A stretch of 34,015 nucleotides of DNA, taken from the IMG/VR virus record IMGVR_UViG_3300008448_000333, positions 1 to 34,015 of that record. One strand, written 5' to 3'. Positions 1-34,015 of this stretch are shown here, piece by piece. This DNA comes from a virus. Both the position numbers and the translations under genes were made by a program. The notes under the pieces are model-generated. The model saw only the letters and a list, made by a program, of their open reading frames with translations. It was not told the DNA's origin and did not search any database. Every line of letters starts with the position of its first letter. The first letter of the stretch is position 1.

Positions 1-275
1 CTGGAAGATAGACTGCGCTGGTAATTTTCAAGATATTTACGAAAATGCTGACTGCGAAGTCGTCGAAGTTCGATATTAAGATATTCTAATATGGCTTCAA
101 TTTCTTGAAGTTGGTTAAATCGATTTTCTACAATGCCGGGCATATTAGCAGCAGCTTTTTCAAGATTTCCCGTTATTCGAGAATCTATTTTTGCTGCTAA
201 TAATTCAGCTTCATAGTATGCCACAGCATCTGGTATTTGTGAGATATCTTTCGAAACTCGATCATACCAATTCAT
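1..275 (-). CDS. uvsY: UvsY-like recombination mediator, N-terminal part (cut by window edge)
   Basis: The frame is open from an ATG at 275 to the window edge, giving 91 codons that begin MNWYDRVSKDISQIP. The visible part is helical and charged, with an ILEYLNIELRRLRSQHFRKYL segment near residues 62-82. T4 UvsY loads UvsX recombinase onto gp32-coated single-stranded DNA, and small helical proteins of this kind lie next to uvsX in T4-like phages. The ATG directly follows the stop codon of the acidic gene upstream, so it belongs to the uvsX operon. The name rests on position and on remembered resemblance to UvsY of marine T4-like phages; the conserved C-terminal half lies outside the window. 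It could be another small recombination gene. Confidence 0.6.
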   Translation of the reverse strand, partial: MNWYDRVSKDISQIPDAVAYYEAELLAAKIDSRITGNLEKAAANMPGIVENRFNQLQEIEAILEYLNIELRRLRSQHFRKYLENYQRSLSS

Positions 276-509
276 TTATTCCTCATCTTCGTAATAATCT
301 TCTTCGTCTTCGATTTCTTCACCGTCGATTGCGTATTCAATAGCACCGTCAAGATAGGGATCAATTCCTTGTAGACTTTCTAACACTGTGTCTTTAATTC
401 CGTGATCGACTAATGTGTTAACGAAATCAAAAGCAACGTCAGTTCTATGTTTTTCAGGAATATGTTCAACTACCAGGGTCCAGATATCTGCAATTAAATC
501 ATCTTTCAT
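276..509 (-). CDS. Small acidic protein between uvsX and uvsY-like gene
   Basis: A 77-residue protein of unknown function. The first 55 residues look helical and mixed in charge. The last 20 residues are almost entirely Glu, Asp and Tyr (EEIEDEEDYYEDEE), giving an acidic tail. Its ATG follows the uvsX stop codon without a gap, and its own stop is followed at once by the next ATG, so translation is probably coupled through all three genes. An acidic tail in a recombination operon could interact with DNA-binding proteins as the gp32 tail does, but that is inference. It is too short to assign to a family by eye. Confidence 0.75.
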   Translation of the reverse strand: MKDDLIADIWTLVVEHIPEKHRTDVAFDFVNTLVDHGIKDTVLESLQGIDPYLDGAIEYAIDGEEIEDEEDYYEDEE

Positions 510-1586
510 TTAGACTGTCTCCGTTTCAGGTTCAACTTTATTAGTTATCTCGGAAACGGAATTTTCACCGTGTTTTGAAATGTCTGACATAATGGCATCT
601 AATCCGCCGTTCTCATTTCTTTCCCACGCCTTACGAAACTGCTTGATGATTTCTCCATCTTTGGTCGTATATGCAAGACTATTGCCTTCTTTCTTGAGAA
701 TGCCTTTAGCCTCGGCTAAATCTACTAAACCGCTATATGGATTCATTCCTGTTTCGTAGGGAATCTTTACCTGCACTGATTCGAAAGGTTTAGCATAACG
801 TGTTTTCATAATCTTACAGGCAGCACGAATACCACGTACTTCTGTAATTTTATTGCCGTCATCATCTTCTTTAAGTTTAAGTTTCTTCATTGCAACAACT
901 ATAGATGAAGCGTAGATGAAACCTTGACCGCCGGAGATCTTGTCATCTGGGTCAAACATATCCTGACTTGCGTATGTGTGGTTAGTTGCTACTAGACCAA
1001 TGTTCAATGAACCGAACATATTCACACAGTTACGAACAAGTGCTGTTAATGCCTTAGGCTTACGACCCATATCACCTTTTAAATCACCTGCTTCAAATTG
1101 ATTAACGTCTGTTGGAGTGAGCAACATACCGAGAGAATCGAGCACGAACAAAACTTTAGGACGAGTTTCTTCTGGCATTGCTTTATATTCTGCAACAAAT
1201 TCTGTAATGGTCTTTGCTACATCGTCGATCATAGCCATATTAAGTTTCAATAACTTATCTTCGCTGGTATCAACACCTAATGCTTTTAGCCAATCTTCGT
1301 CGAGCGCATTTTCTGTATCAACTAAGATAGGATAAATGCCCTGTGCCTGTGCCGCCTTAATAAGATTACCAGAACAGATGTATGACTTTCCTGCGCCACT
1401 CTCACCTGCAAATACAGTCACTTTACCTAACGGAACACCTTTGTGGAAATCACCGCTGATCAGATAATTCAATGCGTAATTACCTGTGCTGACCCAATCG
1501 GTTGGATCATTGAAGCCAATTGACAAGCCTTCGATAGACTTTGTAATTGACTTTCTAAATTTAGAAATATCAAATGCTTTTGCCAT
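510..1586 (-). CDS. uvsX: UvsX, RecA-like recombinase
   Basis: A 358-residue RecA/Rad51-superfamily ATPase, the phage strand-exchange protein that acts with UvsY and gp32 in recombination-dependent replication and repair. Walker A is GESGAGKS at residues 61-68; Walker B is KVLFVLDS at 144-151; a loop-2-like GGQGFIYASS stretch follows. The length is close to T4 UvsX (391 aa). The start codon overlaps the stop of the upstream 63-aa ORF as TAATG, which fixes the start and implies translational coupling. No promoter is visible directly upstream, so it is probably transcribed from beyond the 63-aa gene. The acidic C-terminal end is short. Identification is very secure. Confidence 0.97.
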   Translation of the reverse strand: MAKAFDISKFRKSITKSIEGLSIGFNDPTDWVSTGNYALNYLISGDFHKGVPLGKVTVFAGESGAGKSYICSGNLIKAAQAQGIYPILVDTENALDEDWLKALGVDTSEDKLLKLNMAMIDDVAKTITEFVAEYKAMPEETRPKVLFVLDSLGMLLTPTDVNQFEAGDLKGDMGRKPKALTALVRNCVNMFGSLNIGLVATNHTYASQDMFDPDDKISGGQGFIYASSIVVAMKKLKLKEDDDGNKITEVRGIRAACKIMKTRYAKPFESVQVKIPYETGMNPYSGLVDLAEAKGILKKEGNSLAYTTKDGEIIKQFRKAWERNENGGLDAIMSDISKHGENSVSEITNKVEPETETV

Positions 1587-1777
1587 TATTGATCTAACTC
1601 CATACTATTATATTCTTTAATTAGCTGAATCAATTCTTCTTCGGTGTTACAAAGAGTTTTTGTGTTTGCCCAGTCCTCTTTTTTATTACGACCACCTACT
1701 TCTACCATCCAGCCGTTATCATAACGGTAAATCGTGATCGATTCACTTACTTTCGTTAGTTTAGATAATTTTGTCAT
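1586..1777 (-). CDS. Small hypothetical protein upstream of uvsX
   Basis: A 63-residue protein with a probable beta-hairpin start (SITIYRYDNGWMVEVGGRNK) followed by an acidic helix (TEEELIQLIKEYNSMELDQ). No family is recognised. A Shine-Dalgarno AGGAG lies just upstream of the ATG. Its stop overlaps the uvsX start (TAATG). It is the first gene after the gp32 terminator at 1795-1833, so it must use read-through or a promoter that I could not identify in the short gap. The role is unknown; position suggests recombination or replication. Confidence 0.7.
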   Translation of the reverse strand: MTKLSKLTKVSESITIYRYDNGWMVEVGGRNKKEDWANTKTLCNTEEELIQLIKEYNSMELDQ

Positions 1778-1794
1778 TTAAGTCTCCTGGAATG

Positions 1795-1833
1795 AAAAAC
1801 CCGAACGGTAAGACTAGGTCTCAGAGGTTCGGG
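1795..1833 (-). terminator. Intrinsic terminator after gp32
   Basis: On the minus strand a CCCGAAC/GTTCGGG stem (arms at 1827-1833 and 1800-1806) with an inner AGAC/GTCT pairing is followed by five T residues (1795-1799). It lies between the gp32 stop and the next gene. Confidence 0.85.
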
Positions 1834-1845
1834 CCGTATTAACTA

Positions 1846-2826
1846 TTACTGTTTACGATTGCGAATCATCGCAAGGATGTCTTGCGCACGACTTGAATTA
1901 TCGCCGTTAGCTGTTGATGCTGCTGGCGCTGCTGTTGCAGGTGCAGATTTTGCAGTCGACACAGGCTCGTCGTCGGCATCTTCATCGACTTGAGGTCTAG
2001 CAACAGCTTTATTCGGATCGCCTGTGGCAGCACTCATTCCGGCTGGCTTGAAATATTGACCCCAACGGTCCATATCATAAGCTTCTCCGTTAACTGATGC
2101 TTCGAACATTTCTTTCATTACTTTTAGTTCGACGTCTGTGGGCTTTTTAGGCAAGAAGTCTGAAAGATTAAAGAGTCCGTGCGACTCGATCGCCGATTTC
2201 TCTTGGTCAGTTAATGAACGCTCACGACGACTCCATTTTGAAGTACTGTAGTCAGCAAAACCGCCTTTGCTGGTTTTAGCGATGCGGAAGTCAACACCAC
2301 GCAGGAAGTCAGTTGGCAATTCTTCCAACTCTGGATCCATTAGTGCTGAACGGATGATTTGATAGATTTGAGGACCAATGATAAATCTACGGATAGGGTT
2401 ATCTGGTGTAGTATCTTCTTTGAGTGGATCTTCAACCACATATCCTTGGAAGATGTATGAACGTTTCTTCCAATACTTACGGCCCATTTCTTCTAGTGAT
2501 TTGTCTTTAAACCAACCACGTACTTCTGATAGGATTGGACAAACAGTACCATCGTTGTACATTTCTACACAGGGGACCTGTACTTGTACCTGACGCGAAT
2601 CAGTTTCTCCTTTTACACCCGCAAACGGCAATTTAATCATTGCACGTTCTACCCAGAAGAATGTATTGTTGGCGTTGCCATCAGGTAAGAAACGTACTAC
2701 GGCTTCTTTGCCTTCTTGCATATTCCAATGTGGGTAAATTGCGTTGTCGCCACCGCCGGTGGAGTTTCCTGAAGTTTTGTTTTGTGCTTCTTGAAGTTTA
2801 GCACGAATTTCTGCTAGTGTTGCCAT
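1846..2826 (-). CDS. 32: gp32-like single-stranded DNA-binding protein
   Basis: A 326-residue protein with T4 gp32 organisation: a short basic N-terminal segment (AEIRAKLQEAQ, the cooperativity region), a Gly/Ser linker, a central OB-fold core and an acidic, Ala-rich C-terminal tail (DEDADDEP near 279-286) of the kind that recruits replication proteins. It coats single-stranded DNA during replication and recombination. The core carries VPCVEMYNDGTVCPIL at about 84-99 and WKKRSYIFQGYVVEDPL, both typical of T4-like gp32. Only two cysteines (C86, C96) are present, so the T4 zinc site (His plus three Cys) is incomplete. A perfect AAGGAGG Shine-Dalgarno sits 7 nt before the ATG, fitting high expression, and a strong terminator follows. 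Confidence 0.95.
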   Translation of the reverse strand: MATLAEIRAKLQEAQNKTSGNSTGGGDNAIYPHWNMQEGKEAVVRFLPDGNANNTFFWVERAMIKLPFAGVKGETDSRQVQVQVPCVEMYNDGTVCPILSEVRGWFKDKSLEEMGRKYWKKRSYIFQGYVVEDPLKEDTTPDNPIRRFIIGPQIYQIIRSALMDPELEELPTDFLRGVDFRIAKTSKGGFADYSTSKWSRRERSLTDQEKSAIESHGLFNLSDFLPKKPTDVELKVMKEMFEASVNGEAYDMDRWGQYFKPAGMSAATGDPNKAVARPQVDEDADDEPVSTAKSAPATAAPAASTANGDNSSRAQDILAMIRNRKQ

Positions 2827-2955
2827 TTTGTAGCCTCCTTATGCCTTAATGTAAATGACTTTTTATATGCCTTTCGCATAACAACTATTATGCGCTTTTT
2901 ATTTAGCAAATGCAAATAGTTTCTTATCAAATGTGAATATTATTTCACCAAAAGA
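2827..2955 (-). promoter_or_regulatory. 32: gp32 leader and candidate early promoter
   Basis: This gene-free leader has an AAGGAGG Shine-Dalgarno at 2834-2840. A possible sigma-70 promoter is CATAAT (2887-2892) with TTTGCA 18 nt upstream (2911-2916). A perfect inverted repeat CGCATAA/TTATGCG (2875-2881 and 2888-2894) overlaps the -10 box. A late-like GCTAAATA lies at 2900-2907, too far from the ATG to match the usual spacing. T4 gp32 is autoregulated through its leader; I see no clear pseudoknot here. Confidence 0.35.
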
Positions 2956-2979
2956 AAAATCCACGTTAACCGTGGATTT
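2952..2979 (-). terminator. Intrinsic terminator over the end of the small remnant ORF
   Basis: The minus-strand stem AAATCCACG/CGTGGATTT (nine pairs, loop GTTAA at 2966-2970) runs into a T-rich stretch ending at 2955. The loop contains the TAA stop codon of the remnant ORF, so terminator and gene end are fused. Confidence 0.85.
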
Positions 2980-3145
2980 CTCTATATTTGAGCAAAGCTA
3001 ACTGTCTAGCTAAGAACAATCTCCATCGTATATATTCAGGAAGATCGTTGTCCTCGTCATGTTCTATCTTCGGAGTATTGTAACCTCTATGTATTGAATC
3101 TTCAAAGACAAATTCAATTTCACAATCATCTAAAGATAAAATAAT
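2966..3145 (-). pseudogene. Start-less small ORF, probably a remnant gene
   Basis: A 59-codon frame reads well as protein: IILSLDDCEIEFVFEDSIH, then a stretch containing PKIEHDEDND, then LPEYIRWRLFLARQLALLKY. It ends at TAA inside a terminator loop. No in-frame ATG, GTG or TTG lies near its 5' end; the first codons are ATT ATT. The frame stays open backwards into the end of the host-like gene at 3159. Either it uses a rare ATT start or its true start was lost when the host-like gene came in. Similar small proteins are common in T4-like phages, but I cannot name a family. Confidence 0.5.
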
Positions 3146-3158
3146 CGTTCGATGAGGA

Positions 3159-3362
3159 TTACTTCTTAGCAGGCTCGGCTTTTGCGTCTTTCTTAGCGTC
3201 GCTTTTGGTAGGCTCGACCTTTTTGTCAGCTGGCTTGGCTGCTGGAGCGGCTGCTGCCGGTTTGGCTTCTTCCTTTTTAGCGGGTGCTGCGGGTGCTGCG
3301 GGTGCTTGTGCGAAAGCGGATACTGCGAATAATGATGCTACTAGAGCTAGAACTGATTTCAT
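3159..3362 (-). CDS. Secreted Ala/Pro/Lys-rich small protein, host-like
   Basis: A 67-residue protein with a clear signal peptide: MKSVLALVASLFAVSAFA, hydrophobic core at 4-16 and an AFA-Q cleavage site at about 18/19. The mature part is low-complexity Ala, Pro and Lys with scattered Glu/Asp (PAAPAKKEEAKPAAAAP). It would be exported to the periplasm as a disordered, basic protein. The style, including the AFAQAPA junction, is that of small proteins of Burkholderiales and related betaproteobacteria, and it is richer in G+C than neighbouring genes. An AAGGAGAT Shine-Dalgarno precedes the ATG. It follows a terminator and so needs its own promoter. The function is unknown; transfer from the host is likely. 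Confidence 0.8.
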   Translation of the reverse strand: MKSVLALVASLFAVSAFAQAPAAPAAPAKKEEAKPAAAAPAAKPADKKVEPTKSDAKKDAKAEPAKK

Positions 3363-3453
3363 ATGAAATCTCCTTTTTTGAATTTACGACAGCGAAATTG
3401 CTGTGCGTATATATATAACGTCTTAGAAAAACTTACGTTGACATTAATGTCAA
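3363..3453 (-). promoter_or_regulatory. Upstream region of the host-like gene with a perfect 16-bp palindrome
   Basis: TTGACATTAATGTCAA at 3438-3453 equals its own reverse complement and starts immediately after the upstream terminator. It contains a TTGACA that could be a -35 box, but the hexamer 17 nt downstream (TTTTCT) is a poor -10; a TATATATA run lies further down at about 3408-3416. A small hairpin ACAGC/GCTGT sits in the presumed leader. Together these suggest a promoter with an operator, though no single promoter is convincing. Confidence 0.4.
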
Positions 3454-3475
3454 GAAAAAGGGCACCAAAGTGCCC
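3454..3475 (-). terminator. Intrinsic terminator after the large late gene
   Basis: On the minus strand a perfect GGGCAC/GTGCCC stem (3470-3475 and 3460-3465) with a TTTG loop is followed by TTTTTC. It closes the packaging block and separates it from the host-like gene. Confidence 0.9.
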
Positions 3476-3497
3476 AATTTCACTGCTACGAACAATC

Positions 3498-5237
3498 TTA
3501 TAAGCCTGCTAGTTCTCTAACTCTTGCCAATTCTGCCAATTCTGGATTTTGTTCAGTGGTCTGTTGCGGAGCCATACGCTCTACAAATTTACGAGCAACA
3601 TTTTCCGCCTGTTCGCCAAATTTCTTGCCTACCATAGTACATACGCCTTCTGGGCCTTTAGGGAATGTACCTGATTCTTTGTCATAGAATGAAGTGATAA
3701 ATTCTGCTAATTCTTGAACGCTAAGTTTCTGCGGTTCTTGCCCTTGATCCATGTCTGCCATTTGAGGTTCTTCTGCTGGAACCTCTGCTGGAACCTCTGC
3801 TGCAGGCTCTTCGCCGGCCGCAGGCTCTTCAACAAAATCTCCAAAATCTAATTGATCTACCACTTCCGGAGAATTAGATTCCAACCAATCCTTAACTAAC
3901 CCTCTAACACAGCTATCAGGATCTTCTTTAGCCTGATCTTTGATCTGTTTGAATAGTTCGGGATCCTCAATTATGCCTTTTAAACTTTCTATAGCATTCG
4001 ATCCGTCTACTCCAGCCGGAAAATGCTCGCCTACTAGTTCCTGTAATTGTTGTATAGCTGCCTGTTGTTCTTCTTGATCTTGGCTCACTATAGCCGATTC
4101 TTCGCCTAGTGCGTACACCCACTTTTCAAAATTTTCAAAAGGGTCGTTGTTATGCACAGCAGTCTCTTCGTCTATTTCTGCTTGTGTTGTCATTTCGACT
4201 ATGTCGTCATAGCCTATTTCGTTTTCTTTCATTAATTTATATAATACCGGAAATACGTTTTTAATATCTTCTTTGAAGTTCCTAACTGTAAATTGATCAG
4301 TAAATTGTTCTACAACTTCTTCTGGTACATCTAATCTTTCTTGTGCCTCAAAATTTTCTCTATAAGCTTCATAATGGCTCTGTTTAGATAATGCCTTGAT
4401 TTGTTCTCTTAATCCGTTTAGATATTCTGAACTACGTTCTACAATATTGTTATTCATTGAATTCATTAGATCATTACGAACAACATAATTGCCAAAGCTC
4501 TTTAATTGAGCGATTTCTTCACTCATTCCAATAATACTTTTACCTATGTCGTCATACGGCAAACCGCCATTGGCTACATGGCGTTGCATAGCTCGAGCAC
4601 CTGCTAGATGAACAAACGGATATTTGAATCTCTCGCCATCTTGATTTTCTACAAACAGTGCTGAAATATTTCTAGTTCTTGCACCCGGCTGTGTGTCATC
4701 CATTACTGCTTGATTGTGTTTAATTATTAGTCGAGTATCTTCTAATTTTTGGTAGCTCACAGTTTTAGATCCGTACAAAGAGCTTTCGCTGACAACATTT
4801 GTCATAATATTTTCTCCAACTGGTTGTTGTATTACTTGATTTGGTTCAGATGGTTTAGGCTTGTTATATTGAGAAAGAAATTCATAATCTCTTTTATCTA
4901 GATTATCTTTTGCGATATCTCTAGTATCAAACGCCATCAATCGTCGTTTGGCAAAATTTCTTAATTCTTTTAGAAATCCGTACCAATTAGTTTTTTGGGT
5001 ACTGTCCATCGATTCTGTGATGCCAGAACTGAAATAGACTTTCATAGAATTAGGTTCAGCTAGACTTACACTGACGTGTCCTATAGGGCGTTCTCCTTCC
5101 ATATAGTCAAAGTCAAAAAATCTCGCATCTTCAGGATTGATAGTAATTTGGCCCATCTCATCGCCTAATTTCAACCCCTGGAATCTGCTTCTAATTTTAA
5201 AGAATAAGTCCGTAGCTATATTATTTGTTGCATTCAT
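3498..5237 (-). CDS. Conserved uncharacterised T4-like virion-block protein (579 aa)
   Basis: The start is taken as the ATG at 5237 (MNATNNIATDLFF), not an upstream TTG, because a late promoter octamer lies 5 nt before this ATG. The protein has a folded N-terminal half with GERFKYPFVHLAGARAMQRH and SFGNYVVRNDLMN, which I recall from uncharacterised proteins of marine T4-like phages. The C-terminal half is acidic, with a Pro/Glu/Ala-rich linker (PAAEVPAEVPAEEPQM near 485-500) and a final helical region. It follows terL with its promoter overlapping the terL stop codon, and ends at a terminator. Late expression suggests a structural or packaging-related role; no catalytic motif is visible. Confidence 0.8.
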   Translation of the reverse strand: MNATNNIATDLFFKIRSRFQGLKLGDEMGQITINPEDARFFDFDYMEGERPIGHVSVSLAEPNSMKVYFSSGITESMDSTQKTNWYGFLKELRNFAKRRLMAFDTRDIAKDNLDKRDYEFLSQYNKPKPSEPNQVIQQPVGENIMTNVVSESSLYGSKTVSYQKLEDTRLIIKHNQAVMDDTQPGARTRNISALFVENQDGERFKYPFVHLAGARAMQRHVANGGLPYDDIGKSIIGMSEEIAQLKSFGNYVVRNDLMNSMNNNIVERSSEYLNGLREQIKALSKQSHYEAYRENFEAQERLDVPEEVVEQFTDQFTVRNFKEDIKNVFPVLYKLMKENEIGYDDIVEMTTQAEIDEETAVHNNDPFENFEKWVYALGEESAIVSQDQEEQQAAIQQLQELVGEHFPAGVDGSNAIESLKGIIEDPELFKQIKDQAKEDPDSCVRGLVKDWLESNSPEVVDQLDFGDFVEEPAAGEEPAAEVPAEVPAEEPQMADMDQGQEPQKLSVQELAEFITSFYDKESGTFPKGPEGVCTMVGKKFGEQAENVARKFVERMAPQQTTEQNPELAELARVRELAGL

Positions 5238-5242
5238 AGTTG

Positions 5243-5250
5243 TATTTATC
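5243..5250 (-). promoter_or_regulatory. Late promoter GATAAATA for the 579-aa gene
   Basis: GATAAATA on the minus strand matches the T4 late consensus TATAAATA at seven of eight bases. It includes part of the terL stop codon (TGATAAATA) and ends 5 nt before the ATG at 5237. Confidence 0.75.
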
Positions 5251-6835
5251 AAAATCCAGTGCTTACAAATATAGGCATAGGCATCTGCTCTTCTGAGATT
5301 TTCTCCGTCATTTTTTCGTAGATATGAGGATCCCAGTCACTGAGTACATTAGCCATTCGTATAACTAACAAAATGCCCGAAATCAAATCGTCATGTTCTC
5401 CGGTTTTAGCTCCAAACCCAATACCGTGTGCTACATAGGTTTTTAGTTCTGATATCAAGGGTTTTGAATATATCCTCATTTTACTAGTTTCTAAAAGATT
5501 TTTTAATTGGCTGCAAGCAGAAATTTTAGTTCTATGTGTTGTATTAAATCCCTTACGGAATTTACGAACGTGTCCTTTTCTTATGGGTTCAGATAAGAAT
5601 AACCCCGGAAAGTTTTCTTCGCCAATATCTCGAATAACAATTAAAGCAGCTTCGCCTAACGTATTGTTTTCAACGCTGTAATAAATCTGTGCTGCGCTGC
5701 CCTTTTCTTGAGATCTAGTTTCTATGTACTTGCAAATTTCTCTTAGATGTTTTATCTGGGTTTGTATAGGTGTTAGATTATGTCTCCACTCTGCTACCTG
5801 TTCCATGCTAGGCATTTCGAATACCTGAATAGCAGCGTAGTCTCCCCCTGTGCCTAAACTGGGATCTAATGCTACTAGGTAAGTGGCTCTTGGATCTATA
5901 TCTTTATACCAACGAGTCTGACCCATGGTCATTGAAGGTTCTTTTCCTTGAAGCTCTGCCAACTTAACTGCATTAATTAGTGTTTCGTCGAAGATCAAGA
6001 ATTCACAGTCAAATTCTCTACGGAAACGTTCTTCTCCTATTTTTGCTCTTTCAGTTCTTGCCCACTCTTCGTCCCTGTCAGGATGCTCGTTCCAGTGAGC
6101 AAAGTAACTGAAAAAACCGTTAACTCCTATCTCTTGTTCATTACCGTATTCGTCAAATTTCTTACTTGCCTCAGTCCAAATCATAGCGAACTGATCTTCG
6201 TCTGAGTTGGGAGTCGAAGTGATAATAGCGCGGCCGCCTGTGGACAAGGTCGGCGATAACGCAGTCCAAAATTCCTTGGCTTTTTCCGGCGGTTGTACGA
6301 ATGCGAACTCGTCGCAGTAAATTAATGAAAGAGATTTACCACGACCCGTATTTTCTGTGGTAGTAGTTGCTTGAATACGAGCACCGTTATCGAATTCAAT
6401 AGTATTTCTATTATAGCTTATAACCCCTGCTCTAATAAAATCTGGAAGATTTTCATAACCATAGCGATATCGATTCATGATATCCTGAGCACCTTCATAT
6501 TTGTGAGCAGCAATCAGAACCTGTGCTTCAGGAACAAATTGTGTGAACCACAAAAGGTATCCGCAGGCACAGGTAGTTTTACCCATCTGTCGAGGTAGCA
6601 TAGCGATAACATCTTTATGGTTATGATATGCTTCTATTAATCTTACCTGATAATCGTAAGGTTCGAATGCAATCGCTCCTCGTACAGGATGTTGTATTTT
6701 TAGAAAATTTCGCATGAAATACAACGGACCGTCAACCGGATCCATGCATTTTTCTAGATGCTCAACTTCTTCTAGTGTATACTTCTGCGTTTTATGAGCT
6801 TTTTTAATTAAAACGCCGTCTAGTGATTTTCCCAT
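5249..6835 (-). CDS. 17: Terminase large subunit (gp17)
   Basis: A 528-residue packaging motor and nuclease that drives DNA into the prohead and cuts concatemers. The N-terminal ATPase has Walker A LPRQMGKTT at 80-88, Walker B LSLIYCDE at 169-176 and the coupling motif TSTPN at 206-210. The C-terminal RNase-H-like nuclease has D324 (VALDPSLGTGGD), E389 (YYSVENN) and D482/D483 (GEHDDLISG). The length is slightly shorter than T4 gp17 (610 aa). A late-type ATTAAATA lies 5 nt before the ATG, directly behind the terminator of the upstream gene. In T4 gp16 sits next to gp17; here three extra genes separate them. Confidence 0.97.
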   Translation of the reverse strand: MGKSLDGVLIKKAHKTQKYTLEEVEHLEKCMDPVDGPLYFMRNFLKIQHPVRGAIAFEPYDYQVRLIEAYHNHKDVIAMLPRQMGKTTCACGYLLWFTQFVPEAQVLIAAHKYEGAQDIMNRYRYGYENLPDFIRAGVISYNRNTIEFDNGARIQATTTTENTGRGKSLSLIYCDEFAFVQPPEKAKEFWTALSPTLSTGGRAIITSTPNSDEDQFAMIWTEASKKFDEYGNEQEIGVNGFFSYFAHWNEHPDRDEEWARTERAKIGEERFRREFDCEFLIFDETLINAVKLAELQGKEPSMTMGQTRWYKDIDPRATYLVALDPSLGTGGDYAAIQVFEMPSMEQVAEWRHNLTPIQTQIKHLREICKYIETRSQEKGSAAQIYYSVENNTLGEAALIVIRDIGEENFPGLFLSEPIRKGHVRKFRKGFNTTHRTKISACSQLKNLLETSKMRIYSKPLISELKTYVAHGIGFGAKTGEHDDLISGILLVIRMANVLSDWDPHIYEKMTEKISEEQMPMPIFVSTGF

Positions 6836-6840
6836 AACTT

Positions 6841-6848
6841 TATTTAAT
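6841..6848 (-). promoter_or_regulatory. 17: Late promoter ATTAAATA for terL
   Basis: ATTAAATA differs from TATAAATA at the first two bases and ends 5 nt before the terL ATG. It abuts the T tract of the upstream terminator, so termination and initiation signals are stacked within about 40 bp. Confidence 0.65.
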
Positions 6849-6850
6849 GA

Positions 6851-6877
6851 AAAAAATAGGCTCCGAAGAGCCTATTT
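6851..6877 (-). terminator. Intrinsic terminator after the 146-aa gene
   Basis: A ten-pair minus-strand stem AAATAGGCTC/GAGCCTATTT with a TTCG loop is followed by a T run (6851-6856). It lies directly before the terL late promoter. Confidence 0.92.
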
Positions 6878-6893
6878 GATTAATTTGAGCGTT

Positions 6894-7334
6894 TTAAGCG
6901 AAAGTCATTCCTGACAAGGTTACGTTGGTTATTGTAACATCATCTTCTGCTGTTCCCAATGCTGCTCTGATTCCGTCTTCGATATTTTCATAGGTACCGT
7001 TATAGCTAGTGCTAGCACCAAAGCCATCACCTGTATCAGTTTTATTTAGGTGTACTAGTACTACAAAGCCTGTGGCTGTATTTCCAGGAACGCCCACATA
7101 ATAAATTTCCGCTAAGGTCTGTAACGCAGTAACAGCTTTGTAAAGATTACTGTTTGCTGCATTAGCAGTTGTTGAAAAATTTATAGTAGCTGAAACGATT
7201 TTTAATGCTTGAAGCTTTGGGGTTCCGAAACTTGTGTACGGACCAACTCCGCTGGTACCATCACCTAATAGTTTTCTCGCATTAGTTGTTATGCTAGTTC
7301 CGTTAGCTACGTCATAAGCAAATAAGTCTGCCAT
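6894..7334 (-). CDS. Uncharacterised late protein, 146 aa
   Basis: A 146-residue protein rich in Thr, Ala, Gly and Asn, with alternating hydrophobic residues suggesting beta structure (LKIVSATINFSTT, DDVTITNVTLSGMTF). No Cys, signal peptide or membrane segment is seen. The start overlaps the upstream stop as TAATG and has an AAGGAG Shine-Dalgarno. It is the last gene of the operon that begins at 8619 and ends at the terminator at 6851. Composition and place suggest a minor virion protein or decoration protein; I do not recognise the family. Confidence 0.7.
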   Translation of the reverse strand: MADLFAYDVANGTSITTNARKLLGDGTSGVGPYTSFGTPKLQALKIVSATINFSTTANAANSNLYKAVTALQTLAEIYYVGVPGNTATGFVVLVHLNKTDTGDGFGASTSYNGTYENIEDGIRAALGTAEDDVTITNVTLSGMTFA

Positions 7335-8047
7335 TATTTCACTCCTTTAGCTTCTGCTAATCTTCTTTGTAATTCTGCACGAATCTGTGCTCTTAAATCT
7401 GTGTTTTCCATAGCCATCGGATTATCGCCTTGTTTATAACTATGTTTGTACATTGTTTGTTGACGTCCTAATCCACCCGACAACTTATTCATCATATAGT
7501 CGGTGTCTTTATATTCAGGTTCAGTATCATCTTCCATACCATTTGCAAAACCTTCTTCTTTGTCCTTCTTCTTTTCCATGTCGTGATCATCCATGTCGTG
7601 ATCACCATCATTGTCTAAATCACCGTGTGCTTTTGAAACTTCGTCGTCGCCATCGGGCTCCATACGAGGTTCTTCTTTGTCTAGATCAGGTAACATCTTT
7701 AAAGGACCCGCATCTAGATTACCTAAGTCGCCGATGCCCGACATTGGGGGTGCTTCGGGTTTGATGCTCATTATGCTTGGTTCAGCACCTAGACTTGGTA
7801 AAGGTGGCATAGACGGTTTGTCCATGTCTGGATTTACTTTAGTCACCAACTTCATTAGATCTTCAATGTTGTCCATACCTTGAGCATTTAGATTGATACT
7901 CATGGTAGGTGGAGGTGTATCCGGCTTCTGCGGCATCGATGGCATAGGCGGCATAGGATTATCTCCGCAGCCCATTTCGTTGGTTGTTTGTTCAGGAACA
8001 GGTGTATCTATTTCCTGCATCTTAGCTAGTAGTTGGTGAAAATCCAT
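7334..8047 (-). CDS. Uncharacterised disordered Pro/Met/Asp-rich late protein
   Basis: A 237-residue protein, largely disordered. The first half is rich in Pro and Met (NPMPPMPSMPQKPDTPPP). The middle has an Asp-rich stretch (GDLDNDGDHDMDDHDMEKKK near 142-161) resembling a calcium-binding DxDNDGxxD loop. The C-terminal 40 residues form a basic helix (LRAQIRAELQRRLAEA). The start overlaps the upstream stop (TAATG) behind GGGGAG. Disorder combined with a helical tail is seen in scaffold-like and assembly proteins, but this is only a suggestion. I cannot name a T4 counterpart. Confidence 0.7.
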   Translation of the reverse strand: MDFHQLLAKMQEIDTPVPEQTTNEMGCGDNPMPPMPSMPQKPDTPPPTMSINLNAQGMDNIEDLMKLVTKVNPDMDKPSMPPLPSLGAEPSIMSIKPEAPPMSGIGDLGNLDAGPLKMLPDLDKEEPRMEPDGDDEVSKAHGDLDNDGDHDMDDHDMEKKKDKEEGFANGMEDDTEPEYKDTDYMMNKLSGGLGRQQTMYKHSYKQGDNPMAMENTDLRAQIRAELQRRLAEAKGVK

Positions 8048-8619
8048 TATTTACTCCCCATGGCGCTTTTAAGGCCGGCCTTATCTTCTTTAGCCTTGGG
8101 CAGTTTAAATTCTTGCGGCCCTGTACTTTCTTTTTTTCTTTGTTTAGAAGATTTTTCTAAATCTTTTAAAAAACCTTTATTGAAATCGTCACCAAAATAA
8201 TCTTTATGTTTAGCATTGGGTGCTTCTTTATATTGGCTGTCAGTCAACAATCCGTCTGGATTGATAATTTCTTTATTTAAAGCTTGTTCAACTTCGCTGG
8301 GCTCTCCGCTACCTCTAACTCTAAAGCAGTCCTCGTCTAAGCCTAACATTTTTAAATCATTAGATATTTCGGGAGCTGTTATAGGATATTCGCAGATGAC
8401 TTCGAAAATATGCACTTCTGCATTTTTCTTGGTAGGAAAATCCAGTGGCAGTGCTTGAATTGGTGTAGTGTTTAATTTTTCTAACTTAATCACTTTACAT
8501 CTTTCTAGACTACCTTTAAGGAGGTCTTGAAATGCTTCAGGCAATTCACCAGCAACTTTAATTTTAAAGTTGTAAACTTTTTTGCTTTCTGATAGATATT
8601 CTTTGAAAGTTTTCATCAT
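8047..8619 (-). CDS. Uncharacterised late protein (MKTFKEYLSE type)
   Basis: A 190-residue protein that opens MMKTFKEYLSESKK, a start often seen in uncharacterised T4-like structural and assembly proteins. Residues about 17-105 look like an alpha/beta domain with beta strands VYNFKIKVAGEL and AEVHIFEVICEY. The rest is charged and Lys-rich, ending LPKAKEDKAGLKSAMGSK. Two adjacent ATG codons (8619, 8616) are possible starts. The late promoter octamer ends 5 nt before the first and overlaps the gp16 stop codon. No catalytic motif is seen. Confidence 0.75.
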   Translation of the reverse strand: MMKTFKEYLSESKKVYNFKIKVAGELPEAFQDLLKGSLERCKVIKLEKLNTTPIQALPLDFPTKKNAEVHIFEVICEYPITAPEISNDLKMLGLDEDCFRVRGSGEPSEVEQALNKEIINPDGLLTDSQYKEAPNAKHKDYFGDDFNKGFLKDLEKSSKQRKKESTGPQEFKLPKAKEDKAGLKSAMGSK

Positions 8620-8624
8620 AGTAT

Positions 8625-8632
8625 TATTTATG
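8625..8632 (-). promoter_or_regulatory. Late promoter CATAAATA for the 190-aa gene
   Basis: CATAAATA matches the late consensus at seven of eight bases. It includes the TAA stop of gp16 and is separated by ATACT (5 nt) from the ATG at 8619. Confidence 0.75.
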
Positions 8633-9110
8633 CTTTTCCGCCTAATTTTTTAAGCAGCTCGTTTCGATCAGTTATTACATAGCCCTGCCCGTTAATAACG
8701 TCATTGGGGTCTTCGGCTGCATCTTTGTCTATCTTGTACTTTTTAAGTTGAAGATCTATAGCTTTTAATTTTTTGTCAATCTTTGCACTTTTAGCATCGA
8801 TAGCATTTTTCATCATTGTGCCAGCTACTTCAAAAATCCTGCTAGCATACCGTACTTCGACATTCATACCTAGATCCATTAGATCGTCATAAGCATCTTC
8901 TGCTTTTCTAGCCAATGCATCTAGATCTTTTTCTTCTAGGGTTTCTAGATCTTTAATCTGAGGCAAATCTTTAGTGATAGCTGCTACAGCCTGATAACTC
9001 TTATCAAGATCAGTTACTTCTTCGTGATTAATTTTCTTTTCTTCTGTTTTTTTAGAAGTTTCTTTTTTAGAATCTTCTAGGTTAAACAATTCTTCAAGTT
9101 TTTTAGTCAT
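8628..9110 (-). CDS. 16: Terminase small subunit (gp16-like)
   Basis: The start is placed at the ATG at 9110 (MTKKLEELFNLED), 7 nt after the gp4 stop codon, rather than an upstream in-frame ATG inside gp4; this gives 160 residues. The protein is almost entirely helical: a charged N-terminal part, then a central region with ALARKAEDAYDDLMDLGMNV and RIFEVAGTMMKNAIDAK, then KIDKKLKAIDLQLKKYKID. The MDLGMNVE...AxTM...AKxAKIDKKL pattern is what I know from small terminases of marine T4-like phages, which form the ring that regulates gp17. Lying in one block with gp4 and gp17 supports this. Confidence 0.85.
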   Translation of the reverse strand: MTKKLEELFNLEDSKKETSKKTEEKKINHEEVTDLDKSYQAVAAITKDLPQIKDLETLEEKDLDALARKAEDAYDDLMDLGMNVEVRYASRIFEVAGTMMKNAIDAKSAKIDKKLKAIDLQLKKYKIDKDAAEDPNDVINGQGYVITDRNELLKKLGGKA

Positions 9111-9117
9111 AACGTAC

Positions 9118-9558
9118 TTATCTTCGTTTTTTGCCTTGATGGAAAATGTCACCTTCGTTTACCACCCTAAATTTTATACCTTGTTGCTTGCACCAGGCAG
9201 TGGCTGCTTCCCATTTCGCTAAATTTTTTACGTATTGCTCTTGATTATATCGACTTTTACCGACGCTTTCCCGCAGTGTCTGACTCTGCGGCTTTACTTC
9301 TACTACTTCTGCGTGTTTACCGCCATTTTTATCTACATATACGATAAAAAAATCAGGAACATAAATCGTGTATTTTCCCGTAAAAGGATCTCGATAAGGA
9401 ATTTGTATAGATTCGCTAGCCCATTTTTCTACACCCGTGTGTTCATCTAGCATTCTCATAAAAACAAATTCCCACGAGCTACGAGCTAACGGAGTTTTCT
9501 TCCCAACATACTTGTCGGGATTTTTCATTTCAAAATGACCTTGTGCAAATTTTGACAT
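9118..9558 (-). CDS. 4: Head completion protein gp4 (nuclease-fold)
   Basis: A 146-residue protein matching T4 gp4/gp50, needed to finish DNA-filled heads before tail joining. It has the TnsA-like PD-(D/E)xK nuclease arrangement: RSSWE with E30, WASESIQIPYRDP, VPDFFIVY with D69 and VVEVKP with E87 and K89. All expected acidic and lysine positions are present, so it may be catalytically active. The ATG overlaps the stop of the upstream gene as TAATG. It is followed 7 nt later by gp16, a sensible head-finishing and packaging pair. Confidence 0.93.
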   Translation of the reverse strand: MSKFAQGHFEMKNPDKYVGKKTPLARSSWEFVFMRMLDEHTGVEKWASESIQIPYRDPFTGKYTIYVPDFFIVYVDKNGGKHAEVVEVKPQSQTLRESVGKSRYNQEQYVKNLAKWEAATAWCKQQGIKFRVVNEGDIFHQGKKRR

Positions 9559-9941
9559 TAGGCTGAAATATTTCTTACCTGAGATTCTTTAACTACCTGG
9601 GAAGTTTTAAAACCTAAGGTTGATGTTATCGTTCTGTTATTGTTTAAAATTTCACCTACTAGGATATTGATCTGAGTTCCTGTCAAGGTTTTCATTTGAT
9701 CCAACAATTTGAATATAGGTATTCCGTCTAGTTTGGCTTGTTTTAATAAAACTGCTGCCGAAACAGTACCAGCGTCTTTATCAAATCCCCTGGATTCAAA
9801 AAATCCAATAGCAGCATCTACCTCCGCTGACAAAAACTCTAACGGTTGCTGCCCGTATGTATCAAAAAACAATTTAGTTGCTTCTGCACTATCTGATACA
9901 TTAGGTATTGGTAGATTAGTTTTAATAGTTCTTTCAGTCAT
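9558..9941 (-). CDS. Conserved uncharacterised late protein, 127 aa
   Basis: A 127-residue protein with a flexible N-terminus and a helical core: FFESRGFDKDAGTVSAAVLL, KQAKLDGIPIFKLLDQMK. The FFExRGFDKDA...LLKQAKxDxIPxFxLLD pattern is one I recall from unannotated T4-like phage proteins. The start overlaps the upstream stop as ATGA, and the stop overlaps the gp4 start, so it is translationally locked between a tube-type protein and gp4. This suggests a virion-assembly role; nothing more specific can be said. Confidence 0.75.
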   Translation of the reverse strand: MTERTIKTNLPIPNVSDSAEATKLFFDTYGQQPLEFLSAEVDAAIGFFESRGFDKDAGTVSAAVLLKQAKLDGIPIFKLLDQMKTLTGTQINILVGEILNNNRTITSTLGFKTSQVVKESQVRNISA

Positions 9942-11044
9942 ATTGTTGGTGGTGTGCTAGTTAAACTTTTTTGTGATGCTTCCGTAGTAGAATTACTGGT
10001 TTGATTTTTAGGAAATACTGCACCTATGACTCCTCCTATGGTACTGAGTCCTTGAGGAGAACTGATAATATTAATAGCTTCTTGTTTTAAACCTTCTTTG
10101 CTAAGTTGACCAATATTCTTTGCAGTGTTTATGCCTGCTATGGCGGTTCCTAAAAAGCCACCAAAACTTCCAAATGCTTTTCCGCTGCCCACAGCTCCAA
10201 ACACAGATTCTAAACCAGCTAGTACTCCTCCACCGCCTGTGAGAGTAGCTGTGCCACCGCCTGCAACAGTTAATGGCGATGGTAACTTATCATAATGTAA
10301 TGTAGCAAATCCTTTAGGACTACCTTCGCTGACTGTACCGTGCGTATAGTAAACAGCTTCGTATTCTAGATTCATAGTGCTGTCTAATGTTTCGGTCGCT
10401 GCATAATCCACATTACCATGACTCCAACTTTTTATTCTAGGGTTCACTAGTGTATAACCGTTAAACCTGCTTCGACTCATAGTATAGATACTGATAGATT
10501 TAAAGATATCACTGGATTTATTAGCATCTAATCCATATCTAAAATTGTCTAGAGACTCAGCGCCAGAGGGCCTATAGTGTAAGGCCGAATAAGCGGATTG
10601 AGGATTATGTCTATCTTGTACGTATGTTCCGTAGTATATGGCCCATAATGCATTTACTATTCCTTGAGTGTCGTCGTGGAATGTTATATTAACTGGCTCG
10701 TAATTAATTTGTTTATATAATAACTTTTTTCTATTATATTGATTTTTAATTTCTGTATCAAAATTAAACTTTGGAAGATCGGCAGATTTTACCAGTACTC
10801 CTAATTCTTCAGTGTGTCGGTTAGTAAAGGCAGGTGCTTGAAAACTTGTTTTGTCTATTTCGAACTGTACATAGAATAAAAATTTTGTACGGGGACTAAG
10901 CCTAAACGTGTTATCAATGAATATTCGTGTGGCATGTTGCCAGTTGCCCATTATTCCCTTGGGAGCAAGCAGGCCGTTGAAAAAATTTCCAACAAAATTA
11001 TTTGGACCGTCGCCTGTGAGATATCTTATGAATTTATTAGCCAT
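9938..11044 (-). CDS. Tail-tube-like structural protein, probably baseplate/tube junction
   Basis: A 368-residue protein. The first 260 residues have a gp19-type tube fold signature: TKFLFYVQFEIDK, LVKSADLPKFNFDTEIKNQY, NYEPVNITFHDDTQGIVNAL. The remaining 110 residues are Gly/Ser/Ala-rich and hydrophobic (AVGSGKAFGSFGGFLGTAIA), perhaps a tape-measure or tube-plug contact. In T4 gp48 and gp54 have tube-like folds and start tube polymerisation on the baseplate; that role is the best guess. Transcribed from its own late promoter 4 nt before the ATG, right after the gp19 terminator. Homologues in marine T4-like phages are usually listed as structural proteins. Confidence 0.8.
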   Translation of the reverse strand: MANKFIRYLTGDGPNNFVGNFFNGLLAPKGIMGNWQHATRIFIDNTFRLSPRTKFLFYVQFEIDKTSFQAPAFTNRHTEELGVLVKSADLPKFNFDTEIKNQYNRKKLLYKQINYEPVNITFHDDTQGIVNALWAIYYGTYVQDRHNPQSAYSALHYRPSGAESLDNFRYGLDANKSSDIFKSISIYTMSRSRFNGYTLVNPRIKSWSHGNVDYAATETLDSTMNLEYEAVYYTHGTVSEGSPKGFATLHYDKLPSPLTVAGGGTATLTGGGGVLAGLESVFGAVGSGKAFGSFGGFLGTAIAGINTAKNIGQLSKEGLKQEAINIISSPQGLSTIGGVIGAVFPKNQTSNSTTEASQKSLTSTPPTI

Positions 11045-11048
11045 ACAA

Positions 11049-11056
11049 TATTTATG
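11049..11056 (-). promoter_or_regulatory. Late promoter CATAAATA for the tube-like gene
   Basis: CATAAATA matches seven of eight late-consensus bases and is followed by TTGT and the ATG, the shortest spacing in the window (4 nt). It lies directly downstream of the gp19 terminator. Confidence 0.75.
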
Positions 11057-11060
11057 TCAT

Positions 11061-11088
11061 AAAAAAAGCCCGGAATCTCCGGGCTTTT
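11061..11088 (-). terminator. Intrinsic terminator after gp19
   Basis: On the minus strand the stem AAAAGCCCGGA/TCCGGGCTTTT (eleven pairs, three-base loop) leads into a run of T (11061-11067). It ends the tail-tube transcript. Confidence 0.95.
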
Positions 11089-11103
11089 GCTGATTTAGAT
11101 ATT

Positions 11104-11736
11104 TTATAAAGTAAATATCTGCGAACCGCCTGTGGCTGCTGCGGTAGCTGTTTGTCTTGCTATTGCTGTTCCTACACCTGTTCCTCTTGGTGTTTGGATT
11201 AAATTATCAAAGCGGATAGTTAATGCGATCTGTGCAGCTTCATTGGTGCCATAATTTAGATCACCGTAATCTGCATTTTGTAAGAAGCATCCGTACAGTT
11301 CAAAAGTTTCTAAAATAGAAGGTTCGTTGGCTCCGTTGCCGCCGTCTAAAATTTCAACTTTAGTTGTAAATTTATAGTCGATACCAGAGCGTGCCGAAGA
11401 CTGTTCAAAGAAGTCAAACTGTTTCTGGATCTGCTGACCAACCAACTTGATAACGTTATTACTTGCATCATCTCTGACGTTGATCGTAACAGGTTCCAGC
11501 GTATACTTCCCTGCCATATAGACTTTCGAGTTATACACAGGTAATTCGATTTCTTCAAATCCTACCTTTGGACGACTTATGTCTACTACTTGCTTAGTTA
11601 ATTCAGTACTTGCTGTTGTGCCAAATCCCAGAAATAATACTCTAAAGCGATATTTCAGCTTAGGCATTAGCAGACCCTGGTTACTACCAGGACCTGCAGT
11701 CTGAATTGACATATTGTTTAATGTTGTGATTGCCAT
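11104..11736 (-). CDS. 19: Tail tube protein (gp19)
   Basis: A 210-residue major tail tube protein that stacks as hexamers inside the sheath. Typical tube-fold segments are LKYRFRVLFLGFG, VGFEEIELPVYNSKVYM, KYTLEPVTINVRDDASN and DYGDLNYGTNEAAQIALTIRFDN. It is longer than T4 gp19 (163 aa). It sits directly downstream of the sheath gene, as in T4, and is followed by a strong terminator. It has its own late promoter with a 19-nt leader carrying CGGAG as Shine-Dalgarno, unlike most late genes here, which fits very high synthesis. Confidence 0.93.
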   Translation of the reverse strand: MAITTLNNMSIQTAGPGSNQGLLMPKLKYRFRVLFLGFGTTASTELTKQVVDISRPKVGFEEIELPVYNSKVYMAGKYTLEPVTINVRDDASNNVIKLVGQQIQKQFDFFEQSSARSGIDYKFTTKVEILDGGNGANEPSILETFELYGCFLQNADYGDLNYGTNEAAQIALTIRFDNLIQTPRGTGVGTAIARQTATAAATGGSQIFTL

Positions 11737-11755
11737 ATTCTATGCTCCGATATTG

Positions 11756-11763
11756 TATTTATC
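11756..11763 (-). promoter_or_regulatory. 19: Late promoter GATAAATA for gp19
   Basis: GATAAATA lies just after the sheath stop codon and 19 nt before the gp19 ATG. A CGGAG Shine-Dalgarno is in the leader. Confidence 0.75.
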
Positions 11764-11765
11764 TA

Positions 11766-14700
11766 TTAAATCTCACCAGTATTCTTGATACGCAGTGGGA
11801 TGTAGATGAATTCAACAGCCTTAACTGGTTCAATAGCAATGTCTACCCATAGCTCATTGCGATCGATTCTAGAATCGGTATTGTTAGACTCATCACAAAC
11901 AACAGCAAAGTCGTATAATGCTCTCAAACTTACCAATTCGAGTAATAAACTCTCACAGGCCTGTTTGATTTCATCTCTAGTGATTTTGTCGTTTGGTTCA
12001 AATATGTATGGACGAGCTAATTTGTTCAACTGGCTACGTAGATACACTACTAAACGTGCTACATTGATTCTGTCTAGTGCAGAAGCGTTTCTTGCACGAG
12101 TTTTTTGACCGTATGCAACATGGCCTACACCTACGAAGAATGGAATCGGATTGATTTTTAAATCGTAAAGTGTATCTCGTTGACCTTCATTAAGTGCAAC
12201 TGTTTGGAATTCTCCTGTAGCTGCATCAATGTATCCTACGCTGGTTGCATTAGTAATGCCGCCTCTTCTTGTACCTGCTGGTGCAAACCAAGGGTAGCTA
12301 ACAGCATCGCTTAGAGCGATAGTTCTTAGCATCATATGACTTGCTGGTACAACAGCATTGGCTCCGCTTAGATCTGTAGTAAATCCATTTGGATAGTAGA
12401 CTGCACAATATTCGTCATAGGTAACAATACCATCGTCGCCGTTGTCAGTTACTAGAGCTGCATTAGTACCCCAATTTGTTAAGGTAGTAGCATCTGATGC
12501 TAGGCGTAGTGGAGTGTCTCCGACTACGAATGCAGTAATACCTCTGTCAATGTTTAGATTAACCAAGTTGCTTAGAACTTCTGGATATCCTGGGCAAGCC
12601 ATCAGGTTAAAGTTTCTGCGCTCTTCGTCGCGGATCTCTTCGCTGGTGTCGATAACACTCTTAAGTGCTGCTACCACAACCTGGCGCTGTGCTTTACGTC
12701 CAAAGCTGCCAGAACCGTCTTCGTTGTTAGCAGAAGCTGTTACCCAACGATCAGTAGCATATCCTGACATTGATTCGTCGTTGTATCGTCCGTTATCTGC
12801 AGCAGTGTCAATATAGCTGTTTTCATAACGCTTGACATTACCGCCACTTCTACGTGTATTATACAACATCATACCACGTGGATATAGATCTGGATCAGGT
12901 GCATCTGGATCTAAATAATTATTTGTTAACAATGCTTTGATAGTGGCCGCAGTATTTCCTGTCGCTCCACTTGTACCGTATCTAGCATCTGCGAATAACA
13001 CGCCTTCTTCAGTTTGTTGATCAGTTTTATCTACTAATTTCCATTCTAAATCTGCTACGGCATCCCAGCGATAGATAGTTGGGAAATTTTCTAGATCAGC
13101 TGTGCTGATCCAAAGATCGCCATCAACTAATGGTGTGCCATCGCTTTGAGCAGTAGGCTCAGTAGCGCCTACTTGAGGACCATTAGGATCTGAATTAGGA
13201 TATGCTGTTGCATCTCTATATCCAACCCAAGTTGTACCGTTGTGATACATCATATCAGCATCGCCGAAATCTGGATTATACCATAATCTGCCATCTTCTG
13301 GTTCATCTAGTGGTGCATCACCGCTGGCTGCAAAATCTTCAGCTGCCAATGGCTCCCAATTAGAAGCTACGTATTCTTCAACTGCATCGTCTGGCAATGC
13401 ATAGAAATTAGCTGTGCCTGCACCTGTATCTAGATTATAGTCAGCAAATAGTAATGCTATTGGAGTTCCGCTGCCGTCAATAAATCTAATCTCGCCGCCT
13501 TTCTTGTGAACTATTTTTAGTTCATTTTCAGCAGTTACGCTGGCTTCGACGAGATTTGTAATTTGATCACCGTTGGAATCTACACCAAAATCTGCACCGT
13601 TGATAGCAGTAGCAATTAGTTCAACGTCTGTGGCATCTGCTGTAGCAGTAAACGAAACTGGGACAGAATCTAGTGTAAGACTTCCTGTACGAGATTGTTT
13701 CATTGTAAAGCTCTTGCTGCCAGAACTAAATGTTGAGCCAGTAATTACTTCGGAAACAATTTCTGTATTTCCTGTGGCTTTTCTGTGGAACACTCTAAAT
13801 TTAGCCACTGCTGGAGTAGCCGCTGTAGAAGTTTCGTCACTGTTGAATTGTACATAGACATCGTCTTTGGCTAAATTAACACCGCCACCTGATCTATCTA
13901 GATAATAAAGTGCTGCATGACCTGTAGCGTAAAGTGGTGCTGAAATGGCTTGCCAAGTTTTGGTTGCAGAGCTCCAACGTTTTACTCTCCAACGTGCTCC
14001 GTTGGCTGGTTCAGTGGTCTTGATCCAAGCAGAACCGCTTGGTCTTGGTTCGTCGCTGGCTGTCTTCCATTGTGGAACTGTTGTGTGTGGACTAATTTGA
14101 AGTCTTGGAGGATAATACTCTTTGGCACTGTATCCTAGTGCAGTTAATAGAGCAGATCCGCCTGTGCCGGCTTGGATTTCTATGACACCAGTTTGGCTTG
14201 AATCACCGCCTGTATCAAATGTTGCTGAGCCGTCTGAATATATGTAAAGTGCTGAACCAACTCTCTTGGCGCTGATACCTTGTCCTGATAGGGTAGGATC
14301 TGCGTTAATAGTGTTAGCTGTTGCTGTTAACTTGGCATTAGTATTTGCACCTGCGCCGATTGCTACAGAAGTGCCGTTGATAACAAAAGTTTGACCAGTA
14401 GTTAATGTAGTATTAACTGCTGTGCCGGAAACAGCAGCCCAACTAGCTTTCCATTCTGGGCTACCAACTAGCACCCAGTCTCCTGCTGCGATTAGTGTGC
14501 CGCCTGAGTATGTGCCGCCTGGCGACTTATACCAAATTCTTGCTGGTTCTTTATCACCGAAGCTACCTACAGATTTTGTTGTATATGTGCCATCGTCGCC
14601 GATGGTTTCGAACACTACAGCATAATCTCCTATCGCACCAACTGATGACTTAGGTCCATTGCTGTCAATTTGATCAACTTCGTCATTGGTAAACACTAAA

Positions 14701-15200
14701 GGTACTTTGTTTGTAAACTTTTGACCGCCTGTCACTGTTGCTGCTGCGCCGTTCCATTCTTGGATACCCCAGGTAGTTGCTTGAGTATCTACCCACCATT
14801 TTCCATCTGCTGGTTCTGCTCCCGGGGCTGCTGATGCACCTTCTAATTCGTCGAGATCGATATTGGCTCTTACAATGAACGCTGAGTTCGAAGCTCCTAA
14901 GTAGCTGTATGCAGTAAGCAGTCCGTATTCGTTTCTCTCAGATCCGTGTATTGGTGCAGAACTTGCGGTCTTTTCAAAGAAAGGTACACCAAAATTTTCA
15001 ACTAGATCTCTCTGACTAGTTACTTTAAATGCTTTTCCTGCATTTGCTTGTGTTGTTGCAGCAGCGGTGGCTGTCCCAGCTGCATTTGATTTATTCTCGG
15101 CCGTCGCAATTACGATCAACGGAGTTGTACCTGGTTCTGCAGGTGTGTAAAAACTCTCGTCGATAACTGTAACTTGTACGCCTGGTGATGTTAGTGCCAT
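11766..15200 (-). CDS. 18: Tail sheath protein (gp18), greatly expanded
   Basis: A 1144-residue contractile sheath protein; T4 gp18 has 659. The N-terminus (SPGVQVTVIDESFYTPAEPG, residues 4-23) and the C-terminal 380 residues (MMLYNTRRSGG; FAPAGTRRGGI; NPIPFFVGVGHVAYGQKT; DRINVARLVVYLRSQL; NELWVDIAIEPVKAVEFIYI) are typical sheath. Between about 115 and 750 lies a large insertion rich in Gly, Thr and Asp with recurring Trp modules, for example DGKWWVDTQATTWGIQEW, EDGRLWYNPDFGDADMMYH and DGDLWISTADLENFPTIYRW. The insertion probably decorates the outer sheath surface. It has its own late promoter with a 34-nt leader and an AGGAG Shine-Dalgarno. The frame is unbroken. Confidence 0.95.
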   Translation of the reverse strand: MALTSPGVQVTVIDESFYTPAEPGTTPLIVIATAENKSNAAGTATAAATTQANAGKAFKVTSQRDLVENFGVPFFEKTASSAPIHGSERNEYGLLTAYSYLGASNSAFIVRANIDLDELEGASAAPGAEPADGKWWVDTQATTWGIQEWNGAAATVTGGQKFTNKVPLVFTNDEVDQIDSNGPKSSVGAIGDYAVVFETIGDDGTYTTKSVGSFGDKEPARIWYKSPGGTYSGGTLIAAGDWVLVGSPEWKASWAAVSGTAVNTTLTTGQTFVINGTSVAIGAGANTNAKLTATANTINADPTLSGQGISAKRVGSALYIYSDGSATFDTGGDSSQTGVIEIQAGTGGSALLTALGYSAKEYYPPRLQISPHTTVPQWKTASDEPRPSGSAWIKTTEPANGARWRVKRWSSATKTWQAISAPLYATGHAALYYLDRSGGGVNLAKDDVYVQFNSDETSTAATPAVAKFRVFHRKATGNTEIVSEVITGSTFSSGSKSFTMKQSRTGSLTLDSVPVSFTATADATDVELIATAINGADFGVDSNGDQITNLVEASVTAENELKIVHKKGGEIRFIDGSGTPIALLFADYNLDTGAGTANFYALPDDAVEEYVASNWEPLAAEDFAASGDAPLDEPEDGRLWYNPDFGDADMMYHNGTTWVGYRDATAYPNSDPNGPQVGATEPTAQSDGTPLVDGDLWISTADLENFPTIYRWDAVADLEWKLVDKTDQQTEEGVLFADARYGTSGATGNTAATIKALLTNNYLDPDAPDPDLYPRGMMLYNTRRSGGNVKRYENSYIDTAADNGRYNDESMSGYATDRWVTASANNEDGSGSFGRKAQRQVVVAALKSVIDTSEEIRDEERRNFNLMACPGYPEVLSNLVNLNIDRGITAFVVGDTPLRLASDATTLTNWGTNAALVTDNGDDGIVTYDEYCAVYYPNGFTTDLSGANAVVPASHMMLRTIALSDAVSYPWFAPAGTRRGGITNATSVGYIDAATGEFQTVALNEGQRDTLYDLKINPIPFFVGVGHVAYGQKTRARNASALDRINVARLVVYLRSQLNKLARPYIFEPNDKITRDEIKQACESLLLELVSLRALYDFAVVCDESNNTDSRIDRNELWVDIAIEPVKAVEFIYIPLRIKNTGEI

Positions 15201-15234
15201 TCGAATATCTCCTGGGGTTAATCTTATGTCAAAG

Positions 15235-15242
15235 TATTTAGC
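15235..15242 (-). promoter_or_regulatory. 18: Late promoter GCTAAATA for gp18
   Basis: GCTAAATA matches the late consensus at six of eight bases. It is followed by a 34-nt leader ending with AGGAG and the ATG at 15200. It faces away from the late promoter of the HNH-like gene. Confidence 0.6.
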
Positions 15243-15294
15243 ACCTTTTTATAATTTTGGCCGGTTTGAGTCAGATAAAAAGGGGCAAAAAAGG

Positions 15295-15302
15295 TGTAAA
15301 TA
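15295..15302 (+). promoter_or_regulatory. Late promoter TGTAAATA for the HNH-like gene
   Basis: TGTAAATA differs from the consensus at one base, is followed by TTTCT (5 nt) and the ATG at 15308. Its spacing supports that ATG over an upstream in-frame TTG at 15257. Confidence 0.65.
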
Positions 15303-15307
15303 TTTCT

Positions 15308-15643
15308 ATGAGACCGTTATGTAAGTGTGGATATAGACCTCGAGCCGTTAACTATAAAAAAGACGGTAAAGTTTATTACCGAAGTCTGTGCGAGATATGC
15401 CTGTCCCACGGAGTATATCATGGTATCCCGAGGTGGTTTAGATCGGGCTATAAAATGAAGCAGCAATGTGAAAAGTGCGGTTTTAAATCACCGCACAGAG
15501 AAGTATTTAGAGTATTTCACATCGATGGCAATCTGGATAACTGCCGTTACAGCAATTTAAAAACTGTCTGTTGTAACTGTGCTCAGATCCTTGGCAAGGA
15601 GGGAATAACTTGGCGCCAGGGTGATCTCATTGCTGACAATTAA
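15308..15643 (+). CDS. HNH-like zinc-finger protein (putative endonuclease)
   Basis: A 111-residue protein starting MRPLCKCGYRPRAVNYKK. Two pairs of zinc-binding cysteines form the first finger (CKCG with CEIC) and a second set (CEKCG with CCNC). The second encloses VFRVFHIDGNLDNCRYSNLK, which matches the HNH core (H-x-D/H-G-x-x-x-N-x-x-x-N-L). Proteins like this are widespread in T4-like phages, usually called HNH endonucleases; whether they cut DNA is unclear. It stands alone on the plus strand between gp18 and the kinase gene. Its last 87 nt overlap the 3' end of the kinase gene on the opposite strand. If the upstream TTG were used the protein would be 128 aa. Confidence 0.8.
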   Translation: MRPLCKCGYRPRAVNYKKDGKVYYRSLCEICLSHGVYHGIPRWFRSGYKMKQQCEKCGFKSPHREVFRVFHIDGNLDNCRYSNLKTVCCNCAQILGKEGITWRQGDLIADN

Positions 15644-16243
15644 TTTTGCCTGATTATATAGGTCATCTATAGTACCATTATTATCAATCAAATGGTCGAA
15701 CTCCGTGCCAACCCAGGCTGTTTCGCTAGCGTGAATTTTACGCATCTTAAGTTCTTGAACTGCCCAATTATAACCTTGATTCGCAGCGATGGCAACATCA
15801 TACCATTCGGGTAGATCTCCTCTTTGCACCCAAACAATTTGACCGCCGGCATTGCGAATACTGACGATTTCGTTAGGGAACCGACAGTCGGAAATTACTA
15901 CATGATCTTTACTATTGCGGAGTTTATTTTCTAAACTAGCGATCCAGATATCGTCGTGAAAACCTTTACGACAGACTTCTGTACCCCAATATTGTAGTAC
16001 CCACCTAGGAGTCAGTGTGGGCATATCTAGACGTTCTGCCCACCACGGGTCTACTTGTTCTCGCCACTCTCGGGCTTCCTTAGTACGCCCTTCTAACAGT
16101 GTTCGGTCCCATCCAAACACCGCGCTTACAGCATCTTTGAGAGTGCTGGCAAATGACTCGCGTCTAAATTCGTGAAAGTTAACTAGATAGTCAGCGACTG
16201 TGTCTTTGCCGCTGCCAATAAATCCGCAAATACCTATGATCAT
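15557..16243 (-). CDS. 1: Deoxynucleoside monophosphate kinase (gp1-like)
   Basis: A 228-residue P-loop kinase of the T4 gp1 type, which phosphorylates dNMPs for phage DNA synthesis. Walker A is GFIGSGKDT at 7-15. Further marks are DPWWAERL and TPRWVLQYWGTEVCRKGFHDDIW, both typical of this family, plus a VVISDCRFPNE motif. The C-terminal 25-30 residues (ITLAPSYSLLAKDLST and on) are encoded antisense to the HNH gene and look like an add-on. It has a near-consensus host sigma-70 promoter immediately upstream and an AGGACAT leader with GGAGG, so it is probably expressed early among late neighbours. Confidence 0.9.
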   Translation of the reverse strand: MIIGICGFIGSGKDTVADYLVNFHEFRRESFASTLKDAVSAVFGWDRTLLEGRTKEAREWREQVDPWWAERLDMPTLTPRWVLQYWGTEVCRKGFHDDIWIASLENKLRNSKDHVVISDCRFPNEIVSIRNAGGQIVWVQRGDLPEWYDVAIAANQGYNWAVQELKMRKIHASETAWVGTEFDHLIDNNGTIDDLYNQAKLIVSNEITLAPSYSLLAKDLSTVTTDSF

Positions 16244-16267
16244 AATGTCCTCCGATTAAAGACATTA
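16243..16267 (-). promoter_or_regulatory. Inverted repeat overlapping the kinase -10 box and start codon
   Basis: TAATGTC (16243-16249) and GACATTA (16261-16267) form a perfect seven-pair inverted repeat. One arm covers the -10 box; the other covers the start codon, with the Shine-Dalgarno in between. Because one arm lies upstream of the likely transcription start, a protein operator is more likely than an mRNA hairpin. Confidence 0.4.
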
Positions 16268-16293
16268 TAGCAGGTCTACTCCGTTAAGGTCAA
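16264..16293 (-). promoter_or_regulatory. Host-type sigma-70 promoter for the dNMP kinase
   Basis: TTGACC (16288-16293), an 18-nt spacer and TATAAT (16264-16269), with TGC before the -10 giving an extended -10. Eleven of twelve consensus bases match. The -35 box includes the stop codon of gp13. This is the best host-type promoter seen in the window. Confidence 0.85.
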
Positions 16294-17048
16294 CCGATGA
16301 TAAATGTGTAGCCGGATCCGCCCGGAACTAACTTCATTAGATCGTCTACAAGTTTTTCCATTTCGGTTTGAGCTTCGCCGATCAATGCTGTACCGTTAAG
16401 TTGTGTGCCACCCTGTGGTCCAGCTATCTGTCCAAACTTACTGCGGGCTTGGCCGAGCATCATTTTACAATTAGCCAATGAATAATCTTTGACCCATTGT
16501 CCGGCATATACGTCTTGTATTATAGTAGTATCCGGTTTGGTATTGTAAGCCTGAATCATCACACTTTCTTCTGTTCTAGGACGTTGGTGTATTACTAATT
16601 TTCTGCTTTCAGGTTGCCACGTAAAATTAATAAAACTACCAAACATTTTTCCTACCAGTTCTTGATATCCTGAAAACAGTTCATAGGTTAATAGTCCGCC
16701 CATATTGGTTGAGCTCAATAGATATGTATTTGAATAGGCAAGATTGAATGGCTCGAACACTGTTCCGCCTGTTCCTCCGCCTGTCCGAGAACCTACACTT
16801 CTACGGAAAATCTGTCTAATCTGTTGTATTTCTTGAGGTAGGGTATACTCGTTTACATCGGGTTGTAAGTTTAAAAATATGTACGATTCTTCTACAGAAT
16901 TATCGCTACGTTGTCTAAAAACAGATAAAGCTCTGTTTAGCGCAGTTTCATAATGTATAGGATCTAACTCAACATCAACCATGCCGTCGCCTAGCATAGT
17001 TCTGCAGTAATCGTAGACACCTTGTTTGATCTGGTTAGTTTGGCTCAT
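16290..17048 (-). CDS. 13: Neck protein gp13-like
   Basis: The start is set at the ATG at 17048 (MSQTNQIKQGVYDY), 5 nt after a late promoter, giving 252 residues; an upstream extension would run through the promoter into the divergent gene. The N-terminus, YDYCRTMLGDGMVDVELDPI, and the end, WVKDYSLANCKMMLGQARSKF then PQGGTQLNGTALIGEAQTEME and GSGYTFIIG, follow the same plan as T4 gp13 (309 aa), including the conserved C-terminal motif order. gp13 helps close the head and form the neck for tail attachment. It is transcribed away from the next virion operon. Confidence 0.88.
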   Translation of the reverse strand: MSQTNQIKQGVYDYCRTMLGDGMVDVELDPIHYETALNRALSVFRQRSDNSVEESYIFLNLQPDVNEYTLPQEIQQIRQIFRRSVGSRTGGGTGGTVFEPFNLAYSNTYLLSSTNMGGLLTYELFSGYQELVGKMFGSFINFTWQPESRKLVIHQRPRTEESVMIQAYNTKPDTTIIQDVYAGQWVKDYSLANCKMMLGQARSKFGQIAGPQGGTQLNGTALIGEAQTEMEKLVDDLMKLVPGGSGYTFIIG

Positions 17049-17053
17049 ACAAC

Positions 17054-17061
17054 TATTTATC
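17054..17061 (-). promoter_or_regulatory. 13: Late promoter GATAAATA for gp13
   Basis: GATAAATA, then GTTGT (5 nt) and the gp13 ATG. Only 5 bp separate it from the oppositely directed octamer at 17067-17074. Confidence 0.75.
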
Positions 17062-17066
17062 GTAGC

Positions 17067-17074
17067 GGTAAATA
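17067..17074 (+). promoter_or_regulatory. Late promoter GGTAAATA for the virion operon 17082-20434
   Basis: GGTAAATA (six of eight consensus bases) is followed by TAAGACT and the ATG at 17082. It is back-to-back with the gp13 promoter. Confidence 0.6.
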
Positions 17075-17081
17075 TAAGACT

Positions 17082-18341
17082 ATGCCAAGACTCTCGCTTT
17101 ATCGCCCAGAAAAGGGCAACGACTATAAGTTTATCGACAAAAATATCTGGGAAATGTTCCAGGTTGGCGGTACTGACGTTTTTGTTCACAAATACATAGG
17201 TCCAGGTACCCCAGCCGAAGATACTCCAACTACACCGGATTATGCTAATACCAGTGTGAGTAATATACAGGATTTGCTTTTTTTAGAAAATAGAGATAGA
17301 AAATACGATCCCGATATCTATGTCCTTAGAGGGGTCTATAATATACAAGACACTGATTTTAATCTTAGTCAGTTTGGATTATTTCTACAGAATGATACGA
17401 TTTTTATAAGTTTTCACATCAATGATACTGTTGAAAAAATAGGCAGAAAATTGATAGCAGGCGATGTTATAGAGTTACCGCATCTAAAGGATCAATTTGC
17501 CCTAAACGATTTTCAATTCTCCCTTAAAAGATTTTATGTGATTGAAGAAATTTCAAGAGCTGCTGAAGGATTCTCGGTAACTTGGTATCCACATCTCTAT
17601 CGTGCTAAATGTAAGCCGTTGGTTGATAGTCAAGAATTCAAAGAAATATTAGATGGGTTAGCTGGCGAAGGCAGTGATCAAACGCTCAGAGACATAATGA
17701 GCACCTATGAAAAAGAAATGCAGATCACTCAAGCAGTTCTTGATCAGGCAGAATCAGATGCTCCTCGCAGCGGATATGATACTAGCAAATATTATCATAT
17801 ACAGAAGAATAATGATGGCCGCACTGAATTAGTCAGTGTAGATACCACACAAATAGATGCGTCCAGAGAAACTCAGGCCACAGATGAATACGGCAATCTT
17901 GTGTTTGACGAAAATGGGGATCCAATTTATGTAGGGGCTACTGCATCGACATCGATACAGAGTCCTACCAGCGAAGGTTATGACAGTTACTTGTTGGGAG
18001 ACGGACTGCCTCCAAATGGGGCTCCTTTCTCTGCAGGTGCAGGATTTCCTGCAAATCCTGTCGAAGGACAATTTTGTTTAAGATTAGATTTTATGCCTAA
18101 ACGTTTGTTTAGATTCAGTGGTACTAGATGGATTAAATTTGAAGATCAGGTTAGAATGACAATGAGTAACCTCGGCCCAGACGACGTACAAGAAAGCGGT
18201 GATATGTTTGAAGGCAAGGAAGCTAGATATACACAAAAAACTGGTTTTATTAATAATCAAAAAACTGATGTTATCAATGGCAAAACAGTTAAAGAAAAAC
18301 AGAGCCTTAGTAAAGCTCTAAGACCTAAGGCAGATTCATAA
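17082..18341 (+). CDS. Conserved T4-like virion protein (MPRLSLYRPEK family)
   Basis: A 419-residue protein starting MPRLSLYRPEKGNDYKFIDK, a start I know well from structural proteins of marine T4-like phages. The conserved part covers residues 1-190: GGTDVFVHKYIGPGTP, IQDLLFLENRDRKYDPDIYVL, NLSQFGLFLQND, PHLKDQFALNDFQFSLKRFYV, FSVTWYPHLYRAKCKPLVD. The rest is more variable and includes one copy of the Trp module seen in other virion proteins (VEGQFCLRLDFMPKRLFRF, then SGTRWIKFED). Between gp13 and gp15 in a T4 layout one expects gp14, but I see no clear gp14 motif, so a neck or head-tail connector role is only inferred. The stop overlaps the gp15 start as TAATG. Confidence 0.85.
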   Translation: MPRLSLYRPEKGNDYKFIDKNIWEMFQVGGTDVFVHKYIGPGTPAEDTPTTPDYANTSVSNIQDLLFLENRDRKYDPDIYVLRGVYNIQDTDFNLSQFGLFLQNDTIFISFHINDTVEKIGRKLIAGDVIELPHLKDQFALNDFQFSLKRFYVIEEISRAAEGFSVTWYPHLYRAKCKPLVDSQEFKEILDGLAGEGSDQTLRDIMSTYEKEMQITQAVLDQAESDAPRSGYDTSKYYHIQKNNDGRTELVSVDTTQIDASRETQATDEYGNLVFDENGDPIYVGATASTSIQSPTSEGYDSYLLGDGLPPNGAPFSAGAGFPANPVEGQFCLRLDFMPKRLFRFSGTRWIKFEDQVRMTMSNLGPDDVQESGDMFEGKEARYTQKTGFINNQKTDVINGKTVKEKQSLSKALRPKADS

Positions 18342-19789
18342 TGGATTACTTCTACGACGGACAGATAAGAAGATATGTCACGCAGTTCATGCGTGTGTTC
18401 ATAGGATTCAAATATAAAACAGGAGGATCGGTTCCTGAGGAAAGACACATTCCTGTGATGTACGGAGACATGACCAGACAGGTAGCTGGAATTATCAAAG
18501 ACAATTCTGAAAATAAAATGTCTACGGTTCCAAAGGTCGCTTGTTATATTTCGGGACTTGAGTTAGATACATCACGATTAGCAGATCCAACTTTTATTAG
18601 CAAAGTCCAGATCAGAGAACGATCTTATGAATTCGATAACACGGGAGATCCTGTGTATAGTGGTAGCCAAGGTGGGGGCTATACCGTAGAAAGACTCATG
18701 CCGACTCCGTTTAAACTTACTATGAAGTGCGACATATGGACATCTAACACTGATCAAAAATTACAGATACTAGAACAGATTTTAGTGCTGTTTAATCCTA
18801 GCTTAGAAATACAGACCACTGATAATTATCTAGATTGGACTAGTTTAAGTGTTATCTATATCAATAATATTAATTTCAGTTCGAGGACTATACCTCAGGG
18901 AGCAGAGTCAGAAATAGATATCTGTACTTTAGAATTTGAAATGCCTGTATGGATCACTCCGCCTGCTAAGGTCAAGAGATTGGGTATAGTAAGGTCTGTG
19001 ATCTCTAATGTGTTTTCTGAAAACGGCGATGTTCTTAATCTCAGCGATCTTTCATTCAACCTAGGAAACAGAGGAGCGGACGTATCTGTGCGTAGAACCA
19101 ACGACAACTATAGCATACTGTTGTTAAGTGCAAATAATCCCGGACTGCCTAATTTATATAATCTTTCTATATTAGATGTAAATCAAATAGCTAATGTACT
19201 ACAAATACCTCTTACAAATAAATTTGGCAAAGATATAAATTGGGAAACCGTGTTAGAGCAACAAGGAGGTTATATCGCTGGCTTAAGTAAAATACACTTT
19301 TTACAGCCCAGTGGTTATGAGGTCACTGGTACCTTTACAGTAAATGCGTTAGATCCTAACTACCTGTCAGTTACCATTGACAGAGATACTGTACCGTCTA
19401 ATACTTTAGATGCGTTAACTGCCATAATAGATCCTTACAATTTTAATCCTAAAAAGACATTTAACGGAATATCGAATATACCTGTAGGCACTAGATATCT
19501 GATGTTAGACGCTGTGAACAGCAGTGTAAATAGAGGCCAATCTGGTTATGACGGTCCCGATGCTTGGAAAAATCTAGACAGTTCTGATCCTGAAATCTTA
19601 GAAAATTCAATCATAGAATGGAACGGTGACGAGTGGGTCACTGTTTTTACTCCAACGGAACAAAATGAAAATAATTATGTAACCAATTTGACCACAGGCA
19701 TCCAGTATAAGTGGGATGGTCAACAATGGTTAAAGAGTTTCGAAGGCGAATACACTGCCGGGTTCTGGAGATTCGATCTAGATGCATAA
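18341..19789 (+). CDS. 15: Tail completion / sheath stabiliser protein gp15-like
   Basis: A 482-residue protein; T4 gp15 has 272. The N-terminus MDYFYDGQIRRYVTQFMRVF aligns by eye with T4 gp15 (FYNSSFRRYATLMGDLF). The HIPVMYGDMTRQ segment, PFKLTMKCDIWTSNTDQKLQ ILEQILVLFNP and FEMPVWITPP also match the T4 arrangement. gp15 caps the finished tail and binds the neck. The C-terminal 230 residues are extra and end with Trp modules (IIEWNGDEWVTVF; GIQYKWDGQQWLKSF). Translation is coupled to the upstream gene (TAATG). Confidence 0.88.
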   Translation: MDYFYDGQIRRYVTQFMRVFIGFKYKTGGSVPEERHIPVMYGDMTRQVAGIIKDNSENKMSTVPKVACYISGLELDTSRLADPTFISKVQIRERSYEFDNTGDPVYSGSQGGGYTVERLMPTPFKLTMKCDIWTSNTDQKLQILEQILVLFNPSLEIQTTDNYLDWTSLSVIYINNINFSSRTIPQGAESEIDICTLEFEMPVWITPPAKVKRLGIVRSVISNVFSENGDVLNLSDLSFNLGNRGADVSVRRTNDNYSILLLSANNPGLPNLYNLSILDVNQIANVLQIPLTNKFGKDINWETVLEQQGGYIAGLSKIHFLQPSGYEVTGTFTVNALDPNYLSVTIDRDTVPSNTLDALTAIIDPYNFNPKKTFNGISNIPVGTRYLMLDAVNSSVNRGQSGYDGPDAWKNLDSSDPEILENSIIEWNGDEWVTVFTPTEQNENNYVTNLTTGIQYKWDGQQWLKSFEGEYTAGFWRFDLDA

Positions 19790-19794
19790 TAAGT

Positions 19795-20193
19795 ATGAGT
19801 ATGCAACAGAGAGCAGGACTATTATTTCTAGCCAAGAACACAGGTCGTATATTGTTAATAGACGAAGATTCTCGCTGGACAGTTCCTACTTTTGGTCGTA
19901 AATCAAATCTTTTAGAAGACTCTCAAGACTTGATCTCTGATTACAGTGCTGGTAGATTAATACCCATAGAGCTGTATCTCAGCGAAGACCGAGGTTTTGA
20001 ATATGGAACATATGTTTGCTTAGTTGATCAAGAGTTCCTTACCACTGCTGCTCCCACGCTGTGTTGGGCACAGTTAGACCACTTGCCTAAGAATTTGCAT
20101 AATGGTTTGAAAACCACATTAAATAATCAAATTATAAGAACTAAAATAGAAACTATATTGGAGTTAGACGATGCTGTCACTGTTAAAAAATGA
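19795..20193 (+). CDS. NUDIX-fold-like protein with a degenerate NUDIX box
   Basis: The start is the ATG at 19795, 5 nt after the gp15 stop, giving 132 residues. The beginning (AGLLFLAKNTGRILLIDED, SRWTVPTFGRK) and the later LCWAQLDHLPKNLHNGLKTTL resemble the strand and tail elements of phage NUDIX hydrolases. The NUDIX box itself (GX5EX7REUXEEXGU) should lie at about residues 34-56 but reads GRKSNLLEDSQDLISDYSAG, without the REUXEE core. It is therefore probably inactive as a NUDIX enzyme, or a structural derivative. It is embedded in a virion operon. The fold call is moderate. Confidence 0.6.
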   Translation: MSMQQRAGLLFLAKNTGRILLIDEDSRWTVPTFGRKSNLLEDSQDLISDYSAGRLIPIELYLSEDRGFEYGTYVCLVDQEFLTTAAPTLCWAQLDHLPKNLHNGLKTTLNNQIIRTKIETILELDDAVTVKK

Positions 20194-20434
20194 AAGATTT
20201 CAATCAGAGTACCGTGGATGGAAGACTAAGATCGACGGTATTGACGATAACGGTATCAAAACGGAATTACAGGAATTGTTAAACAAGCTGGTCAACGAAG
20301 TGAGAAGACTGGATAACCAACATCAAGAACTCGCAACGTCCCATCATATGCCTGTGGGAGTCAGTGAGATCAAATCTAATATCACAGAAATTAGGAAGAA
20401 AATTCTCAAAAAATTGAGAGATTATTCTTCCTAA
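20171..20434 (+). CDS. Small helical protein at the end of the gp15 operon
   Basis: An 87-residue, mostly helical protein: KTELQELLNKLVNEVRRLDN followed by a second helix ITEIRKKILKKLRDYSS, with heptad-like hydrophobic spacing suggesting a coiled coil. The start overlaps the end of the upstream gene by 23 nt and has a GGAG Shine-Dalgarno. It ends 5 bp from the stop of the 2065-aa gene on the opposite strand. A weak TCTCAA/TTGAGA hairpin lies within its end (20404-20419). Function unknown. Confidence 0.75.
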   Translation: MLSLLKNERFQSEYRGWKTKIDGIDDNGIKTELQELLNKLVNEVRRLDNQHQELATSHHMPVGVSEIKSNITEIRKKILKKLRDYSS

Positions 20435-20439
20435 AACAA

Positions 20440-23400
20440 TTAAGCCTGAGCTTCACCCCAACGTAAAATTAGGTTAACATTAGTAGCAGTTCCGCCGACC
20501 TTGTAAACGTTGATAGCTAATGTATCAGGACCATTAGGGAACGTACCTCTACCGCCGATAGCAGTGGTTCCTAATTCTTTCAATTGCGATAGATCTAGCA
20601 CATCAGTGTCTCCGGGATTGCTGATGAATGAAAATACCTGTTCGCCTGGCAGGGCATACGCAGCACCAAAAGTAAATGTCACTGTTCCCGCAGCACTTGC
20701 AGTAGACGATAAAGTTTGACTGAAGTTAACTCTATAAACTGTACTAGCACCCAAGCTTCTCGTAGTGATACCAGTGACTGTTGTACCAGCTGGAAACTTA
20801 GTATCAGAAGTAGCTACTCGAGTGCTCAACGCTGCTCCAGATGATTCCCAGCTTGCACTGGTAAAGAATACATAGTTTGAACCGCTGTAGCTGGCCGCAG
20901 TTTGGAAAGCGGTTATGGTCATACTTTGAGTCCCTGCACCGCTTGGACTGTCGCTTGATCCCCCACCGCTGAGACTCAGCAACGAATATGTGGTACCACC
21001 TGTTTTAAAGTATGCAGTGGTGATACTGTTAATAGTCCTAGCACTGGTCATATATGTAGCATTGGTCACAGTGTCGTTGACCGCTAATCCGGAACTGGTC
21101 ACTGCCGAATCAGCGATCAGTATCGAACTCCTGCTGGTCCTGATCGCTCTGTTATATTCAGCTGCGATAGAACTAGTCACTGTAAAAGTCACATCTATAT
21201 TGCTAGATGAAGATGTTTGAATATCTTCATCGAAGACGATTCTGGTATAATTTGTTCCGCTAACTGTGACATAATTTCTCTGTATCTGAGAAATATTCGT
21301 GTTATTTTTAAATGCTCCGTTGCTGGCATTGCTTAATTCATCTCCTACTGCGACCGTAGTGCTGGCAGCATCGAGATCGCTAGTTCTTACGAATAGCTCT
21401 CTTGAAGAGTCTCTAGTAATATTATCTATAGCAAAGTTGTTACCGAAAGAGCCTCTGCTTTGATAAGGACTGTTTGGTGCTACGTCTGGATCCCACCATC
21501 TTGCAGTTAATGTTTGAGTTATACTGTTAAATGACACAGCGTTGGCTGTGGTAGTTAACGCTCCTTGTACAGTTGCAGTACTAGTGCTCGAGCCGCCACC
21601 CCATTCTACTGAACCTCCTAGCGCAACCTGCGCAAAACTAGGTTGTCCACCTGCGGCTGCTGCCTGTAGACCGTTCCAAGTAATTTTACTAGGATCAGTC
21701 GGGTAGTTTGTTGGATTCAAAATACCTTCAACAACGATCGCTCCGCCACCTGTGACTGTGTCGGAAGTGATGGATAACTGTGACAGTAATAATTGTGCTC
21801 GATTCAGCAGTTCTCTTTCGCCTAGATCCCCAACCACAGCATTGCTGACGCTGGGAGCCAATCTAATAAAAAATGCGGTCTTTTTATCTAGAGTAGCCGA
21901 AATTCCCGTTGCAGCGTAGTTAAAAATGTATCCTCGATCAGAATCAAAGTTTCCATCTATTAGATAAGCAGAACCCCAGTGGCTGATAATTGGACTGGTT
22001 GTACAGGAAACTAAAACAGCTCCTGCTCGACTATCGTGTGCTGCTGCATCACCTGCTGTGTAAGTTCGTACCGCGCCTGCAGCATAATTTGTTAAGCTGG
22101 CCGAACGTGTACATCCAGTTAGATAATTTTGACTAACACTCCTGCCGCTGAAACTGATGAGTTCGTTATCCACATACACCGTTCCGCTGTTAGGAAAATC
22201 TGATACATCATCTAGTTCTAGAAAATTTTGGTCATCGCTGATAGATGCTGCCAATCTGGATCTTGCGCTTTCGTTTAAAACTTCATATCTCACTGGTCCG
22301 TTACCAGTTCTCATATAAGCTTCCGAGTTTAAGTTATTACCTTTTAATCTATGACAGAATGTATAGTTACCGTCGGGACCTCTTAACATCCAGTCAATAA
22401 AACCAGCACCGTACCAGCTGAACTGTATACCAATCATCTGCATCTTTGTGATATCGATATTGTAACCGCTAGGACCAGTTCCATCGCACCTATCTAGGTT
22501 CCATTCTGATTGAGGAATGATTAGATCTTGGACTTTACAAACTTTTACACCTGATATATTACTGACTCCTCTAAAATCAGGAGTTACATACATACTGGTA
22601 TTAGAATCAATCTTAGAAACAACGTGTGTCATTCCTCTAATAACGATCCTATCGCCTTCTTGTAATTGGTCTCTAAATCTACTGTTAGTTCCTGTTACCG
22701 TGTTACTGTTAGAATTGATAGCTATAGTTCCAGCAATCTGGAAAGTGCTGGTTCTCCTTCCCACAGACAATTGATTTCCGTCGTATTGGAAGAAGATCCC
22801 GTTCTGATCGTCAAAAGGTCCTGACCTAACCACCGCTCCGTGCCAGTTAAGCAGAGACATCTGGCATTGAGATCCGATAGTTGCAGTGGTACTGCCTAGC
22901 TGTGTTAAGGCCGTGACTCTAAATGTTCTTTCATCTTCGATTTCCGTTACAGTGTAATCTCCGTTGTAACCCGTTGTTTGAAGTCCGCTTAGTCTAACTC
23001 TTGCACCTGCCTGCACACCGTGATCCACATCGTCGGTAACCACAGTGATTATTGCTCCCTGAGCTGTGCTGGCTGCGGTAACTGCCCTTAGATCGTAGCT
23101 AGGTGCAAACAATGCACCGGTGTTGTACATAGCTCCTTTACCAGACTGGTATCGTATGTATTTTTTACTCTGACGTATCGCCTGTCCGCCGTGCTGGGGA
23201 CCTCCTGTGCCTAATTGAACACCTCCGTCAAACGGTCTATGAGTAAAAAATGTATCTGGTCTTACATACACTGTTCCTAATACTGGTGTTGATGTACTTA
23301 CAGTCCCCGGAGCTCTACAGGTATATTGTATGCTGGTCAAACTAGGGATAGCTTCTACTGAGAACGGTCCCGCAGCCAGTTGATGATTGGTTCCAGCACT

Positions 23401-26400
23401 TGAAATAGCAACGTTTATAGAATTTCCTGGGACTAATCCGTGATTAGAAGCAAAATCTATTTGTATAGTAGCGATGGCGCTGTATGTAATAGAGCTGCTT
23501 GCATTGACATTAGCAGTAGTATTTGCCGATATAGTAATAGTATTGTAAATAGGAATTTGATCGCCTCTGGCCGCAGTTCCCGACACGCTTACGCCTGCTA
23601 GTTCAGTTCCGCTGACTGAGGTCACTGTAATAAAGACATCGTTGGTAGGCGAAGTACCTTCAAAGTTTGTCCCTGCTACTTTATATCTATTTCCTACGTA
23701 ATATTTGCTAGACCCTGTAGTTGGAAAGGTAGAACATTCATAACTGCCAGCTGCTCGATCGATAGTGAAATTTCCACCGCCTGTGCCTCTGGCTCCTGTG
23801 CTAAATGCTTCGATATCTGTGAAAGAAGCAGTACCTGTGCCCGTGCCTTCGATGATCGTTACCGCAGTTACAGCACCAACAGACACAGTGTCAACGTTGA
23901 GATACAGATCGTTGGTAGGCGAAGTGCCACCTAGATTATCTCCTGTGATCAACAGAGTATCGCCTTGTTGCCAATCTGCTCCGCCGCCAGACCCGCCGAT
24001 GCCGGCCACAGAATAAACACCAGCAGTGACATTAATATCTAGAAAACAATTAGATCCAGCTGGTGTCACTGTTGATAAACTTCCAGTATAACTGCTTTCG
24101 TCTCCGGTATGTCCTACGGTCACAGAACCGCTAAGATTGAGTGTGGTTCCAACTATTGAAGTGATTTCTCTTAATAGATTAGTCGCTGCTTCATTGCCTA
24201 CAGCCATTCCAGCTTCTAAACCTAACGTATCAATTATGTCAATGGCTGTGGCACCTGGAGAGTATGTAGTTCTTACAAATTTATAATCTTGAATACCGTC
24301 ACTGTTGATATCTCCAAAAATACCAGTTACCTGTGTACCTGTGGCTATTCCTGTTCCAGATAAAGGAGATCCAACCGGCGGGGGAGTACCTAGATATGAC
24401 AGGGTGTTACCGCCACTTTCTGTTCTCAACGCTGCTGTGGTCAGTGTTCCGCTAGATCCATTTGATGCTACCGAGATAGAAGCTGTACCTACTGATGCAC
24501 CTGAATAAAATCCTGCTTGGCGAAGCTGACTGTTTGATGTGGCCAATACCTGACCCGACGATGTTCCTACTCTAGCTTTGGCGTAGTATCTAAAAACTGC
24601 CGATGACGGCACGTCAAAAATTAAAAAAGTTCCCTCTGCTCTAGCAAATCCTGTGATCGATGACGAAAGAGCTCTAAGCGTAATCGGTGTTCCTGCAGTT
24701 AAGCCATGACTAGATTGAGTAGTAACAGTTATTAAACTGGCACCAACTCCGCTGGTTGGGGTGCTGGCATCTGTGGTAATGTTATTGACCGGGATATCCG
24801 AAGCACTTAATTCGTAGGTTGACGGATACCCGCGCTGTGTACCAATCGCTTGCCACTTAGTAGGTTGTAGACCGTATTCAAAGTCAGCATCAAGCATGGC
24901 CTGAGGTTGTGCCACACGCATACGTTCGATAGCATCTGTGCCAAAATCATATGGTCTTACTTTAAGTTCTGTATTTTCTAAAAATACCTGAATGCTGTCT
25001 GTAGACGACATCGAACTGGTATCGTATTTGAATTTAATTACTGTAACACCGTTGTTCACCGATAGTGCGTTTGGATACGCATCTGAATTACCTTCAGTAA
25101 ATGTTACAGTTGCGCCTTTAGTTGGTTCAGCAAAGTTGTAGATTACAACGTTATCTGTGACGTTTGATATCAACAATAGATCTTCTAATTCTATCTTACC
25201 TAAAACTTCAACTCGACCTACCGCTACTTCTTCTTCAGGTAAAGAACTCAACCCGTTTTGTACAACACTGATAATGTAACCTAATAATTCTTCAACTCGG
25301 TCAGCTGGTCCCGATTCTGTGGCTAGATCGTTATCGATTACCTGTATTTCTATATCTTGTTCTGGGTTGGCATCTAATTGATTTTCTAAAATATAGAGCA
25401 TTATGAGATCTTGTGCGAATTCATAAGCATCATATTCAGGAAATCTGGTTCCGTCGATCTGAGGAATATCTCCATCCCAATACTGGCTGGCTACAAATCT
25501 AATTTCTTCGTTGCCGCCATATCTTAAATCGTGCAGTAATGCATCTATGACATACCCGGTATCTCTTTCACATTTGGCTTGATCGTATACGTAACCAGTA
25601 TATCCAACAGCAGTGGTAACGATAGTGGTTCTAGCAGAGTCGATAGCTGTTTTAGCACTTTGTAATCCTGCTGCTGCCCAGGTAACATCTGGCAGTGTTC
25701 TTCCATAACCTGCTAGTACAGCCAGTGCTGCTGCTTGATTAGCTGAGTTAATCACATCTGCTGTGATCTGCACTAGGTTTTCTAATATTGTCGCTTCACC
25801 TGCATCGGCATTTGATCCAGATGTGTTTTGAGTCAGTGCATTGCCTGTGCTGACTGTTACTGTATCTCCTCTTACTACTTCGCCTACGATTGTTTTTAAT
25901 CTTCCGTAGGCCGCTACTGTAGCTACCTGGTGCGTTGGATCAATACCTGGGCCGCCACCGGCGAATCCGTAGAAGAAAAATTTAGCCTGATCATAAGTAG
26001 CACTGTTTCCGCCATAGAGTATATCATAGCATAGAGCATTGACAGCGTATTTTACATCTCGGGTACACTTAGCAACGTCGTGGTCAGCAGCTGGATAGTT
26101 TACTGCTACCCAAGCGTTTACTTCGGCAGCTAAGAAATTTATATTTGCAACTAATCTATCTTTAGCAGCTACTTCGCTGGCAGTGGAACCTGATGTAGGT
26201 GTTGTAAAAGTTATTGCATCTGCAGAATTTCTTCCGTTAGTAGCTATATCTATAACTTCATTGAAAAAAGAATTTACTCTAGTTACTGCTGTAGCATTTG
26301 ATGCTACTGAACTTATGGTTAAAATATAATTTCTTGCTCTGTTAATCGTTCTTACCACAGTCTCTGAAATATCAACAGAGTTATATTCAGCAAGACCCTG

Positions 26401-26637
26401 GAAAACAGAATTGTAATTTGTTCCTAGCGTTAGATCAAAACCAACAGCATCTACTAGATATTCGATGTCTCTTTCACATTTTTCAGCACTGGCTACTTGA
26501 TTGTCTATAAATGCAACGATTTCTTTGATAATGAATTGCCGATTCTGATTAATTAAACTCCAACCTTCTGGATAAAGGTTAGCGTCTAAGCTTACACCGG
26601 GTGTAAAAACATAATTTTTTACGAGTTTCTTTGCCAT
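20440..26637 (-). CDS. Giant virion structural protein, probable tail fibre/baseplate component (2065 aa)
   Basis: A 2065-residue protein, the longest in the window, with an unbroken frame. The N-terminal 420 residues hold three copies of a repeat with the core KCxRDxxYxVDAxxxDLxxGxN at about 54, 190 and 355. The middle is beta-rich and Gly/Ser/Thr-rich. Residues around 1150-1450 contain conserved blocks known from marine T4-like structural proteins: HRPFDGGVQLGTGGPQHGG, SKKYIRYQSGKGAMYNTG, GPSGYNIDITKMQMIGIQFS and WYGAGFIDWMLRGPDGNYTF. The end is a compact VNLILRWGEAQA. An AAGGAA Shine-Dalgarno precedes the ATG; it is co-transcribed with the fibre gene upstream. Attachment or baseplate function is inferred from size and composition. 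Confidence 0.85.
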   Translation of the reverse strand: MAKKLVKNYVFTPGVSLDANLYPEGWSLINQNRQFIIKEIVAFIDNQVASAEKCERDIEYLVDAVGFDLTLGTNYNSVFQGLAEYNSVDISETVVRTINRARNYILTISSVASNATAVTRVNSFFNEVIDIATNGRNSADAITFTTPTSGSTASEVAAKDRLVANINFLAAEVNAWVAVNYPAADHDVAKCTRDVKYAVNALCYDILYGGNSATYDQAKFFFYGFAGGGPGIDPTHQVATVAAYGRLKTIVGEVVRGDTVTVSTGNALTQNTSGSNADAGEATILENLVQITADVINSANQAAALAVLAGYGRTLPDVTWAAAGLQSAKTAIDSARTTIVTTAVGYTGYVYDQAKCERDTGYVIDALLHDLRYGGNEEIRFVASQYWDGDIPQIDGTRFPEYDAYEFAQDLIMLYILENQLDANPEQDIEIQVIDNDLATESGPADRVEELLGYIISVVQNGLSSLPEEEVAVGRVEVLGKIELEDLLLISNVTDNVVIYNFAEPTKGATVTFTEGNSDAYPNALSVNNGVTVIKFKYDTSSMSSTDSIQVFLENTELKVRPYDFGTDAIERMRVAQPQAMLDADFEYGLQPTKWQAIGTQRGYPSTYELSASDIPVNNITTDASTPTSGVGASLITVTTQSSHGLTAGTPITLRALSSSITGFARAEGTFLIFDVPSSAVFRYYAKARVGTSSGQVLATSNSQLRQAGFYSGASVGTASISVASNGSSGTLTTAALRTESGGNTLSYLGTPPPVGSPLSGTGIATGTQVTGIFGDINSDGIQDYKFVRTTYSPGATAIDIIDTLGLEAGMAVGNEAATNLLREITSIVGTTLNLSGSVTVGHTGDESSYTGSLSTVTPAGSNCFLDINVTAGVYSVAGIGGSGGGADWQQGDTLLITGDNLGGTSPTNDLYLNVDTVSVGAVTAVTIIEGTGTGTASFTDIEAFSTGARGTGGGNFTIDRAAGSYECSTFPTTGSSKYYVGNRYKVAGTNFEGTSPTNDVFITVTSVSGTELAGVSVSGTAARGDQIPIYNTITISANTTANVNASSSITYSAIATIQIDFASNHGLVPGNSINVAISSAGTNHQLAAGPFSVEAIPSLTSIQYTCRAPGTVSTSTPVLGTVYVRPDTFFTHRPFDGGVQLGTGGPQHGGQAIRQSKKYIRYQSGKGAMYNTGALFAPSYDLRAVTAASTAQGAIITVVTDDVDHGVQAGARVRLSGLQTTGYNGDYTVTEIEDERTFRVTALTQLGSTTATIGSQCQMSLLNWHGAVVRSGPFDDQNGIFFQYDGNQLSVGRRTSTFQIAGTIAINSNSNTVTGTNSRFRDQLQEGDRIVIRGMTHVVSKIDSNTSMYVTPDFRGVSNISGVKVCKVQDLIIPQSEWNLDRCDGTGPSGYNIDITKMQMIGIQFSWYGAGFIDWMLRGPDGNYTFCHRLKGNNLNSEAYMRTGNGPVRYEVLNESARSRLAASISDDQNFLELDDVSDFPNSGTVYVDNELISFSGRSVSQNYLTGCTRSASLTNYAAGAVRTYTAGDAAAHDSRAGAVLVSCTTSPIISHWGSAYLIDGNFDSDRGYIFNYAATGISATLDKKTAFFIRLAPSVSNAVVGDLGERELLNRAQLLLSQLSITSDTVTGGGAIVVEGILNPTNYPTDPSKITWNGLQAAAAGGQPSFAQVALGGSVEWGGGSSTSTATVQGALTTTANAVSFNSITQTLTARWWDPDVAPNSPYQSRGSFGNNFAIDNITRDSSRELFVRTSDLDAASTTVAVGDELSNASNGAFKNNTNISQIQRNYVTVSGTNYTRIVFDEDIQTSSSSNIDVTFTVTSSIAAEYNRAIRTSRSSILIADSAVTSSGLAVNDTVTNATYMTSARTINSITTAYFKTGGTTYSLLSLSGGGSSDSPSGAGTQSMTITAFQTAASYSGSNYVFFTSASWESSGAALSTRVATSDTKFPAGTTVTGITTRSLGASTVYRVNFSQTLSSTASAAGTVTFTFGAAYALPGEQVFSFISNPGDTDVLDLSQLKELGTTAIGGRGTFPNGPDTLAINVYKVGGTATNVNLILRWGEAQA

Positions 26638-26646
26638 TTGTTTTCC

Positions 26647-28116
26647 TTAAACTCCGAACGCTATTGAATAAGCTAAAACTGCTGCATCTACATAAGACTT
26701 TGTTGTAAGATGAGATGCTACTGTAGGGGATGCTGCGCTGCTGACTGTTCCTGTTACATTCACAGTTCCGCCAATACCTACTCCTCCTGCTACTACAACA
26801 GCACCTGTTGTAGCAGAACTTGAAGTGGTTGATGCAGTAAATTTATTTGTGGCACCACCTACATTTATCTGTCCTTGTATGCCCACACCGCCGGTAATTT
26901 TTACAGCGCCGGTGGTAGTTGTCGTCGACACTGTGTTGTTAGTAAATGTTACAACACCAGCACCTATTAAAGTAGGAATATTTACTGTAGTAGTAGCAAC
27001 ATCAAAAGTAAAGCTGCCATCGCCGCCGAACGATCCGCTGTCATTAAATTGAATATGAGTATTTGACCCGCCTGGAGGAGTTTCTCCGCCTGCACCTCCA
27101 CTGGCACTGGCCCAGCTTAACACTCCTGCACCATTGGTTCTTAAAAATTGTCCGGAATCGCCGTCTGTGGCAGGCAGTGTCCAAATAAGATTTGATCCGA
27201 TAACTGCGGGAGATTTAAATCCTACATAATTGCTGTTATCTGCATCATAAAATCTTAATTCAGATCTTGTTCTTAACGATAAAAATTCATCTTCTACGGC
27301 TAAATGACCTCCTATGTAAAGATCATCTAAAATACCAACACCGCCCGATACCCTTAAAGCACCTGTTATAGAACTTGTACTAACAGTTGTTGCTGTGATT
27401 AATATAGGGTTAGGTACAGTTCCGCCGCTGAATCCGCTGAACGACAACGGTTCCCATCTATTGTTAGCAGTGCTCCAGGCTAATACCTGTGCATTTGTTG
27501 GATTTGTTACAACAACATCGCCTAGGCCGTCTAGGTTATGATTAGCAATAGTACTGACCTGACCGGTAACATTTCCAGTGACATTTCCCTGTAAGTTACC
27601 AGTAACATTTCCTTGTAAGTTGCCGGTAAACCCGGTACTTGCAGAAACAGTAGTCACCGACAGTGCTGTGATATTAGCTAGTTCCCAAGATGTGCCGTTC
27701 CACTTCCAAGTGGTTGCGCCATCGGTGTGGGTTTGATTTAATGTAGGGCTGCTGGGAAAATTAATGGCTGTTACGCCTGCAGCCGCTGATCCAAAATAGA
27801 AAGATGGGGATTGCACCCATTGAGAACTAGATCCGTCATTGTAGTAAACGAATAGTTTTCCGTTGGCTGTGTTAAACCATAAATTTCCGGGTTTTACATT
27901 TGTGCTAGGTGGAGTCAGTCCCGGAGTAGCTCCCAGTGACCCTTCGACATTGTCGAGGTCGGCTCGTAACAAAGCTATACCGCCAGCTAGATCTCCGGAA
28001 TAAATCCTAACGGTTCCAGTTTCACTGTCGTATAGAATTTCTCCTCTAGATCCTACTTTTCTATCTAGAAAATCTGTGCCGTAGGGCGTTAATCTTAGGA
28101 TGTCAATCGATTGCAT
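26647..28116 (-). CDS. Tail-fibre-like repeat protein
   Basis: A 489-residue protein. The N-terminal domain (LRLTPYGTDFLDRKVGSRGE, then ILYDSETGTVRIYSGDLAGG) is of the kind that attaches fibres to the tail. A Trp module follows (KPGNLWFNTANGKLFVYYND and TTWKWNGTSWELAN). The shaft has NLQGNVTG repeats at about 162-184. Three copies of a TTTGAVKITGGVGIQGQINV-type repeat lie at about 250-270, 395-415 and 430-450. Such short repeats are typical of trimeric fibre shafts. The very end (SHLTTKSYVDAAVLAYS) resembles a chaperone- or fibre-tip segment. A late promoter ends 5 nt before the ATG. Confidence 0.8.
   Translation of the reverse strand: MQSIDILRLTPYGTDFLDRKVGSRGEILYDSETGTVRIYSGDLAGGIALLRADLDNVEGSLGATPGLTPPSTNVKPGNLWFNTANGKLFVYYNDGSSSQWVQSPSFYFGSAAAGVTAINFPSSPTLNQTHTDGATTWKWNGTSWELANITALSVTTVSASTGFTGNLQGNVTGNLQGNVTGNVTGQVSTIANHNLDGLGDVVVTNPTNAQVLAWSTANNRWEPLSFSGFSGGTVPNPILITATTVSTSSITGALRVSGGVGILDDLYIGGHLAVEDEFLSLRTRSELRFYDADNSNYVGFKSPAVIGSNLIWTLPATDGDSGQFLRTNGAGVLSWASASGGAGGETPPGGSNTHIQFNDSGSFGGDGSFTFDVATTTVNIPTLIGAGVVTFTNNTVSTTTTTGAVKITGGVGIQGQINVGGATNKFTASTTSSSATTGAVVVAGGVGIGGTVNVTGTVSSAASPTVASHLTTKSYVDAAVLAYSIAFGV
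27561..27632 (-). repeat. Short tandem repeat in the fibre shaft (NLQGNVTG)
   Basis: About 24-bp units (GGTAACATTTCC-TTGTAAGTT on the plus strand) recur in tandem with small changes, encoding NLQGNVTGNLQGNVTGNVTG. This is an in-frame protein repeat, not an independent DNA element, and could vary in number by slippage. Confidence 0.75.
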
Positions 28117-28121
28117 AGTCT

Positions 28122-28129
28122 TATTTATC
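28122..28129 (-). promoter_or_regulatory. Late promoter GATAAATA for the fibre gene
   Basis: GATAAATA, then AGACT (5 nt) and the ATG at 28116. It faces away from the late promoter at 28159-28166. Confidence 0.75.
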
Positions 28130-28158
28130 AGATGATATTAATTCAATTTTTCAAGATC

Positions 28159-28166
28159 CATAAATA
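28159..28166 (+). promoter_or_regulatory. Late promoter CATAAATA for the 91-aa gene
   Basis: CATAAATA, then TTCGACT (7 nt) and the ATG at 28174, arguing for that start over an upstream ATG at 28111 that would overlap the fibre gene. Confidence 0.7.
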
Positions 28167-28173
28167 TTCGACT

Positions 28174-28449
28174 ATGTCCAAATCATCAAAAACGATTAAA
28201 ATTTATGATAAAAATTCAGACAGTATAAATCCTATTTTTGTCAAAGGGAACAGAATCGTAATTAAAAAATATCAGCACATTTTAGATAAAATCAAGGAAG
28301 ATTTTAACAAAACCAAGGAACTCAAAAAGCTTTGGCTAGAAGAATTTAACGCTAAATTGGTTACAGATCGTAGTACCAAAAAATGGCGGGAAATCAAATT
28401 CGGGGATATAAAAGATAAGACGATATTTCTTTTTAGGATTATTGATTAG
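28174..28449 (+). CDS. Small basic hypothetical protein
   Basis: A 91-residue Lys-rich protein (MSKSSKTIKIYDKNSDSINP). It looks like a short strand-rich start followed by a long helix (YQHILDKIKEDFNKTKELKK LWLEEF) and a strand-rich end. No family is recognised. It is a lone plus-strand gene between two minus-strand tail genes, with its own late promoter, and its last 11 nt overlap the end of the converging 117-aa gene. Its basic character could suit nucleic-acid or virion binding, but nothing specific is visible. Confidence 0.7.
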   Translation: MSKSSKTIKIYDKNSDSINPIFVKGNRIVIKKYQHILDKIKEDFNKTKELKKLWLEEFNAKLVTDRSTKKWREIKFGDIKDKTIFLFRIID

Positions 28450-28792
28450 GGTCTATCCAGATCTGCTTGCTTTCTAGAGTCACTCCAAGATCTTTGCATC
28501 TGTTAATCACTTGATCTACAGCATCGGGTCCAAAAAATTTTTCTATACCCTTTTGCACATCCATGAACAGGTTATATGTAATTATATAAAATTCTGTGTG
28601 AGGATGCCACGCAGCATACACTCCTAGATTCCCTTCTTCAAAATGCAACTCTTCCCAGATATCTATATCATCGATAGTCGGAGTCCTGGGATCTTTCCAG
28701 GGTTCGGAAACGGGCAGTGATTTTATCTGAGGATCAAATATACCGCTATACCAGGGAGAATTTAAAATATTTTCAAATCTTTTAAATCTCAT
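28439..28792 (-). CDS. Uncharacterised virion-block protein, paralogue A
   Basis: A 117-residue protein with the core DDIDIWEELHFEEGNLGVYA AWHPHTEFYIITY and an end QIWIDPNQ. It is clearly related to the neighbouring upstream gene: both share D-I/V-D-I-W-E-x-L-H, G-x-L-G-V-Y-x-x-W-x-P-x-x-E-F-Y-x-I-T and the ending L-E-x-x-x-I-W-x-D. Similar proteins occur in T4-like phages without known function. The ATG directly follows the stop of paralogue B. Placement among fibre and adhesin genes suggests a tail role. Confidence 0.75.
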   Translation of the reverse strand: MRFKRFENILNSPWYSGIFDPQIKSLPVSEPWKDPRTPTIDDIDIWEELHFEEGNLGVYAAWHPHTEFYIITYNLFMDVQKGIEKFFGPDAVDQVINRCKDLGVTLESKQIWIDPNQ

Positions 28793-29233
28793 TTATATGA
28801 TAATTTTTGCAGGAACTGGTGTTGGTGTTGATTGATACAACCAAAGTTCGCTGTCGTCTACCCAGATTTTATGAGTTTCTAAAACCATATTGAAATCTCT
28901 AGCACGTTTTAAAACTTTTTGTTGAGCGCCTGAACCGTAATAGGTTTCTATTTTTCTTTGATTGACATACTCTTCTGGACGTTTAGGATACCATCCTGTG
29001 GTGATCATATAAAACTCTGCGTACGGAGACCAAGAGACGTAAACACCAAGCCCGCCAGACGATTCATGTAAAACTTCCCAAATATCAACATCTTCTATCT
29101 GCATCTCCCTATCATAGGTCCACTGGGTCTGTGGAGGGAAAGTTGGTCGATCAGAATCGTAGATGTTGCGATTATATAATTCGTCGTAATCTGGGCGTTG
29201 AAGTATCGTATAAGTCGTTTTAAATTGTGCCAT
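28793..29233 (-). CDS. Uncharacterised virion-block protein, paralogue B
   Basis: A 146-residue protein with the core EDVDIWEVLHESSGGLGVYV SWSPYAEFYMITTGWY and the end LETHKIWVDDSELW. It is the longer tandem copy of the gene downstream, with an extra C-terminal tail (LYQSTPTPVPAKIII) and a longer N-terminus. The ATG lies 1 nt after the stop of the glycine-rich gene, so both paralogues are expressed from the late promoters upstream of that gene. Function unknown; a baseplate or fibre-accessory role is inferred from position. Confidence 0.75.
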   Translation of the reverse strand: MAQFKTTYTILQRPDYDELYNRNIYDSDRPTFPPQTQWTYDREMQIEDVDIWEVLHESSGGLGVYVSWSPYAEFYMITTGWYPKRPEEYVNQRKIETYYGSGAQQKVLKRARDFNMVLETHKIWVDDSELWLYQSTPTPVPAKIII

Positions 29234-29234
29234 A

Positions 29235-30188
29235 TCAAGGGAAAGTATATCTAACGATGATCACTCCAGGACTTCCATTGCCACCAACAGGTCCTGGTGA
29301 TGCACCGCCGCCACCACCACCACCGCCTCGGTTATCTCCACCGGCTTGGGGTGCTGGCTGACCTGCGTTGCTCTGCGGACAGTTTGGTCCGCCACCAATG
29401 CCTCCCACGTTGGAGCCACCGGTACCACCTTGCGGGCCTCTCGGAACGCTGCCACCGCCACCGCCACCACCTGAATATACTGTAGAGTTAACAGGCCAAG
29501 TTGTGCCGCTGCCGCCTGGACCACCCGGACCACCTGGAGTTGGATTGCCGCTGCCACCTGAGCCACCGCCACCTGCTGCATAAAAAGTACCAGATGTTCC
29601 TCCTGGATTTCCTTGTCCCGGGGTTCCGTTTCCGTTCGCAGAAGGGTTAGCTCCAGCACCGCCTCCAGATCCACCAGGACTAGCACTCGCTGAAGGACTG
29701 CCGCCACCGCCACCGCCAGTGGCTGTTACAGGAGCCGGGCCTCCAAATGCAGTATTACCGCCTTGGTACGTAGCTCCCGGGTTACGTGTGTTCGGAGGAC
29801 CACCGTTACCACCAGTTCCAACACTGGTAGGATAGGTTCCTGCCTCCAGTGTCACAGTTCCGGAAGCATATCCGCCTGCTCCACCGCCGCCACCTGCACC
29901 AGCATCTCCAATATCACAACCGCCGCCACCGCCTGCACCGATTATAAGATAATCTGCTGATTTACTAGCCGATCCTGATGTGAGCGCGATTTTATCTGCG
30001 TACTGTTGGTATTTAGGATTAAGTAGAACTTTTAATTCGCTTTGTCCTCTGAGAAATGTATGAATTCTGTATCCGCCTGCGGTAACTACAGAATCTCCAC
30101 CTTCTATAATCCATAGATCCTTTGGTAGATCTACGGCATTTGGTTGTTCTTGTAGATGATTTTTTCTAATGCTAGTTATAAATGGCAT
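29235..30188 (-). CDS. Glycine-rich adhesin-like tail protein
   Basis: A 317-residue protein. Residues 1-75 form a normal domain (WIIEGGDSVVTAGGYRIHTF). From about 80 onwards there is a glycine-rich region with runs of 6-8 Gly and repeated Gly-Pro-Gly units (GGPGGPGGSG, PGGSGGGAG), ending in SPGVIIVRYTFP. This plan matches glycine-rich proteins of phage tails that end in GVIIVRY; some distal fibre adhesins (gp38-type) fold their Gly runs as packed polyglycine-II helices. It may contact the host receptor. Two late octamers lie upstream; the nearer gives a 21-nt leader with GGGAG. Gly/Pro content next to an oxygenase cluster is noteworthy. Confidence 0.8.
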   Translation of the reverse strand: MPFITSIRKNHLQEQPNAVDLPKDLWIIEGGDSVVTAGGYRIHTFLRGQSELKVLLNPKYQQYADKIALTSGSASKSADYLIIGAGGGGGCDIGDAGAGGGGGAGGYASGTVTLEAGTYPTSVGTGGNGGPPNTRNPGATYQGGNTAFGGPAPVTATGGGGGGSPSASASPGGSGGGAGANPSANGNGTPGQGNPGGTSGTFYAAGGGGSGGSGNPTPGGPGGPGGSGTTWPVNSTVYSGGGGGGGSVPRGPQGGTGGSNVGGIGGGPNCPQSNAGQPAPQAGGDNRGGGGGGGGASPGPVGGNGSPGVIIVRYTFP

Positions 30189-30209
30189 TGGTTAACTCCC
30201 GTGATATGA

Positions 30210-30217
30210 TATTTATC
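30210..30217 (-). promoter_or_regulatory. Late promoter GATAAATA (proximal) for the glycine-rich gene
   Basis: GATAAATA, followed by a 21-nt leader with a GGGAG Shine-Dalgarno before the ATG at 30188. Confidence 0.7.
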
Positions 30218-30246
30218 TATTAAACTGATGAACATATTACAGTTTC

Positions 30247-30254
30247 TATTTATC
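30247..30254 (-). promoter_or_regulatory. Second late promoter-like GATAAATA upstream of the glycine-rich gene
   Basis: An identical GATAAATA octamer 37 bp further upstream on the same strand. It could be a second start site giving a 58-nt leader, or a chance match in A/T-rich DNA. Confidence 0.45.
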
Positions 30255-30274
30255 GTTTTTTAGCGGTTCGCAGT

Positions 30275-30282
30275 GTTAAATA
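30275..30282 (+). promoter_or_regulatory. Late promoter GTTAAATA for the oxygenase cluster
   Basis: GTTAAATA (six of eight consensus bases) is followed by AAAGCC (6 nt) and the ATG at 30289, the same near-leaderless spacing as many late genes here. Confidence 0.6.
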
Positions 30283-30288
30283 AAAGCC

Positions 30289-30801
30289 ATGATCGTAAAA
30301 AAAGACAATATACTCGCTGATGCAGATCTTGCACATCTGCAACAATCTCTGCTAGGAAACGATTTTCCTTGGTTTTATTTTCCTTATAAAGTAGGTAAAA
30401 ATTACAGCGATTATAAGGGCAACGAATTTGACTTTCAATTTCAGCACATTTTTTACAATAACTACTCTGCGCAAAGCAGATACATTGATGTATTGCAACC
30501 TTTGATAAATTTTTTAAATCCATCTGCGTTAGTGAGAATCAAAGCAAACCTAACAACGAGAACGCAGGATATAATCAAATACCCTATGCACGTAGATTTT
30601 GAAAATTTCAACGGTGAGACTGCTATATTTTACGTAAATTCTAACAATGGTTTTACTGAATTTGAATCGGGCGAAATTATCGAATCAACAGCTAATAGGA
30701 TGATTATTTTTCCCGCTGATATGCGACACACAGGAACGACTAGTTCTGATGAGAAAGTGAGATGTGTAATTAATTTTAATTATTACAAATGGAAAAATTG
30801 A
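30289..30801 (+). CDS. 2-oxoglutarate/Fe(II)-dependent oxygenase-like protein 1
   Basis: A 170-residue protein with a compact double-stranded beta-helix signature: the iron ligands H101 and D103 (PMHVDFEN), distal H147 (MRHTG) and R158 (VRCVINFNYY) for 2-oxoglutarate. The segment GETAIFYVNSNNGFTEFESG between the ligands is typical of small phage and marine bacterial members. Such enzymes hydroxylate proteins, nucleic acids or small molecules using O2 and 2-oxoglutarate; the substrate cannot be read from the sequence. First gene of a plus-strand cluster and transcribed from a late-type promoter. Its end overlaps the methyltransferase start by 13 nt. Confidence 0.8.
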   Translation: MIVKKDNILADADLAHLQQSLLGNDFPWFYFPYKVGKNYSDYKGNEFDFQFQHIFYNNYSAQSRYIDVLQPLINFLNPSALVRIKANLTTRTQDIIKYPMHVDFENFNGETAIFYVNSNNGFTEFESGEIIESTANRMIIFPADMRHTGTTSSDEKVRCVINFNYYKWKN

Positions 30802-31361
30802 ACTATTCTTTTAACGACAAGTACAATGACGGCCAGAGTTTGGTGCACCTAATAAATTTAAAATTAGGATCGAATCTCATAGGTTTAGAACTAGGAGTTT
30901 TTAAGGCTCATACTTTCTGCACGTTTTTATCAAATTGTCCAAATATTGAAAAATTATACGGAATAGACGCATTCTTACCTTATGTTGATCAATTGGCAGA
31001 TCCGCCTATTATGTGGGACGAAAAAGCTGTAGATTGTATAAAACACACTGCTATACACAACATTAGATTTTGTGATAATAATCACAAAGCAGAATTAATT
31101 GAAGAGGATAGCTCAAAGGCTTTAGGATTATTCGACGATAAAACTTTCGATTTTATATTCATAGATACTTATATGACTAAAGAACAAAGCGACAAAGACC
31201 TTTGTGAATGGTATCCGAAACTGAAAACTGGGGGTTTATTTTCTGGGCACGATTGGGACAGCGTATTGATTCAACAGTCTGTTCTCGAATTTAGAGATAA
31301 AGAACATATTACTGCACAGCTTAGTTGTTTTGACAACACATGGTGCTGGATCAAAGAATAG
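30789..31361 (+). CDS. Class I SAM-dependent methyltransferase
   Basis: A 190-residue Rossmann-fold methyltransferase. Motif I is IGLELGVFKAHT (31-42), followed by the acidic residue that binds the ribose (YGIDAF, D60). The later motif is FDFIFIDTYMTKEQSDKDLC EWYPKLKTGGLFSGHDW, where IDTYMTKE and the GG-xxx-GHDW pattern resemble the Methyltransf_24-type proteins often found with sugar or small-molecule modification genes. There is no DNA-methyltransferase catalytic motif, so protection of phage DNA is unlikely. Translation is coupled to the upstream oxygenase by a 13-nt overlap. Substrate unknown. Confidence 0.8.
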   Translation: MEKLNYSFNDKYNDGQSLVHLINLKLGSNLIGLELGVFKAHTFCTFLSNCPNIEKLYGIDAFLPYVDQLADPPIMWDEKAVDCIKHTAIHNIRFCDNNHKAELIEEDSSKALGLFDDKTFDFIFIDTYMTKEQSDKDLCEWYPKLKTGGLFSGHDWDSVLIQQSVLEFRDKEHITAQLSCFDNTWCWIKE

Positions 31362-31391
31362 TTGATAATGATTTTGATCGTTAAAGCGGCC

Positions 31392-31399
31392 TTTAAATA
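31392..31399 (+). promoter_or_regulatory. Late promoter TTTAAATA for the second oxygenase
   Basis: TTTAAATA (seven of eight consensus bases), then an 18-nt leader with AGGA before the ATG at 31418. A small TTAAAG/CTTTAA inverted repeat overlaps its 5' side. Confidence 0.6.
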
Positions 31400-31417
31400 T
31401 AATATTAGGAATAATTT

Positions 31418-32047
31418 ATGACATCTATGGTAAATGGGATATTTCCCGGAGAAATTAAAGCCAGCACAACAGTAGCTGGTTGTATTGATATTTTTGAAAA
31501 TGCCTGGCCAAATCCATCTGAAACTATAAAGATGGTCGAAGAAGAAGCATCCAATCCAGACAGCGGAGCTTTTTGGGAACAGGCAGGAACTGTAACCGAT
31601 GGGCCCTTTCAAAATTATAGAACCAATAAGTTGATGGCTATTACACATTTGGCTCAGGTAAGCGGTAATCCCGTTCTGCAAAATATTCATAATCAACTTA
31701 ATCTTTTATTATTAGCGTCAACTATACCTTATGCAAAAAGATTAGGCATACAAGAACCGTTTTGGCACGAGGGTTATAATTTATTAAAGTATCGGGGTGG
31801 AGAAGAATATAAGGCACATTATGACGGCGGTACAGCTATGGCCAGAGCAGTATCTGCATTAGTATACCTTAACAACGATTACAAGGGTGGGGAATTAGAA
31901 TTTACACATTTTGGTGTAAAGATCAAGCCTCAGCCTGGAATGTTAATTCTATTTCCTAGTAATTTTGCTTATACACACGTAGCGCATCCCGTAATCGAAG
32001 GAACAAAATATGCCTTGGTTACTTGGATCAGAGATCGACAAATATGA
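31418..32047 (+). CDS. Prolyl-4-hydroxylase-type 2-oxoglutarate/Fe(II) oxygenase
   Basis: A 209-residue protein whose C-terminal half matches the prolyl-4-hydroxylase-like family: YRGGEEYKAHYDGG with H134 and D136, SALVYLNNDYKGGELEFTHF, PQPGMLILFPS, then YTHVAHPVIEGTKYALVTWI with H187 and K198 as the 2-oxoglutarate contact. This is the clearest oxygenase of the cluster. Members hydroxylate proline in proteins or act on small molecules. It has its own late-type promoter and leader. The stop overlaps the next start as ATGA, implying coupled synthesis with the unknown protein downstream. Confidence 0.9.
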   Translation: MTSMVNGIFPGEIKASTTVAGCIDIFENAWPNPSETIKMVEEEASNPDSGAFWEQAGTVTDGPFQNYRTNKLMAITHLAQVSGNPVLQNIHNQLNLLLLASTIPYAKRLGIQEPFWHEGYNLLKYRGGEEYKAHYDGGTAMARAVSALVYLNNDYKGGELEFTHFGVKIKPQPGMLILFPSNFAYTHVAHPVIEGTKYALVTWIRDRQI

Positions 32048-32811
32048 TTTTTAACAAATCTAAAGAAATCGTTTTAGATTGTTTTACTCATGTTCCGTAT
32101 GTCTACGATCATGCAAAAATAGATCATGCAACAAAATTTATTCCAAATTGGTGGAAAGAAACTCCTGCTGTGAATGTTGACAGCGAAGCTACTATTAAAA
32201 ATTGTCCTGGATTTATTGAATTTTATAAAAAAGGCATCGTTATTCCTTCATGGTTTGAAATGGATGTAGATATCTTAGAACAAGGGAATCCTGAATTGTA
32301 TAGATGGCAGGCCAGCAATCAAGATGTTAGTACAGATAACTCTCACAAACCTTCTCAGTTTTTTGGATTTGCTGGCGAGTCTGGTAAAAATATCAAAATA
32401 ACTAGCCCGTGGGCCTTTAGAACCAAAGAAGAAATTTATTTTACCTGGACGCAGCCAACTTGGAATATGAGGGATCTGCTATGCGATTTAACGATATTGC
32501 CAGCAACCGTAAACTATAAATTTCAACACGCTACAGAGATTAATTTTTTTATCGTTAATCAACTGCAGAGTAAAAAAATAAATATTTCACCGTTAACACC
32601 ATTGGCTATTCTGCACCCTCTAACTGAGAGAAAAATAAAAATAAAAAATCATTTAGTAAGCAAAGAAGAATGGCTGAGAATTTTTGGTGTAGATAGGTTT
32701 CTTTTTAGAAGAAATTCAGATGATGCTGTAAAATTTTACAATAGAAAGAAGAAATTGCAAACATCAATAGAAGAAAAATCTTCTTGCCCTTTTAAAAAAT
32801 ACTTTGGATAA
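32044..32811 (+). CDS. Unknown protein of the oxygenase cluster
   Basis: The start is taken as the ATG at 32044, overlapping the previous stop (ATGA), giving 255 residues. Recognisable parts are IVLDCFTHVPYVYDHAKIDH, IPNWWKE, IKNCPGFIEFYKKGIVIPSW, KITSPWAFRTKEEIYFTW and TPLAILHPLTERKIKI. The IKNCPGF...GxVIPxW and SPWxxRT elements recur in uncharacterised proteins of marine viruses, as far as I recall. It may have a cupin-like beta fold, as Trp- and His-containing strands alternate, but I see no confident metal-binding set. It ends with a Lys-rich tail. Its place between two oxygenases suggests a partner or a further modifying enzyme. Confidence 0.75.
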   Translation: MIFNKSKEIVLDCFTHVPYVYDHAKIDHATKFIPNWWKETPAVNVDSEATIKNCPGFIEFYKKGIVIPSWFEMDVDILEQGNPELYRWQASNQDVSTDNSHKPSQFFGFAGESGKNIKITSPWAFRTKEEIYFTWTQPTWNMRDLLCDLTILPATVNYKFQHATEINFFIVNQLQSKKINISPLTPLAILHPLTERKIKIKNHLVSKEEWLRIFGVDRFLFRRNSDDAVKFYNRKKKLQTSIEEKSSCPFKKYFG

Positions 32812-32814
32812 AAT

Positions 32815-33456
32815 ATGAGTACACAAAACGAATTTGCTAAAAAAGGTTATTGTATAGTTAGATCTGCGATATCTGATGAGTTGAGAGATTTTGTAACACA
32901 GACATTGTTATTCGATGAGAGTCAACGATTTGTACCTGGCATCAACGGAGAGGACGCCCAGGTTCCTGGATCATACGCTTCTTATGCTAATCCGATCACA
33001 GAAACAGTTTTACTACATCTACAAAAAACTATGGAAGAAGCTACTGGCTTAAAACTCCATCCTACTTATTCTTATTACAGGATTTATAGAAACGGCGCAG
33101 AATTAGTTAAGCATACTGATAGACAATCTTGTGAAATATCTTGTACTTTGTGTTTTAACTATAGTTACGATGACAAATCATTTAGTTGGCCTATTTACAT
33201 TGCAAACGATTTTCCTGCTGATCTTAAACCGGGTGATATGTTAATTTACCGAGGAATGGATTTGCCCCATTGGAGGTATCCGCTGAATCATTCTGAGGAT
33301 GTTTGGCACGCACAAGGGTTTTTTCATTATGTTAATCAAGATGGGCCCTGTGCCGATTTTAAATTCGATAAGAGGGAGCAGCTAGGATTACTACCGGAAG
33401 AAAAAAGAACACAGATAAAAAGTTTTTCTAATAAATCTTATTTAGAATTCAAATGA
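32815..33456 (+). CDS. 2-oxoglutarate/Fe(II)-dependent oxygenase-like protein 3
   Basis: A 213-residue protein with ligands H100 and D102 (LVKHTDRQSCEISCTL) and a distal LPHWRYPL at 151-157 with H152 and R154, followed by WHAQGFFHYVNQDGP. The N-terminus GYCIVRSAISDELRDFV is typical of phytanoyl-type and related oxygenases. The family pattern KHTDR...LPHW occurs in phage and marine bacterial genes. Starts 3 nt after the previous stop and ends with ATGA overlap to the next gene. Substrate unknown. Confidence 0.85.
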   Translation: MSTQNEFAKKGYCIVRSAISDELRDFVTQTLLFDESQRFVPGINGEDAQVPGSYASYANPITETVLLHLQKTMEEATGLKLHPTYSYYRIYRNGAELVKHTDRQSCEISCTLCFNYSYDDKSFSWPIYIANDFPADLKPGDMLIYRGMDLPHWRYPLNHSEDVWHAQGFFHYVNQDGPCADFKFDKREQLGLLPEEKRTQIKSFSNKSYLEFK

Positions 33457-34015
33457 TAGACTCTTGGTTTCCCACTTTAATTTCTCATGAAGTTTTAGAA
33501 GAATTCAAAGATAGAAATTCTTATTTTTCTAATAAAGCCTATTCTATTCAAAAAAATAATGAAAACTTAACAGGTACATCTTGGAACTGTGATACGTACA
33601 ACACGTTGGGCAAATTTAATTATAAGCTTGATAATGATCAACAAATAAATCAACTGATTAATATCTGTAAATTAAAAGTATTAGAATTTTCTCGGCAGTA
33701 CGGCATCAATAAATCTCTAGATAGTCTTAGCTGTGACGAGCTTTGGTTTAATATTGGAGCTGTGGGAAATTTTCAAGAATATCATCAACACAGTGATTCA
33801 CATTTTAGTCTTGTCTACTATGTTAAAGCAAATAATAATTGCGGAAATATTTTATTTAAAACTATTGAATCTTTTGCAGATATGTGTCAACTGCCTATCG
33901 ATGCCGGTAATTATACATCGGCTTCATATAAAAGCTGTTTTTATACTCCAAAAGAATCGATGATTTTGATTTTTAGATCAAATCTACTACATATGGTAGA
34001 AAAAAACAATAGCGA
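33453..34015 (+). CDS. 2-oxoglutarate/Fe(II) oxygenase-like protein 4 (TIGR02466-like), cut by window edge
   Basis: The frame runs from an ATG at 33453 (MIDSWFPTLISHEVLEEFKD) to the window edge, 187 residues. It shows WFNIGAVGNFQEYHQHSDSH with H113 and D115 as candidate iron ligands, FSLVYYVKANN, and PKESMILIFRSNLLHMVEKN with H180 as distal ligand. The opening 'WFPT...' and the strand order resemble the TIGR02466 family of putative 2OG-Fe(II) oxygenases. The last part, which should hold the 2-oxoglutarate-binding Arg, is outside the window. The ATGA overlap ties it to oxygenase 3. Confidence 0.75.
   Translation, partial: MIDSWFPTLISHEVLEEFKDRNSYFSNKAYSIQKNNENLTGTSWNCDTYNTLGKFNYKLDNDQQINQLINICKLKVLEFSRQYGINKSLDSLSCDELWFNIGAVGNFQEYHQHSDSHFSLVYYVKANNNCGNILFKTIESFADMCQLPIDAGNYTSASYKSCFYTPKESMILIFRSNLLHMVEKNNS

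Follow-up and report, generated by a model that had tools for sequence, protein, structure and literature searches.

A probable two-frame phage gene in which an exported protein is extended by +1 frameshifting

Two adjoining reading frames on the minus strand of an uncultured phage, here called SP and dn, probably form one two-frame gene, in which programmed +1 frameshifting near AAG_UAA would yield a minor signal peptide-linker-dn protein. The window, the whole stretch of 34,015 nucleotides analysed (IMG/VR virus record IMGVR_UViG_3300008448_000333), carries them in a locus of nearly constant gene order: TerL, a structural gene, SP, a gp32-like SSB, (a small ORF), UvsX and a small ORF (Table 1; functions of neighbouring genes are from PHROGs). 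The SP-bearing phages are uncultured relatives of T4-like jumbo phages, and all relatives of the SP-dn unit are metagenomic contigs. By terminase, the closest named phages are PA5oct-like Pseudomonas phages and Sinorhizobium phage Phosso, at 52-54 % identity. One contig nearly identical to the window, L003, differs in having its terminase ORF in two pieces (1375-2925), through either a frame disruption or an assembly error.

Table 1. Positions of the features discussed (window coordinates except for the Cys ORF, which is given by contig)
Feature	Position	Strand	Details
gp32-like single-strand DNA-binding protein (SSB)	1846..2826	minus	phrog_1192, E 1e-62
Downstream terminator hairpin	2953..2983	minus	GAAATCCACGGTTAACGTGGATTTTTC + T-run; fold -21 kcal/mol, z -6.1
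dn	2969..3160	minus	+1 frame relative to SP; 64 codons (NPHRTIILSLDD...LPEYIRWRLFLARQLALLKYREIHG); stop TAA 2968-2966
SP gene	3159..3362	minus	0 frame; 67-codon ORF; last codons AAG_TAA
CTAAGAAGTAA at SP stop	3159..3169	minus	candidate +1 shift region; invariant in the window's group
Last SP codons	3161..3181	minus	+1 reading K-P-S-L-L-R-S matches residues before NPHR of in-frame dn proteins
5' leader hairpin	3385..3409	minus	TACG-C-ACAGC-AATTTC-GCTGT-CGTA
Promoter-like element	3408..3443	minus	ACGTTATATATATA from 3421 downward; TGTCAAC upstream; conserved before SP in relatives
Upstream intrinsic terminator	3460..3475	minus	GGGCACTTTGGTGCCC-TTTTT; fold z -3.6
Head/structural protein homologue	3498..5252	minus	phrog_13484, E 1e-14
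Cys ORF	L211 1698-1886; L219 2796-2987; L223 2814-3002; L227 2811-2996; L230 2814-3002; L081 4452-4646

The SP protein consists of MKSVLALVASLFAVSAFAQ followed by APAAPAAPAKKEEAKPAAAAPAAKPADKKVEPTKSDAKKDAKAEPAKK, the cut being drawn behind the conserved A-x-A region, and comprises a Sec signal peptide (residues 1-18/19) and a ~48-residue Ala/Lys/Pro/Glu tail; the likeliest cleavage point, judged from the residues, lies between AFA and Q. The signal peptide was assigned from its n/h/c pattern and the conservation of that pattern, with n-region Lys, hydrophobic core and A-x-A motif all kept in the family alignment. The family median for the tail is 49 residues with a net charge of +5, and the plus strand over the SP interval contains five stops. 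The 69 related loci in IMG/VR, a nearly constant gene position, a dN/dS of ~0.25, an A-x-A-type motif where it would be expected in 88/88 distinct homologues and an SD ahead of the SP start in 92/92 +1-type loci (AAAAAAGGAGATTTCAT-ATG in the window) together argue that the SP ORF is a genuine gene, beyond chance.

Behind SP lies the second coding frame, translated in the window as NPHRTIILSLDDCEIEFVFEDSIHRGYNTPKIEHDEDNDLPEYIRWRLFLARQLALLKYREIHG. It shares a transcription unit with SP, and its stop codon falls within the loop of the downstream terminator hairpin. In the window no ATG, GTG or TTG precedes the domain in the dn frame, which explains why dn is missing from the ORF list and why ordinary gene finders would not call it. 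The domain was recovered in ~100 loci by tblastn and HMM, and a dn-seeded search returned 80 loci, in part the same as the earlier ones. The 106 distinct dn places comprise 92 in the SP+1 frame, 3 in the -1 frame and 11 without an overlapping SP (5 truncated by the contig or locus end, 6 in-frame fusions); the loci are mutually related, so that counts for dn and SP are not independent, and the SP-finding rule overlooked a few SP genes.

Comparison of these loci shows dn to be protein-coding, selected in the +1 frame and frame-locked to SP. The dN/dS is 0.256 in the dn frame versus 0.874 and 1.543 in the other two, and stops number 0 in 3,459 codons versus 302 and 532. The stretch between the SP stop and a conserved dn anchor takes 14 different lengths, spanning 40-54 codons, and keeps the +1 relation in all 92 loci. 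No start codon (ATG/GTG/TTG) with an SD occurs in the dn frame in any of the 92, and in 30 of them, the window included, there is no ATG/GTG/TTG whatever ahead of the domain. Both ORFs are under purifying selection in a constant +1 relation, as in a +1 frameshift gene, and dn lacks a separate initiation site. An AlphaFold model of dn (mean pLDDT 70) is confident only in a C-terminal helix, 42-63.

We infer ribosomal frameshifting as the route to dn. The promoter-like element and leader hairpin would give SP and dn a separate mRNA, whose translation would start at the SP ATG and proceed through the signal peptide into the Ala/Lys/Pro-rich (AKP) tail. Most ribosomes would terminate at AAG_UAA and release product 1, a ~48-residue exported, disordered, positively charged protein. 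A minority would shift +1 near the SP end and read into dn, giving product 2, composed of signal peptide, flexible linker and dn, with a length of 131 residues if the exact slip point is AAG_UAA. Were the fusion exported, dn would work outside the cytoplasm, tethered by the AKP tail and probably making contact through its C-terminal helix, and the linker would presumably be exported in two forms, either free or bearing a head group, at a set ratio. An envelope role in infection, for example in lysis timing or superinfection control, is plausible as a class by analogy with T4 RI (PMC8385771), though we hold this class to be less likely than not.

The transcription signals agree with an independent unit. 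The initial annotation had described a 67-aa signal-peptide ORF flanked by terminators on either side and preceded by a leader of its own, and the ORF, both terminators and a leader hairpin are all present on the minus strand. The promoter-like element occurs in one strong copy only in the window. Upstream of SP in most loci stands TGTCAAC...(A/G)CGTTATATATATA, followed by a leader hairpin of varying sequence (window 3443-3385); the former is probably a phage promoter class and the latter, retained in 52/56 leaders, probably mRNA-stabilising.

Folding z-scores drop right after the SP stop, with no other drop within 100 nt upstream. The mean downstream z is -4.27 in the TGA group, -3.15 in a second group (group B) and -1.28 in the window's group. 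Group B possesses a covariation-supported 10-bp hairpin starting ~17 nt after the stop, a distance farther than usual, in which 97.7 % of cells are paired and 32 are double-changed versus 10.8 in shuffles, slid controls scoring far lower. Downstream of the SP stop the window's group shows no clear conserved hairpin (window z -0.66), and an Rfam search of the window gave no matches.

AAG plus stop, found in 80/81 distinct SP tails, is the sole element common to nearly all junctions. None of the known slippery P-site codons (CUU, UCC, CCC) precedes the stop at the SP junctions, where AAG stands instead, and to our knowledge AAG_UAA is not among the recognised bacterial shift sites. Within the window's group the last four SP codons are frozen (AAG 51/51; AAG 49/51; GCT 39/39 or CCT 11/11; CCT 35/40 or GCT 11/11), the same choices elsewhere in those SP genes running at 0.34-0.52. 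The base following the stop is T in 72/92, a context usually taken as efficient termination. The minimal open +1 overlap, 65 nt in L112, places the slip within the last 21 SP codons, provided that the site is homologous throughout.

Counting against a frameshift at AAG_UAA, re-pairing from AAG to AGU is poor. Some ordinary genes of these phages likewise terminate in AAG_TAA (22/102 Lys-terminal long ORFs), and AAG is not dn-specific, since nine SP genes without dn are likewise AAG-terminal; for this reason the last-codon test was dropped as sole proof. Openness of the +1 frame within SP was not counted either, being trivial for Ala/Lys/Pro codons, and bypassing of the T4 gene 60 type was set aside, as inspection by eye revealed no take-off/landing codon match in the right frame. 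A more daring reading, less likely than not, is that AAG_UAA (or AAG_UGA) is a new recoding signal that sends ribosomes +1 without classical P-site re-pairing, and that other lineages have replaced it by a classical -1 site or an in-frame fusion while keeping the exported two-part protein.

The same two products would arise if ribosomes slipped at a Lys codon ahead of the stop (AAA_R, for example AAA at -8/-7), the last SP codons being dual-coding, a possibility of real weight that we nonetheless do not favour. For such a slip, AAA to AAG re-pairing is perfect, all 81 tails contain an in-frame AAA with A/G as the next base, and where codons -7 and -8 encode Lys they are AAA in 45/47 and 34/37 cases, the expected share being 0.48. 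The third bases are frozen at codons -4 to -1, and in-frame dn relatives share K-P-x-[LIV]-[LF]-x-[SG]-N-P, more fully K-P-K-[LIV]-[LF]-x-[SG]-N-P-H, encoded by different codons (TCT, GTA GGT), which favours a slip ahead of the stop. Against it, AAA_R is too common in these genes to confer specificity, codons -5 and -6 vary freely, and SP-only genes retain much of the same ending. The junctions accommodate two readings, either a recoding signal with a slip at the stop or a required K-P-x-L-L-R-S with an earlier AAA_R slip.

Relatives of the window appear to reach dn by other routes. In three divergent phages, L063, L064 and L236, dn lies in the -1 frame. SP ends in GCA_AAA_AAG_TAA in L063 and L064, with a strong predicted fold starting 3 nt after the stop, and in ACA_AAA_AAA_TAA in L236, with a 7-bp hairpin starting 1 nt after it; the respective post-stop folds are -26, -19 and -12 kcal/mol. 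A_AAA_AAG is the dnaX heptamer, and all three junctions combine an X_XXY_YYZ heptamer, a short spacer, a hairpin and a -1 downstream ORF, as in dnaX-type sites. Six further loci (L081, L211, L219, L223, L227 and L230) encode dn within a single, independently started ORF whose signal peptide differs from that of SP (for example MRHLVVFTALITMIATTSLA, followed by NTK after the cut), and these in-frame fusions suggest that exported dn is what selection keeps. In L081, dn is present as a gene separate from SP. The nine SP genes with no dn behind them, eight of them closely followed by terminator-like hairpins, indicate that product 1 appears useful alone.

A small conserved Cys ORF (MLMRT...CPTPDCDTKR.GPCK) overlaps in-frame dn, with dn and its signal peptide in the +1 frame relative to it, and the two have the appearance of a genuine overlapping gene pair. 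A sequence similar to the Cys ORF seems present immediately ahead of SP in L041 and L105.

Expression of dn as a separate gene, through termination-reinitiation at the SP stop or a non-canonical start codon, is unlikely. SP and dn do abut, and CTG, ATT, ATC, ATA or ACG occurs near the stop in most dn frames; these near-cognate codons share no common place, however, and the canonical starts all lack an SD. Nor would reinitiation account for retention of the +1 frame across 14 spacer lengths, or for the switch to -1 in just those loci that have an A_AAA_AAG/A site. Programmed frameshifting from SP into dn remains the preferred reading.

Occurrence was assessed in 62 contigs with both flanks, found via the SSB gene and not via SP. 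Thirty carry SP and dn (27 by a strict rule plus L088, L097 and L105, where SP was detected separately), 5 carry SP only and 27 carry neither. L075, whose SSB is identical to that of the window, is a natural empty site, the cassette being gone between AACGTAAGTTTTTCT and (AACGTGGA)TTTTTCTTTTGG. This empty site and the occurrence pattern show the SP-dn unit to be a discrete cassette that can be removed from its fixed site. Alignment of L075 2735-2938 with window 2950-3445 puts the junction at two TTTTTCT copies, and no dn copy turned up elsewhere in the 40-kb L075 contig in a search that included a positive control. In L092 and L109 (and L084) a C-terminal extension of the structural protein fills the SP-less gap before SSB, and in L008 (8455-8757) another signal-peptide Ala/Lys/Pro-rich protein (MNKLIFVAGLALALSFSAQA...CDIKKDPKCKD...), different from SP, sits right behind the SP-dn unit. 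No annotated gene separates the structural gene and SSB in Pseudomonas phage Ettore and Xanthomonas phage XbC2, and neither SP nor dn was found in the cultured phages searched, one search being open to low-complexity masking.

SP had initially been read as an auxiliary gene unlike any phage core gene, a host-like betaproteobacterial cargo. Its accessory character holds, with SP in about half of related phages; it recurs, at the same time, as a locus across this phage group and is, on our reading, half of a two-frame gene. The host origin fares less well, and capture of a small exported AKP-rich betaproteobacterial protein seems distinctly unlikely. In its favour are the signal peptide and composition of SP, which we take to resemble those of small exported proteins of freshwater Burkholderiales. 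Against it are the fixed phage locus and the third-position GC of 0.38, like that of phage neighbours (0.28-0.36); the overall GC of 0.52 stems from Ala/Lys/Pro codons. As far as the tools used reach, the best matches are only in other phages: a genome scan of 84,980 species with one degenerate signal-peptide pattern gave two weak low-complexity hits in unrelated phyla, a plasmid search with SP gave no match, and neither SP nor dn scored above cut-offs in Pfam, PHROGs or NCBIfam, yielding no convincing bacterial homologue in a bacterial search for SP that is narrow, the genome scan having used that one pattern and BLAST masking low complexity. Two matches, to the NCBIfam chryseobasin precursor (E 0.006, far below the family cut-off) and, over 30 residues, to PDB INO80 subunit B (E 0.002), were rejected as low-complexity chance. 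The dn half, too, has no relatives beyond these phages in the collections searched. Joining of the two frames by transcriptional rather than ribosomal slippage is very improbable, as the seven A at the L236 junction have no counterpart in most +1 loci, the window among them, which carry no run of at least 7 equal bases there.

Phage frameshift genes known so far are mostly tail chaperones and capsid or tail proteins; here, if the proposal is true, frameshifting sets the ratio between two forms of an exported protein. The ~100 related phages constitute a natural experiment in which dn is reached by a +1 shift, a -1 shift or direct fusion, or is absent, and this variety makes the recoding signal dissectable by comparison. 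The locus also illustrates how annotating a small phage ORF as 'hypothetical' can overlook half a gene. Among the titles and abstracts retrieved on jumbo phages and ribosomal frameshifting, none describes such a gene. PRFect bases its search for forward shifts on stretches of three or four identical bases (PMC10274946) and would probably miss AAG_UAA.

The dnaX-type arrangement of A_AAA_AAG heptamer, stop, hairpin and -1 dn is confined to L063, L064 and L236 and is not that of the window. T4 antiholin RI, a small protein that carries a cleavable signal peptide and acts in the periplasm (PMC8385771), offers only a functional analogy to SP, and it is not known to be encoded in two frames. The prfB and antizyme +1 sites combine, as SP-dn would, a shift at a slow stop with two overlapping conserved ORFs, but place CUU or UCC ahead of the stop together with an SD or pseudoknot, neither of which is seen in SP-dn (PMC5009743, PMC10274946). 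With AAG as its P-site codon, the SP-dn site falls outside the prfB, antizyme and PSA types. The closest known site to AAG_UAA is the Euplotes +1 motif AAA_UAR, in which a Lys codon also stands directly ahead of UAA and the +1 frame also goes on with AAN (PMC5011710); that site belongs to a ciliate with altered termination and uses AAA, whereas SP-dn belongs to a bacterial phage, uses AAG and coexists with ordinary genes that also end in AAG_TAA. In overall design SP-dn would be like cps/tsh of Listeria phage PSA, where a +1 shift at or beside the stop lengthens a minority of the products of a phage gene at the C terminus (PMC5009743). The PSA genes encode structural proteins and use CCC_UGA or CCC with a pseudoknot, whereas SP-dn would encode an exported protein at AAG_UAA, with no pseudoknot shown. 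As with PSA, related phages may reach the same extension by a -1 shift or without a shift, and in the G-T tail chaperones related phages use -1, -2 or +1 (PMC5009743).

Follow-up and report, generated by a model that had tools for sequence, protein, structure and literature searches.

Background

Few accessory genes are as common in marine phages as those for 2OG oxygenases. The closest described systems are the arrays of Kyanoviridae and pelagiphages: Syn9 gp45-gp54, S-CREM1 ORF72-80, Mosig EXVC030M 54-60, HTVC008M and HTVC023P. These bring several dissimilar short oxygenases (phrog_61, phrog_81, phrog_2954 and often phrog_274) together in one run, and S-CREM1 has as many as nine consecutive ones. 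Two of the families have been published as a pair of auxiliary metabolic genes, "2OG-Fe(II) oxygenase + ferrochelatase" (PMC9599517; PMC11561400).

The window analysed here, the whole 34,015-nucleotide stretch of IMG/VR record IMGVR_UViG_3300008448_000333, comes from a T4-like freshwater phage and carries a comparable gene island. An array as such is not unusual: the initial annotation of this DNA implied that such a cluster is rare, but many phages carry larger ones. What is new is the fold of one protein (g5), the class of a second (g1), the family of a third (g4), and a conserved block in cyanophages together with fusions of g5.

Layout and borders of the island

The island is a six-gene plus-strand run at 30289-34015, in which four dissimilar HxD...H proteins (g1, g3, g5 and g6) are accompanied by g2 and g4. 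It is set inside the tail locus, beside tail-tip genes. The features are as follows.

29235..30188, minus strand: Gly-rich tail protein (Gly_rich_2, phrog_2295); adjoins the island, candidate substrate
30189..30288, no strand: divergent intergenic region separating the Gly-rich gene from the island; sequence read
30289..30801, plus strand: g1, predicted phrog_274 oxygenase; H101/D103/H147, R158
30789..31361, plus strand: g2, class I methyltransferase (Methyltransf_24)
31418..32047, plus strand: g3, phrog_61 2OG-Fe(II) oxygenase; H134/D136/H187, K197
32044..32811, plus strand: g4, phrog_7084/DUF6065-like protein; possible dUTPase-like (beta-clip) core
32815..33456, plus strand: g5, phrog_2954, predicted prolyl-hydroxylase-fold Fe(II) oxygenase; H100/D102/H152
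33453..34015 and beyond, plus strand: g6, phrog_81 2OG-Fe(II) oxygenase; H113/D115/H180; final ~14 residues outside the window

All six genes of the initial annotation are present in their places, as are all twelve residues named in its HxD...H ligand sets, and its view that the four oxygenases are too unlike to be recent duplicates is borne out by pairwise alignment scores at the shuffled level (z -1.1 to 1.3). The run had also been called translationally coupled, which is true in part: g1/g2, g3/g4 and g5/g6 overlap, but gaps of 3 bp and 56 bp separate g4/g5 and g2/g3. The g4 start is the ATG at 32044, which homologues support. The cluster does not run on past the window as had been supposed. 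In L029 and L030, two near-identical contigs whose proteins are 96-100% identical to those of the window, g6 ends at 201 aa with a 4-bp overlap with a convergent minus-strand tail gene. The flanking tail genes on either side lie on the opposite strand, and the island strand is opposite to that of the structural genes. As for a late promoter, there is no TATAAATA within the window, where CTAAATA occurs at chance level, and no late-promoter-like motif was found in the intergenic region at 30189..30288.

Enzyme classes of the oxygenases

The enzyme class of the island proteins is well supported: triads, profile matches and a structural model of g5 uphold the earlier description of four distinct 2OG-Fe(II)-type oxygenases and a methyltransferase. 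These enzymes are probably catalytically active. For g3 (PF13640, E 8.4e-16; phrog_61, E 2.8e-29) and g6 (PF13759, E 5.5e-12; phrog_81, E 5e-25), Pfam matches above cut-off give the double-stranded beta-helix (DSBH) class; g3 also has a weak match to Tet_JBP (E 9e-4). The DSBH class of g1 rests on a sub-threshold match to PF13640 (E 5e-4) and profile comparison only, and its family is given by a profile match to phrog_274 (E 1.2e-45). The ligands of g1 (H101, D103, H147) and its R158 are invariant among 19 sequences, and those of g3 and its K197 among 12. R158 and K197 lie about 10 residues past the distal His, where an Arg or Lys anchors 2OG; in g6 the anchor is an Arg at +11, read in the complete relatives L029 and L030. 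A PDB sequence search with the g1 profile gave nothing useful, its weak EGLN matches (E 0.2-1) standing amid nanobody matches.

Many records name phrog_274 "DNA endonuclease V", which is contradicted here. PF03013 (Pyr_excise), the family of T4 endonuclease V, is absent from all 19 members, and in 8 phages the real PF03013 (DenV) genes are separate from the phrog_274 genes and located elsewhere. The label is wrong, and profile evidence places g1 and phrog_274 among the oxygenases.

Published ecology is partly built on phrog_2954 being a ferrochelatase, and this too is contradicted. The g5 protein belongs to phrog_2954 (E 6.1e-48), and its AlphaFold2 model (pLDDT 90, pTM 0.86) is a DSBH, the outcome that the initial annotation had looked for in its proposed structure check. 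Searched with Foldseek against the PDB, the model best matches Pseudomonas PPHD and PHD2/EGLN1 (E about 1e-8, TM 0.51-0.62), with which it shares the HxD...H motif; a PDB sequence search with the g5 profile gave nothing useful. PF00762 is absent in 37 members of the family, the fold matches are hydroxylases, and PF00762 scored above cut-off in 0 of 15 phage genomes versus 8 of 14 cellular controls. The "ferrochelatase" name is a mislabel: going by the model, phrog_2954 is an oxygenase-fold protein with a confidently predicted prolyl-hydroxylase fold.

The g5 protein nevertheless differs from PPHD and PHD2/EGLN1: it is ~16% identical, has no conserved Arg/Lys 9-14 residues past the distal His, and has instead an invariant Arg at +2. 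Its triad H100/D102/H152 is invariant among 37 sequences, in which no Arg or Lys is conserved at +9 to +19. Because the usual 2OG anchor is missing, g5 is placed in the 2OG-Fe(II) superfamily by fold and triad only; the invariant R89, R103 and R154 could serve as an alternative anchor.

The methyltransferase and g4

The methyltransferase g2 matches PF13578 (Methyltransf_24) at E 6.2e-11 (43.6 bits versus a cut-off of 26.3). It had been counted as a member of the set, but it is not a fixed one: g2 is rare among relatives, nearly private to the window phage, and L050 and L051 hold a g2 relative with no other island gene.

The g4 protein matches phrog_7084 (E 2.2e-11), and 3 of 23 relatives match DUF6065 (E 1.4e-4). 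It is unrelated to g3 by profile comparison, a tblastn search against phages returned none, and a PDB sequence search with its profile gave nothing useful. The top Foldseek PDB matches of its model (pLDDT 86.5) are all dUTPase or dCTP deaminase (E 7e-4 to 9e-3), at a TMq of about 0.3 and high rmsd. PF00692 is not matched by g4 (best relative E 0.026), and the GIVDxD-like motif of its relatives is absent from it. By family g4 is phrog_7084/DUF6065-like, and its core may have a dUTPase-like (beta-clip) fold. Haloviruses and an actinophage-like contig have phrog_7084 genes close to Gly-rich proteins; at 52 bacterial loci with phrog_7084 relatives (mostly Alphaproteobacteria), phage profiles found no adjoining oxygenase or halogenase.

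Conservation and the cyanophage block

Whether the set travels together, as the initial annotation asked, can be answered for part of it: g3 and g5 occur in nearly all close relatives, with the partnership kept at 50-69% identity, and g1 and g4 are often present. Island make-up otherwise differs strongly between relatives. Halogenases are present in the freshwater relatives L032-L034 and L042; in L042 g5 is fused to a halogenase, in L066 to a diverged halogenase-like part, and in S-T4 to a g3-type oxygenase.

In Syn9/Syn10, S-RIM44 and S-CREM1 there is a block that runs Gly-rich tail proteins, halogenase(s), phrog_7084, oxygenases and g5, in an order held across different cyanophage genera. 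One Syn10 halogenase in the block is VirX1 (CPUG_00131). The Gly-rich protein of the window is of the same kind (PF21722, E 1.8e-19; phrog_2295, E 1.5e-27), and PF21722 was found in 17 of 24 selected contigs with array genes. A test on 11 isolate genomes shows other oxygenase genes clustering near g5 (Fisher P 3e-5, not corrected for relatedness); many 2OG oxygenase genes of the same genomes lie far from it. Proteins of phrog_2295 lie 0.3-11 kb from g5 in all 10 isolates that have one (Fisher P 2.4e-4, again not corrected for relatedness). Among the cyanophages only 2 of 6 have one within 5 kb, the rest having one at 8-11 kb or none, and within-locus randomisation of the fetched loci gave no clear excess of Gly-rich ORFs near g5 (63 versus 56.2 expected). 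The link between Gly-rich proteins and g5 is modestly backed, by whole-genome rotation only and not by within-locus randomisation.

What the island may do

The best reading, held at a probability of roughly 0.42, is that the island is a protein-modification toolkit with the adjoining Gly-rich tail-tip adhesin as best candidate target. In this mechanism g1, g3, g5 and g6 would hydroxylate side chains of a protein, and g2 would methylate side chains of the same protein. That protein would be the phage's own adhesin, encoded next door, and the modification would change how stable it is or how it binds receptors. That the target is a protein, that this protein is the adhesin and that the phage benefits are, like catalysis itself, points that we infer. 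Modification of a virion protein had been suggested before, and the context fits (phrog_2295/PF21722 proteins, halogenases and phrog_7084 in one block), but the substrate itself is read from gene position only. Collagen-type prolyl hydroxylation of the Gly-rich protein is unsupported: its PG dipeptides are not enriched (9 versus 9.3 expected), its G-X-Y runs are short, and the cyanophage versions are Pro-poor.

The variable make-up of the island, the nearly private g2, the further 2OG genes dispersed in the genomes and the variability of the tail region would also suit a cargo site by the tail genes, where recombination gathered unrelated small oxygenases with separate jobs and no common pathway. 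This is doubtful given the g3-g5 partnership kept at such divergence, the gene order common to different cyanophage genera and the g5 fusions. By joining g5 to halogenase and oxygenase domains, those fusions suggest one specific target in common and so also argue against enzymes that act during infection on host targets or metabolites (2-oxoglutarate pools, nitrogen signalling, or host proteins such as EF-Tu, on which the Pseudomonas prolyl hydroxylase PPHD acts). A 2OG/NtcA role has been proposed (Sullivan 2010, PMC3037559), the closest fold matches of g5 include PPHD, one entry of which was solved with EF-Tu, and PMC11561400 reports enrichment of the oxygenase and "ferrochelatase" families in seasonal viruses. 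An auxiliary metabolic role is unlikely all the same: a drain on 2OG needs no run of many dissimilar oxygenases in tail loci, and the "ferrochelatase" limb of the metabolic argument fails.

A role in DNA repair or base modification, AlkB- or TET-like, goes back to Weigele's suggestion for Syn9, known here as it is cited in PMC2984593 and PMC3037559. The weak Tet_JBP match of g3 and the "DNA endonuclease V" labels would agree with it. It is improbable, since that label is mistaken (g1 relatives do not match Pyr_excise, and the real PF03013 genes are elsewhere), g3 is far closer to PF13640 (8e-16), the best fold matches of g5 are protein hydroxylases and the island sits in a tail locus.

If the protein-modification reading is extended, Gly-rich tail-tip proteins, 2OG oxygenases, flavin halogenases (VirX1), phrog_7084 and sometimes a methyltransferase might form one widespread viral system that decorates tail tips post-translationally. 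This is speculative and rather unlikely; if true, decoration would extend receptor binding past what the twenty amino acids offer and would supply the missing natural substrate of VirX1. The conserved block, which holds VirX1 (the first viral halogenase) and Gly-rich tail proteins, makes the substrate question directly testable in cultured phages.

Comparison with known systems

The published auxiliary metabolic pair corresponds to g3 (phrog_61) and g5 (phrog_2954), close together in both cases. Those papers take phrog_2954 as a haem enzyme, whereas its sequence and predicted fold indicate an oxygenase-fold protein. The gene of VirX1, the Syn10 flavin halogenase, is in the homologous block, where phrog_7084 and the oxygenase array adjoin it; the window island differs in being without a halogenase. 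Like the window island, the arrays of Kyanoviridae and pelagiphages are sited beside tail or neck genes, and phrog_7084 also occurs in Syn9, S-RIM44 and S-CREM1. The window phage differs in being T4-like with a terminase nearest PA5oct-type phages (54%), and its island in having no more than four oxygenases, a methyltransferase that is nearly private and no halogenase seen in the window. Island and tail genes are on opposite strands, an arrangement shared with HTVC008M. The island is a marine-phage type of oxygenase array in a small, freshwater form.

A closed gene island in the tail locus

The virus record holding the island is 34,015 bases long and belongs to a T4-like phage, with a terminase nearest those of PA5oct-type phages (54% identity).

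30289-34015, plus strand: island of six consecutive genes, g1 to g6

The initial annotation saw four dissimilar 2OG-Fe(II) oxygenases here with a methyltransferase. Its four HxD...H ligand sets match residues of g1, g3, g5 and g6 exactly, mutual alignments of these four proteins do not exceed shuffled sequence, and profile searches identify g2 as a Methyltransf_24 protein and g4 as an unknown protein of phrog_7084. Translational coupling was borne out in part: genes overlap at three of five junctions, but 56 bp separate g2 from g3. The cluster was also thought to run on past the window. It does not: in L029 and L030, two contigs with proteins 96-100% identical to the window's, g6 is complete at 201 residues, and a tail gene on the minus strand overlaps it. 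On the left, a minus-strand Gly-rich tail protein faces the island from 100 bp away. Given these two borders, the island is a closed six-gene unit within the tail locus and not the beginning of a longer cluster.

Two neighbouring minus-strand genes (28439-28792 and 28793-29233) encode small proteins that look like paralogues and have no match in Pfam; by eye, similar short proteins recur beside arrays in L032, L033, L034 and L042. In freshwater relatives, a protein of about 150 residues with a Nudix-box-like stretch is encoded ahead of the arrays (L033 1745-2194; L034 3021-3470; L042 1008-1457), and the product of window 19711-20193 resembles it by eye. The late-promoter motif TATAAATA is absent from both strands of the whole window (chance expectation 3.5), so the phage may, from its sequence, use a different late promoter.

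The set travels together in part: g3 and g5 are kept as a pair at 50-69% identity in the closest relatives, often with g4 and g1. For g2 there are only a few relatives. At least one recognised oxygenase lies within 4 kb of g5 in 88 of 94 distinct g5 loci, where oxygenases account for 28% of the genes near g5 vs 14/284 of those far from it. They also cluster around g5 in 11 isolate genomes (Fisher P 3e-5, phage relatedness ignored).

Misleading family labels

The family of g5, phrog_2954 (E 6e-48), is labelled ferrochelatase. H100, D102 and H152 are invariant across 37 diverse members, none of which matches PF00762, and this profile exceeds its cut-off in 0/15 phage genomes vs 8/14 cellular control genomes. 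AlphaFold2 models g5 with confidence (pLDDT 90, pTM 0.86); the model has 516 PDB matches at E 1e-3 or better, headed by PPHD, a prolyl hydroxylase of Pseudomonas, and PHD2 from human (both at E about 1e-8). The triad, the predicted prolyl-hydroxylase-type fold and the absence of PF00762 speak against the label: g5 is not a ferrochelatase. Two phrog_2954 records, S-CREM1 ORF80 and 023Pt_psg01, are already annotated wholly or partly as Fe(II) oxygenase. Since the usual 2OG-anchoring Arg/Lys is absent and an invariant Arg stands two residues after the distal His instead, the co-substrate of this predicted oxygenase may differ from 2OG. The label is important because two reports concern the g3 and g5 families: ferrochelatase always adjoins a 2OG oxygenase in the pelagiphages that one of them describes (PMC9599517), and phrog_61 and phrog_2954, the families of g3 and g5, are enriched in seasonal viruses (PMC11561400).

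The label endonuclease V fares no better for g1, which matches phrog_274 at E 1e-45. All 19 members examined share H101, D103, H147 and R158; 13 of them match PF13640, weakly in every case, and the g1 and g3 profiles align across the metal motif (E 4.7e-6). Of 15 phages, 8 have true PF03013 genes, which are distinct from the phrog_274 genes. Conserved residues, likeness to g3 and the separate PF03013 genes exclude endonuclease V on sequence grounds. A 2010 review found denV lacking in the cyanophages then known (PMC2984593). In S-H38 the phrog_274 gene (63301-63933) is labelled DNA endonuclease V, and the following gene, labelled hypothetical, carries the PF03013 match.

MW117965.1 63301-64460 (L058 7398-8557): mislabelled S-H38 pair, phrog_274 gene and PF03013 gene

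For g4, the model (pLDDT 86.5) matches dUTPase and dCTP deaminase chains best among PDB entries, with modest scores; its relatives match DUF6065 (E 1.4e-4) and dUTPase barely, and S-CREM1 ORF70, also phrog_7084, is annotated triphosphate nucleotidohydrolase. Because the Asp motif of these relatives is lost in the window protein, g4 can be called dUTPase-like at most. Similar phrog_7084/DUF6065-like genes occur in many Alphaproteobacteria, among them Rhizobium, Sulfitobacter and Shinella, with no phage-type oxygenases beside them in loci L163-L214.

A candidate substrate

Gene order in Syn9/Syn10, S-RIM44 and S-CREM1 runs from Gly-rich tail proteins through one or two Trp halogenases and phrog_7084 to the oxygenase array and g5. 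The Syn10 halogenase CPUG_00131 (L215 7497-9089), annotated 'hypothetical protein', is VirX1, a full-length match to 6QGM, flanked by a second halogenase and by phrog_7084 with the array. Fusions occur as well:

L042 5446-7587: full-length Trp halogenase fused to g5
L066 4752-6725: diverged halogenase-like part fused to g5
L159 4983-6143: g5 fused to a g3-type oxygenase (S-T4)

That g5 is fused to all three suggests a shared target. The island enzymes would modify a protein, and the candidate substrate is probably the Gly-rich tail adhesin. Closeness of Gly-rich phrog_2295 to g5 gives P 2.4e-4 by whole-genome rotation, but the within-locus control shows no clear excess, the two lie 8-11 kb apart in three cyanophages, and no proline motif enrichment was found. 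In the haloviruses HJTV-1 and HSTV-2, too, a phrog_7084 gene has a Gly-rich protein in its vicinity, and in the actinophage-like contig L165 a single gene separates it from a PF21722 protein. That contig (CAKZKU010000079.1) was assigned to a Microbacteriaceae MAG; its tape-measure-like, tail and Gly_rich_2 proteins make it look like an actinophage, and its phrog_7084 gene is encoded on the other strand from the tail genes. Reading the island as a cargo site, or as auxiliary metabolism, is live beside modification of a tail adhesin.

Relation to known arrays

In the literature searched, of incomplete coverage, we found no published correction of the ferrochelatase label and no paper that ties the array to tail proteins. 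The arrays themselves are known from marine phages (PMC3037559, PMC9964418), the latter giving ten 2OG oxygenases per genome and citing 24 in S-SCSM1; their likeness to human prolyl hydroxylases was noted earlier (PMC12774648). The window cluster is therefore a further case of these arrays, not a first, and its freshwater relatives, like the Syn9/Syn10-type blocks, carry halogenases within the run.
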